Assembly: GCA_007693585.1 (NCBI GenBank) | Contig: REDH01000093.1 | Span: 1-39,523 of the forward strand | From: Deltaproteobacteria bacterium | GTDB taxonomy: Bacteria > Myxococcota_A > Bradymonadia > REDH01 | Length of the DNA stretch: 39,523 nucleotides | Reading direction: 5' to 3' | Shown: one piece after another, positions 1-39,523 of the stretch | Layout: every line of letters starts with the position of its first letter | How positions within the stretch are numbered: position 1 is the stretch's first letter | Notes under the pieces: model-generated | Databases searched by the model: none | Seen by the model: the letters and a program-made list of their open reading frames with translations, nothing else | Told to the model about the DNA's origin: nothing | Program-made: the position numbers and the translations under genes

Positions 1-414
1 GCACTCCGCCCCCTCCACCCCGGCGAGGACCTCCACCTCCTCGGACTCCACATCGAGTCCGCCCCCGTCCGGCACCACCCCTCCTCCATCGGCTGGCGCA
101 TCACCCTCCCCAACCGCGCCACCCTCGCCTGGCCCGGCGACACCGGCCCCTGCGACGCCCTCCCCCACCTCGTCCGCAACGCCTCCCTCGCCGTCCTCGA
201 ATGCGGATTCCCCGACGGCACCCCCCTCGAAGGCCACCTCACCCCCTCCGCCATCCTCGACGCCATCGCCGAGAACCCGCCCGACCAGCTCGCCATCGTC
301 CACCGCTACCCCCTCGCCCTCCACGACGACACGCTCCTCCCCCGCCTCCGGGAGCGCGCCCCCTGCCCCGTCCTCGCCCCCGACGACGGACACCTCTTCC
401 CCCTCCTCCCCTGA
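1..414 (+). CDS. Metallo-beta-lactamase-fold hydrolase, C-terminal part (5' end outside window)
   Basis: The reading frame is open from base 1 and stops at TGA 412-414, giving 137 residues of a longer protein. The visible part has a GDTGP segment (residues 53-57) followed by a strand ending in LECGFPDG and then GHLTPSAI. This order (Asp metal ligand, then a His in an HLT/HST-type motif) is typical of the RNase Z-like branch of MBL-fold hydrolases. The zinc-binding HxHxDH motif would lie upstream, outside the window, so substrate and exact family cannot be named. The Smr-domain gene starts only 7 nt after the stop, so the two are probably co-transcribed. Third codon positions are almost all C. 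Confidence 0.7.
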   Translation, partial: ALRPLHPGEDLHLLGLHIESAPVRHHPSSIGWRITLPNRATLAWPGDTGPCDALPHLVRNASLAVLECGFPDGTPLEGHLTPSAILDAIAENPPDQLAIVHRYPLALHDDTLLPRLRERAPCPVLAPDDGHLFPLLP

Positions 415-421
415 CCCCCAC

Positions 422-1351
422 ATGGCCGCCCGACGCCGAAAGCGAGGACCACAGGACAACGGAAGGAAGGGGGCCTCCGCGGGCACCGCCGACCGATCCG
501 GCTCCTCCCAGGACCTCGGCTCCCTCGGCCACGCCCTCCGCGACGCCGGCCTCCAGCCCGACCCGCCCCGCGGGAAGAAGGGGAAGAAGCGCAATGCTGC
601 CGCGCCGGCCCCCGTGAACGCCCCCGCGCCGATCGTCCCGGAGCCCGCACCCGCACCGCCCCCGCCGCGCGCCCTCTCCCCCGAGGAGGCCATGGCCCTT
701 GCCTTCGAGCGCCTCGATGACCCCACCGCCTGGGACGCCAAGTTCGGCGGGAACGTCGCCAGCCCCCTCGGCGACGACGTGGAGATCGTGGACCCGGGCT
801 CCGGGGAGACCCCGTCGACCGCGGACGTCCCCGACGACGACCGGGAGGGACCGACCGACGACGACCTGCTCTTCCTCGAGGCCGTCGGCACCGACGTGCG
901 CCGCATGGACGACCGCCGCGCCGCGCTCGAGCGCCACAGCTTCGTCGGCATCTCCTGGCACTCCGCCCGACAGCTCGACACCCTCTCCGCCGCGGACCTT
1001 CACGAGCCCACCCTCGATGGCGCCCAGCGCGACCTCCTGCGCCGCTCGCGCCGCACCCGCGAACCCATGCCCGTGCTCAACGTGCGCCACCTGCGCCGCC
1101 GCGAGGCCCTCGGCGAGATCGAAGCGTTCGTGCACCACCAGCGCCGGGAAGGGGTGCGCTTCACCCGCGTCGTCACGGGCAAGGGGCGCCAGTCCCGTGA
1201 CGGCGAACCCGTCCTCAAGCCCGCCCTGATCGCCTGGTGTGCCGGCGCCGGCGAGGAGCACGTGCTCGGCTGGGCCCCGGAGACCGACCAGAGCGGCCGG
1301 TATGGCAGCATCGTCCTGGAGTTGCGCGCATGGATGCGTTCGAAGACCTGA
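422..1351 (+). CDS. Smr-domain protein
   Basis: 309 residues. The N-terminal half is low-complexity: a basic stretch (residues 1-60), an Ala/Pro linker (about 60-85) and an acidic segment. The C-terminal ~95 residues match the Smr (small MutS-related) domain: VLNVRHL in place of the usual LDLHG motif, a helix with EIEAFVHHQ, the strand RFTRVVTGKG (the conserved HGKG site reads TGKG here), then VLKPALIAW and a final YGSIVLEL strand. Smr domains bind or cut nucleic acids, often branched DNA or RNA. The changed LDLHG and HGKG histidines may mean altered or lost nuclease activity. The ATG lies 7 nt after the upstream stop, and the 3' end overlaps the next gene by 22 nt, so the three genes look like one operon. 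Confidence 0.75.
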   Translation: MAARRRKRGPQDNGRKGASAGTADRSGSSQDLGSLGHALRDAGLQPDPPRGKKGKKRNAAAPAPVNAPAPIVPEPAPAPPPPRALSPEEAMALAFERLDDPTAWDAKFGGNVASPLGDDVEIVDPGSGETPSTADVPDDDREGPTDDDLLFLEAVGTDVRRMDDRRAALERHSFVGISWHSARQLDTLSAADLHEPTLDGAQRDLLRRSRRTREPMPVLNVRHLRRREALGEIEAFVHHQRREGVRFTRVVTGKGRQSRDGEPVLKPALIAWCAGAGEEHVLGWAPETDQSGRYGSIVLELRAWMRSKT

Positions 1352-1752
1352 CCCCCGCCCGCATCGAGGCCCGGATCGCCGAGCTGCGCCGAAGCCACGT
1401 GCCCGACCCGCGGCTCGACGAGAACTACGCATGCGAGGGCTGCCGCGGTGTGCGGGGCTCGACCTTCTGCGTGCGCTGCGAGGACTGCTGGCGCTGCTCC
1501 TACTGCACCGACTGCCGGGCGTGCACCGGCTGCACCCACTGCGCCGAGTGTGCGGACCTGCACGACAGCAGCCACTGCCGGCAGAGCGTGCGGTGTGTGC
1601 GCAGTGCCTTTCTGGTGCGCTGCGAGGACTGTGTGGACTGCGTCCACTGCTTCGGCTGCGTGGGGCTGCGGGGGCAGGAGTTCCACCTGTTCAACGAGCG
1701 GGTGACGCGCAAGGAGTACTTCGAGGCGCTCAGGGCGATGGGCTACCGCTGA
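1330..1752 (+). CDS. Cysteine-repeat protein (Cys every third residue)
   Basis: 140 residues starting at an ATG inside the end of the Smr gene (22-nt overlap). The first 30 residues form a charged helix. Then come 19 cysteines: residues 35 and 38, ten in unbroken C-x-x-C spacing from 47 to 74, then 83 and 89, and five more from 98 to 110. The tail reads GLRGQEFHLFNERVTRKEYFEAL, where a conserved-looking block follows the Cys array. I recall similar Cys ladders followed by an xxYxxFNxxxxxxEYF tail in poorly described bacterial proteins, some mis-annotated as CaiB/BaiF. No enzyme motif is present. Multi-zinc or iron-sulfur binding, or a stacked Cys-ladder fold, is possible, but no function can be given. 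Confidence 0.75.
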   Translation: MDAFEDLTPARIEARIAELRRSHVPDPRLDENYACEGCRGVRGSTFCVRCEDCWRCSYCTDCRACTGCTHCAECADLHDSSHCRQSVRCVRSAFLVRCEDCVDCVHCFGCVGLRGQEFHLFNERVTRKEYFEALRAMGYR

Positions 1753-1778
1753 CGTGCGGGCGTCGTCGGGGCGCGGCG

Positions 1779-4700
1779 TCAGAACGTGTAGCCCACGTTG
1801 AAGTGGAGGCGGCCCGCGCCTTCGCCGGGGCGGCGGTCGAGGGCGATGCCGTAGTCGACGACGAGGGGGATGAGGTCGGCGATGAGCCAGCGCAGTCCGA
1901 AGCCGGTGCTCCAGCGCAGCTCGTCGGCGGAGAGGTCGCCGAGGCTGCGGCCGAGCTGCCCGGTGTCGAGGAAGAGGGCGCCGTTGAGGCCCATGTCGCG
2001 CAGGAAGGGGTAGCGGAGCTCGACGTTTCCGGAGACGAGGATGTCGCCGCCGAAGGCTTCGGAGCCGGGGGCCCGGATGGCGCCTTCGCCGAAGCCGCGC
2101 AGGGAGTTGACGCCGCCCAGGCGGAAGCGCTCGGAGAGGGGGAGGCTGTAGCCGTCGCGGGCGGGGCGCAGGCCGTCGGTGATCCCGCCGGTGGCGGCGC
2201 CGAAGCGGGCGTTGGTGCCGAGGACGAAGCCGCTGCGGCCGAGCGGGACGAACTGGCTGCCGCGCAGGGAGAACTTGGTGTAGCGGCGGGTGTTGAGGAG
2301 GCCGACGAAGTCGTCGGCGAGCTCGAGGGAGGTCTCGCCGAAGAAGCCGCGGGTGGGGTTGAGGGGGTTGTCTCGCCGCTCGAGGGTCAGGCGCGGGATG
2401 ACGGAGAGGATGAGGGCGCTGTCGAAGCGGTCGCGGAGCAGCTCGGGGTCGCTCTGGTCGCGGGAGGCGACGTGCCGGACGGTGAAGCCGAGCTGGAAGA
2501 AGAGGCCGGAGCGGCGCTGGAATTCCTGGCGGATGCGCAGGTCGAGCCCGGTTTGCCACTGCTGCGGGGTGGGGGGCGGAGCGAGCAGCTCGTAGTCCCA
2601 GAACAGCTCGGCGCGGGCTTCCCAGGGGCGGCGCAGCGCGCCGAACAGGCGGAACCGCGGGTCGAACCAGATGGCGCGCAGGGCTGCGTCGAACTCCTCC
2701 TGCGCGATGCGGGACGGGGTGAGGATGTCCACGTCGAGCTCGCCGACGAAGCGCAGCTCCATCGCGGATCCGAAGATGTTGATGTCGCGCCAGCTCACCT
2801 CGTTGGTCTGGAGGACGAGCACGTCGGAGAGGGCCTGCAGCCGGCCCTCGATTCCGACGCGGTAGTCCACGGATCGGTACGGCGTCTCCTCGAGGTGTAC
2901 GCTCACGACGACGGGCGGCTGCTCGCCTTCGGGGGCGTGCGCGTCCTCGCCGGGGTCCACGGTCACCATGCGCACGGAGTTGTAGAGCCCGAGACCGCGC
3001 AGGCTGGACTGCCCGGCGAGGAGCGCGCCTGCGTCGAAGGGGTCGCCGGGGGTGAAGGGGAGCTCGCGGCGCACGACGCCCTCGCGGGTGACATGGGTTC
3101 CGCGCACGAAGACCTCGCCGAGGGAGGTCGCCACCCGCATGTCGACGCGGTGCTCGAGGCGCACGGTCTGTCGCTCGTCCCGGGTGACCACGCGGCAAGC
3201 GGCCTCGGGGCGAAACAGGCGGCAGTCGTCGACGCGCACGCCTTCGGCCTCGATGCTGCTGCGGTGGCAAGCCTCGCGTCGCTGGGTGGCGAGGTTCAGG
3301 CGGCACTCGGCCGGGGGCACGGGCGGCAGGCAGCTCACGGCCCGGCCGCGGTCGTCGAGGCACACGGAGGTGACCTCGACCTGCCCCGCGCCGCGGCGCT
3401 CGTGGAAGGTGCGCAGGAGCTCCTGGTCGCGGACGAGCCCGGCCTGCGAGAACGGCTCCCCCGGGCCCATGGACAGGGAGGCGCGCTGGGTGTGGATGTC
3501 GTCGTCGATCCCGCGGACGGCGACGTCGGCGACGGTCGTGCGCGGCCCTTCGTCGACGAACACGCGCAGGTGCAGCTCGCGCCCGCCTCTCTCGGCGACC
3601 ACGACGACGCGCTCGACCCGCGCCGAGAGGTACCCGGTCTCGTGGAGCAGGGTCTGCAGGGTCCGCAGGTCGCGCTCCAGCAGGGGCCACTGGAGGTAGC
3701 CGCCCGGGCTGAAGATGCTGTAGGTGCGGGTCTCCCAGGCGTTCAGCACTTCGGACGTGCGCAGGGCCGTGAGTCCCTCGAAGGCGATGGACAGGAGCTC
3801 CGAGCGCACCCCTTCGTCCACCTGGAAGCGGAGCACGCGAAGGCCGTCGGGGTCGCGCCGCTGGGTCACGGTCACCTCGGCGAAGTAGTACCCCACTGCG
3901 GCGTAGCGGGACTCGATCTCGCGCGAGGCGACCCGCAGCTCCTCGTCGTCGATGATGCCGGACTCGTAGAAGCCGAGGCCCGAGAGCAGCTCCCGGGTGC
4001 GGAAGACCTCGTTGCCGGTGAACTCCACGCGCCAGCGTTCGCCCTCGCGGATCTCGAGGAAGAGGTGCGCGGTGCCGTCCTCGCGGTGCAGGCGGAAGCC
4101 CTGCCGCACCACGCGCGCCTGCAGGAAGCCTTCCTCGCGGTAGCGCCGGATGATGGCCTCCTGGGCGCGGAGGAACCGCTCGGCGGTGAACGCCTGGAGG
4201 AAGTTGAACTCGCCGAGCATCATGTCGCGGAGTTCCTCGTACGAGAAGTGCTCGTGGCCTCGGAGGTGAATGCGGTCCACGCGCAGGCGCTGCCCGGGGT
4301 CGACCCGGATCTGGACGTCCACGAGCCAGGGCGTGATCTCGCGCGTGGTGATCTCGACCTGCGCATCGAACCACCCCCGCCGGGAGAAGAAGTCGAGGAT
4401 CGCCGCCTCCTGACGCTGGGCGAGGGTATCCCCCGGGGGAAGGATCTGCCCGCGACGGAAGAGGAGGCGGCGGCGGATTTCGTCGCCGAGGGCGGTGGAG
4501 CCTCGCACGCGCACGCGGCGGATGAGGACGTGGGGGGTGAGGACGAACTCCACCGCCACCCCGTCGGCGGTGGATTCGGCGCGGGTCTCGACTTCGGCGA
4601 AGAAGCCGATGTCGGCGAGCACTCGCGCGGCGGCGGCGAGGGCGGCGGCGTCAACGGGGGCTCCGGTGGTCAGGCCGGTGGCGCGCGCGAGGCGCTCGGC

Positions 4701-5168
4701 GAAGGGGTGTTCCGGTGCGCAGCGGTCGAGCGGGCAGGTGATGCGGAGTTCCGCGAGCACGGCGCCCTCGGGGAGGGCGGGGGGTTCGTGGACATCGCCC
4801 TCGCGGTCGGGGGTCTGTTCGGGAGGAGCGGCCGGAGAGATGGGCAGGGGCTGGCCGGGCGCGGTCGGGTGGAGGGCGGCGGGGTCGGCGAGGACGGGGG
4901 AGGCGACGAGGAGGAGGAGCAGGGCGAGGGCCACTGGCGCGAGGGTCGCGGAGGCGGTCGCGAGGCGCTGCAGCGGTGTGGCGGCGGCGGGCGTGGGGGC
5001 GGAGACGGCGGTGCACGATGCGGCCGCGGGCCTCGCGGGAAGCCGCAGCCGAAGCGTGGCTGCGGGCGTGGGGACCCGGGGGGGCGTGGGGACCCGGGGG
5101 GGCGTGGGGCGCACGAGGCCGTGGGGCGCGTGGGGCCGGGGGTGCAGTTGCGGCGGTTGCGGCATCAT
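1779..5168 (-). CDS. BamA/TamA-type outer-membrane insertase with about seven POTRA domains
   Basis: 1129 residues; Omp85-family outer-membrane protein that should insert beta-barrels or work with TamB. A hydrophobic signal segment lies at about 72-94 (ending VLADP), after an unusually long Pro/Arg-rich N-terminus, so the true start may be further in. POTRA-like units sit at roughly 136-213, 214-291, 293-377, 378-454, 455-542, 543-677 and 680-762. The barrel runs from about 763 to the end, carries the SLRGFGEG lid-loop motif, and finishes with Phe as expected for a barrel signal. E. coli BamA has five POTRAs in about 810 residues. The sixth unit here carries a six-Cys insert (603-658). The ATG overlaps the tamB stop (TGATG), so the pair is translationally coupled. 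Whether it is the main BamA or a dedicated TamA cannot be decided from this window. Confidence 0.88.
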   Translation of the reverse strand: MMPQPPQLHPRPHAPHGLVRPTPPRVPTPPRVPTPAATLRLRLPARPAAASCTAVSAPTPAAATPLQRLATASATLAPVALALLLLLVASPVLADPAALHPTAPGQPLPISPAAPPEQTPDREGDVHEPPALPEGAVLAELRITCPLDRCAPEHPFAERLARATGLTTGAPVDAAALAAAARVLADIGFFAEVETRAESTADGVAVEFVLTPHVLIRRVRVRGSTALGDEIRRRLLFRRGQILPPGDTLAQRQEAAILDFFSRRGWFDAQVEITTREITPWLVDVQIRVDPGQRLRVDRIHLRGHEHFSYEELRDMMLGEFNFLQAFTAERFLRAQEAIIRRYREEGFLQARVVRQGFRLHREDGTAHLFLEIREGERWRVEFTGNEVFRTRELLSGLGFYESGIIDDEELRVASREIESRYAAVGYYFAEVTVTQRRDPDGLRVLRFQVDEGVRSELLSIAFEGLTALRTSEVLNAWETRTYSIFSPGGYLQWPLLERDLRTLQTLLHETGYLSARVERVVVVAERGGRELHLRVFVDEGPRTTVADVAVRGIDDDIHTQRASLSMGPGEPFSQAGLVRDQELLRTFHERRGAGQVEVTSVCLDDRGRAVSCLPPVPPAECRLNLATQRREACHRSSIEAEGVRVDDCRLFRPEAACRVVTRDERQTVRLEHRVDMRVATSLGEVFVRGTHVTREGVVRRELPFTPGDPFDAGALLAGQSSLRGLGLYNSVRMVTVDPGEDAHAPEGEQPPVVVSVHLEETPYRSVDYRVGIEGRLQALSDVLVLQTNEVSWRDINIFGSAMELRFVGELDVDILTPSRIAQEEFDAALRAIWFDPRFRLFGALRRPWEARAELFWDYELLAPPPTPQQWQTGLDLRIRQEFQRRSGLFFQLGFTVRHVASRDQSDPELLRDRFDSALILSVIPRLTLERRDNPLNPTRGFFGETSLELADDFVGLLNTRRYTKFSLRGSQFVPLGRSGFVLGTNARFGAATGGITDGLRPARDGYSLPLSERFRLGGVNSLRGFGEGAIRAPGSEAFGGDILVSGNVELRYPFLRDMGLNGALFLDTGQLGRSLGDLSADELRWSTGFGLRWLIADLIPLVVDYGIALDRRPGEGAGRLHFNVGYTF
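5066..5101. repeat. 18-bp tandem repeat, two units plus a partial third
   Basis: The + strand unit GCGTGGGGACCCGGGGGG occurs at 5066-5083 and 5084-5101, with the first 8 bases again at 5102-5109. It lies in frame within the extreme N-terminus annotated for the BamA-like protein and encodes a repeated Val-Pro-Thr-Pro-Pro-Arg on the - strand. It precedes the signal peptide, so it may be leader sequence rather than translated protein. Confidence 0.85.
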
Positions 5169-8100
5169 CAGTCCACCCGCAATCGGAAGCGGAAGCCGGC
5201 ATCGAGGGTGAAGCCCTCCTGTCGGCGGGACTGTTCGCGGACGTCCAGAATGAGCCAGTCGAGGAGCTTGTACTCGACGCGGAAGGTCTGTTCGTTGGAT
5301 TCTTCGGAGCCGACGCGGGCGTTGAGGGTCCAGGCGAGTCGTTCGGTGACTTCGTCGCGGATGGTGATCTCGGCGGCGCCCTCGGCGGTGGGGACGATGT
5401 CGACGTCGTCGACGTCGAGGCGCTCTTCGACGTTGCGTTCGACGGCCTCGATGACGGGTCGGAAGACGAGGTCGACGGTGGGGGCGCCGGCGGAGGCGGC
5501 GGTGAGCTCGTCGAGGGTGCAGCCGGTGAGGATGAGCGAGAGGAGGTCGCGCTGGTCGTAGAAGGGGGTGCTCTCGAGGACGAAGGCGACCTCGTAGGGG
5601 AGGCGTCCGTCGAGGTAGGCGGTGAGGAGGACGCTGTCGCCGGCGCCGATGTCCCGGCTGGTGGGGTCGACGCCGACGTTGAGGGTGTCCCGCTGTCGGC
5701 GGACGCAGGGGCGGATGGCGGCCTGCATTTCGGCGTCGAGGACGGGCATGGGGTAGCCTTCCTCGTCGCGGAAGCCGTCGAAGGCGAGGACGCCCCGGAC
5801 GATCTCGAATCGTCGGCCGCGGTAGTTGACGGTGCCGCCCTCGAGGATGTCGGCCTCGCCGAGGACAGTCATGGCGCGGAGGCGGTCGCGGACGACGAGG
5901 TCGAGCTGGAGCTCGAGCTGGAGGACGGCGCTGGCGACGCGGCTTTCGACGCGGAATCGGTCGCGCCCGGTGACGTTGAGGTCGAGGAGGATGGCGCCGA
6001 GTTCGGGGACGGCTTCCCAGACGGGGGGTTCGAAGCGCTGGGTGGGGCGGCGGAGTTCGCCGAAGGCGAGCTGGTCGCTGATGACGTCGAAGTTGCGGAA
6101 GTATCGGGCGTCCTGCACTTCGACGTCGCCGGAGAGGGACCAGGTTTCGGGGTCCTCGAAGGCCTCGGCGACGAAGCGGACGTCGGCGAGGAGCGTGATG
6201 ACGAGCTCGTTGGGGATGCGGTAGACGAGTCCGTTGACGAAGACGTCGAGGTCGGCGCCGTGGGGGAGGAGGCCCTGGAGGGGGATGCGTCCGGTGGCGA
6301 CGAAGTCGCCGCCGAAGAGGGTGCCGCGAACGGGGTCGTCGGGGAGGAGGAGGATGGCGTCGCTGGTCAGTTCGACGCGACCGGGTTCGAGGAGGACGTT
6401 GGTGCCGAGGCCGCGCGGAGCGACGCGGGCCTCGCCGAACTCGGCGAAGCCGTCGATGCGGGGTTCGGCGAGGGTGCCGTCGACGCGGATGCGGACGTCG
6501 GCGACGCCCTCGGCGTCGACGACGAGGTCGGGCAGCAGGCGCAGGAGGGCGAAGTCGACCTCGCCGTCGATGTCGAGGCCGAGGCGGGCGAAGTCGTCGA
6601 GGCTGCCCTCGATGCGGACTTCGCGTCCTTCGGTGGCGAGGGCGAAGTCCTCGAGGTAGAGCATGTGGGTTGCGGTGGTGTCTCCGGGGGACATCCGCCA
6701 GGCGACGACTCCGGGGCGGGGCATCGCGAACTGCTGGCTTCCGTCGCGAACGGAGAAGGAGAGGGCGTCGAGGGCGAGGATGGCGCCCATGGAGCCGGAG
6801 CCGCGGGGGTCCCAGGTGAAGGCGGCTTCCCCGGTCATGGCGGCGGTATCGAGCACACCGCGCAGCTCCTGGAAGTAGGACTGGGGCCGGAGGTCGGTGA
6901 AGTGGGCGGAGATCCAGGCGGGGCCTTCGCGAAGGGGGATGCGGCCCTCGATCATGAAGTCGCCGGCGAGGGCGCCCTCGAGTTCGAGACAGGTCTGACC
7001 GGTGTAGGGTGCTGGGCAGTCGAAGGTGTGGACGGTGGCCGAGAGGTTGGAGAGGGGCCGCTGCCAGAGGCGGATGCGGTCCGCGGTCAGCCAGCCGCGG
7101 ATGCGGGGCTCCACCCAGGGCCCGAGGGCGTCGACCTCCAGGCACAGGTCGGCCTGCAGCTCGAGGTCTGCCGCGTCGAGGGTGGAGAAGTCCTGCGGGC
7201 GAATGCCACAGGCCTCGACGCGGGCGTCCACGTGTTCACGCGCGAGGTCGAGCACGATCCGTCCGGCGGCCTCGCCGAGGCCCTTGCGCAGGGTGAAGTC
7301 CTCGATGGCGAGGAGGCCGGGACGCCAGGCGAGCGAGGCGTCGAGCCGCTCGATGGGTTCGCCGAGGACCAGCAGGTCCTCGGCCTCGACGCGGCCGTCG
7401 ACCTCCGGGGCCGAGGTGCGCCCCCCCACGGTGAAGGTACCGTCGAGGCGCGCCGCGAGGTCGACGTCGCGCACGAAGAACTCGAGGGCCACGTCATCGA
7501 CCTCGGCCTCGAACGCGAGAGCGGGGTCGGTGCGCACGCGCCAGGGTGCCCCGTCGAAGAGCCCGATCCGGCCTCGCGCGCGTGCGTTTCCTGCGCCGGA
7601 GGTGACGCGCAGGTCGTCGAGGTCGAGGCTGCGGGGTCCGGTGCGCAGGCGTGCGATCGCGTTGAACGCGGGAACGGCTCCGGTGGTCCGTTCGAGGGAG
7701 GCGGTCAGGGTCGAGTCGCCGAACACCGGGGAGTCGACCGGGCCGGAGACGGGGCCCGAGAAGCGGAGGGCAAGCCCGTCCGGCAGGGCCTCGACGCCCC
7801 AGCGTCGTGCCCAGGCGGCGAGGTCGTCGGTGTCCAGCAGGAGGCGACCGTCGGACAGGGAGCCGGCGACGGTGTCGAGGAGTCCGCCGAACTCGACGCG
7901 GGTGCCCGCGGCGCGCGCCTGCAGCCCGGGTGAGCCGTCGGCGAAGCCGATGCGCACGCGCCCGCGCTGGTCGAGCACGGCGGCGAGGTCGAGGCGGAGC
8001 GCACGCACGGGGAGGAGGGCGGGTACGCGGGGCCAGCGCACCTGGAGCCCGCGGATCTCGGCGCCGACCATCGGCGGCTGGATCTCCTTGTCCTCCGGCG

Positions 8101-9559
8101 TCGTCGCGGCGGGGGCCACCTCGAGCGCCTTGAGGGTGAGCGAGCCGTTCGCGTGAATCCCGGCCTCGGAGTCACCGGGAACGCACCGCGAGGGGGAGGT
8201 GAACAGGCGAGCATCGAGGAGCTCGTCCAGGTCGGCGTCGGAGTCTCCCGCCCACCAGGGCCGCAGCGCCTCGCGAACGGAGAGTCCGGCGGCACACAGG
8301 CGAAGGGACCAGTCGCCCGTGCGGGGTTCGAAGCGCCCGTTGCCGGTCACCTCGCCGCCCCACAGCCGAGCGCGGGCACCCTCGCCCAGCGTCACCACAC
8401 CGTCCACGAGCTGGAGATCCGCCTCGAACCGTTCCACCGGCCAGTCGAGGATCTGCAGGTGGTCGAAGGCAAGGCGGGTGCGGCCGTCGAAGAAGCGCAT
8501 GGTGCCGTACGCCTGGACGGGCAGCGGCTCGATGCGCGAGTCCGGCAACGCGGTGACCACCCCGGGCAGCGCCCACTCGAAGACGGGATGGTCCGGCGCG
8601 ATGTCGAGGGTCGCCCCGCCTTCCACGGTGAGGATGGCGGACTCGCGCTGCGGGAACTTCGGTCGCTCGGCGATGACCCTCACGCGACCGGTGGCGTCGA
8701 GCTCGGTCCCGGTCAGCGAGAACCGCGCGGCGTCGAACCCGAACCAGTAGTCCTCCCACAGGAAGCCGCGGATTTCGCCCGAGAACACCTCGAGTTCCAG
8801 CAGGCCCCGCTCGCCGGAGGACGGATCGGGCAACGGTTCGTGGGCGACCGACCACGGGTCGCGCGAGCGTCGTTGCTCCCAGAGCGCCGTCTCCCAGTCC
8901 GGGAGGCCCCCGCCCAGGTTCACCAGGCGCTCGGACACCACGATGCGTCCCCCCCGCACGTCGGCGGCCCCGACGGCCAGATGGAAGGAGCGGTTCGTGA
9001 TCTCGAAGCCCGCGTTGCGAAGATCCACGCCGTCCAGTCGAAAGAAGGCGTCCTCGAGGTTGATGAGGGCGTCGATGTTCTCGAGGGTGACGTTGGTGAA
9101 CCGGAAGCGCGGCGGGTTGTCGGCGAGTCCGGGCTCGCCGAACCGCCCCGTGAACACCTGCTCGATGCCGAAGTCCCCGTTCGGCAGCTCGTGCACCAGG
9201 ACCTCGCCGTCGCGGACCAGGCACCGATCGAAGCGCACGCGCCACAGCCCCAGCTCCTCCGGCCGGAAGACGCAGGTGGCATAGCGGGCGCGAATCGTCT
9301 CCCGTCCCTCCAGGTCACGAAAGTGCCCACCGAAGAGCTCCACCCGTTGCAGCGTGGGCCCGATCGCCACATGGGACACCGTGACGGCCCCCGGGAGGAC
9401 CCGGTCGAGCACGCCACCCACCAGCTCCGCCCCGGGTCGGGTATTGAGCCCGAGCACGACGGAAGCGTACACTCCCAGCAGCAGCATCACCGGCCACGAC
9501 AACAGGTAGCCGAGCGCGATCAGCGGAGAGAATCGATGGCGGCCCGAATCGGACTTCAT
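5168..9559 (-). CDS. tamB: TamB-like translocation/assembly module protein (DUF490)
   Basis: 1463 residues. A single N-terminal membrane anchor (about residues 14-37, after MKSDSGRHRF) is followed by a very long beta-rich stretch typical of the AsmA/TamB bridge-like lipid-transfer proteins. The C-terminal ~250 residues match the TamB domain: LPYEVAFVLES, RDLLSLILTG, the VDLVFRPVIEAVERNVEERL helix and a final strand ending FRFRLRVD. Such proteins span the periplasm and help deliver phospholipids or autotransporter-type cargo to the outer membrane. Its stop overlaps the start of the downstream Omp85 gene, matching the conserved tamA-tamB association. The first M of the longer frame (GTG-like starts up to 9616) was rejected because the anchor begins directly after the ATG at 9559. 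No clear Shine-Dalgarno sequence is seen. Confidence 0.85.
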   Translation of the reverse strand: MKSDSGRHRFSPLIALGYLLSWPVMLLLGVYASVVLGLNTRPGAELVGGVLDRVLPGAVTVSHVAIGPTLQRVELFGGHFRDLEGRETIRARYATCVFRPEELGLWRVRFDRCLVRDGEVLVHELPNGDFGIEQVFTGRFGEPGLADNPPRFRFTNVTLENIDALINLEDAFFRLDGVDLRNAGFEITNRSFHLAVGAADVRGGRIVVSERLVNLGGGLPDWETALWEQRRSRDPWSVAHEPLPDPSSGERGLLELEVFSGEIRGFLWEDYWFGFDAARFSLTGTELDATGRVRVIAERPKFPQRESAILTVEGGATLDIAPDHPVFEWALPGVVTALPDSRIEPLPVQAYGTMRFFDGRTRLAFDHLQILDWPVERFEADLQLVDGVVTLGEGARARLWGGEVTGNGRFEPRTGDWSLRLCAAGLSVREALRPWWAGDSDADLDELLDARLFTSPSRCVPGDSEAGIHANGSLTLKALEVAPAATTPEDKEIQPPMVGAEIRGLQVRWPRVPALLPVRALRLDLAAVLDQRGRVRIGFADGSPGLQARAAGTRVEFGGLLDTVAGSLSDGRLLLDTDDLAAWARRWGVEALPDGLALRFSGPVSGPVDSPVFGDSTLTASLERTTGAVPAFNAIARLRTGPRSLDLDDLRVTSGAGNARARGRIGLFDGAPWRVRTDPALAFEAEVDDVALEFFVRDVDLAARLDGTFTVGGRTSAPEVDGRVEAEDLLVLGEPIERLDASLAWRPGLLAIEDFTLRKGLGEAAGRIVLDLAREHVDARVEACGIRPQDFSTLDAADLELQADLCLEVDALGPWVEPRIRGWLTADRIRLWQRPLSNLSATVHTFDCPAPYTGQTCLELEGALAGDFMIEGRIPLREGPAWISAHFTDLRPQSYFQELRGVLDTAAMTGEAAFTWDPRGSGSMGAILALDALSFSVRDGSQQFAMPRPGVVAWRMSPGDTTATHMLYLEDFALATEGREVRIEGSLDDFARLGLDIDGEVDFALLRLLPDLVVDAEGVADVRIRVDGTLAEPRIDGFAEFGEARVAPRGLGTNVLLEPGRVELTSDAILLLPDDPVRGTLFGGDFVATGRIPLQGLLPHGADLDVFVNGLVYRIPNELVITLLADVRFVAEAFEDPETWSLSGDVEVQDARYFRNFDVISDQLAFGELRRPTQRFEPPVWEAVPELGAILLDLNVTGRDRFRVESRVASAVLQLELQLDLVVRDRLRAMTVLGEADILEGGTVNYRGRRFEIVRGVLAFDGFRDEEGYPMPVLDAEMQAAIRPCVRRQRDTLNVGVDPTSRDIGAGDSVLLTAYLDGRLPYEVAFVLESTPFYDQRDLLSLILTGCTLDELTAASAGAPTVDLVFRPVIEAVERNVEERLDVDDVDIVPTAEGAAEITIRDEVTERLAWTLNARVGSEESNEQTFRVEYKLLDWLILDVREQSRRQEGFTLDAGFRFRLRVD

Positions 9560-10882
9560 GCGCAGCACGGCGGCAGACGGCAGCGCACCGCACATGCGCG
9601 CGGCGCCCGGCGACACTACCCATCACCCGGCGCCGACCGCAAGCGCAGGACTCCACAGACGGCCCCGGACATCGGCCGCCGCGCCCTGGTCATTGCGCTC
9701 GCGGCCGCTCTCGCGCTCCTGGCGTGCCAGGACTTCTCCTCCGGCCGACTCGACCGGCAGGATGGACTCCAGCAGGGCACGTTCGGGCGCGACGATCGAC
9801 TCACCGCGGCCATCACGCCTGGCCGATTCCAGGCCGTGGACCAGCAACCCGACGGCTTTCACGTCTCGCTGAGAGCCAATGCGCCATGGCCATCCATCGT
9901 CCTCGTCAACGGGAACCCCACCAACGCCAGCCTCATCCTCCGCATCGACAACGCCGACCCGAACGCCGAGCGCACCGCCCGGCTTCGCCCTCTTGCCACC
10001 GAGGACCGCGCGGCTGCCGACTGTGCCCGCACCGACGCCCCCCCAATCGAGATCGCGCCGCCGCCACTGGACCCGATCCCCGGCGCCCCCGGCGCCCTGC
10101 GCGCCGAGGTGGTGATGCCCCCGTGTGCCCGCATGGAGCTCGACTTCGCCGTGCCGGGCGACCTCGCCGAGCTCCGGATCGCGGTCGTCGGCACCACCGA
10201 CGCCGACGGAGAGCGCCTGCGAAGGATCCTCGATGATGCCGAGCGCTGGGAGGCCCACCACGCCGTCTTTCTCGGTGGCATCACCCAGCCGCAGCGAGGC
10301 GAGGAACGCTTCGACCGCTTCCGATCGCTGACCGACAACCGCGCCCTGCCGGTGACCGCGCTCCCCGGGCCCGTCGAGAACCGCGCGGGTGTCGAGGCCT
10401 TTCAGCAGGCCTTCGGCCCCACCACCTTCCACCTGCGCATCGCCAGCCTCGACTTCCTCGCCCTCGACACTTCCGCAGGGACCCTCGCCGGGAACCAATT
10501 CCGTTTCGTGGCCGACCTGAGCGGCGTCATGGGCTCCGGCGGCCTGGCGTTCATGAGCATCCCGCCCATCGCGCCCGACGAAGCCGGTCTCCACGCGCTC
10601 CACAGCGGCCAGCAGGGAGCCCGGCTGCTCGAGAAGCTCATGGGCCTCCGGATCGAACACCTCTTCGCGTCCAACGGGCGCCACGACGCCAGCAGCCGGG
10701 TCGCCGACCTCACCATCCACCAGCTCGATGCGCGCGAGCGGGCCCGCTACGCGCGCGTCACCATCACCGACCCCTGGGGGATCGGGGCCTGCCCTGCAAG
10801 CCCGGAGGACGAGCCCGGCGCGCCGACGGCGCTCGATTGCCCACCGGGGCCGCACGTCAGGGTCCACAAGCACCGTCCCTGA
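9536..10882 (+). CDS. Lipoprotein with degenerate metallophosphoesterase-like domain
   Basis: The longest form has 448 residues. A lipobox (ALALLAC, Cys64 in this form) marks an exported lipoprotein. After a beta-rich N-terminal region, the segment from about residue 220 has the layout of a calcineurin-like phosphoesterase: a strand with VVGTTDADGE, then VFLGGITQPQRGEERF, then LPVTALPGPVENRAG, then FMSIPPIAP, and FASNGRHDAS. These sit where active enzymes have DxH, GDxxD, GNHD, H and GHxH. Nearly all metal ligands are replaced, so catalysis is unlikely and a binding role is possible. This assignment is inference from pattern only. The only in-frame ATG lies 23 nt inside the divergent tamB start, giving a 50-residue basic leader; a CTG near 9688 would give a normal signal peptide. 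Confidence 0.6.
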   Translation: MAARIGLHAQHGGRRQRTAHARGARRHYPSPGADRKRRTPQTAPDIGRRALVIALAAALALLACQDFSSGRLDRQDGLQQGTFGRDDRLTAAITPGRFQAVDQQPDGFHVSLRANAPWPSIVLVNGNPTNASLILRIDNADPNAERTARLRPLATEDRAAADCARTDAPPIEIAPPPLDPIPGAPGALRAEVVMPPCARMELDFAVPGDLAELRIAVVGTTDADGERLRRILDDAERWEAHHAVFLGGITQPQRGEERFDRFRSLTDNRALPVTALPGPVENRAGVEAFQQAFGPTTFHLRIASLDFLALDTSAGTLAGNQFRFVADLSGVMGSGGLAFMSIPPIAPDEAGLHALHSGQQGARLLEKLMGLRIEHLFASNGRHDASSRVADLTIHQLDARERARYARVTITDPWGIGACPASPEDEPGAPTALDCPPGPHVRVHKHRP

Positions 10883-10966
10883 ACGCTCGCCGGCGTCACG
10901 TGGTCGGGGCCATCGTCCCGGCAGGATGCCACCTTGCGGGTTGCCGCGTTCGCGCGGCACGGACGC

Positions 10967-11088
10967 CGGCGGTCGAACAGGGGCGGCCAGGCGTGTGCGG
11001 TCACCGCGTGCGCGCGGTGCGGACCGTCGGCGGTCGAACAGGGGCGGCCAGGCGTGTGCGGTCACCGCGTGCGCGCGGTGCGGACCGT
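10967..11088. repeat. 61-bp tandem repeat with internal hairpins in a convergent gap
   Basis: Two copies of a 61-bp unit sit at 10967-11027 and 11028-11088; they look identical by eye. A degenerate partial copy precedes them (about 10941-10966) and the first three bases of a third follow. Each unit contains the palindrome CACCGCG-TGCG-CGCGGTG (7-bp stem) and, at the unit junction, GACCG-TCGG-CGGTC (5-bp stem). The 340-bp gap 10883-11222 lies between two gene 3' ends that point at each other. I see no ORF of its own here. A role as paired terminators or as an extragenic palindromic repeat is possible. Confidence 0.9.
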
Positions 11089-11222
11089 CGGGACAGCCGG
11101 CGCGGGCCGACCAGCCCGCGCTCCCGGTCACGTGTACGCCTCGCGCCGGATGACCGAACCCGTCCGGTCCCGGACCGATGCCGACACGGCCGGTGCGGCC
11201 GGGGGCCCGGTGGCGCGGCGTC

Positions 11223-11609
11223 TCAGCGCGCCGGGCGGGTCGTGGACTCGAGATCGTCGAGGGCGGGGAGGCGGCCCCCGGCCCCGAGATCGCGCAGCAG
11301 CCGATACTCGTGCGCGTCGAGGCTCACGCGACGCTCGAGCGAGCGCCCTGAATCCCGCAGGTGCAGGACGATCCGTCCGCCGAGCGGATGCGGGCCCTGA
11401 AACGCGCCTTCGTCATCGGCAGCGGCAGGCACCACGCGCATGACCTCGACGCTGTCGTCGAGCTCGCGCAGCAGATGACGCAGAAGGCGGGCCGTGCGGC
11501 GGGCACGCCGCAGTCCCGCTTCCTCGAAGGCGTCGAAGTTGCGGTTCCGGCTCATCGCTCCGGGCGACGCGACAAGTCGACGAACGAGGCGTTCCTCGAG
11601 GGGAGTCAC
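11223..11609 (-). CDS. Small hypothetical protein coupled to the universal stress protein
   Basis: 128 residues starting at a GTG that overlaps the stop of the upstream universal stress gene (GTGA). I do not recognise the family. The N-terminal half is Arg-rich and helical (GLRRARRTARLLRHLLRELDD). The second half looks like a small beta region (GGRIVLHLRDSG, then RRVSLDAHEYRLLRDL), ending with a Pro/Arg tail. There is no signal peptide, membrane segment or obvious catalytic motif. The tight coupling suggests the two products act together, and codon use matches its neighbours. Confidence 0.6.
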   Translation of the reverse strand: MTPLEERLVRRLVASPGAMSRNRNFDAFEEAGLRRARRTARLLRHLLRELDDSVEVMRVVPAAADDEGAFQGPHPLGGRIVLHLRDSGRSLERRVSLDAHEYRLLRDLGAGGRLPALDDLESTTRPAR

Positions 11610-12550
11610 GGCGAACCGCCCCCGACGGCGAGCGGGAGGACCAGGACGTGCGCGTGACTGTTGCGCGCGACATGCTCCGCCGTGCGGCCGAGCGCCGTCA
11701 CCGGGGATTCACTGCGCGCGCGGCCGATGACCAGGAGGTCGGCGGCGGCCTCCTCGGCGTGCTGGAGCACGGTTCGGGCCGGATCACCGATCCCGAACAC
11801 CGGCGGAAGGAGCTGTTCGTCCGCCCCGGATCGGACCGCGAATGGCAACTCGATCTGGCTGAGCTGCTGCTGCATGCGCTTCTCCACCTCCTTGCGCACG
11901 CGGCCCGGGACCCCGTCCCCCTGGGGCAGCAGCCCGGCGTGGTCGAGGTCGGCCGCGTGCGGCAGCACGGTGATCGGCAGCACCTGGGCCTTGAGGCCGT
12001 GCGCCAGAAGGAGCGCGCGCTCGAGCAGCGGGCGGCTGTCGGGGGTGAGGTCGACCGCGACGGCGATGCGGCGCGGTGTGGGCGTACCGGAGCGGCGCAC
12101 CAGCAGGATGGGGAGCCTCGCGCGACGCAGGCAACGCTCGGCCGTGCTGCCCAGAAGGCCGGGCTGCCGGACGGCGCCCTCGGTGGAGCCGACCAGCAGG
12201 ATGTCCGGCCCGAGACCGTCGGCCAGCTCGAGCACGGTGTCGGCCGGGGGGCCGCTGGCCACCCGCACGAGTTCCGCGGCGGCGACTCCCTTCCAGTGGC
12301 GGGACACGATGTCCGCGGTGCGGCGGGCAGCGATCTCGCGAAGCTCCGCGAGCAATGCGTCCTCGTCATCGCCGACGCAGGCGAAGGGGAAGAGCGACTC
12401 GTGGAGGCTGGTCGGGATCGGCGGCACGGCGTGCAGCACGTGCCGAGTGGAGCCGGGCACGGCAGCGGTCAGGGTCTCGGCGAGCCGGAGAATTTCACGC
12501 GCGGGCTCCGCTGCGTCCACAGCGGCGACGATGGTCTGGAAGTCGGGCAT
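11606..12550 (-). CDS. Tandem universal stress protein (two UspA domains)
   Basis: 314 residues forming two UspA folds. Domain 1 (about 1-152) begins FQTIVAAVDAA and ends with DILLVGSTEGAVRQPGLLGS followed by TAERCLRRARLPILLVRR. Domain 2 (about 158-308) begins RRIAVAVDLT and ends DLLVIGRARSES and HVARNSHAHVLVLPL. The first domain keeps a form of the glycine-rich nucleotide-binding loop; in the second the loop reads IGRARSESPVTALGRT, so its ATP binding is less certain. These cytoplasmic proteins help cells survive stress, usually through ATP-linked signalling or protein binding. A small unknown protein is translationally coupled downstream. Confidence 0.88.
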   Translation of the reverse strand: MPDFQTIVAAVDAAEPAREILRLAETLTAAVPGSTRHVLHAVPPIPTSLHESLFPFACVGDDEDALLAELREIAARRTADIVSRHWKGVAAAELVRVASGPPADTVLELADGLGPDILLVGSTEGAVRQPGLLGSTAERCLRRARLPILLVRRSGTPTPRRIAVAVDLTPDSRPLLERALLLAHGLKAQVLPITVLPHAADLDHAGLLPQGDGVPGRVRKEVEKRMQQQLSQIELPFAVRSGADEQLLPPVFGIGDPARTVLQHAEEAAADLLVIGRARSESPVTALGRTAEHVARNSHAHVLVLPLAVGGGSP

Positions 12551-12563
12551 TCAGGGGCTGGGG

Positions 12564-13187
12564 TCAGGGCGCCCCGCGCTGGCCTGGTCGTCTGGTGATG
12601 TCGAACGTGTCCGGCTCCCCGTCCCCGGTGCGATCGCGCGCGACGCGAACCAGGAGCCCTTCCTCATAGTACTCCCAGACGTCGACTCGCCCATCGTACG
12701 TGCTGTCCCGCTCGACACGCCGGAGCACGCCGTCGGCGTCGAAGAGCTGCACGATCGGGGCGCTGCCCACGATGCCCGTGGCCAGCTCCTTGCGATCCAG
12801 GACGCCCTCCCGGAAGAAATGCACGGCCGTGACCTCACGGTCGTGCATCAGCAGGAACTCGCGTTCCACGACTTCTCCGTCGGGGTCGAAGTACTCGAAG
12901 AGGTCCACGTGACCATTGAAGTCCAGATCGCGCTCCACCCAGAGCAGCGTTCCGGTGTCCCGGTCGTGCGCGTAGAACTGGTCGGCCTGGCCGTCCCCGT
13001 TCATGTCCACGCCCTCGATGCGCACCCGGTCGTAGGGCAGCGTGCCGTACCGGTAGCGCTCGGGCACCGTCGTGGCGACATCCGGTTCCACGGACTGGCC
13101 ACCGCCACAGCCCAGGCCCAGCCCCAGAATCGGGGCAGACCAGACCAGTGCCATCACCACCCGGGAAAGGATCCGCAATCCGAACAT
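12564..13187 (-). CDS. Lipoprotein with DxNGDGxxD-type loops
   Basis: 207 residues starting at the ATG before a signal peptide that ends in a lipobox (LGLGC, Cys27). The mature part carries four acidic loops in regular spacing: DMNGDGQAD (61-69), DLDFNGHVD (87-95), DSTYDGRVD (161-169) and DRTGDGEPD (185-193). Most are followed by aromatic-rich strands such as LFEYF and VWEYY. This is the pattern of calcium-binding dockerin/EF-hand-like repeats seen in many surface proteins of deltaproteobacteria. The product is probably an outer-membrane lipoprotein whose fold is stabilised by calcium; no enzymatic function is seen. A much longer upstream reading frame was rejected because it has no signal peptide at its own start. 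Confidence 0.75.
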   Translation of the reverse strand: MFGLRILSRVVMALVWSAPILGLGLGCGGGQSVEPDVATTVPERYRYGTLPYDRVRIEGVDMNGDGQADQFYAHDRDTGTLLWVERDLDFNGHVDLFEYFDPDGEVVEREFLLMHDREVTAVHFFREGVLDRKELATGIVGSAPIVQLFDADGVLRRVERDSTYDGRVDVWEYYEEGLLVRVARDRTGDGEPDTFDITRRPGQRGAP

Positions 13188-13542
13188 CGACTTCACCAGC
13201 GTCACAGGCCGCGACGGGCGGCAGTTGGATTCGTGACGACTCACAGGCGTCCTCCTAGCAGCGAAACGGCCGAGTGGCAACCTCGCGTTCCCCGCCGCAC
13301 CGAACGCGCAGCCAGGGACCGGAGTGCCCTGGTGCGCGCCCTCCCACGAACGGCAGAATCCGCGCCTCGTGGGCATCCCTCCGCTTGACGACAACGCCGG
13401 TCCGCACCATCACCACCGCCCGGCACGCAGACCCCTCGGTCCCCCTGCGCGCCCGCACACCTCGCGCACCCCTGACCCCACGGAAGGGCCCGAACCATCG
13501 GCCCGGACCATCGGTCCAGCAGGGTGCGGCGCACTCGGCCCC
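13188..13542. other. Divergent intergenic region without a credible gene
   Basis: These 355 bp separate the starts of the loop lipoprotein (- strand) and the antiporter (+ strand), so promoters for both should lie here. Several ORFs cross it on both strands but are Arg/Pro-rich shadows without supporting starts. The only structure I see is a short palindrome, GGACC-ATC-GGTCC, at 13505-13517, about 25 bp before the antiporter ATG. No convincing -35/-10 pair stands out. Confidence 0.5.
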
Positions 13543-14502
13543 ATGCAAAGCCTCCTCCTCTTCATCGTCGGGCTCGTGCTCCTCGTCGCCGGGGCCGACC
13601 ACATGATCGAACGCGCCGCGCGACTCGGCACCCGCCTCGGCGTGTCCCGGCTCGTCCTCGGACTCACCGTTCTCGCCTTCGGCACCAGCGCACCCGAATT
13701 CGTCATTTCGCTTCTCGCGGGACTCGGCGGCAGCCCGGACCTCGCCGTCGGAAACGTCGTCGGCTCCAACATCGCGAACGTCGCCCTCGTCGTCGGACTC
13801 ACCGCCATCTTCCTGCCGCTCGCCGTGGACCGGCTCGCCCGGCGGCGGGACATCCCGTACATGCTCGCCGGGCTCGCGCTCCTGATCGTCCTCGGCCTCG
13901 ACGGCATCTTCTCCCGCCTCGATGCCATCCTGCTCCTCCTGTACATCGGCGGGTTCCTCGCCCTCTGCACCCGCCAGGCACTGCGGGAACGCCGGATCCA
14001 GCGCGAAACCGCCGCCCTCCCCGCCGTCGACCCCGACGCCGCGTCCCCGCTGACCGACGTGCTCGTCCTCCTCTCGGGACTCGCCGCACTCGTCGTCGGC
14101 GCACAGCTCATGGTCCGCGCCGCCAGCGACATCGCCCGCACCATCGGGGTCTCCGAGCTGGTCATCGGCGTCTCCATCGTCGCCATCGGGACCTCGCTGC
14201 CCGAGCTCGCCACCAGCGTCATCGCCGCCGTCAAGAAGGAGCTCGACATGTCCCTCGGCAACATCCTCGGCTCCAACATCTTCAACACCGGCTTCGTCGT
14301 CGGCGGCGTCGCGCTCGTGGTCCCGCTCCCCGTCGACCCGCAGGCCGTCGCCTTCGACATGCCCGTCATGCTCGTCATCTCCCTGCTGCTCATCCCCCTC
14401 ACCCTGCGCGGGCGAGCCATCGGCCGAGGCGCCGGCATCCTCCTCGTCTCCCTCTTCGTCGCCTACCTCGCAGGCACCTTCCTCTTCGCCACCAGCGCCT
14501 GA
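13543..14502 (+). CDS. Calcium/sodium antiporter, CaCA superfamily (YrbG-like)
   Basis: 319 residues, inner-membrane exchanger. It has about ten membrane segments arranged as two inverted halves split by a cytoplasmic loop (about 144-170). Each half has the ion-binding alpha-repeat: GTSAPEF at 47-53 with GNVVGSNIAN at 70-79, and GTSLPEL at 216-222 with GNILGSNIFN at 239-248. The acidic residues in GTSxPE are the known cation ligands of this family. The start was set at the ATG before QSLLLFIVG, which begins the first membrane helix; upstream frame extension is Pro/Arg-rich and not credible. nadE follows 5 nt after the stop, so the two are likely co-transcribed although their functions are unrelated. 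Confidence 0.9.
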   Translation: MQSLLLFIVGLVLLVAGADHMIERAARLGTRLGVSRLVLGLTVLAFGTSAPEFVISLLAGLGGSPDLAVGNVVGSNIANVALVVGLTAIFLPLAVDRLARRRDIPYMLAGLALLIVLGLDGIFSRLDAILLLLYIGGFLALCTRQALRERRIQRETAALPAVDPDAASPLTDVLVLLSGLAALVVGAQLMVRAASDIARTIGVSELVIGVSIVAIGTSLPELATSVIAAVKKELDMSLGNILGSNIFNTGFVVGGVALVVPLPVDPQAVAFDMPVMLVISLLLIPLTLRGRAIGRGAGILLVSLFVAYLAGTFLFATSA

Positions 14503-14507
14503 ACCCC

Positions 14508-16223
14508 ATGCGCATCGCCCTGATTCAGCTCAACCCGACCGTCGGCGACGTCGCCGGAAACACCCGCCGCCTCGAAGAGGCGCTCCTCGATGCCCGGCAA
14601 CGGCAAGCCGACCTGTGCATCGCGCCCGAGCTCGCTCTCACCGGATACCCGCCGCGGGATCTCCTCGACAGGCCCGAACTCAAGCACCAGGTCGATCAGG
14701 CCCTGAGACGGCTCGCGAGCAGCACCTGCGGCGGCCCCGCCCTGATCGTGGGCGCGCCCCGCCCGGCAGGCGCGTCCCTCGCGCGCACCAGCGGGTTCCT
14801 CGTCGCCGAGGACGCGCCCTCCCCCCACGACAGCCCCGGAACGCCCCTCGCCAATGCGGTGCTGCTGTTCGACGAAGGACGACTGATCGCCGAACGCCAC
14901 AAGACCCTGCTGCCCGACTACGATGTCTTCCACGAGAGCAGACACTTCCGCCCTGCGAACGGGAACAGCCCCGTCCGCTGGCGTGGCCGGCGCCTCGGTC
15001 TCACCATCTGCGAGGACCTCTGGAACGACCCCACCTTCTGGGCGCAACCCAGGTACCCCACCGATCCCGTCCAGCAGCTCGCCGACCAGGGCATCGATCT
15101 CCTCGTCAACATCTCCGCCAGCCCGTTCAGTCTCCGCAAGCCCCGACTGCGCCGGCGAATGATCGCGCACACCGCCACACGCCTCCGCATCCCCATCGTG
15201 TGGGTCAACCAGGTCGGTGCCAACGATGACCTGATCTTCGACGGCGAAGCCATGGTCCACGGCCCCGACGGAACCCTGCGCCTCGCCGGTCCTCCCTTCC
15301 GCGAAGCCGTCTGCATCCATGACCTCGATGGACCTCCGGCCGCCCCCGCCCAGCCCACACTCGACGACATCGAGGCCCTGCACGCCGCCCTCACCCTCGG
15401 CATCCGTGACTACGTCCGGAAGACCGGCTTCCAGAAGGTCCTCCTCGGTCTCTCCGGCGGCATCGACTCCGCCCTCACCGCGGCGCTCGCCGTCGATGCC
15501 ATCGGCCCCGAGAACGTGCTCGGCGTCGCGCTGCCCTCCGACGTCTCCTCCGCCGACAGCCTCACCGATGCCCGCGAGCTCGCAGACCGGCTCGGCATCC
15601 GCCTGCACGAAATCCCCATCGCCCCCGCCTTCCACACCCTCGCCTCCTCCCTCGGCACCGTCCTCGACCCGCAGCCCCCCGGTCTCATGGAGGAGAACCT
15701 CCAGTCCCGAATCCGCGGAACCCTGCTGATGGCCCTCTCCAACCGCACCGGACGGCTGCTGCTCACCACCGGCAACAAGTCCGAGCTCGCCGTCGGCTAC
15801 TGCACCCTCTACGGTGACATGAACGGCGCCCTCGCCGTCATCGCCGACGTCCCCAAGACCGTCGTCTGGGCCCTCTCGCGCTGGATGAACCGGGAGCAGG
15901 TGCGAATTCCGCTCAACAGCATCCGCAAGCCACCGTCGGCCGAGTTGCGGCCCGGACAGCTCGACCAGGACAGCCTCCCGCCCTACGACGTGCTCGACGA
16001 CATCATCGAGCGATGGGTCGAGAAGCGCGAGAGCGCACGGGAGATCATCGCGTCCGGCCACGACGACGAGACCGTTCGACACGTCCTCCGGCTCCTGCGC
16101 ATCAACGAATACAAGCGACACCAGGCACCGCCGGTCCTCAAGGTCACCCGCCGGGCCTTCGGTAGCGGGTGGCGCATGCCCCTGGCAGCACGCGGACCAG
16201 GGCTCGACCCGGACGAGGCCTGA
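14508..16223 (+). CDS. nadE: Glutamine-dependent NAD+ synthetase
   Basis: 571 residues; makes NAD+ from deamido-NAD+ with ATP, using ammonia released from glutamine. The N-terminal nitrilase-type glutaminase domain (1 to about 270) shows the full triad: Glu41 in APELALTGYP, Lys132 in RHKTLLPDYDVF and Cys168 in LTICEDLW. The C-terminal synthetase domain begins near 295 and has the PP-loop LSGGIDSA (315-322) and LLTTGNKSELAVGYCTLYGDMNG. Length fits the two-domain class (about 540-580). It follows the antiporter stop by 5 nt and lies convergent to the next gene, with a hairpin just past its stop. Confidence 0.95.
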   Translation: MRIALIQLNPTVGDVAGNTRRLEEALLDARQRQADLCIAPELALTGYPPRDLLDRPELKHQVDQALRRLASSTCGGPALIVGAPRPAGASLARTSGFLVAEDAPSPHDSPGTPLANAVLLFDEGRLIAERHKTLLPDYDVFHESRHFRPANGNSPVRWRGRRLGLTICEDLWNDPTFWAQPRYPTDPVQQLADQGIDLLVNISASPFSLRKPRLRRRMIAHTATRLRIPIVWVNQVGANDDLIFDGEAMVHGPDGTLRLAGPPFREAVCIHDLDGPPAAPAQPTLDDIEALHAALTLGIRDYVRKTGFQKVLLGLSGGIDSALTAALAVDAIGPENVLGVALPSDVSSADSLTDARELADRLGIRLHEIPIAPAFHTLASSLGTVLDPQPPGLMEENLQSRIRGTLLMALSNRTGRLLLTTGNKSELAVGYCTLYGDMNGALAVIADVPKTVVWALSRWMNREQVRIPLNSIRKPPSAELRPGQLDQDSLPPYDVLDDIIERWVEKRESAREIIASGHDDETVRHVLRLLRINEYKRHQAPPVLKVTRRAFGSGWRMPLAARGPGLDPDEA

Positions 16224-16254
16224 ATCCAGTGCCGCGGAGTGCGCCAACGCGACT

Positions 16255-16269
16255 CGGCCCTCCGGGCCG
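16255..16269. terminator. GC-rich hairpin between convergent genes
   Basis: CGGCCC-TCC-GGGCCG forms a 6-bp perfect stem with a 3-nt loop, 32 nt past the nadE stop and 23 nt from the 3' end of the opposing membrane-protein gene. It could act in both directions. There is no T tract, so it is not a classic intrinsic terminator. Confidence 0.4.
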
Positions 16270-16291
16270 GCCGGCCAGCACCTGCGGCGAT

Positions 16292-16657
16292 TCAGCCCGC
16301 CGGACCGGTCAGCCAGCGCGCGATGACGTCAAACAGCCAGAACGAAAGCCATTTGGCTGGGCCCATCAGGAGCGCACGCCACGACCCCAGGCCCAGGTAC
16401 ACCCCGTAGATGAAGAAGTGCAGCGCAACGTACACGAGCCATCCCGCGAGCACCGTGGGAAGCCCGAGATAGGCCATGCCCCGGATGACCGTTGCCAGCG
16501 CCCCCATCAGAAGCACGATCATCACCATGCTGCCGATCGTGGCCCGGTGCCGGCGCGGATTGGAGGCCGGGCTGGTGACATGCACCGCCAGCGCCATCGC
16601 CGCCGCCACGAACAGCAGCCCACCCACCTGCAGAATCATCGCCAGAAGCATCGCCAT
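16292..16657 (-). CDS. Small integral membrane protein, unknown function
   Basis: About 121 residues with three to four hydrophobic helices: LLAMILQVGGLLFVAAAMALAV, then TIGSMVMIVLLMGALATVIRGMAYL, then TVLAGWLVYVALHFFIYGVYLGL, and a weaker one near LSFWLFDVIARWL. I do not recognise the family. A GTG at 16696 would add 13 residues but has no ribosome site. The ATG at 16657 was used; the ATG two codons later has GAGG at a better distance and may be the real start. It lies 130 nt downstream of the helicase gene on the same strand, so it could be the last gene of that transcript. Confidence 0.65.
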   Translation of the reverse strand: MAMLLAMILQVGGLLFVAAAMALAVHVTSPASNPRRHRATIGSMVMIVLLMGALATVIRGMAYLGLPTVLAGWLVYVALHFFIYGVYLGLGSWRALLMGPAKWLSFWLFDVIARWLTGPAG

Positions 16658-16787
16658 CCTCACCCGGAGTTCGCGGACGTTCCATCCGCTCCGCACAGAG
16701 GGTGCGAATGCCAGACGTCCGCGTCAATGATCCACGGCCGGCGGCCGGAGCTCGCCTCCAGAAAGAGGAAGGGGCGGGGACGGGCGG

Positions 16788-19010
16788 TCAGCGCTCGGCG
16801 GTACGGATCGAGAGGCGTCGGGACAGACGGGTGAACCGCGGCTCCGAACGGATGTTGTCCACGGCCATCCGCAACGCACGCTCCATTCCCACGACGACGA
16901 GAAGCTGACGGGCCCTGGTGACAGCGGTGTAGACGAGGTTGCGCTGCAGCATCACGTAGTGCTGCGTGCTCAGGACGAGCACGACCGCGGGGAATTCCGA
17001 CCCCTGCGACTTGTGCACGGTGACGGCCCAGGCGAGGTCAAGGTCATCGAGGTGCTCCGGGCCGTAGGTCACCTCCCGGTCTTCGAAGCGCACGGCGACG
17101 CGTCCGGACTCCGGGTCGAGGGAGGCGACGATGCCGATGTCGCCGTTGAAGGTCTCGAGCGTGTAGTTGTTGCGGGTCTGCATGACCTTGTCGCCCACGG
17201 CGAACCGCGGGCCGCTCGCTCCCCCGCCGAGGGCGTGGCCGAGAGCCTCGTTGAGGGCGCGGGTGCCGAGGGGTCCCCGGTGCGTGGGCGTGAGCACCTG
17301 CACGTCGGTGCGCGGAGAGAGCCCGAAGGCCGAAGGGATCCGCTCGGTGACGAGCTCGACGACGCGTTCGGCTGCGCGTTCGCTGTTCTCGGTGCGAATG
17401 AAGAAGAACTCGCCGCGCGCGCCGGTGTCCGGCTCGGGGAGCATTCCCTGTCGGATGGCGTGGGCGGCGTCGACGATTCGGCTGGTCTCTGCCTGCCGGA
17501 AGACCCGGTCGAGCCGGGCGACCGGAAGCGTCGCGGCCTCGATGAGGTCGCGCAGGACGTCGCCCGCTCCCACCGACGGGAGCTGCTCCACGTCGCCGAC
17601 GAGCAGCAGCGCGGTCCCCGGCGCGAGAGCGCGAACGAGGGCGCGCATCAGGAAGAGGTCCACCATCGAGGCCTCGTCGACGATCACGAGATCCGTGTCG
17701 AGCGGGTCGTCGAGGCCCTTCTGGAAGCCACCGCGGGCCGGATCGAACTCGAGCAGTCGATGCAGGGTCCGCGCGGGGCGGTCCGTGCTCTCCGAGAGCC
17801 TGCGGGCGGCCCGCCCCGTCGGGGCCGCCAGCTCCACGCGCGCTCCGCAGCGCGCCACCCATCCCACGAGCGCCCGGACGATCGTGGTCTTGCCGGTCCC
17901 GGGGCCTCCGGTGAGCACCCCGACCGGCGCCCCCAGCAGCACGCGCAAGGCCTCGCGCTGACCCGGCGCGAGCGAGAAGGGGAGGCCGCGCTCGAGCACC
18001 TCGAGGTCGTGGGCATCCGGCACCGGAATCCGTGTGGTGGAACCCTGCAGGGCAGCGACCCGACGGGCCACATCCTCCTCGGCGAGGAAGGTGTCCCGCA
18101 GATAGAGGGCGTCCGGCTGGCCCTCGATCGGATCGCGGACGATGCGGGTCTCGCGCACCAGGTCATCGAGCGGCGCCACCAGATGCTCCTCCGCCAGGCC
18201 GAGCAGGGCAGCCGCGTGCTCGAGCAGCACGGGATCGGGCAGATACAGGTGGCCGCCCAGCCCCGCCTCGTGGAGCACGTGCTCCAGACCGGCACGGCGG
18301 CGACGGATGTCGTCGGGTGCGATGCCCACCGACCGGGCGATCCGATCCGCGGACAGAAACCCGATGCCGCGGATGTCACGGGCGAGCCTGTAGGGGTCGC
18401 GCTCCACCACCGGCACGGCTCCCGCACCATAGGCGCGGTGGATGCGCGCGGCGAACCGCGGCGAGATGCCATGGCCCTGCAGGAAGATCATGATGGACCG
18501 CACGGCGTGCTGCTCCGCCCAGGCCGAGGTGATGTTCTCGAGGCGCCGCGCTCCGATGCCCGGCACCTCGATCAGCCGCTCCGGGGAGCCGTCCAGGATC
18601 TCGAGGGTCCGCGACCCGAAGGTCTCGACGATCTGGGCGGCGAGCGTCGGCCCCACGCCCGGGATCATCCCGGATCCGAGATAGGCCTCGATCCCCTCCC
18701 GGGTCGCGGGAACCGGCCGCTCGAGCCGCTCCGCATCGAGCTGGAGATCCCCGCTTCGATGCCGCTTCAGCCGCCCGGCCGCCCGAAGCTGCTCCCCTTC
18801 GCGGAACAGGCCACCCCGCGCGACGACCGTCTGCGACCGCCCCGACGGCGTCCGAACGACGAGCACCTGGAACTCCTCGTCGTGCGAGGCGAAGCGGATG
18901 CGGTCCACCACACCCTCCACGCAGGCCTCCTGACCCTCGCGCCCCTCCTGCCTGCCGAGATCGATCAACCGCACCTCCCCTCGCGACCCGTGAAGCGCCG
19001 CGTCACTCAT
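16788..19010 (-). CDS. recD2: RecD2-type ATP-dependent DNA helicase (SF1B)
   Basis: 740 residues, the usual RecD2 length. An N-terminal OB-like region (about 25-100) is followed by tandem helix-hairpin-helix motifs (SGMIPGVG 113-120, EVPGIGARRLE 148-158, IRGIGFLSAD 213-222). The helicase core has Walker A GGPGTGKTT (368-376), motif II VDEAS (444-448), GDVEQLPSVGAG (motif III) and VTVHKSQGSEF plus YTAVTRAR near the end (motifs V/VI). RecD2 unwinds DNA 5' to 3' in RecBCD-independent repair. Its ATG overlaps the stop of sctO by 8 nt, which places a DNA-repair helicase at the tail of a secretion operon; this is unusual and may be a chance arrangement or shared regulation. Confidence 0.93.
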   Translation of the reverse strand: MSDAALHGSRGEVRLIDLGRQEGREGQEACVEGVVDRIRFASHDEEFQVLVVRTPSGRSQTVVARGGLFREGEQLRAAGRLKRHRSGDLQLDAERLERPVPATREGIEAYLGSGMIPGVGPTLAAQIVETFGSRTLEILDGSPERLIEVPGIGARRLENITSAWAEQHAVRSIMIFLQGHGISPRFAARIHRAYGAGAVPVVERDPYRLARDIRGIGFLSADRIARSVGIAPDDIRRRRAGLEHVLHEAGLGGHLYLPDPVLLEHAAALLGLAEEHLVAPLDDLVRETRIVRDPIEGQPDALYLRDTFLAEEDVARRVAALQGSTTRIPVPDAHDLEVLERGLPFSLAPGQREALRVLLGAPVGVLTGGPGTGKTTIVRALVGWVARCGARVELAAPTGRAARRLSESTDRPARTLHRLLEFDPARGGFQKGLDDPLDTDLVIVDEASMVDLFLMRALVRALAPGTALLLVGDVEQLPSVGAGDVLRDLIEAATLPVARLDRVFRQAETSRIVDAAHAIRQGMLPEPDTGARGEFFFIRTENSERAAERVVELVTERIPSAFGLSPRTDVQVLTPTHRGPLGTRALNEALGHALGGGASGPRFAVGDKVMQTRNNYTLETFNGDIGIVASLDPESGRVAVRFEDREVTYGPEHLDDLDLAWAVTVHKSQGSEFPAVVLVLSTQHYVMLQRNLVYTAVTRARQLLVVVGMERALRMAVDNIRSEPRFTRLSRRLSIRTAER

Positions 19011-19419
19011 CCGCGTCCTCCGCAGGATACCTCCGGCGTCGCGAATGCAGACGCTCGAAGGCACGCGCACGTCCCGCCGCAAGAGCCAGGGATCCGCGCG
19101 CCTGCTCGAGCACCGCACGCGCCACGGTCCGCTCCGCGTCGGCGGCCTCGAGCACCGCACGGACGTCGCGCAGCGCGAGCCTACTGCAACCACACGCCTC
19201 GAGAAAGCCCGGCAACGCGGGCAACTCTCCGGGCGCGCGCCGCGCGTCGAGGGCCGCCTGCTCGGCCTCCACCCGGGCTGCCTCGGCGCGTGCTCCTCCG
19301 AAGGCCTCCTCGAGCTCCCGCAGGCGGGCGGCCGCCACCAGCACCTCACGCTCTGCCCGCTCCCGACGATGGCGCAGGGCCTCGACGAGGCCCTGGCCCG
19401 ATGCGCGGCCTTCAGTCAT
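19003..19419 (-). CDS. sctO: T3SS stalk protein SctO-like (YscO/FliJ type)
   Basis: 138 residues, mostly charged helix: REVLVAAARLRELEEAFGG, ARVEAEQAALDARR, and AVLEAADAERTVARAVLEQA, interrupted by a Pro-rich turn and a Cys pair (ACGCS). The two-helix antiparallel coiled coil and small size match FliJ/YscO proteins, which sit in the centre of the ATPase hexamer and link it to the export gate. Sequence identity in this family is low, so the call rests on shape and on its place directly after sctN, overlapping it by 8 nt. The start is the ATG before TEGRASGQ; the longer frame would run back into sctN. Confidence 0.7.
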   Translation of the reverse strand: MTEGRASGQGLVEALRHRRERAEREVLVAAARLRELEEAFGGARAEAARVEAEQAALDARRAPGELPALPGFLEACGCSRLALRDVRAVLEAADAERTVARAVLEQARGSLALAAGRARAFERLHSRRRRYPAEDADE

Positions 19420-20806
19420 GGGATAGCTCCGCCAGGGCCTCGAGTCGCTCGAGCGTGCACGACGCATCGGTCCACTCCTCCGGCCCCTGCCGCAGGAAGG
19501 TCAGGAGCTCCTCCTCCGCATCGATGGCCGCGTCCACGGCCGGATGGGTGCCATACTCATACAGCCCCAGCTCGATGGCCTCCCGGCGCTGGGACAGGGT
19601 CTCCAGCATCCGACGCACGCTCGACGCGTGCTCCCGGTGATCCGACGATGCGATGCGCGAGAAGACCCGCGAGACGCTCGACGGCACATCGACCGCCGGG
19701 AAGTGGCCCCGCTCGGCCAGCTCGCGTCGCAGCACCCAGTGCCCGTCCACGAGCCCGCGCACCTCGTCGGCGACCGGCTCCTCCATGTCTCCCCCGTCCA
19801 CGAGGACCGTATAGATGGCGGTAATGGCCCCCTCCTCCGACTGGCCGGCACGCTCGAGGAGGCGGGGCAGCTCGGCAAAGACGCTGGCCGGATAGCCACG
19901 ACGCGCAGGTGGCTCCCCGCGCAGAAGCGCCGCCTCCCTCAGGGCGCGGGCGTAGCGGGTGAGCGAGTCCACGAGCAGCAGGACGTGCCGGCCCCGCGAC
20001 CGCCAGCCCTCTGCGATGGCGGTAGCCATCTCCGCCGCCCGGCGCCGCAGCAGGGGGGATGCGTCCGCGGTCGCGACCACCAGCGTCGTGCGGTCCAGCA
20101 GACCGGATGCCTCGAGCACCTCGATGAACTCGCCGACCTCGCGACCCCGTTCCCCCACGAGCGCCATCACGACCACATCCGCCTCGATGCCTCGCCCGAG
20201 CTGGGCGAGCAGCGTGGACTTACCCACCCCGGAGCCTGCAAAGAGCCCCACCCGCTGCCCCTCCCCGAGCGGGAGCATGCCGTCGACGACCCGAAGCCCG
20301 GTGGGCACCGGACGCTCGACCGGGCGACGACCGAGCGCGGAAGGGGGAGCCGCCCGAAGCAACGACTCGCCAGAGGGAAGCTGCTCGCCCGTGCGCATGC
20401 ACCGACCGAGCCCGTCGATCACCCGGCCGAGGGCCTGCTCGATGCAGGGCGCGACGTGGCCCACGGCGCTGGCTCGCGCCGAGGCGCCAGGGCGAAGCCC
20501 GTCGACAGCGTCCAGCGGGAGCAGCAGAGCCTCCTCATCGGAGAAGCCGACCAGCTCGGCCATCAGGGGACGCCCGCTGCGATCGATCTCGACGCACTGG
20601 CCGATCTCCGCACTGGGCAGGCGAGCGCGAAGCATCCCTGCGCCGACGCTCGTGATCCGACCCGAGTACAGGGCCTCGATGGGAAGACACGTCCGCGGGC
20701 GGGAGCGATCCCCGCCCTCGCCACTCACGGCACCCACGCTGGACGGGCGGGCGGAGCGAGGCGCAACCTCCAGTCGGGGACGAGTTGGCACGGCCGATGT
20801 GTTCAC
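19412..20806 (-). CDS. sctN: T3SS export ATPase SctN (FliI/YscN family)
   Basis: 464 residues. It powers unfolding and release of secreted substrates at the base of the T3SS. The sequence has a beta-barrel N-terminal domain (about 45-110), Walker A AGSGVGKST (190-198), LVGERGREVGEFIE with the catalytic Glu (217-230), Walker B HVLLLVDSLTRYARA, the family signature ending YPASVFAELPRLLERAG, and ERGHFPAVDVPSSVSRV. It starts at a GTG overlapping the sctL stop (GTGA). The neighbours sctJ (a lipoprotein, not FliF) and sctK argue for the non-flagellar rather than flagellar form. Confidence 0.92.
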   Translation of the reverse strand: MNTSAVPTRPRLEVAPRSARPSSVGAVSGEGGDRSRPRTCLPIEALYSGRITSVGAGMLRARLPSAEIGQCVEIDRSGRPLMAELVGFSDEEALLLPLDAVDGLRPGASARASAVGHVAPCIEQALGRVIDGLGRCMRTGEQLPSGESLLRAAPPSALGRRPVERPVPTGLRVVDGMLPLGEGQRVGLFAGSGVGKSTLLAQLGRGIEADVVVMALVGERGREVGEFIEVLEASGLLDRTTLVVATADASPLLRRRAAEMATAIAEGWRSRGRHVLLLVDSLTRYARALREAALLRGEPPARRGYPASVFAELPRLLERAGQSEEGAITAIYTVLVDGGDMEEPVADEVRGLVDGHWVLRRELAERGHFPAVDVPSSVSRVFSRIASSDHREHASSVRRMLETLSQRREAIELGLYEYGTHPAVDAAIDAEEELLTFLRQGPEEWTDASCTLERLEALAELSHD

Positions 20807-21657
20807 TGCTCCCTCCGGGCCGCCGGCTCAGCGAGGGTGCCGACGGGCACCAGCAGCGTGCGCGAGAGCTCCTGCATATCGCCCGCCACGGGAGGCCGCA
20901 CTTCGGAGGACCTTCTCGCCGCGAGAGGCGTGCCCGTTCGGGAATCGGACGAAGAGGACGCTGGAGCGCTGTCGTTGCCTTCGCGGTCCGAAGGAAACGG
21001 GCTCTCTTCGTCGCAGGTGTTCAGGATGGATGGGGCCAGGGCGGCCGCGACGTTCTCGAGCCGGAGATCGAGCTGGCCGTCCGTGCGCTCGACGACGACG
21101 TCTCCGGGCAGCAGAAGCGGATCCTCCACCACGGGAGCGATGCCCAGGCGTTCGAGCTGTTCTGTCGTGCCGCGGGCCGCTCTCAGACGAAGCGTTCGCG
21201 CCGGTGGAACCTCGTCGAGCACGGAAGCCACCCACTCGGCGATTCGGCTGCAGTCGGTCGTGATGGATGTGCGCAGGACCTGCTCGACGGCCGCGGTGGT
21301 GGCGCGAATCAGTCTCGTCCGGGCCCGGTCGCGCCACTCCCGTTGGCTCGCACACAGGTCTTCGATCAGGCGGGCCACATCGTCGGCAGCCGCCGCGACG
21401 CCCTCCGCGCGCGCCTTCTCACGCACGCGCTCGCTCTCGCGTTCGAGCCTGGCGAGCTCGGCGACCAGGGTGTCGTGGCGGCGCTCCAGTTCGGCGACCT
21501 CCGCAGCGAGGGCGCTGCGCGCCTGCAGTGTGGTGAGATCGTACCAGCCGGAGGGGGGAGCAGCCGGACCGGATGAGTCATCCGCTCCGAGGGGAAGATT
21601 CACCCAGCCGGCGGAGGTCGATGACGGGTTTGCCTGTTTGCCGACGGATTCATGCAT
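20803..21657 (-). CDS. sctL: T3SS stator protein SctL (YscL/FliH family)
   Basis: 284 residues. A low-complexity N-terminus is followed by a long coiled coil (ARSALAAEVAELERRHDTLV through ERVREKARAEGVAAA), then the FliH/YscL-type domain with VEQVLRTSITTD, RTLRLRAA and the strand GDVVVERTDGQLDLRLENV. FliH/SctL proteins bind the N-terminus of the ATPase and tie it to the cytoplasmic ring. The last ~80 residues are a Ser-rich tail not usual for the family. It overlaps sctK by 8 nt and sctN by 4 nt, the order seen in ysc-type clusters. The ATG follows CCC ATG CAT GAA; longer frames run through sctK. Confidence 0.8.
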   Translation of the reverse strand: MHESVGKQANPSSTSAGWVNLPLGADDSSGPAAPPSGWYDLTTLQARSALAAEVAELERRHDTLVAELARLERESERVREKARAEGVAAAADDVARLIEDLCASQREWRDRARTRLIRATTAAVEQVLRTSITTDCSRIAEWVASVLDEVPPARTLRLRAARGTTEQLERLGIAPVVEDPLLLPGDVVVERTDGQLDLRLENVAAALAPSILNTCDEESPFPSDREGNDSAPASSSSDSRTGTPLAARRSSEVRPPVAGDMQELSRTLLVPVGTLAEPAARREQ

Positions 21658-22222
21658 GGGGATCTCCGTGTTCGGGAGGCGCGGGCCGGACGGCTTCGAT
21701 CCGGCTGACCCACTGGTGCAGGAGGCGGAGCGCATCCGCATGGGGAAGCGGTGCGGGGCGTTCGACGGGGATGCCCTCCGGGTAGAGCTGAGCGACTTCC
21801 CAGCCGAGGGGTGCTCCGAAGAGTGCATCGATTGCGCGCGCGCGGGCCGCACGAGACGCGGATCGCTCAGGCGGGGCGCAGCGCAGGCTCGCCAGCAGGA
21901 CGAGGAGGCTGCGCCAGAGCAGGTCGAGGGCCTCGTCGTCGTGAACAGCCGCAGTGAAGCGGCCTGCGAAGGACGCTGCCGGGGCGTCCAGCCACGGTCT
22001 GGGATAGAGGCCCGTGCTCCTGAAGCACAGGTCCCGAGCCAGAGCGGCGGCACGGCCGGTTCGCACACCGACCGGATCGTGCCCGGTGCGAAGAAGGCTG
22101 GCGACAGCTGCTGCATCGCGCACGACGGCGAGCGACAGGCCAGAATCCCTCCTTGCGCGCACGATGTTTCGCAGGTGGTGGGAGACAGGCAGCGGAAGCG
22201 TGGCGGGCCAGGTCTGCGTCAT
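21650..22222 (-). CDS. sctK: SctK-like T3SS sorting-platform protein
   Basis: 190 residues, mainly helical, with Trp/Leu-rich stretches (LLWRSLLVLLASLRCAPP, ALRLLHQWVSRIEAV). I cannot match it to a motif. The call rests on position between sctJ and sctL (4-nt and 8-nt overlaps), which is where sctK lies in ysc-type operons, and on size (YscK is about 210 residues). SctK links the cytoplasmic sorting platform to the inner-membrane ring. It is the least conserved part of the cluster, so an unrelated protein is possible. Confidence 0.5.
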   Translation of the reverse strand: MTQTWPATLPLPVSHHLRNIVRARRDSGLSLAVVRDAAAVASLLRTGHDPVGVRTGRAAALARDLCFRSTGLYPRPWLDAPAASFAGRFTAAVHDDEALDLLWRSLLVLLASLRCAPPERSASRAARARAIDALFGAPLGWEVAQLYPEGIPVERPAPLPHADALRLLHQWVSRIEAVRPAPPEHGDPHA

Positions 22223-22962
22223 GGCTGGGCCGTACGTCGCGGGGAAGGACCTCGAAACGAGACAACGATCAAGATGCTGGAGAGCAGCACAACGAGCGCG
22301 CAGAGGCCGCCGAGCACGACGACGAGCGGACCGGAAGATGCCTCGTCCACGACAATCGGCCCCACCGCCACCCACTCCCGGGGGGGCGCAGGGGGCGGTG
22401 TTCTTCTGGACCGGACGATGGTGACCCGGTCGGCATCGACGCCTTCCAGACTTCCAATGACGAGCGAACGAATGACCTCGTCGGGCGGGAGCACGGCGTC
22501 AGGCCGGTGCACGAGCAGGACCGCCGAGCGACCGGGCGTTTGGGCGAGGCCGCGCCGGGACGGACCGTCGGGGAGCACCGCGTGAACCCGGGCATCGATG
22601 ACCCCCTCGATGGAGAGCAAGGTGTCCTCGAGGGACACCGTGGCAACACGGAGCCGCCGTGCGCGCTCCTCATCGATGCTCGATACAAGCCCCGATGGTG
22701 CGTCGGGTATGAATCTCTCCACTCTGGGCAGTCCCTCACGCACGAGCAGGGCGCGTGCTGCACTCAGCTCTGCTCGCGGCACGATGACCTCCCACCGGCC
22801 ATCCGTGGACCGACGATCGGCCTGCATGCCCGCGGCATGGAGCACAGCAACGAGTTCGTGGGCATCGCGGGATACCAGGTCCGGCTCGAGAACCTCGGAA
22901 CAGGAGGCAATTGCGACACAGAGTGGAATCGTGATGAACAGCAATCGGTTCGAGAACAACAT
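22219..22962 (-). CDS. sctJ: T3SS inner-membrane ring lipoprotein SctJ (YscJ/EscJ family)
   Basis: 247 residues. A signal peptide ends in a lipobox (AIASC, Cys21). Ring-building motif 1 follows with DAHELVAVLHAAGMQADRR and a strand WEVIVPRAELSAARALL; then comes GLVSSIDEERARRLRVATVSLEDTLLSIEGVIDARVHAVLP, closely matching the SctJ second domain. A single C-terminal membrane helix lies at about 212-236 with a short basic tail. This layout is that of SctJ, not flagellar FliF, which is twice as long and not a lipoprotein. It forms the inner-membrane ring. It starts 4 nt after sctI and overlaps sctK by 4 nt. Confidence 0.9.
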   Translation of the reverse strand: MLFSNRLLFITIPLCVAIASCSEVLEPDLVSRDAHELVAVLHAAGMQADRRSTDGRWEVIVPRAELSAARALLVREGLPRVERFIPDAPSGLVSSIDEERARRLRVATVSLEDTLLSIEGVIDARVHAVLPDGPSRRGLAQTPGRSAVLLVHRPDAVLPPDEVIRSLVIGSLEGVDADRVTIVRSRRTPPPAPPREWVAVGPIVVDEASSGPLVVVLGGLCALVVLLSSILIVVSFRGPSPRRTAQP

Positions 22963-22966
22963 GCGG

Positions 22967-23356
22967 TCACACCTGCATCTGCGTGAGTTGGCGCAGGGCC
23001 TGAACGGCGCGATCCACGAGCCGGGTGGCGGTCTCGATACGCAGGCTCGCGCCGGCAACGAGCGTCTGAAGATGGATCAGATCGCGAGGAGAGGCAGCCT
23101 GCCCGTCGAGCACGGCAGCGAACGCGGATTCGAGCTGCTGCTCCTGCTCCAGCCATGCCTGGAGCGCGTTCACCGAGGAGCTGGTGAGAGCGCTCTCGCG
23201 CGCTTCGAACCCCGATGGCTCCATCGAGACATCAAACGCGGCCTGTTCCGAGGAGACGGGCGCGAGGGATCCGCCCTCGTCCACGCTCCAGGCTGCTGAT
23301 CCACTCGTCGGCCCTGACAGGGAACCAGCCAGGGCTGTGGTCATTTCGAACGCCAT
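22967..23356 (-). CDS. sctI: T3SS inner rod protein SctI (YscI/FliE-like)
   Basis: 129 residues. The N-terminal ~85 residues are Ser/Ala/Gly-rich and probably disordered, without a signal peptide, as expected for an exported T3SS component. The C-terminus, DLIHLQTLVAGASLRIETATRLVDRAVQALRQLTQMQV in pieces, is the amphipathic helix typical of inner rod and FliE proteins, including the final QMQV. It should join the SctJ ring to the needle. The ATG at 23356 was chosen over one four codons upstream because GGAGGAG ends 3 nt before it. It follows the sigma gene with a 203-nt gap, so it may have its own promoter. Confidence 0.75.
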   Translation of the reverse strand: MAFEMTTALAGSLSGPTSGSAAWSVDEGGSLAPVSSEQAAFDVSMEPSGFEARESALTSSSVNALQAWLEQEQQLESAFAAVLDGQAASPRDLIHLQTLVAGASLRIETATRLVDRAVQALRQLTQMQV

Positions 23357-23359
23357 GCA

Positions 23360-23366
23360 CTCCTCC
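23360..23366 (-). promoter_or_regulatory. Ribosome binding site of sctI
   Basis: GGAGGAG on the - strand, 3 nt from the ATG at 23356 (GGAGG at 5 nt). It is one of the strongest Shine-Dalgarno matches in the window. It overlaps the alternative upstream ATG at 23368, which decides the start. Confidence 0.75.
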
Positions 23367-23559
23367 ATGGACGACAGGACGCGTATCATCTTCAGCTTGC
23401 GCAGCAGGTACCGACAGAGCACGCGCACACCCGTGGGCAGACCAGCCGGGTGAGTCGAGCACACACCGGTTCCGCGCCCGGGAAGCGTGAGTCCGCGGTG
23501 GCAGGCCGCGGCACCGGTCGCCCGGGAAGCTCGAGTCACGCGGAAGCACGCCGGCTACG

Positions 23560-24315
23560 CTACCGCACCGGCTGGGGATCGATCTCGCGCTGCTTCTCCG
23601 CCCGAAGCGGAAACAGCTCTCCGCTCTCGGAGAGATCATTGTCCGGGTCCCAGTCCAGATCCGGATGATTTCGGAGACGCTCGATCACGCGACGGTGAAG
23701 CCGGCATGTTCCGTAGCGACTTCGGTCTATGTCCTTTCCGATCTCGGAGAGCGGCCGCTGCTCCTGGTAGATCCCGCGCATGACAGTCCGCTCGTCCGAA
23801 GACAGGGATTCGAGAGCGCTGCGCAAGGCACGGCGCTGGCTGCGGCGGGTCAGGATTCGCTCGGGAGAACCACCCAGACCATTCACGGCCATACCGGGCA
23901 ACTCGGTCTCCATACCATCCGCACTGATTCGCTCGATACACACCTCCGTCCGGGAAGCCGCGTTGCTCATCCGCCCGTACGGCGAGGTGTCCTCGCCATG
24001 CGCGGATTCCGCGGATTCCTGCTCCGCAGCGCGACGCGCGTGCCTGAGCTGCGATCGGGTCCAGCCGACCGTTCGCCACGCCCGATCCATGATCCCGCCG
24101 CGGACACGCGGCCACAGGTAGGCGCTGAGTGGAACACCTCGCTCGGGCTCGAACCGCTCCATGGCCTCGAGACACTCGACGACGCCAATCTGCAGCAACT
24201 CGGCATCATCGAGCTGATGCGGCACCACGTGGCGCGTCGAGCGCACGGCGCGACGGACGAGGCGGATCATTTCGGCTTCAGGGAGCAGAGTCGCAGCGGA
24301 ACGGTTCTCACTCAT
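23560..24315 (-). CDS. FliA/WhiG-type sigma factor heading the T3SS operon
   Basis: 251 residues; RNA polymerase sigma-70-family factor of the FliA type. Region 2 is clear: LDDAELLQIGVVECLEAMERFEPERG, then PLSAYLWPRVRGGIMDRAWR, followed by the WTRSQLRHARR start of region 3. Region 4 is at about 180-230: ALESLSSDERTVMRGIYQEQRPLSEIGKDI with a recognition helix RSRYGTCRLHRRVIERLR. The middle (about 100-165), normally the region 3/anti-sigma contact, is longer and divergent. AGGAGA stands 8 nt before the ATG. Lying at the head of the sct genes, it may turn on this system. No anti-sigma gene is seen nearby. Confidence 0.88.
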   Translation of the reverse strand: MSENRSAATLLPEAEMIRLVRRAVRSTRHVVPHQLDDAELLQIGVVECLEAMERFEPERGVPLSAYLWPRVRGGIMDRAWRTVGWTRSQLRHARRAAEQESAESAHGEDTSPYGRMSNAASRTEVCIERISADGMETELPGMAVNGLGGSPERILTRRSQRRALRSALESLSSDERTVMRGIYQEQRPLSEIGKDIDRSRYGTCRLHRRVIERLRNHPDLDWDPDNDLSESGELFPLRAEKQREIDPQPVR

Positions 24316-24499
24316 GACGGCAATCTCCTTTGGCGGGGGATCGAGCGGACGGAATCATGTGCACCGTTGTCCTACATCCACCTTCATAAGCCCACCCCGG
24401 AGCGCTGCAAGCCCTGTCAAGAACTTTTTTCCCGGAATCGACGATTCTTCTGCGCGCGCACCTTGTGGGGTGCAACGAACGGGAGTGCTCGACGATTCG
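24316..24499. other. Divergent control region between sigma gene and + strand pair
   Basis: About 184 bp with visibly more A/T than its surroundings (for example the TTTTTT run near 24425). On the - strand TTGACA sits at 24415-24420, but no TATAAT-like box stands at 16-18 nt, so I do not call a promoter. It should hold the start signals for the sigma-sct operon and for the divergent pair. Confidence 0.4.
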
Positions 24500-25225
24500 A
24501 TGGGCAACACCGCCACGAGGCCCAGAGACATTCCCATGGAATCCGGATCGACCCGTTCCAGAACTCCCCAGCCCCGCGCACCGGGCTCTCCCGGACGAGA
24601 CGGAACTCACCGCCGGACTCCGGCGTCCGAGAGCTGCGGCCCCGGATGCCCCCATGGGGCGAGCCGTCGAGGTCGCTCCACGAACCCGTCCGGCCAAACC
24701 TGCACGCCGGAGCACCGGAGGTTGCGAAGCGAACGGCAGCCAAGACCCTTTGAAGTCGACGGAGCGTTCGTCCCGGATGACGCCGGACGCTCCTCGCCCG
24801 TCCTCGCGGAGCCCGGATCCCTGCGCGCTCTCGAGCGCCCGCAGCCCGCCTGGCAGCTCTCTGCGTGTGGCGCGAGTCACGGAGCGCACTCGTCAACGCG
24901 CTCGACCCAATCACCGAGCAAGGCGGGAACAGTTCCGGTGCCCGGCGGCGCACCGTTGCTGGCGTCCACGGAGCGCCGCCAGCGTTCCGGTCCCTCCCTG
25001 CAGGGTGAGATCACAATCGTTGTTCCCCGTCTTGGGACCCTCGTGCTGAACGCCGGGCCGACCGCCGCCGTAGAGGCAGTCTGGCGAGTCCGGCTGGCAC
25101 GGGAAGCCACGGACCGGCTCCGGAAGACCCTGCATATCCACGGCTGCTCGCTTCGCGAGAGAGCGCCCTCATCCTGCGAACCCGGACCTTCGTCCCAGCC
25201 ACCTCACCAGAAGAGTTCATCATGA
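24500..25225 (+). CDS. Possible T3SS needle-length regulator (SctP/FliK-like C-terminus)
   Basis: About 241 residues from the ATG used; the start is uncertain because no ribosome site stands out, and the frame is open back to 24314. The first 150 residues are Pro/Ser/Arg-rich and disordered-looking. The C-terminal block GEITIVVPRLGTLVLNAGP followed by VEAVWRVRLAREATDRLRK and TLHIHGCSLRE fits the T3S4/FliK-type domain (two strands then helix, with L/G at the end). FliK/SctP proteins measure needle or hook length and switch substrate. Its position divergent from the sct operon supports this, but the match is weak. The stop overlaps the next ATG by 4 nt. Confidence 0.4.
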   Translation: MGNTATRPRDIPMESGSTRSRTPQPRAPGSPGRDGTHRRTPASESCGPGCPHGASRRGRSTNPSGQTCTPEHRRLRSERQPRPFEVDGAFVPDDAGRSSPVLAEPGSLRALERPQPAWQLSACGASHGAHSSTRSTQSPSKAGTVPVPGGAPLLASTERRQRSGPSLQGEITIVVPRLGTLVLNAGPTAAVEAVWRVRLAREATDRLRKTLHIHGCSLRERAPSSCEPGPSSQPPHQKSSS

Positions 25226-26244
25226 CCCATGGCAACACGACCGGGAGTGATCTGGCGACCACCACACCTGCCCCGATCGACACCGGCGGGCCAACGGAGC
25301 GCAGCGTCGGCTCCCCCTCGGCAGACGCTGGGTGCGAGCCGATCGAAGAACGACCGGCGACGGTATTCGACCCGGTCGACCAGCTGGTCGAGCGTCTGCT
25401 CTCCGGTCTTCGTTGCGAACAGCAGCTGCACTCACCGGACGACCCGTCGCCGGTCCCTTCACCAGTCGATTCCTCGATGAAGCCGCTTGCGGGAGCCTGC
25501 ATCTGGGAGGGCTTCTTTCGACTCTTCCTTGGCCGTGGTGGCACAGCCGTCCTTCGAATCCGTGCCACGCACGGGCTGGGTGCGGATCCCGATCCGCACA
25601 TCACCGAGTTACTCGTCGCAGAGCGCCTGCGCGCCGCTATCGAGCATGATCCGGCCACGACGCTCACCATTCAACCCCTGACAGGCCGAGCACTTCCTCG
25701 CCCTGCAGAACAGTGCGTGCGACATGACGTTCAGTTGGCAGGACTGCAGATCTCCCTCTGGTCATCGCAACGCTTTCGCGACGCCCTGGCGGCGGGGCTG
25801 CCTTCGGCTGATGGCATCGCGGAGATCCGTCTGAAGGCATCGTTGCCGCTCGGTCTCGAACCACCACCGACGCGTGAGCCCACGGCGCTCATTCTTCGCT
25901 GGACGGATCTCGCTAGCCCGACCCTGGTGAGTGATGCCGGTGCTTCGCCGGTTGCCATTCAACTGGACGGCTCCACACCATTTCTTCGTCCCATCCGTTC
26001 GCATGAGCGCCCGACCGGATTGGGCCCGACCCTGCGTCTGCGCGTTCGCGTTCAGGGAACCGAACGGGGGGCTCGCATCCTGGCCATTCGTTCGATCGCG
26101 GAACTGGACGGGGCAGGCACGGCTGTGGCGCTTCACTGCATCCCCGCGAACGACGGTCTGCTGCTGACCCCATCCATCGACTACCGACCGGCCCCGTGTC
26201 TGGCACCACCAGGAGGCCGCGGCAACGCCGCGGCACCTTCCTGA
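25222..26244 (+). CDS. Hypothetical protein coupled to the SctP-like gene
   Basis: 340 residues; its ATG overlaps the stop of the upstream gene (ATGA). I do not recognise a family. The first 85 residues are Pro/Ser/Asp-rich. The rest alternates strands and short helices (WEGFFRLFLGRGGTAVLRIRA, LQISLWSSQRFRDALAAGLP, TLRLRVRVQGTERGARILAIRS). In ysc-type clusters sctQ, the cytoplasmic ring protein, follows sctP and is 300-350 residues, so this is a candidate by position and size. But the C-terminal SpoA domain that defines SctQ is not visible. The 3' end overlaps the opposing lipoprotein by 64 nt. Confidence 0.55.
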   Translation: MTHGNTTGSDLATTTPAPIDTGGPTERSVGSPSADAGCEPIEERPATVFDPVDQLVERLLSGLRCEQQLHSPDDPSPVPSPVDSSMKPLAGACIWEGFFRLFLGRGGTAVLRIRATHGLGADPDPHITELLVAERLRAAIEHDPATTLTIQPLTGRALPRPAEQCVRHDVQLAGLQISLWSSQRFRDALAAGLPSADGIAEIRLKASLPLGLEPPPTREPTALILRWTDLASPTLVSDAGASPVAIQLDGSTPFLRPIRSHERPTGLGPTLRLRVRVQGTERGARILAIRSIAELDGAGTAVALHCIPANDGLLLTPSIDYRPAPCLAPPGGRGNAAAPS

Positions 26245-26546
26245 TCGACCTCTTCGAACAGCGGCCACGGTTCCAGACGCCACTCCAGAATGGCACCTGG
26301 CAGCATCTCGACCTCTGCTCGCCACACGAGACTGTTCGGCGGGTGGAGCTCAACCCTGATCGTTCCGGCGCGCAGAGGGATACCGATTGGGAACTCGGAC
26401 AGCGTTCCCACTGCCAGGCCATCGATTCGAACCGTTGTCTCTTCGGCCAGCCCATCGATGCGCAGCAGGCCCGCATCTTCCGAAGTCGTGGAGACCGTTC
26501 CTCCGCATCCGGAGAGGATGGACATCAGGGCGGCGCAGAACGTCAT
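26181..26546 (-). CDS. Small PEGA-like lipoprotein
   Basis: About 121 residues. A short signal peptide ends in a lipobox (SILSGC). The mature part reads LLRIDGLAEETTVRIDGLAVGT and then GIPLRAGTIRVELHPPNSLVW, the small beta domain called PEGA that is common in surface lipoproteins, followed by RAEVEMLPGAILEWRLEP. It probably sits on the periplasmic side of a membrane; binding partner unknown. The ATG at 26546 was chosen because it directly precedes the hydrophobic segment, but no ribosome site is visible; a TTG at 26630 would add 28 residues. It follows rplQ by 89 nt. Its tail overlaps the + strand gene tail by 64 nt. Confidence 0.65.
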   Translation of the reverse strand: MTFCAALMSILSGCGGTVSTTSEDAGLLRIDGLAEETTVRIDGLAVGTLSEFPIGIPLRAGTIRVELHPPNSLVWRAEVEMLPGAILEWRLEPWPLFEEVDQEGAAALPRPPGGARHGAGR

Positions 26547-26578
26547 CCGGGCCAGGCCGCCATACCAGGAACAGCGAC

Positions 26579-26603
26579 GGGCGCTCCGCGATCGCGGGCG
26601 CCC
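26579..26603 (-). terminator. Strong hairpin after rplQ
   Basis: An outer 6-bp arm (GGGCGC/GCGCCC) and the inner palindrome CCGCGATCGCGG, with one bulged T, form a long GC-rich stem 33 nt past the rplQ stop. It has no U tract. It could end or attenuate the ribosomal transcript before the lipoprotein gene. Confidence 0.4.
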
Positions 26604-26635
26604 GTTGCACGGACAATCGATGACGAACAAGTGCT

Positions 26636-27085
26636 TCAGTCCTGCGCAGGTGCGGACTCCTCTTCTCCGCCTGCGTCCAGACTCTCGTCGTCCACATCGG
26701 GTTCCTCGAACACCTCGACGGTGACTGCCGGTGCGTCGACCAGTTCGATCTGCGCCATGGGCGCATTGTCACCTCGCCGGTTGCCCAGCTTCAGCACCCG
26801 GGTATACCCCCCGTTGCGTTCAGCGTACCGTTCGGCGAGTTCGGAGAAGAGCTTGCGGAGAACTTCGTCGTCCCGGAGGAGTGCTGCGGCCTGCCGCCTT
26901 GCGTGCAGGTCGCCTCGCTTCGCGAGCGTGATCAGACGCTCGGCAAAGCGTCGAAGTTCCTTCGCCTTTGGCGTGGTCGTCTGAATTCGTTCATGGAGGA
27001 AAAGCGACGTTACCATATTGGCGAACATGGCCTTCCGGTGGGACGCATTCCTGTTGAGCTTTCGCCCGCGCTTCAGGTGTCTCAT
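26636..27085 (-). CDS. rplQ: Large subunit ribosomal protein L17
   Basis: 149 residues. The N-terminus [23 protein letters not shown] and the later [17 protein letters not shown] and [26 protein letters not shown] are standard L17 signatures. L17 helps form the peptide exit tunnel wall. A 35-residue acidic tail ([19 protein letters not shown]) extends beyond the usual bacterial length. Last of the alpha operon, 60 nt after rpoA. Confidence 0.96.
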
Positions 27086-27145
27086 GATTCTATCCTCGTG
27101 GGAGCAGCGCTGACCGTACAGGCACTGACGCGACTGGAGCCCGGT

Positions 27146-28168
27146 TCAACGCCCGGCTTCCTTCGGTTCCGGGTTGCGGAGTTCACTGGGTGGCCAATTG
27201 TCGAGCTTCATGCCGAGCGAGAGGCCCATGCTGGCGAGAATCTCCTTGATCTCCTTCAGCGACTTTCGACCGAAATTCTTCGTCTTGAGCATCTCGGCTT
27301 CTGTCTTCTGCACAAGCTCGCCGATGAAGTGGATATTCGCGTTCTGCAGGCAATTGGCACTCCGCACCGAAAGCTCGAGTTCTTCCACGGAACGCAGCAG
27401 GTTCTCGTTGAACTCCTCATCCACGCTCTCTTCGACCTTCAGCTCAGGCTCGGCCCCCTCATCGAAGTTGATGAAGATGTTGACCTGGTCCTTGATGATC
27501 TTCGCGGCGAACGCAACGGCATCCTCGGGCGTCACGGACCCATCCGTCCAGACCTCGAGCGAGAGACGGTCGTAGTCGGTCCGGGAGCCGACACGCGCTC
27601 CCGAGACATTGAAGTTCACCTTGAGGATCGGCGAAAAGAGCGCATCGATCGCGATCCAGCCGACGGGCCACTCCTCGTCCTTGTTCTCTTCGGCCGGGAC
27701 GTAACCGCGACCGACGTTCACCCGCATCTCCATCTGGAGACGCCCCTTCTCCGAGAGGGTCGCGATGACCTGATCCGGATCGAGGATCTCGACGGTCGGT
27801 GGGGCGTGGATGTCCTTTGCCGTGACGACGGCGGGGCCCTCGACGTCCAGTCGGCACATCACCTCGTCGACGGAAGAAGACCGGAGTCGCAATTCCTTGA
27901 GGTTCAGGATGATGTCCCCGATGTCCTCCCGAACCTCCGGCAGGGTCTGCAGTTCGTGCAGGGCGCCCTCGATCCGGACGGCCGTAACGGCCGACCCCTG
28001 CAGCGAAGAGAGGAGAATGCGGCGCAGTCCGTTGCCGATCGTCGTCCCGAACCCGCGTTCGAGTGGCTCCGCAAGGAACCGGGCATACGTTTCGCTCCGC
28101 GTATCGGCCTCGATACGGACTTCGCGCGGCTTGATCAGGTCACGCCAGTTCTTCCAGATAGTCTCCAT
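27146..28168 (-). CDS. rpoA: RNA polymerase alpha subunit
   Basis: 340 residues, the normal length. The N-terminal dimerisation domain has [31 protein letters not shown], the conserved assembly region. The C-terminal domain (about 255-325) has [23 protein letters not shown] and [19 protein letters not shown], which contact UP elements and activators. A GAGGAAAG site stands just before the ATG. It follows rpsK after a 113-nt gap where rpsD would normally lie. Confidence 0.98.
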
Positions 28169-28281
28169 CTTTCCTCACGCTTCTGACCGGGCATGCATGC
28201 TGAACGTGCCCGTGAGTCCATGCGCGACCCGGAAAACGGCGCATGACAACTGGACGGCGGGCACCCGGGCGTAGGCTGACT

Positions 28282-28680
28282 CTAGACGCGCCGCCGCTTG
28301 GGGGGACGGCAACCGTTGTGCGGGATGGGCGTGACATCCCGAATGAGGGACACCTTGAGACCTGCGCCCTGGAGCGCCCGGAGTGCGGATTCGCGTCCAC
28401 TTCCAGGCCCCTTGAGGTAGACGACCACTGACTTCATGCCGTGATCCATGGCCTTGCGCGCAGCATCCTCTGCCGCAATCTGCGCTGCGAACGGCGTGCT
28501 CTTCCGAGAGTGCTTGAACCCTCGCGCTCCGGCGCTCGACCACGAGATCGTGTTCCCCGACACGTCCGTGATCGTGATCAAGGTGTTGTTGAACGTCGAT
28601 GCGATGTGCGCGACTCCGTTCTGGATATTCTTCTTGACGCGCTTCTTGCCGACGCGCCGTCCGGAGCTCTTGGTTGCCAT
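28282..28680 (-). CDS. rpsK: Small subunit ribosomal protein S11
   Basis: 132 residues. The basic N-terminus is followed by [23 protein letters not shown], the [25 protein letters not shown] core and the typical C-terminus [19 protein letters not shown]11 sits on the platform of the 30S subunit near the mRNA exit. It follows rpsM by 30 nt. The next expected gene, rpsD, is missing. Confidence 0.97.
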
Positions 28681-28710
28681 GAGGGATCTCCCGAGTTGGC
28701 CTGGTCTGAA

Positions 28711-29079
28711 CTACTTCTTCTTCTTGATTGCCACGCGGCGGGGTCCCTTTCGGGTACGAGCATTCGTTCGAGTCCGCTGCCCGCGCACCGGAAGGCCGCG
28801 ACGATGACGCAGCCCTCGGTAGCACCCGAGATCCATCAGCCGCTTGACGTTCAGCGCGACCTCGCGCCGCAGGTCGCCTTCCACCTTGTACTCGCTCTGG
28901 AGAAGCTCGCGAATGCGCCGAACCTCTCCCTCCGTCAGGTCTTCGGTGCGGACGTCCTCACCGACCTGAGCCTTCTTGCATATCTCACGGGCCTTGGTCG
29001 AGCCAATGCCATAAATGTACGTGAGTCCGATCACTACCCGCTTGCGCGCGGGCAGGTCTACACCGGCAATACGAGCCAT
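28711..29079 (-). CDS. rpsM: Small subunit ribosomal protein S13
   Basis: 122 residues from [24 protein letters not shown]; the H2TH-like middle [22 protein letters not shown] and the basic tail [22 protein letters not shown] are typical. S13 bridges the 30S head to the large subunit. A GGAGGAA-type site stands before the ATG; a longer upstream frame was rejected since it runs through the rpmJ end. Confidence 0.97.
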
Positions 29080-29107
29080 TCTTCCTCCTTCTGGCCGGGT
29101 GACGACC

Positions 29108-29221
29108 TCAGCCCTGTCGCTGCTTGTGACGTGGGTTGGTACAGATGACCCGAACCACACCCTTGCGGCGGATCACCTTGCAGTGTTCGCAGATCTTCTT
29201 CACGGATGGCCGAACCTTCAT
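29108..29221 (-). CDS. rpmJ: Large subunit ribosomal protein L36 (zinc form)
   Basis: 37 residues: [14 protein letters not shown] and [13 protein letters not shown]. The zinc ligands Cys11, Cys14, Cys27 and His32 are all present, so this is the zinc-binding paralog. An AGAGGTAG site precedes the ATG. It follows secY by 118 nt; adk, map and infA, often found in that gap, are absent. Confidence 0.96.
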
Positions 29222-29339
29222 CTTTCTACCTCTGACTGCGGCAGCCTCTGCGAGGCAGAGCCGATCAAATGGGGGGCGCGCTATACACGACTGGGCACCG
29301 GTACGCAACCGGCATCTCCATGCGGATTCGACCTGTCTC

Positions 29340-30662
29340 CTACGCGGAAGGGGTGAGGTTGTCGCGAATCCGTGACATCCGCTGGCCAGTCAACCCTTCG
29401 TAATGCCTTGAAATCAGGTGACCCTCGATCTGTTGAACCGTATCCAGTCCTACCGAGACCACGATCAGAAGCCCCGTTCCGCCGTACAGGAACGAAATCG
29501 GGAACCATTCCATCATGATCACTGGAAGGACGCAGACCGCAGCGACATAGAGTGCGCCCCCGGTCGTGATCCGGGTCAGCACGTAGTCGATGTACTCTGC
29601 GGTCTTCTTTCCAGGCCGGATACCGGGCACGAAACTCCCCGCTCTCTTCATGTTGTCGGCGACATCGACGGGATTGAACGTGACGGCCGTGTAGAAGAAG
29701 CAGAAGAAGATGATGAGGATGACGTAGAGAACATTGTAACGCCAGTCGAGCGGATTGAGCGCAATCTGCAGCGTACTCGCCCACTCGGCGTCCTGGAAGT
29801 ACCCTGCCATGGTGCTCGGGAAGATCAGGATCGAGCTGGCGAAGATCGGCGGAATGACGCCCGAGGTGTTCACCTTCAGTGGCAGGTAGGACGCCTGACC
29901 CGAGTACACCTTTCGACCAACGGTTCGCTTCGCGTACTGAACCGGGATTCTGCGTTGTGCACGCTCCACGAACACGATGAACGCGACCGTCGCGAGAATG
30001 AGCACCAGCAGAATGAGTGAGGCGAGCGGGTTGATCTCCCCGCGCTGGACCTGCTCCATCGTCGAGATCGCTCCCGCCGGGAATCCGGCGATGATCCCTG
30101 CGAAGATGATCAGTGAGATTCCGTTGCCGATCCCGCGCTCGGTGATCTGCTCGCCCAACCACATGAGGAAGACGGTACCGGTCGTCAGCGCGATGATCGT
30201 GATCAGCCTGAAGGAAAGACCTCCAACGGTCACAAGCCCGGGGAACTCGTCATTGAGGTTCTCCAGGTAGAACGCGATACCTGTTCCCTGAATCAGGGCG
30301 AGAAGGACGGTACCATAGCGCGTGTACTGCGTGATCTTCTTGCGACCCTGCTCCCCCTCCTTCTTCAACCGCTCGAGGGTAGGCACGACCACCGCCAGTA
30401 GCTGCAGGATGATTGCAGCCGAGATGTACGGCATGATGCCGAGCGCGAAGATCGAGAGTTGCTCGAGCGCACCACCGGTGAAGAGGTTGAACAGGCCCAG
30501 AAAGCCTGCACGCTGCGCGATGACCTCGGTCATCACGGAGCGGTCCACTCCGGGGGTGGTGACGAACACACCGAGGCGATAGATCGCCAGCAGCCCCAGG
30601 GTGAAGAGTATCCTCGCCCGAAGTTCTGGGATCTTCGCAATATTCGTGAGCGTGCTGACCAC
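29340..30662 (-). CDS. secY: Protein translocase channel subunit SecY
   Basis: 440 residues with ten membrane helices. It forms the Sec channel in the inner membrane for export and insertion. Seen motifs: [24 protein letters not shown] at the first helix, [20 protein letters not shown] for the plug/helix 2 region, [38 protein letters not shown], and the C-terminal [18 protein letters not shown]. It starts at a GTG only 1 nt after the rplO stop, so translation of the two is likely coupled. Confidence 0.97.
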
Positions 30663-30663
30663 C

Positions 30664-31113
30664 TCAGATCACCTCGATCGTGCCACCCGCAGAGGTGATG
30701 GCTGCTTCCGCTCCGCGGGTGAACTGGTCCGCCTTGACGGTCAGCGCGACGGCGAGATCTCCCTTGCCAAGGATCTTCAACCCCCGATAGCGCCCGCGCC
30801 CGCGGATCAGTCCGTCTTCCCGAAGGCGTGCAAGGTCGATGGTGCTTCCCGCCTCGTAGCGGGCGAGGTCTGCGACGTTGAGGGTCAGCCACTCCTTTCG
30901 GAAGCGGTCATTCCGGAACCCGCGCTTCGGCAGGCGCCGATGGAGCGGCATCTGCCCGCCCTCGAACCCGCGCGCGGTCGAGCCACCGGCCCGTGCCTTC
31001 TGGCCCTTGTGCCCCTTGCCGCAGGTCTTTCCCTGCCCGGCGGAGTGGCCTCGCCCCTTTCGCTTCCGGTTCCGCGTCGAACCCTCGGCGGGCTGCAGAT
31101 CGTGCAATGCCAT
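30664..31113 (-). CDS. rplO: Large subunit ribosomal protein L15
   Basis: 149 residues. N-terminal [26 protein letters not shown] and [17 protein letters not shown] are the basic extension that threads through 23S rRNA; the C-terminal core has [16 protein letters not shown] and [26 protein letters not shown]. Length is normal. It lies between rpmD and secY, its usual place in the spc operon. Confidence 0.97.
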
Positions 31114-31149
31114 GATGACGTCCTCTTCTCGTGTCCCGCAGAGGCGGGT

Positions 31150-31338
31150 TCAGCCCTGCACTGGCGCGACCTGCACCAGATGCTGTACTTTTGCGATTTG
31201 CCCACGAAGCCCCGGGCTGTCGTTGTGCACGACGGCCTGATTGAGCTTGCGCAGTCCGAGAGCCCGGAGTGTTCTCCGCTGGGTCTCGGGGCGTCCGCTG
31301 TAGCTGCGGACCAGTGTGACTTCAACCTTGCCGGTCAT
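31150..31338 (-). CDS. rpmD: Large subunit ribosomal protein L30
   Basis: 62 residues: [20 protein letters not shown], then [26 protein letters not shown] with the ferredoxin-like L30 fold. The start follows a gap of only 10 nt after rpsE; the longer frame would extend into rpsE and was rejected. Confidence 0.95.
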
Positions 31339-31348
31339 CGGATACCTC

Positions 31349-31876
31349 TCAGCGAGTAACTTCGTCTTCGCTCTTCCGTCTCTTTGCCGCCACCAGAGCG
31401 GGGCTCTGCAGTGCCTTGAGACCCGCGAGCGTGGCACGCACCATGTTGTGCGGATTGTTCGAGCCGAGGCTCTTTGTCAGGATGTTCCGGACGCCTGCGG
31501 CCTCGAGGACGGCGCGCACGGCGCCGCCCGCGATGACGCCGGTACCCGGCCCCGCCGGCTTGAGCAGAACACGGCCAGCGCCGAACTCCCCGACAATCTC
31601 GTGCGGGATGGTTCCTTCGCCCACCAGGGGAATCTCCACCAGGGCACGCCGGGCTCGTTCGTTGCCCTTGCGGATGGCCTCGGGCACCTCGTTGGCCTTG
31701 CCGTGCCCAACGCCGACCCGTCCGTTCTCGTCGCCCACGACGACGATCGCCCCGAAGGAGAACCGCCTGCCTCCCTTCACGACCTTGGCGGAGCGATTGA
31801 TATGGACCACGCGGTCCACGAACTCGTTGTCCGCGTCCATGTTGTCTCGCCCCTGCCTTCTTGGATTCATCGCCAC
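31349..31876 (-). CDS. rpsE: Small subunit ribosomal protein S5
   Basis: 175 residues. N-terminal dsRBD-like domain [24 protein letters not shown]; the loop [23 protein letters not shown] and the C-terminal [28 protein letters not shown] are typical. S5 helps reading accuracy. A GTG start is chosen over the ATG two codons later: AGGAG (31883-31887) lies 6 nt before the GTG but 12 nt before the ATG. The site is inside the end of rplR. Confidence 0.96.
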
Positions 31877-31885
31877 GGTGCTCTC

Positions 31886-32257
31886 CTAGAACTTGAGTCC
31901 GCCCTCTCGGGCGCCTTCGGCCAGCGCATGGACGCGCCCGCTCTGGTATCGATAGCCATTGCGGTCAAAGACCACGGAGATCACCCCGGCATCCTTGCAG
32001 CGCTCGGCAAGGAGCTGACCGACCTTGCGTGAGCAGTCACGCTTGGTCTCGCCCTCCCCCCGCTCGAATCCTCGACTGACAGACGAGGCTGCAGCAAGCG
32101 TTCGGCCGGCCACATCATCGATGACCTGAGCGTAGATGTGCTTCCCCGAGCGATAGACGGTCAGTCTGGGCCGCTCGGTGCTTCCGTGAATCTTCTTCCG
32201 GACGCGACGCCGTCGCCGTGCCCTTGCCTGCTGAATACGTTCGAACTTCTTGCTCAT
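31886..32257 (-). CDS. rplR: Large subunit ribosomal protein L18
   Basis: 123 residues. A basic start ([40 protein letters not shown]) and the C-terminal [29 protein letters not shown] are L18 signatures. It binds 5S rRNA in the central protuberance with L5. It lies between rplF and rpsE as in most spc operons. Confidence 0.97.
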
Positions 32258-32275
32258 CGTTGCACCCCTCGCGGC

Positions 32276-32821
32276 CTACTTGCCGCCTGCCTTGCCTTCC
32301 TTGCGGCGGATGGTCTCGTCGGAATAGCGGATGCCCTTCCCCTTGTAGGGCTCAGGCGGGCGCAGAGAACGAATCTCTGCCGCGACCATCCCGATGATCT
32401 GCTTGTCTGGGCCATTGACGGTGACGCTGTTCTCCTTCGGGTTCACGGTCGCCGTGACGCCTTCGGGAAGTTCATAGAGAACCGGATGGGAGTAGCCGAG
32501 AATGAACAGGAGGTAACGCTCGCCGCGCGCTTCGCAGCGGTAGCCGACACCATTGATGATCAGGCTCCGGGTAAACCCCGTCGTGACACCTTCCACCATG
32601 TTCGCCACAAGCGTGCGCGCGAGTCCATGCGCGGCCCGGGCCAGACGACCATCGTCCTCACGCTGCACCACAACTTCGTTGTTCTCCAGGCTCACCGCCA
32701 CCCTCTCGGGCAGCGTGGCCGAGAGCGTCCCGCGAGGGCCCTGCACACCGACCACGCTTCCGTCGATGGTGATTCTTACCTTGTCCGGCACCGGAACCGG
32801 CGCCTTGCCGATACGCGACAT
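32276..32821 (-). CDS. rplF: Large subunit ribosomal protein L6
   Basis: 181 residues starting MSRIGKAPVPVPDKV. Two repeated L6 folds; C-terminal GPDKQIIGMVAAEIRSLRPPEPYKGKGIRYSDE is typical. The ATG at 32821 was chosen: AGGAG (32829-32833) is 7 nt from it but only 1 nt from the next ATG upstream (32827). L6 stabilises the factor-binding region near the sarcin-ricin loop. Confidence 0.97.
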   Translation of the reverse strand: MSRIGKAPVPVPDKVRITIDGSVVGVQGPRGTLSATLPERVAVSLENNEVVVQREDDGRLARAAHGLARTLVANMVEGVTTGFTRSLIINGVGYRCEARGERYLLFILGYSHPVLYELPEGVTATVNPKENSVTVNGPDKQIIGMVAAEIRSLRPPEPYKGKGIRYSDETIRRKEGKAGGK

Positions 32822-32880
32822 GTCCATTCTCCTGGTCAACGTGCGCGACAGATACGCCGCGAACGCAGTAGCTTGAATCC

Positions 32881-33270
32881 CTAGTACACGGAAGCGAGCA
32901 GCTCGCCCCCCACCCCTTGCTCGGTCGCCTGGTGTCCGGTCATGACACCCCGACTCGTTGTCAGCACGGCGATTCCGAATCCGTTCATGACCTTCGGAAT
33001 CGAGTCGGCCGCGACGTATCGACGCTGGCCAGGTCGGGACTCGCGCTTGATGCGGGTGATGACGTGCTGCCCGTTGTGGTAACGCAGCACAATGCGAAGA
33101 ATGCCGGGACCGACGCCGTCCTCGTGGCCGTAGTCTTCGATGTACCCTTCCTCCTTCAGAACGCGCGCGATCTCGGTCTTCAGTCGGGAAGACGGCAGAC
33201 GCAGCACAGCATGTCTGGCCATGCCTGCGTTTCGAATGCGCGTAAGAAGGTCTGCAATTGGATCGGTCAT
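32881..33270 (-). CDS. rpsH: Small subunit ribosomal protein S8
   Basis: 129 residues: MTDPIADLLTRIRNAGMARH, the middle LKEEGYIEDYGHEDG and the C-terminal TTSRGVMTGHQATEQGVGGELLASVY, all standard. S8 binds helix 21 of 16S rRNA and in E. coli represses the spc operon; whether it does so here is unknown. It stands between rpsN and rplF. Confidence 0.97.
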   Translation of the reverse strand: MTDPIADLLTRIRNAGMARHAVLRLPSSRLKTEIARVLKEEGYIEDYGHEDGVGPGILRIVLRYHNGQHVITRIKRESRPGQRRYVAADSIPKVMNGFGIAVLTTSRGVMTGHQATEQGVGGELLASVY

Positions 33271-33336
33271 GTCGTTTCTTCCTGAATCAGCCCGCCGTTC
33301 GGCGACGGCGCGATATTCCCAGTGGTGGTCGGAGAC

Positions 33337-33522
33337 CTACCAGCTGCTCTTGGTAACGCCCGGAAGCATGCCCTGGTGGGCGAGTTCACGAACGCAGATT
33401 CGGCACATGGCGAACTTGCGAATGTAGGCATGGGAGCGCCCACAGCGCTTGCACCGGTTGTGCGCACGAACCTTGAACTTCGGCTTTCTGTTCGCTTTCG
33501 CGATCATTGACTTGCGAGCCAC
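33337..33522 (-). CDS. rpsN: Small subunit ribosomal protein S14, zinc-binding type
   Basis: 61 residues, the short form. Zinc ligands Cys24, Cys27, Cys40 and Cys43 are present (RCKRCGRSH and MCRICVREL). The zinc-less form is about 100 residues. It keeps the usual position after rplE. Together with L36 it shows zinc-dependent versions of both proteins. Confidence 0.96.
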
Positions 33523-33543
33523 GGTCTACTCCGGAACGATGGA

Positions 33544-34080
33544 TTACTTGCGAAAGGGGAGACCCAGTTGCGTCAGCAGGACACGGCCTTCCTCGTCCGT
33601 CTGCGCGGTGGTCACAAACGAGATGTTCATGCCCCGAATCTTGTCGACCTTGTCATAGTCGATCTCGGGAAAGATGATCTGCTCCTTGAGGCCAAGCGAG
33701 TAGTTGCCCTTCCCGTCAAATGCCTTCGGCGAGAATCCGCGGAAGTCCCTCACGGCCGGCAGGGCTACGTTGAACAAACGCTCGACGAATTCCCACATCC
33801 GTGCGCGCCGAAGGGTGACCATGCAACCGATCGGCATGCCTTCACGGAGCTTGAACGTAGCGATGCTCTTCCGCGCTCGGGTCACGACGGGCTTCTGACC
33901 CGTGATCAGGGACAGATCGTTCACGGCGTGCTCGACCACCTTCGGGTTCGCGACTGCCTCTCCGAGGCCGATGTTCACGACCACCTTCTCGAGTCGCGGA
34001 ACCTGGTGAATGTTGCCGTAACTGAAGGTTTCCCGAAGCGCGGGCACCACCTCCTGGCTGTACTTGTCCTTGATACGCAT
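33544..34080 (-). CDS. rplE: Large subunit ribosomal protein L5
   Basis: 178 residues. Typical blocks: [43 protein letters not shown] and the C-terminal [28 protein letters not shown]5 binds 5S rRNA and contacts the P-site tRNA. It follows rplX by 67 nt, one of the longer gaps in this block, where nothing else is seen. Confidence 0.97.
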
Positions 34081-34147
34081 GATTCACTCCAGAGGGCGCC
34101 GGGTTCCGTACCGGTCGCCGGAGTTGGGGGTCCACTCGAGGACCGGA

Positions 34148-34531
34148 CTATTCGAAGACTTCTTCACTCTTCGGCGCGAAGCGCACCTTGCGAACCCGCT
34201 TCGGAACGGAACCGTCGAAGCTGTCGCGTGCCGAAGCCTCGTTCTCGAACAGGGCACCATCCTTGCCTACCCAGCGCTTGGTGGTCCGCACCGGCTTCCC
34301 GATCTTCTCCGAGAAGAGCATCACGTTCGAGACATGGATCGGCGCTTCCGTTTCGAGAATCTGGCTCTCCGTCTGCTGAGAGGGATTCCCCTTGATATGC
34401 TTCTTCACGAGGTTCCGGCCCTCCACGATCACCTTCTCGCGATCGGGGAATACCCGGAGCACTCTCGCCGGAGGGAGCAGTCGGTCCTTGCCCGCGATTA
34501 CCTTCACGAGGTCATTCTTCTTGATCTTCAT
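34148..34531 (-). CDS. rplX: Large subunit ribosomal protein L24
   Basis: 127 residues, about 20 more than E. coli. The KOW motif [14 protein letters not shown] is at the start, then [18 protein letters not shown] and [23 protein letters not shown]; the added C-terminal tail ([17 protein letters not shown]) is acidic at the end. L24 is a key starter of 50S assembly; its usual partner in that step, L3, is not encoded in this operon. Confidence 0.96.
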
Positions 34532-34538
34532 CGGAACC

Positions 34539-34907
34539 TCACAGCACTTCAGGCGCGAGTGACACGATCTTCATGAAGTCGCGTCCGCGAAGTTCTCGCG
34601 CGACCGGGCCAAAGACACGATTCCCGAGCGGCTGCCCCTGCTTGTTGAGCAGAACCGCAGCGTTCTCGTCGAAACGGATGTAGGAGCCATCATCTCGCCG
34701 GATGGCTTTCCTGGTCCTCACGATGACGGCCTGTACAACGTCACCCTTCCTGACCTTGCCATTCGGGGACGCCTCCTTCACGGAGACGACGATCACGTCC
34801 CCGAGGCCGGCATACTTGCGCTTGGACCCGCCGAGCACCTTGATGCACTGGACCTTTCGCGCGCCTGAGTTGTCGGCCACTTCCAGCCGGCTCTGCATCT
34901 GAATCAT
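34539..34907 (-). CDS. rplN: Large subunit ribosomal protein L14
   Basis: 122 residues: [27 protein letters not shown], the middle [25 protein letters not shown] and the end [19 protein letters not shown] are standard. L14 forms an intersubunit bridge with 16S rRNA. It starts after rpsQ with a 31-nt gap and precedes rplX by 7 nt. Confidence 0.97.
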
Positions 34908-34938
34908 TGCTCGTCTCCTTCCACTTCAGGCGGGCATC

Positions 34939-35199
34939 CTAGAGGATCGGCGCGCGCTCGATGATCCGTACGACGCGCCAGCGCTTTTCGCGACTCAGCG
35001 GGCGGGTCTCCTCGATCTCGACCCGATCTCCCACCCTGCAGTCATTGACCTCGTCGTGGGCCTTGTACTTGAGACGCCGAGTCACGTACTTCTTGTACTT
35101 CGGCTCCTTGAAGCGTCTGACGATCGAGACGACCACGGTCTTGTCCATCCGGTCACTGGCAATGATGCCGATGCGGGTCTTTCGCCGGTTCTTTTCCAT
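34939..35199 (-). CDS. rpsQ: Small subunit ribosomal protein S17
   Basis: 86 residues. OB-fold protein with KTRIGIIASDRMDKTVVVSIVRRFKEPKY and DRVEIEETRPLSREKRWRVVRIIERA. S17 binds the lower body of 16S rRNA. It follows rpmC by 25 nt. Confidence 0.97.
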   Translation of the reverse strand: MEKNRRKTRIGIIASDRMDKTVVVSIVRRFKEPKYKKYVTRRLKYKAHDEVNDCRVGDRVEIEETRPLSREKRWRVVRIIERAPIL

Positions 35200-35224
35200 A
35201 CTAGTCCTCAGGTCCAGCGGGCGT

Positions 35225-35410
35225 TCAGCCGCGCTCCGATAGCACCGTCTCCAGGCGCGCGATCGCCCGACGCGTATCGCGAATCTGCGACGGCTTGTCG
35301 AGCTGGCCGGCGTAGTGCTTCATCCGATCACGAAACAGCTTGTCCCGCAGCTCCGCACGGAGCTGCCGAAGCTCTTCCACAGACTTCTCTCGAAGGTCAC
35401 TGGCGTTCAT
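35225..35410 (-). CDS. rpmC: Large subunit ribosomal protein L29
   Basis: 61 residues: [30 protein letters not shown], then [19 protein letters not shown], the two-helix hairpin of L29 at the tunnel exit. Its ATG overlaps the rplP stop (ATGA), so the longer frame running back into rplP is a shadow. Confidence 0.96.
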
Positions 35411-35823
35411 ACCATCTCTCCACGGTGGACGAACTTCGTCTTGACCGGCAGCTTGTGCCCGGCGAGACGGAACGCTTCGCGCGCGACATCCATCGGAACG
35501 CCTTCGAGCTCGTAGAGCACGCGACCGGGCTTCACCACGGCCACCCAGTACTCCGGCGCGCCCTTGCCCTTTCCCATTCGGGTCTCGGCAGGCTTCTTCG
35601 TGATGGGCTTGTCCGGAAAGATCCTGATGTAGAGCTTTCCCTGACGCTTCACATAGCGGTTGGTGGCAATACGGGCCGCTTCGATCTGCCGGGAGGTCAG
35701 CCACCCCGGCTCGAGCGCGACGAGCGCGTACTCACCGAAGGACACGCGACTTCCACGAATCGCTTTGCCGCCCATGCGGCCCTTATGCATCTTTCTGAAC
35801 TTGATTCTACGCGGGCTGAGCAT
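35407..35823 (-). CDS. rplP: Large subunit ribosomal protein L16
   Basis: 138 residues from [19 protein letters not shown]; core [10 protein letters not shown]-type (here [30 protein letters not shown]), the [29 protein letters not shown] block and the end FVHRGEMV are standard. L16 helps place the A-site tRNA. It is 38 nt after rpsC and overlaps rpmC by 4 nt. Confidence 0.97.
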
Positions 35824-35861
35824 CGTGTTTCTCCTCGATCCACGACAAGGGGAGCGGCGTC

Positions 35862-36506
35862 TTAGCCCATCCTGGACTTCTTGTCGAGCACTTCGCCCTT
35901 GAAGATCCAAACTTTCACGCCAATGATCCCGTAGGTCGTCTTCGCTTCCGCAAATCCGTAGTCCACGTTGGCCCGCAGGGTGTGCAGGGGAACCCGCCCC
36001 TCCAGGTACCACTCCCGCCGACTCATCTCCGCGCCGCCAAGACGACCGGCGCAGTTGATGCGGATTCCCTGGGCGCCGAGGCGCATGGTCGTCGAAACGG
36101 CCTTCTTCATGGCGCGGCGGTAGGACACGCGGCGCTCGAGTTGCTGCGCGACGTTCTCCGCCACCAGCTGCGCATCGAGCTCGGCCTTCCGCACCTCGAC
36201 GATGTTGAGCAGGACGCTCGAGTCGGTCAGCCGCTGCAATTCGTTGCGCAACTGGTCAACACCCGCCCCCTTCTTGCCGATGATGACCCCGGGCTTCGCG
36301 GTATGCACCGAAACGCGGACCTTGCTCGCCGCGCGCTCGATGTCGACACGGCTGATTCCGGTTGCACCGTGGCGACTTGCAATATGGCGGCGGATCGCGA
36401 GATCCTCGTGGAGCCACTTTGCGTAGTTCTTCTCTTCATACCACTTGCTGCGCCAGTCCTCGATGATACCGACGCGCAGTCCGGTAGGATGGATCTTCTG
36501 TCCCAT
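35862..36506 (-). CDS. rpsC: Small subunit ribosomal protein S3
   Basis: 214 residues. [23 protein letters not shown] opens the protein; a KH domain follows with [23 protein letters not shown], and the C-terminal domain has [39 protein letters not shown]3 lines the mRNA entry channel. It follows rplV by 41 nt. Confidence 0.98.
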
Positions 36507-36547
36507 GTCTTCCTCCAGGCGGCCCGGTCCGGGACGCCAGCAATCGT

Positions 36548-36913
36548 TCAGTCTTCGGCAGGTCGCAGCTCAACCGTGACCTGCGAGGTTCGCTTCCTGA
36601 TCCGCGAGGCCATTCCCCGTGCCCGTGGACGGAACCGACGCATGGTCGGCCCTTCGTTCACCCAGGCCGAGGCCACAACCAGATCGTCAATGTTCCAGTC
36701 CGGAATGGATTCCCTGATGTTGGCCACCCCGGACTCCAGGAGCTTCGCGAGGGGAACCCCTGCACGACGCTCCGAATACTGCAGCACGGTAATGGCTTCC
36801 TGGACATCCATGTGTCGGATCATGTCCACGAGCACTCGGAGTTTCCGAGGTGCAATGCGAACGCCGTTCAGGCGAATGATGTTCGCGCGGTTTCCGAATT
36901 CGTTGTCGCTCAT
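36548..36913 (-). CDS. rplV: Large subunit ribosomal protein L22
   Basis: 121 residues from [33 protein letters not shown]. The tunnel-lining hairpin [23 protein letters not shown] is intact. The start has GGAGCAGG nearby; the longer frame (to 37012) would reach into rpsS and was rejected. Gap to rpsS is 13 nt. Confidence 0.97.
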
Positions 36914-36926
36914 GACCTGCTCCTCG

Positions 36927-37211
36927 TCAGCGGGCGCGCTTCTTGGCCTTCTTGTCGACTCCATGCCCGTAGTAGGTCCGGGTTGGAGCGAATTCGCCGA
37001 GCTTGTGGCCAACCATGTTGTCGGTGCAGAAGACGGGGACGAACTTGCGCCCGTTGTGCACCGCGAAGGTCAGCCCCACGAACTCGGGCAGGATGGTCGA
37101 ACGGCGCGACCAGGTCTTGATCACTTTCTTGCTGTTGGTCTGGACCGCCTCGTCCACCTTCTTCATGAGGTGGTCATCGACGAACGGCCCCTTCTTGACG
37201 GAACGTGGCAC
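36927..37211 (-). CDS. rpsS: Small subunit ribosomal protein S19
   Basis: 94 residues: [34 protein letters not shown]-type C-terminus (here [20 protein letters not shown]), and [29 protein letters not shown]. It sits in the 30S head beside S13. It follows rplB by 14 nt. Confidence 0.97.
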
Positions 37212-37225
37212 GATTCACTCCTTGG

Positions 37226-38053
37226 TTACTTGGTTCGTCGACGCTTCACGATGAAGCGATCCGTTCTCTTGTTGCTCCGGGTCCGCTTGCCCTTCGTGGG
37301 GAATCCCCACGGCGTCACTGGATGCCGGCCACCCGAGGTGCGGCCTTCGCCACCGCCGTGCGGGTGATCCACCGGATTCATGACCACACCACGAACCTTG
37401 GGACGACGGCCGAGCCAGCGCTTCCGTCCAGCCTTGCCGATCTTGATGTTCGCATGCTCGGTGTTGCCGACCTGGCCGATCGTCGCCCGGCACTCCACAA
37501 GCACCTTGCGGAACTCTCCGCTCGGCAGACGCAGGGTTGCATACTTGCCCTCCCTCGCCATGAGCTGCGCGCTTGCGCCAGCGCTCCGGACCAGCTGCCC
37601 CCCCTTTCCGGGCCGCAGCTCGAGGTTGTGGACCATGGTTCCCACCGGAATGTGACGCAACTTCAGCGCATTTCCGGGCTTGATGTCCGCGTGCGCGGAC
37701 GACACCACCTCATCGCCAACGGACAGTCCGATCGGAGCGAGGATGTAGCGCTTCTCACCATCCCGGTAGTGGAGGAGAGCGAGACGCGCCGTGCGCACGG
37801 GATCGTACTCGATTCCTGCGACTCGGGCCGGGACGCCCACCTTGTCGCGCTTGAAGTCGACGATTCGATATCGCCGCTTGTGACCACCACCTCGGTGGCG
37901 AATGGTCATGTGGCCGTGGTTGTTCCGGCCCCCGGTGCGCCGAAGCGGCCCGAGGAGCGATCGCTCCGGCGTCGACTTCGTGATCTCCTCGAATCCCGCG
38001 GAGCTCATGAAACGGCGTCCGGGGCTCGTGGGCTTGTGCTTCTTGATTGCCAT
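37226..38053 (-). CDS. rplB: Large subunit ribosomal protein L2
   Basis: 275 residues, normal length. Seen: [28 protein letters not shown], the RNA-binding middle [28 protein letters not shown] and the peptidyl-transferase-near [23 protein letters not shown], with the conserved His in [10 protein letters not shown]. Essential for 50S activity. It follows rplW by 36 nt. Confidence 0.98.
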
Positions 38054-38089
38054 CAGTCTTCTCCTGAATCGCTGGAATACGGGAAACGG

Positions 38090-38413
38090 CTACGCCTCGT
38101 CACTGGTCGACGGCGCTTCCTCTTCCAGACCTTCCTCGAAGAAGCTGATCGTCTGCCCCTCGGCGAGGGTCACGACGGCCTTCTTCCAGTTGGATCGCTT
38201 CCCGAAGTTGCGACCAAAACGCTTGCGCTTGCCCTGCATGACGGCCGTATTGACCGACAGGACATCCACGCCGAAGATCCGCTCCACGGCAGTCCGGATC
38301 TGGTGCTTGTTCGCACGGAGATCGACCTCGAAGACGAACTTGTTGTCGCCCTCGAGCAAGCTGCTCTTCTCCGTGATGACGGGCCGCCGGATGATGTCGT
38401 AGATCGTGTTCAT
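38090..38413 (-). CDS. rplW: Large subunit ribosomal protein L23
   Basis: 107 residues: [31 protein letters not shown], then ANKHQIRTAVERIFGVDVLSVNT and the GKRKRFGRNFGKRSNWKKAVVTL loop. An acidic tail (EEGLEEEAPSTSDEA) extends past the usual end. L23 docks trigger factor and SRP at the exit. It overlaps rplD by 4 nt (ATGA). Confidence 0.97.
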   Translation of the reverse strand: MNTIYDIIRRPVITEKSSLLEGDNKFVFEVDLRANKHQIRTAVERIFGVDVLSVNTAVMQGKRKRFGRNFGKRSNWKKAVVTLAEGQTISFFEEGLEEEAPSTSDEA

Positions 38414-39027
38414 GACTTCAGTGCTCCATCCAGCGCCTTGAGCGCTGACTCGGTCATCAGGACGAACTCGTGCTTGAGGACGTCGTAGACGTTGACTCCC
38501 TCGGCACGCAGGTACTTGCTTCCAGGAAGATTGCGAACCGAGAGACGCAGCGTCTCGTTCTCCGTATCCACCACGAGGACCCTGTCGACCTGCAGTTCCC
38601 GAAACGCCGTCACCGCATCACGGGTGCGCGGCGCAGGGAAGGCCATCTCGTTGACCACGAGGAGGCGTCCGGCCGCGACCTTCTCGGACAGCGCGGAACG
38701 AAGCGCCCCACGGCGGACCTTCTTCGGCACACTGAAGGTATAGTCGCGGGGCTGAGGCCCGTGCGCAATGCCTCCTCCCACGAAGATCGGCGCCTTGCGT
38801 GACCCGTGTCGAGCCCGACCGCTGCCCTTCTGACGACCCTGCTTCTTGGTCGTGCCGTTCACAACGTGCCGATTGAGCACGGCATGGGTCCCGGCACGCT
38901 TCTTTGCCTGCTGCCATCGGACAATCAGATGGTGAAGATGGGGCTTCACCTCCGTGCCGAACACCTCATCGGAGACATCCACATCCCCGACCTTCTCGCG
39001 CTTGATGTTGTATACGTCCAGCTTCAT
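38410..39027 (-). CDS. rplD: Large subunit ribosomal protein L4
   Basis: 205 residues from [18 protein letters not shown]. The long loop [37 protein letters not shown] and the C-terminal [24 protein letters not shown] are L4. L4 binds 23S rRNA domain I and in E. coli controls the S10 operon. A GAGGAG site (39035-39040) 7 nt upstream decides the ATG; the GTG at 39042 was rejected. It follows rpsJ directly, with no rplC between. Confidence 0.97.
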
Positions 39028-39076
39028 CTCGCATCTCCTCACGGCAGCCTGCCACGCAGGACAGGCCGGTCCGGTG

Positions 39077-39382
39077 TCAGGACTTGATCTCGACGTCGAC
39101 GCCAGCCGAAAGGTCCAGTCGCATCAGCTCCGTGAGCGTCTGTTCCGTCGGATCGAGGATGTCGATCAGCCGCTTGTGCGTACGAATCTCGAACTGCTCA
39201 CGAGACTTCTTGTCGATGTGCGGCCCGCGGAGAACCGTGAAGCGGTTCACTCGCGTCCGGAGCGGAATGGGGCCGGCCACTCTGGCGCCCGAGCGAGTCG
39301 CCGTCTCGATGATCTCGCGCGCGGACCGGTCGAGAAGCGTGTAATCATACGCCTTGAGCTTGATTCGAATCTTGTCTGCCAT
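39077..39382 (-). CDS. rpsJ: Small subunit ribosomal protein S10
   Basis: 101 residues: [24 protein letters not shown], then [45 protein letters not shown]10 belongs to the 30S head and pairs with NusB in antitermination. It opens the S10 operon, 87 nt after tuf. The next expected gene, rplC, is absent. Confidence 0.98.
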
Positions 39383-39469
39383 CTTGCCCTACTCTGGGAA
39401 GCAATTGCGTTGAGGCCGCGCGGCTCCGTGAGCCTGCGAACCCTCGGGATTGGTCCTGCGTAGCCCCGC

Positions 39470-39523
39470 CTACTTCTTGATCTCGGCCACGACGCCGGCG
39501 CCGACGGTGCGACCGCCCTCGCG
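39470..39523 (-). CDS. tuf: Elongation factor Tu, last 17 codons (5' end outside window)
   Basis: The frame reads REGGRTVGAGVVAEIKK and stops at TAG (39470-39472), the invariant EF-Tu C-terminus. EF-Tu delivers aminoacyl-tRNA to the ribosome. Tuf just ahead of rpsJ is the common str-S10 arrangement. Confidence 0.95.
   Translation of the reverse strand, partial: REGGRTVGAGVVAEIKK

Follow-up and report, generated by a model that had tools for sequence, protein, structure and literature searches.

A predicted twelve-residue beta-solenoid with a cysteine-lined core in Myxococcota

A 39,523-nucleotide stretch of contig REDH01000093.1 from a Deltaproteobacteria bacterium (the window) encodes a 140-residue protein whose Cys residues all fall in a single three-residue phase. 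We put at about 0.5 the probability that this small protein, which is probably cytoplasmic, folds as a beta-solenoid of seven turns with a packed and largely reduced thiol core and acts as a binding or docking scaffold. Four side chains per turn, mostly Cys, would point inward, and their small reduced thiols would pack in four stacked columns, two of which tolerate Ser and two Leu. This arrangement would make a stiff rod without need for metal or obligate disulfides. The rod would expose a flat stripe of stacked Tyr, Phe and His residues, one per turn, and would end in a conserved cap (CFGCVGL...FHILN...R..YF). Stripe and cap would be the likely binding surfaces, either for self-dimerisation or for a partner, and the docking scaffold is possibly tied to translation.

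Results

The Cys-ladder gene and its repeat

The frame at 1330–1752 (Table 1) looks coding, both from its G+C content by codon position (0.63, 0.53 and 0.93 at positions 1, 2 and 3) and from the 24 relatives that align across nearly the full length of its product. An initial reading of this DNA, made from the sequence alone (the sequence-only reading), had described an unbroken run of ten Cys at exact three-residue spacing and 19 Cys in 140 residues. The translation bears this out, and the ladder is longer than that description implied: all 19 Cys (residues 35, 38, 47, 50, 53, 56, 59, 62, 65, 68, 71, 74, 83, 89, 98, 101, 104, 107 and 110) lie in one phase modulo 3. Shuffling the whole protein 200,000 times gave period-three Cys runs of 7 at most, compared to the 10 observed, and shuffling residues 35–110 alone reached a run of 10 in 2 of 200,000 cases. 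Where the phase positions from 35 to 113 are not Cys, they are Val, Ser or Leu only.

The underlying repeat is 12 residues long, x-[Y/F/H]-C-x-x-[C/S]-x-x-[C/L]-x-x-[C/S]. Broken into 12-residue lines starting at residue 33, the window protein reads x-[aromatic]-C-x-x-C-x-x-C-x-x-C, with some of the slots predicted to face inward filled by Val, Leu or Ser. Between residues 45 and 118, 7 of 10 aromatic or His residues fall at repeat position 2, a concentration that 100,000 random rearrangements of the non-Cys residues never matched. The five-residue period of a pentapeptide repeat protein is absent; the observed period is three within 12.

Table 1. Positions in the window of the Cys-ladder gene, its parts and its upstream neighbours.
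Feature	Position	Strand	Basis or remark
MBL-fold hydrolase, C-terminal fragment cut by the window edge	1..414	+	Pfam Lactamase_B_2, E 4.9e-8; open frame
Smr-domain protein, upstream	422..1351	+	Pfam PF01713, E 5.4e-11; end overlaps the Cys-ladder gene by 22 bases
Cys-ladder protein gene	1330..1752	+	140 aa; ATG start; stop included
N-terminal helix, residues 9-22, outside the solenoid	1354..1395	+	DSSP on the AlphaFold model
Predicted solenoid, seven 12-residue turns, residues 33-116	1426..1677	+	Predicted strands, rung table and composition per rung position
Unbroken ten-Cys run, residues 47-74	1468..1551	+	Cys positions in the translation
Near-invariant C-terminal turn and cap, residues 107-133 (CFGCVGL...EFH-N...EYF)	1648..1728	+	Conservation in 127 members

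Predicted fold

The window protein was modelled by AlphaFold with 51 sequences, and its relative from Myxococcus xanthus was modelled separately with 59. These two sets (A2 and A4) were chosen by hand from the window protein and 75 extracted proteins; five loci whose start was not found (L027, L072, L073, L075 and L080) are absent from both and present in the 127-domain set used below. The window model has strands at residues 69–72, 81–84, 93–96 and 105–108, and the M. xanthus model has strands starting at 43, 55, 67, 79, 91 and 103. Mean pLDDT was 82.0 and 79.6, respectively, with most solenoid blocks above 90. In the window model, the 10-residue blocks from 41 to 100 were at 94 or higher, the N-terminal part was at 73 (residues 1–10), 82 (11–20) and 60 (21–30), and the cap region was weakly predicted (55–72, residues 111–140).

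In a second-look structural alignment, the M. xanthus model matched the beetle antifreeze protein 1EZG with Z 11.1 and an rmsd of 2.6 over 81 of 82 residues, and the next unrelated fold scored Z 5.7. The best match of the window model was 1L1I (Z 6.8, rmsd 3.9, 83 residues), effectively tied with unrelated beta-helices at 6.0–6.4. Foldseek alone found no PDB match below E 0.001; its PDB list was led by pentapeptide-repeat proteins (E 0.0055, TM 0.25 or lower), which were set aside. A profile search of PDB sequences placed 1EZG first (E 0.0012), with the repeats in register; this match carries a bias of 37 bits and may reflect composition rather than common ancestry. As a single sequence, the M. 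xanthus relative gave no match up to E 1.

The models thus predict a beta-solenoid of 12 residues per turn, coiling like the beetle antifreeze protein. The stacked, helix-like ladder that had been proposed from the sequence is supported by this prediction, in which both models place strands 12 residues apart and the best match is the beetle protein. From the period, the register with that protein (TmAFP) and conservation, we infer that repeat positions 3, 6, 9 and 12 point inward, and that the aromatic or His residue at position 2 (Ala in the first turn) points outward.

Family membership and spread

No Pfam or NCBIfam model, of a zinc ribbon, a zinc finger or any other family, matched the window protein at E up to 10. 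A Pfam scan of 51 members gave a single match, to AAA_lid_12, which was marginal (E 0.095) and unrelated. PADLOC had no match for the Cys-ladder protein, its Smr neighbour or the M. xanthus relative, and a reading as part of a defence system was dropped on this basis. No paper recognisable as describing the family was found in the open-access full-text literature. Pfam, NCBIfam and that literature are therefore consistent with the earlier statement that the function is undescribed, and none of the three yielded a characterised zinc-ribbon relative, which the sequence-only reading had named as the result that would count against it. PHROG 15341, a group with no known function, does match residues 33–110 (E 1.7e-9). 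With no Pfam or NCBIfam match, routine annotation is likely to miss the protein.

A relatives search gave matches in 38 of 57 genomes, including the window's own, and none in five further genomes from the same family as the window, a result shared by the phylum scan. In that scan, 109 of 377 sampled genomes matched at E 0.001; strong matches (at least 117 bits) were found in 84, the window's included, with one strong match per genome. The remaining 25 score below 90 bits and may reflect composition, and at least one of them is a fragment at a contig edge. The window protein itself scores 164.5 bits against the family profile over profile positions 4–134, and carries both the ladder and the cap residues common to its relatives. 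A scan of genome contigs with the single sequence gave 19 pattern matches, none of which was confirmed, and the profile scan gave 344, of which 284 were confirmed. The best 80 of these 284 loci include Myxococcus xanthus, Corallococcus, Anaeromyxobacter, Minicystis and Lujinxingia.

Outside these genomes the matches are weaker. Of 113 pattern matches in viral contigs, none was confirmed. By tblastn, ladder-only matches were found in Campylobacter, Vibrio and Flavobacterium phages (6 records), and by Foldseek four predicted viral structures in BFVD matched at E 0.001 or better, one of them named 'Caib/baif family protein'. Cys-ladder proteins resembling these are probably also common in genomes of the Candidate Phyla Radiation, where they would be annotated as 'caib/baif family protein'. 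Plasmids gave one weak match, in Campylobacter.

The match on Campylobacter fetus plasmid pCfviMP1 (L179:4001-4291) is mostly missed by the listed genes. The gene annotated in Flavobacterium phage FL-1 (L177:4001-4355) does not share the frame of the ladder match and translates to a VAPIAP repeat; of these two frames, one is probably a shadow. The tree places the gene on contig L060, labelled Comamonas sp. KCTC 72670, together with Myxococcus, and this record is probably mislabelled. Nine relatives of family f33 (L136–L144) lie in open frames of 235–593 residues. Two of these (L137 and L144) have tails of about 300–360 residues that look low-complexity. Fusion partners were dropped as a functional clue; Pfam, run on these two, gave nothing.

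Conservation of the ladder and the state of its thiols

Conservation was analysed in 127 members, comprising the window protein and all non-identical domains among 174 loci (several of which are the same place fetched twice). Almost every core Cys is in ladder phase (2,422 of 2,423). The longest ladders have 17 Cys in a row at three-residue spacing (19 of 127 members), and relatives contain up to 23 Cys; the window protein is not extreme. Position 6 is Cys or Ser in 872 of 889 cells and position 12 in 720 of 762, and the other two columns are Cys or Leu, position 3 in 778 of 889 cells and position 9 in 842 of 889. Over turns 2–7 these four positions have entropies of 0.75–0.96 bits. Outward position 2 is similarly constrained (0.92 bits; Phe, Tyr or His in 842 of 889 cells), compared to 1.8 bits at position 1 and 2.2–2.7 bits at the other outward positions.

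Odd and even Cys totals are about equally common, with 67 odd and 60 even among the 127 members when counted over the matched domain, and 29 and 22 (51-sequence set) or 32 and 27 (59-sequence set) over whole proteins. That ladder Cys exchange with Ser and Leu, and that odd totals are as frequent as even ones, points to a packed thiol core rather than to fixed metal sites or obligate disulfides. The N-termini bear on this too. Most of the 51 sequences have no hydrophobic stretch there (median best 10-residue hydropathy 0.36), although one relative (L097) does, and this crude check suggests that the proteins are probably cytoplasmic. As Ser and Leu are suited to buried packing, and as most members lack a hydrophobic N-terminus, we read the Cys as packing the core mostly in reduced form.

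These data also bear on whether disulfides might instead staple the solenoid, in a protein that folds in an oxidising compartment. The predicted fold and register, shared with the beetle antifreeze protein, would fit this. For the related beetle protein DhbAFP, PMC8038014 describes activity only after dialysis, which its authors read as Cys oxidation, and a model in which the 2nd and 8th Cys are assumed to pair. One disulfide per turn should give even totals and joint loss of the partners. Neither was observed: besides the many odd totals, same-turn changes at positions 3 and 9 coincided 0 times against 2.2 expected in a small test (62 sequence pairs, 300 shuffles). Weak excesses in the co-change analysis, one at separation 9 (20 against 14.6, reached in 4% of shuffles) and others in some neighbour classes, where z did not exceed 2.3, were given no weight, as 31 classes were compared. 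Obligate disulfides are thus not favoured, the general absence of a hydrophobic N-terminal stretch is also against them, and we consider this explanation unlikely.

The capped end is nearly invariant. C107, C110 and N122 are present in all 127 members, G112 and F118 in 126, and H119 in 111. Together with the conserved aromatic stripe, this leads us to read stripe and cap as putative working surfaces. It could also be taken to mean that C107-F-G-C110 with H119 and N122 forms the working site of a redox or thiol enzyme or sensor, for which the ladder is mere support, and the variability of most other ladder positions would fit. However, the cap residues may simply serve to cap the fold, the model has low confidence there, and Pfam and NCBIfam gave no match to a catalytic family; we rate an enzyme or sensor as unlikely, on a par with the stapled solenoid.

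The sequence-only reading had suggested, as one possibility, a carrier of multi-metal clusters. In such a carrier the inward Cys would bind a series of metals (Zn, Cu(I) or Fe-S) along the interior of the tube. The very high density of thiols in a single stacked geometry, and the runs of up to 17 Cys in relatives, would fit it, and seven Cys (38, 41, 44, 89, 104, 107 and 110) are near-invariant in the family and could still make one local site. But fixed sites should conserve their ligands, and the ladder residues vary. For most ladder Cys, some members have Ser or Leu instead; over all ladder cells, Ser (505) and Leu (381) make up the bulk of the non-Cys residues, Asp occurs once, and His and Glu do not occur. 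The window protein lacks two of the near-invariant Cys: it has V41, where 123 of 127 members have Cys, and S44, where 116 do. In addition, the model of the same 12-residue repeat in a beetle antifreeze protein, as described in PMC8038014, assumes an inner core filled by 2-8 disulfides. The suggestion therefore did not hold up as a first choice, and we judge it a poor candidate, behind both the stapled solenoid and the enzyme or sensor.

A further and still less probable idea is that the tube, lined by up to four stacked thiols in each 12-residue turn, is a core that can be loaded or switched. It might take up Cu(I), Zn or sulfane sulfur along its axis, or convert free thiols into a row of disulfides on oxidation; the rod would then be a sensor or store, and the cap would report to a translation-linked partner such as Dtd. 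Ice binding was rejected because the Thr face is missing, [Y/F/H]-C-x standing in place of Thr-x-Thr, and it is very improbable despite the fold match to TmAFP and a partially matching Vibrio phage protein annotated 'insect antifreeze protein'; relatives occur, moreover, in M. xanthus and other Myxococcaceae, which are not known as cold specialists.

Gene neighbourhoods

In the window, the Cys-ladder gene starts within the final codons of the Smr-domain gene, which itself follows the cut MBL-fold gene. On the opposite strand, a gene whose product has five POTRA stretches and an Omp85 domain ends 26 bases past the stop of the Cys-ladder gene. Ahead of it in this minus-strand region (1779-9616) is a 1,482-residue frame that looks TamB-like.

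Across the family, neighbours vary between clades. At least 500 bases were available downstream in 126 of 127 loci and upstream in 122. A recurrent neighbour is a gene for D-aminoacyl-tRNA deacylase (dtd), directly downstream on the same strand and 3–78 bases past the matched domain in 32 of 127 loci; four examples were confirmed by Pfam Tyr_Deacylase. These 32 loci are spread over several separate groups of the tree, with eight parsimony changes over 127 rows (FastTree, built on few columns, with the window on a long branch and its placement unsure). A conserved uncharacterised protein of about 200 residues is directly upstream in 22 of 127 loci (for example L103:5273-5983 and L094:5303-5929), with no Pfam match in the three tested. 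All 22 are in a 35-row tree group that also holds many of the dtd-linked loci.

The Smr and MBL-fold neighbours remarked on in the sequence-only reading are present in the window, but Smr is not a family trait: a related domain is close upstream in 5 of 127 loci, and the four other than the window fall within one clade of 16 from its class. The M. xanthus locus has neither dtd nor Smr nearby, and has an RNA-methyltransferase-like gene on the other strand. In the window's draft genome, dtd is on another contig. The recurrence of dtd, and of Smr in the window's class, suggests that a partner of the putative scaffold may have a part in translation or in RNA quality control.

Discussion

The data above predict the fold of a beetle antifreeze protein, minus its ice face, in a single-copy protein of many Myxococcota (84 of 377 sampled genomes). 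These include M. xanthus, for which laboratory genetics is available. A protein of this kind, probably cytoplasmic, would have to hold as many as 23 Cys together in its core, possibly as free thiols, and still not aggregate.

Three known systems resemble parts of this design. Repeat Cys of the Listeria protein InlJ reportedly form a 'novel cysteine ladder', according to a 2008 paper. InlJ differs in being built of leucine-rich repeats, and it is an LPXTG protein with a suggested role in adhesion (PMC7291126). The ice-nucleation protein of Pseudomonas borealis differs in having serine and glutamine ladders, and repeats longer than the 12-residue Cys-ladder repeat, and is a computed model. Its internal ladders are of small residues, and an exposed Tyr ladder is proposed to make the dimer (PMC3196904), to which the aromatic stripe of the Cys-ladder protein would be comparable as a dimer face. 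Phage proteins share Cys-x-x-Cys ladders with the window protein, namely gp032 of Campylobacter phage CP220 (tblastn E 2e-5), the 'Caib/baif family protein' of Campylobacter virus IBB35 and PHROG 15341; the BFVD structure H6SUK4 matched with Foldseek E 5.8e-7 and TM 0.31. The phage tblastn matches cover 47–66% of the query, and composition could inflate their scores.

The closest likeness of the predicted fold is to TmAFP (1EZG, 1L1I; repeat TCTxSxNCxxAx), which also has 12 residues per turn and an inward residue at every third position. A profile–sequence alignment sets ladder positions 3, 6, 9 and 12 against C2, S5, C8 and A11 of its repeat. In contrast to TmAFP, all four inward columns of the Cys-ladder family can hold Cys, Cys totals may be odd, and the proteins are bacterial; the 12-residue beetle repeat is stated not to be found in bacterial antifreeze proteins (PMC8038014). 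The family also has an extra N-terminal helix and a conserved C-terminal cap, and an aromatic or His stripe where TmAFP has its ice face. The Cys-ladder family, new to Pfam, NCBIfam and the open-access text searched, is thus best described as a predicted solenoid of the TmAFP type with a core that can be Cys throughout and a different face.

What the first reader, a model, noticed from the sequence alone, without database searches (positions are those of the whole stretch)
16788..24315. Non-flagellar T3SS operon led by its own FliA-type sigma factor
The - strand genes follow in the order sigma, sctI, sctJ, sctK, sctL, sctN, sctO, with 4-8 nt overlaps from sctJ onward. SctJ is a lipoprotein with one C-terminal helix, so this is not a flagellum. 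A flagellar-class sigma at the head of an injectisome operon is unusual, since injectisomes are mostly controlled by AraC-type or ECF factors. It may link an ancestral flagellar control circuit to a secretion system.
Basis: partly seen in the sequence, partly recalled or inferred. Interest (0 to 1): 0.65.

Follow-up and report, generated by a model that had tools for sequence, protein, structure and literature searches.

The report
Secretion operon with its own sigma factor
Bacteria related to known bacterial predators carry a stripped-down type III secretion machine headed by a dedicated transcription switch that descends from, but is no longer, the flagellar switch; the same pairing recurs in other phyla, which suggests an undescribed control circuit for this ancient machine.

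Summary
The - strand genes are sigma, sctI, sctJ, (sctK), sctL, sctN, (sctO) and recD2, with 4-8 nt overlaps from sctJ on. The genome has sctV and fliO-like-sctRSTU at two other loci, no flagellum, and no T3SS secretin (only PilQ and GspD), so this is a needle-less 'T3SS*' of the Myxococcota type. The sigma is FliA-related but is not flagellar FliA. It lacks domain 3 (0/22 relatives against 11/11 flagellar FliA) and falls in a separate clade (bootstrap 98) that holds all 28 T3SS-linked sigmas in the tree and no flagellar one. The pairing recurs: sigma next to sctI/sctJ across Myxococcota, and full sigma-sctI-sctJ-x-sctL-sctN operons in Acidobacteria and a Bdellovibrionales MAG. Planctomycete members head T6SS loci. 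A promoter-like element GTGCAACG-N13-GACGAYTC occurs exactly six times in this genome (0.005 expected): before sctV, fliO-sctRSTU, comM, yraN and one unknown gene, and beside the sigma gene. In a sister genus a two-mismatch copy, that genome's only core match, sits before sctI. I read it as a sigma-28-derived factor dedicated to T3SS*, possibly shared with competence genes. That the sigma recognises this element is inferred.

The parts
23560..24315 (-). FliA-related sigma factor, domains 2 and 4 only, no domain 3
   Evidence: Pfam r2 and r4, no r3; FliA_WhiG best NCBIfam model; AlphaFold model confident for residues 13-107 and 151-215, disordered at 113-148
22967..23353 (-). sctI, inner rod
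   Evidence: PF17001 E 2e-4, below cut-off; homologue at the same place in G002
22219..22962 (-). sctJ, inner-ring lipoprotein
   Evidence: PF01514 59.9 bits; TIGR02544 97.6 against FliF 20.2 bits
21650..22222 (-). putative sctK, by position only
   Evidence: no domain match; no hhalign support
20803..21657 (-). sctL, stator
   Evidence: FliH PF02108 24.1 bits, at its cut-off; homologue in G002
19412..20806 (-). sctN, ATPase
   Evidence: TIGR02546 487.9 bits
19003..19419 (-). putative sctO, by position only
   Evidence: no meaningful domain match; same place and coiled-coil look in G002
16788..19010 (-). recD2 helicase, last gene of the operon
   Evidence: HHH_RecD2, AAA_30, UvrD_C_2; in-frame ATG at 19010 overlaps the sctO stop by 8 nt; same place in G002 and G001
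24470..24498 (+). promoter-like element GTGCAACG-N13-GACGATTC, exact
   Evidence: one of six exact copies in the genome; others precede sctV and fliO-sctRSTU
24536..26244 (+). two overlapping ORFs (24536-25225, 25222-26244) downstream of the element; function and coding status unsure
   Evidence: open frames with ATGA overlap; codon usage does not support them; no Pfam match; sister genome G001 has well-scoring + strand genes at the same place

Best explanation
[quoted passage not shown] It descends from the sigma-28/FliA family, lost domain 3 and split from flagellar FliA early. It is made together with the inner-rod, inner-ring, stator and ATPase genes of its operon. With RNA polymerase it would read promoters of the form GTGCAACG-N13-GACGAYTC in front of the other T3SS* units (sctV, fliO-sctRSTU) and a few further genes. 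Shown: operon anatomy, domain loss, separate clade, recurrent linkage, and an over-represented promoter-like element in front of unlinked T3SS* genes. Inferred: that this sigma recognises the element, and that an anti-sigma or export checkpoint controls it.
For: Linkage: sigma directly upstream of sctI/sctJ in families f1 (G000, G001, G002, G003), f4 (G009), f2 (G006, G011, G017, G039, G041), and beside sctU in G038; next to sctI or sctJ in further Myxococcota families. An independent scan that used only a sigma region-4 motif gave 80 loci, 39 with T3SS genes in the flanks; counting only hits by queries not taken from sigma-linked loci leaves about 29. Full sigma-sctI-sctJ-x-sctL-sctN order in L309, L331, L333, L336, L340, L329 (Bdellovibrionales MAG), L315 and L321 (Acidobacteria/Blastocatellia). 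Phylogeny: T3SS-linked clade 98/86 apart from flagellar FliA including E. coli FliA 99/87; 28 of 28 T3SS-linked and 0 of 9 flagellar rows in it. Domain 3: 0/14 and 0/8 against 11/11; disordered linker in the model. Element: six exact copies against 0.005 expected, start codon 63-79 nt from the element's first base at the units I checked; in G002 the only GCAACG-N13-GACGAYT site lies between sigma and sctI.
Against: No expression or binding data. The sigma gene itself has no copy of the element on its own strand, nor does the window's sctI. The exact element is not over-represented in other relatives, so either the motif drifts quickly or its reader differs. The window sigma is a very long branch; placing it inside the flagellar clade is not rejected at 0.05 (AU p 0.066). 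Many family f5 and f7 relatives keep the sigma away from T3SS genes.
Confidence: 0.66

Rival explanations
1. The sigma and sctI/sctJ are linked, but the shared element is read by another regulator or sigma (for example a competence regulator), and the T3SS sigma has a different, unseen promoter.
For: Three of the six exact copies are not in front of T3SS genes (comM, yraN, unknown); no copy precedes the sigma gene itself.
Against: The element precedes unlinked T3SS* units, one copy lies within 160 nt of the sigma gene, and the sister genus has it between sigma and sctI as that genome's only core match. TGCAA-N16-ACGAYT has the spacing of the Bdellovibrio FliA site TTAAG-N16-CCGATA (PMC3627812) and its CGA core.
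Confidence: 0.22
2. A decaying T3SS remnant with a passenger sigma, as once proposed for Myxococcus.
For: Genus g2 relatives lack detectable sctI and sctV; sct genes have weaker codon usage than neighbours.
Against: Complete sctR,S,T,U,V,N,J,L,I set with intact frames in G000 and in G002; a shared promoter element; conserved order across genera. Homologous T3SS* genes rise during predation in Bradymonas (PMC7460792) and T3SS* is needed for prey lysis in Myxococcus (PMC12075869).
Confidence: 0.07
3. The sigma is an ordinary flagellar FliA recruited by chance.
For: Best family model is FliA_WhiG; long branch makes placement unsure.
Against: No flagellar genes in the genome; domain 3 missing; separate clade; recurrent linkage in many lineages, several of which also hold a separate flagellar FliA.
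Confidence: 0.03

Closest known systems
Flagellar sigma-28 (FliA) of E. coli and of flagellated relatives
   Same: Sequence family, regions 2 and 4, association with a type III export apparatus
   Different: No domain 3, separate clade, linked to T3SS* and not to flagellar genes, different -35 in the candidate promoter
Needle-less T3SS* of Myxococcus xanthus ('Myxo' NF-T3SS of Abby and Rocha 2012, PMC3459982)
   Same: Export gate, ATPase, inner ring and inner rod without secretin
   Different: Here the genes are in three loci, with a FliO-like gene and a leading sigma; the paper's main text mentions neither FliO nor sigma
Bradymonas T3SS*, upregulated during predation (PMC7460792, PMC11509652)
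   Same: Same class by my reading of the kinship data; same export genes
   Different: In the Bradymonas-like family the related sigma is mostly unlinked; the T3SS and sigma term searches of these papers showed no sigma control of T3SS*
Chlamydia sigma-28
   Same: FliA-family sigma in a non-flagellated organism with an NF-T3SS; an export-coupled anti-sigma is speculated (PMC10597470)
   Different: Its confirmed sigma-28 targets there are hctB and tsp; operon linkage and domain 3 were not compared here
Bdellovibrio FliA (bd3318) as attack-phase regulator (PMC3627812)
   Same: Sigma-28 family used for predation genes; promoter TTAAG-N16-CCGATA has matching spacing and CGA core
   Different: That is a flagellar FliA of a flagellated cell

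Membership tests
Flagellar sigma FliA (sigma-28) | sigma regions 2 and 4 | tested here: met
   Pfam PF04542 and PF04545
Flagellar sigma FliA (sigma-28) | sigma region 3 | tested here: not met
   no PF04539 match even at E 10; 0/14 relatives against 11/11 FliA; disordered linker
Flagellar sigma FliA (sigma-28) | passes curated FliA_WhiG cut-off | tested here: not met
   77.9 bits, cut-off 189.6
Flagellar sigma FliA (sigma-28) | groups with flagellar FliA | tested here: inconclusive
   tree places it outside (98/86), but AU p 0.066 for forcing it in
Flagellar sigma FliA (sigma-28) | serves flagellar genes | tested here: not met
   no FliF, a single FlhA-family and a single FliP-family protein, both T3SS
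Flagellar sigma FliA (sigma-28) | TAAA-N15-GCCGATAA promoters | tested here: not met
   no better than shuffled upstream of sct units
ECF (group 4) sigma | only domains 2 and 4 | tested here: met
ECF (group 4) sigma | closest to ECF by sequence | tested here: not met
   FliA_WhiG scores best, FliA structures rank first; no ECF rows were in the trees
Needle-less T3SS* | export apparatus sctRSTUV plus sctJ, sctI, sctN | tested here: met
Needle-less T3SS* | no T3SS secretin | tested here: met
   only PilQ and GspD in a 97.7% complete genome
Needle-less T3SS* | no needle SctF | not tested
Needle-less T3SS* | groups with the Myxo NF-T3SS clade | not tested
   no concatenated apparatus tree was made

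The most novel reading that the evidence does not exclude
One sigma factor ties a contact-dependent predation machine to DNA uptake: it turns on T3SS* together with comM, yraN, comF and, through its own operon, recD2, so that lysed prey DNA is taken up and recombined. This would parallel the Vibrio coupling of T6SS and competence (from memory), and the planctomycete members beside T6SS genes would be the same logic with another weapon.
Probability: 0.25. Interest if true: 0.85.

Novelty: new variant of a known kind. Interest (0 to 1): 0.7.

Why it matters
How the ancient needle-less T3SS of predatory Myxococcota is switched on is not known from the papers I could read. A dedicated sigma family that recurs from Myxococcota to Acidobacteria, with a concrete promoter sequence, makes this directly testable. 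It also bears on how non-flagellar T3SS arose from flagella: this system keeps both a FliO-like gene and a FliA-family sigma, two flagellar traits that textbook injectisomes are not known for (from memory).

Tried and rejected
Classical FliA promoter scan: nothing above shuffled. PF01052 for SctQ in this genome: no hit over cut-off. hhalign for sctK, sctO and the + strand ORFs against operons of other phyla: no signal. Reading the + strand ORF as FliK/SctP-like: an impression by eye, dropped after Pfam found nothing and codon usage did not support it. Exact element in 17 other genomes: background level except the one G002 site. SctI as an export-coupled anti-sigma: considered because SctI sits next to the sigma so often, not testable here. 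Fold search of the sigma model: only says 'sigma factor' because domain orientation is free.

Full report
Setting. The window is contig C218 of a 4.97 Mb, 97.7% complete genome. The - strand operon lies between an NAD synthetase gene and the rplQ-rpoA-ribosomal protein cluster.

Anatomy. Sigma, sctI, sctJ, sctL, sctN and recD2 are supported by domain models, some weakly (sctI, sctL); sctK and sctO are named by position only. Overlaps of 4, 8, 4 and 8 nt from sctJ to sctO, a further 8 nt to the recD2 ATG at 19010, and a 206-nt gap between sigma and sctI are read from the sequence. So the sigma may form its own transcript or be read through.

Rest of the system. sctV stands alone on C215 (hrcV model 670.8 against FlhA 573.6 bits). 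A FliO-like gene, sctR, sctS, sctT and sctU form an operon on C139. SctR and SctU score better as T3SS; SctT scores better as FliR and SctS ties. The FliO match is weak in this genome and clear in G010. There is one FlhA-family, one FliP-family and one YscJ/FliF-family protein, so no flagellum. The only secretins are PilQ and GspD. SctD, SctF and SctQ were not found or not searched (for SctQ).

Linkage in the class. The sister genus G002 has sigma-sctI-sctJ-(K)-sctL-sctN-(O)-recD2. G001 and G003 have sigma-sctJ-sctL-sctN-(O)-recD2 without visible sctI, and no detectable sctV. G009 of another family has sigma-sctJ. A third family, whose members have flagella and a separate flagellar FliA, has gdhA-sigma-sctJ-(K)-sctL-sctQ (FliMN_C domain). 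G038 has sctR-S-T-U, a TPR gene and then the sigma. Most members of families f5 and f7 have a clade-B sigma away from T3SS genes. Genomes of family f3, which lack SctJ/FliF over cut-off, mostly also lack the sigma.

Linkage beyond. A phylum search found clade-B sigmas in other Myxococcota families, several directly beside sctI or sctJ. A scan of named genomes with a single region-4 motif, without any T3SS information, returned 80 loci. Of these 39 have T3SS genes in the flanks; about 29 remain if only queries independent of sigma-linked loci are counted, since the SctI profile was built mainly from such loci. Full sigma-sctI-sctJ-x-sctL-sctN operons appear in several Myxococcota or Deltaproteobacteria MAGs, a Bdellovibrionales MAG and two Acidobacteria. 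Planctomycete members sit beside T6SS sheath and ImpA genes.

The sigma itself. All 22 tested members have regions 2 and 4 and none has region 3, whereas all 11 flagellar-clade FliA tested have it. The AlphaFold model shows two confident domains and a disordered linker. Trees place the T3SS-linked sigmas in one clade (98/86) next to a clade of flagellar FliA that includes E. coli FliA (99/87) (earlier tree). The window sequence is a long branch, and forcing it into the flagellar clade is not rejected (p 0.066). Most members carry GxSKSWxSRLH in the recognition helix; the window has RSRYGTCRLH.

Candidate promoter. Reading the upstream regions of fliO and sctV showed the same two blocks. The core GTGCAACG-N13-GACGAYTC has six exact copies in the genome against 0.005 expected from composition. 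Since two copies gave the pattern, four are independent. They are in front of fliO-sctRSTU, sctV, comM, yraN and an unknown 383-residue gene, and at 24470 (+) in the window. One-mismatch copies include one before a comF-like gene and one before an amidase. At units with a clear start codon the distance from the first base of the element to the start is 63-79 nt. In G002 the only core match of the genome lies between sigma and sctI. In 17 other genomes the core is at background. Written as TGCAA-N16-ACGAYT it has the spacing of the Bdellovibrio FliA site TTAAG-N16-CCGATA (PMC3627812). That the sigma reads it is inference.

Mechanism proposed. The sigma is made with the inner platform of T3SS* and then switches on the export gate and a small set of further genes. 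What holds the sigma back is unknown. In flagella a secreted anti-sigma does this, and the same is speculated for Chlamydia (PMC10597470). The frequent sigma-sctI pair makes SctI a candidate to test, nothing more.

Known work. Needle-less T3SS* has been described in Myxococcus and proposed for Bradymonadia (PMC12075869, PMC7460792, PMC11509652, PMC3459982). My term searches of these papers and of the library found no description of a dedicated sigma for it. The library lacks most subscription journals, so this is not proof of novelty.

Noticed in passing
L170 10389-10856; L173 667-1137; L176 8355-8654: A FliO-like gene heads the sctRSTU operon in three genomes; FliO is otherwise a flagellar gene.
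   Followed up: partly
L304, L339, L334: Planctomycete members of the same sigma clade lie beside T6SS genes (VipA, VipB, ImpA) instead of T3SS genes.
   Followed up: partly
L409, L410, L413 (G000 C114, C174, C83): The T3SS promoter-like element also precedes comM, yraN and, with one mismatch, a comF-like gene, hinting at co-control with DNA uptake.
   Followed up: partly
L415 and L418 (G000 C90:23504 and C83:31892): Two-mismatch copies of the element precede small gene pairs, one with a TPR protein, that look like secreted protein plus chaperone.
   Followed up: no
L074, L075, L171, L179: Genus g2 relatives keep sigma, sctJ, sctL, sctN and sctR but show no sctV or sctI.
   Followed up: no
L208, L210, L211, L123: Flagellated relatives carry a sigma-sctJ-sctK-sctL-sctQ mini operon behind a glutamate dehydrogenase gene.
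   Followed up: partly
window 16788-19010: recD2 is the last gene of the T3SS operon in three genera.
   Followed up: no
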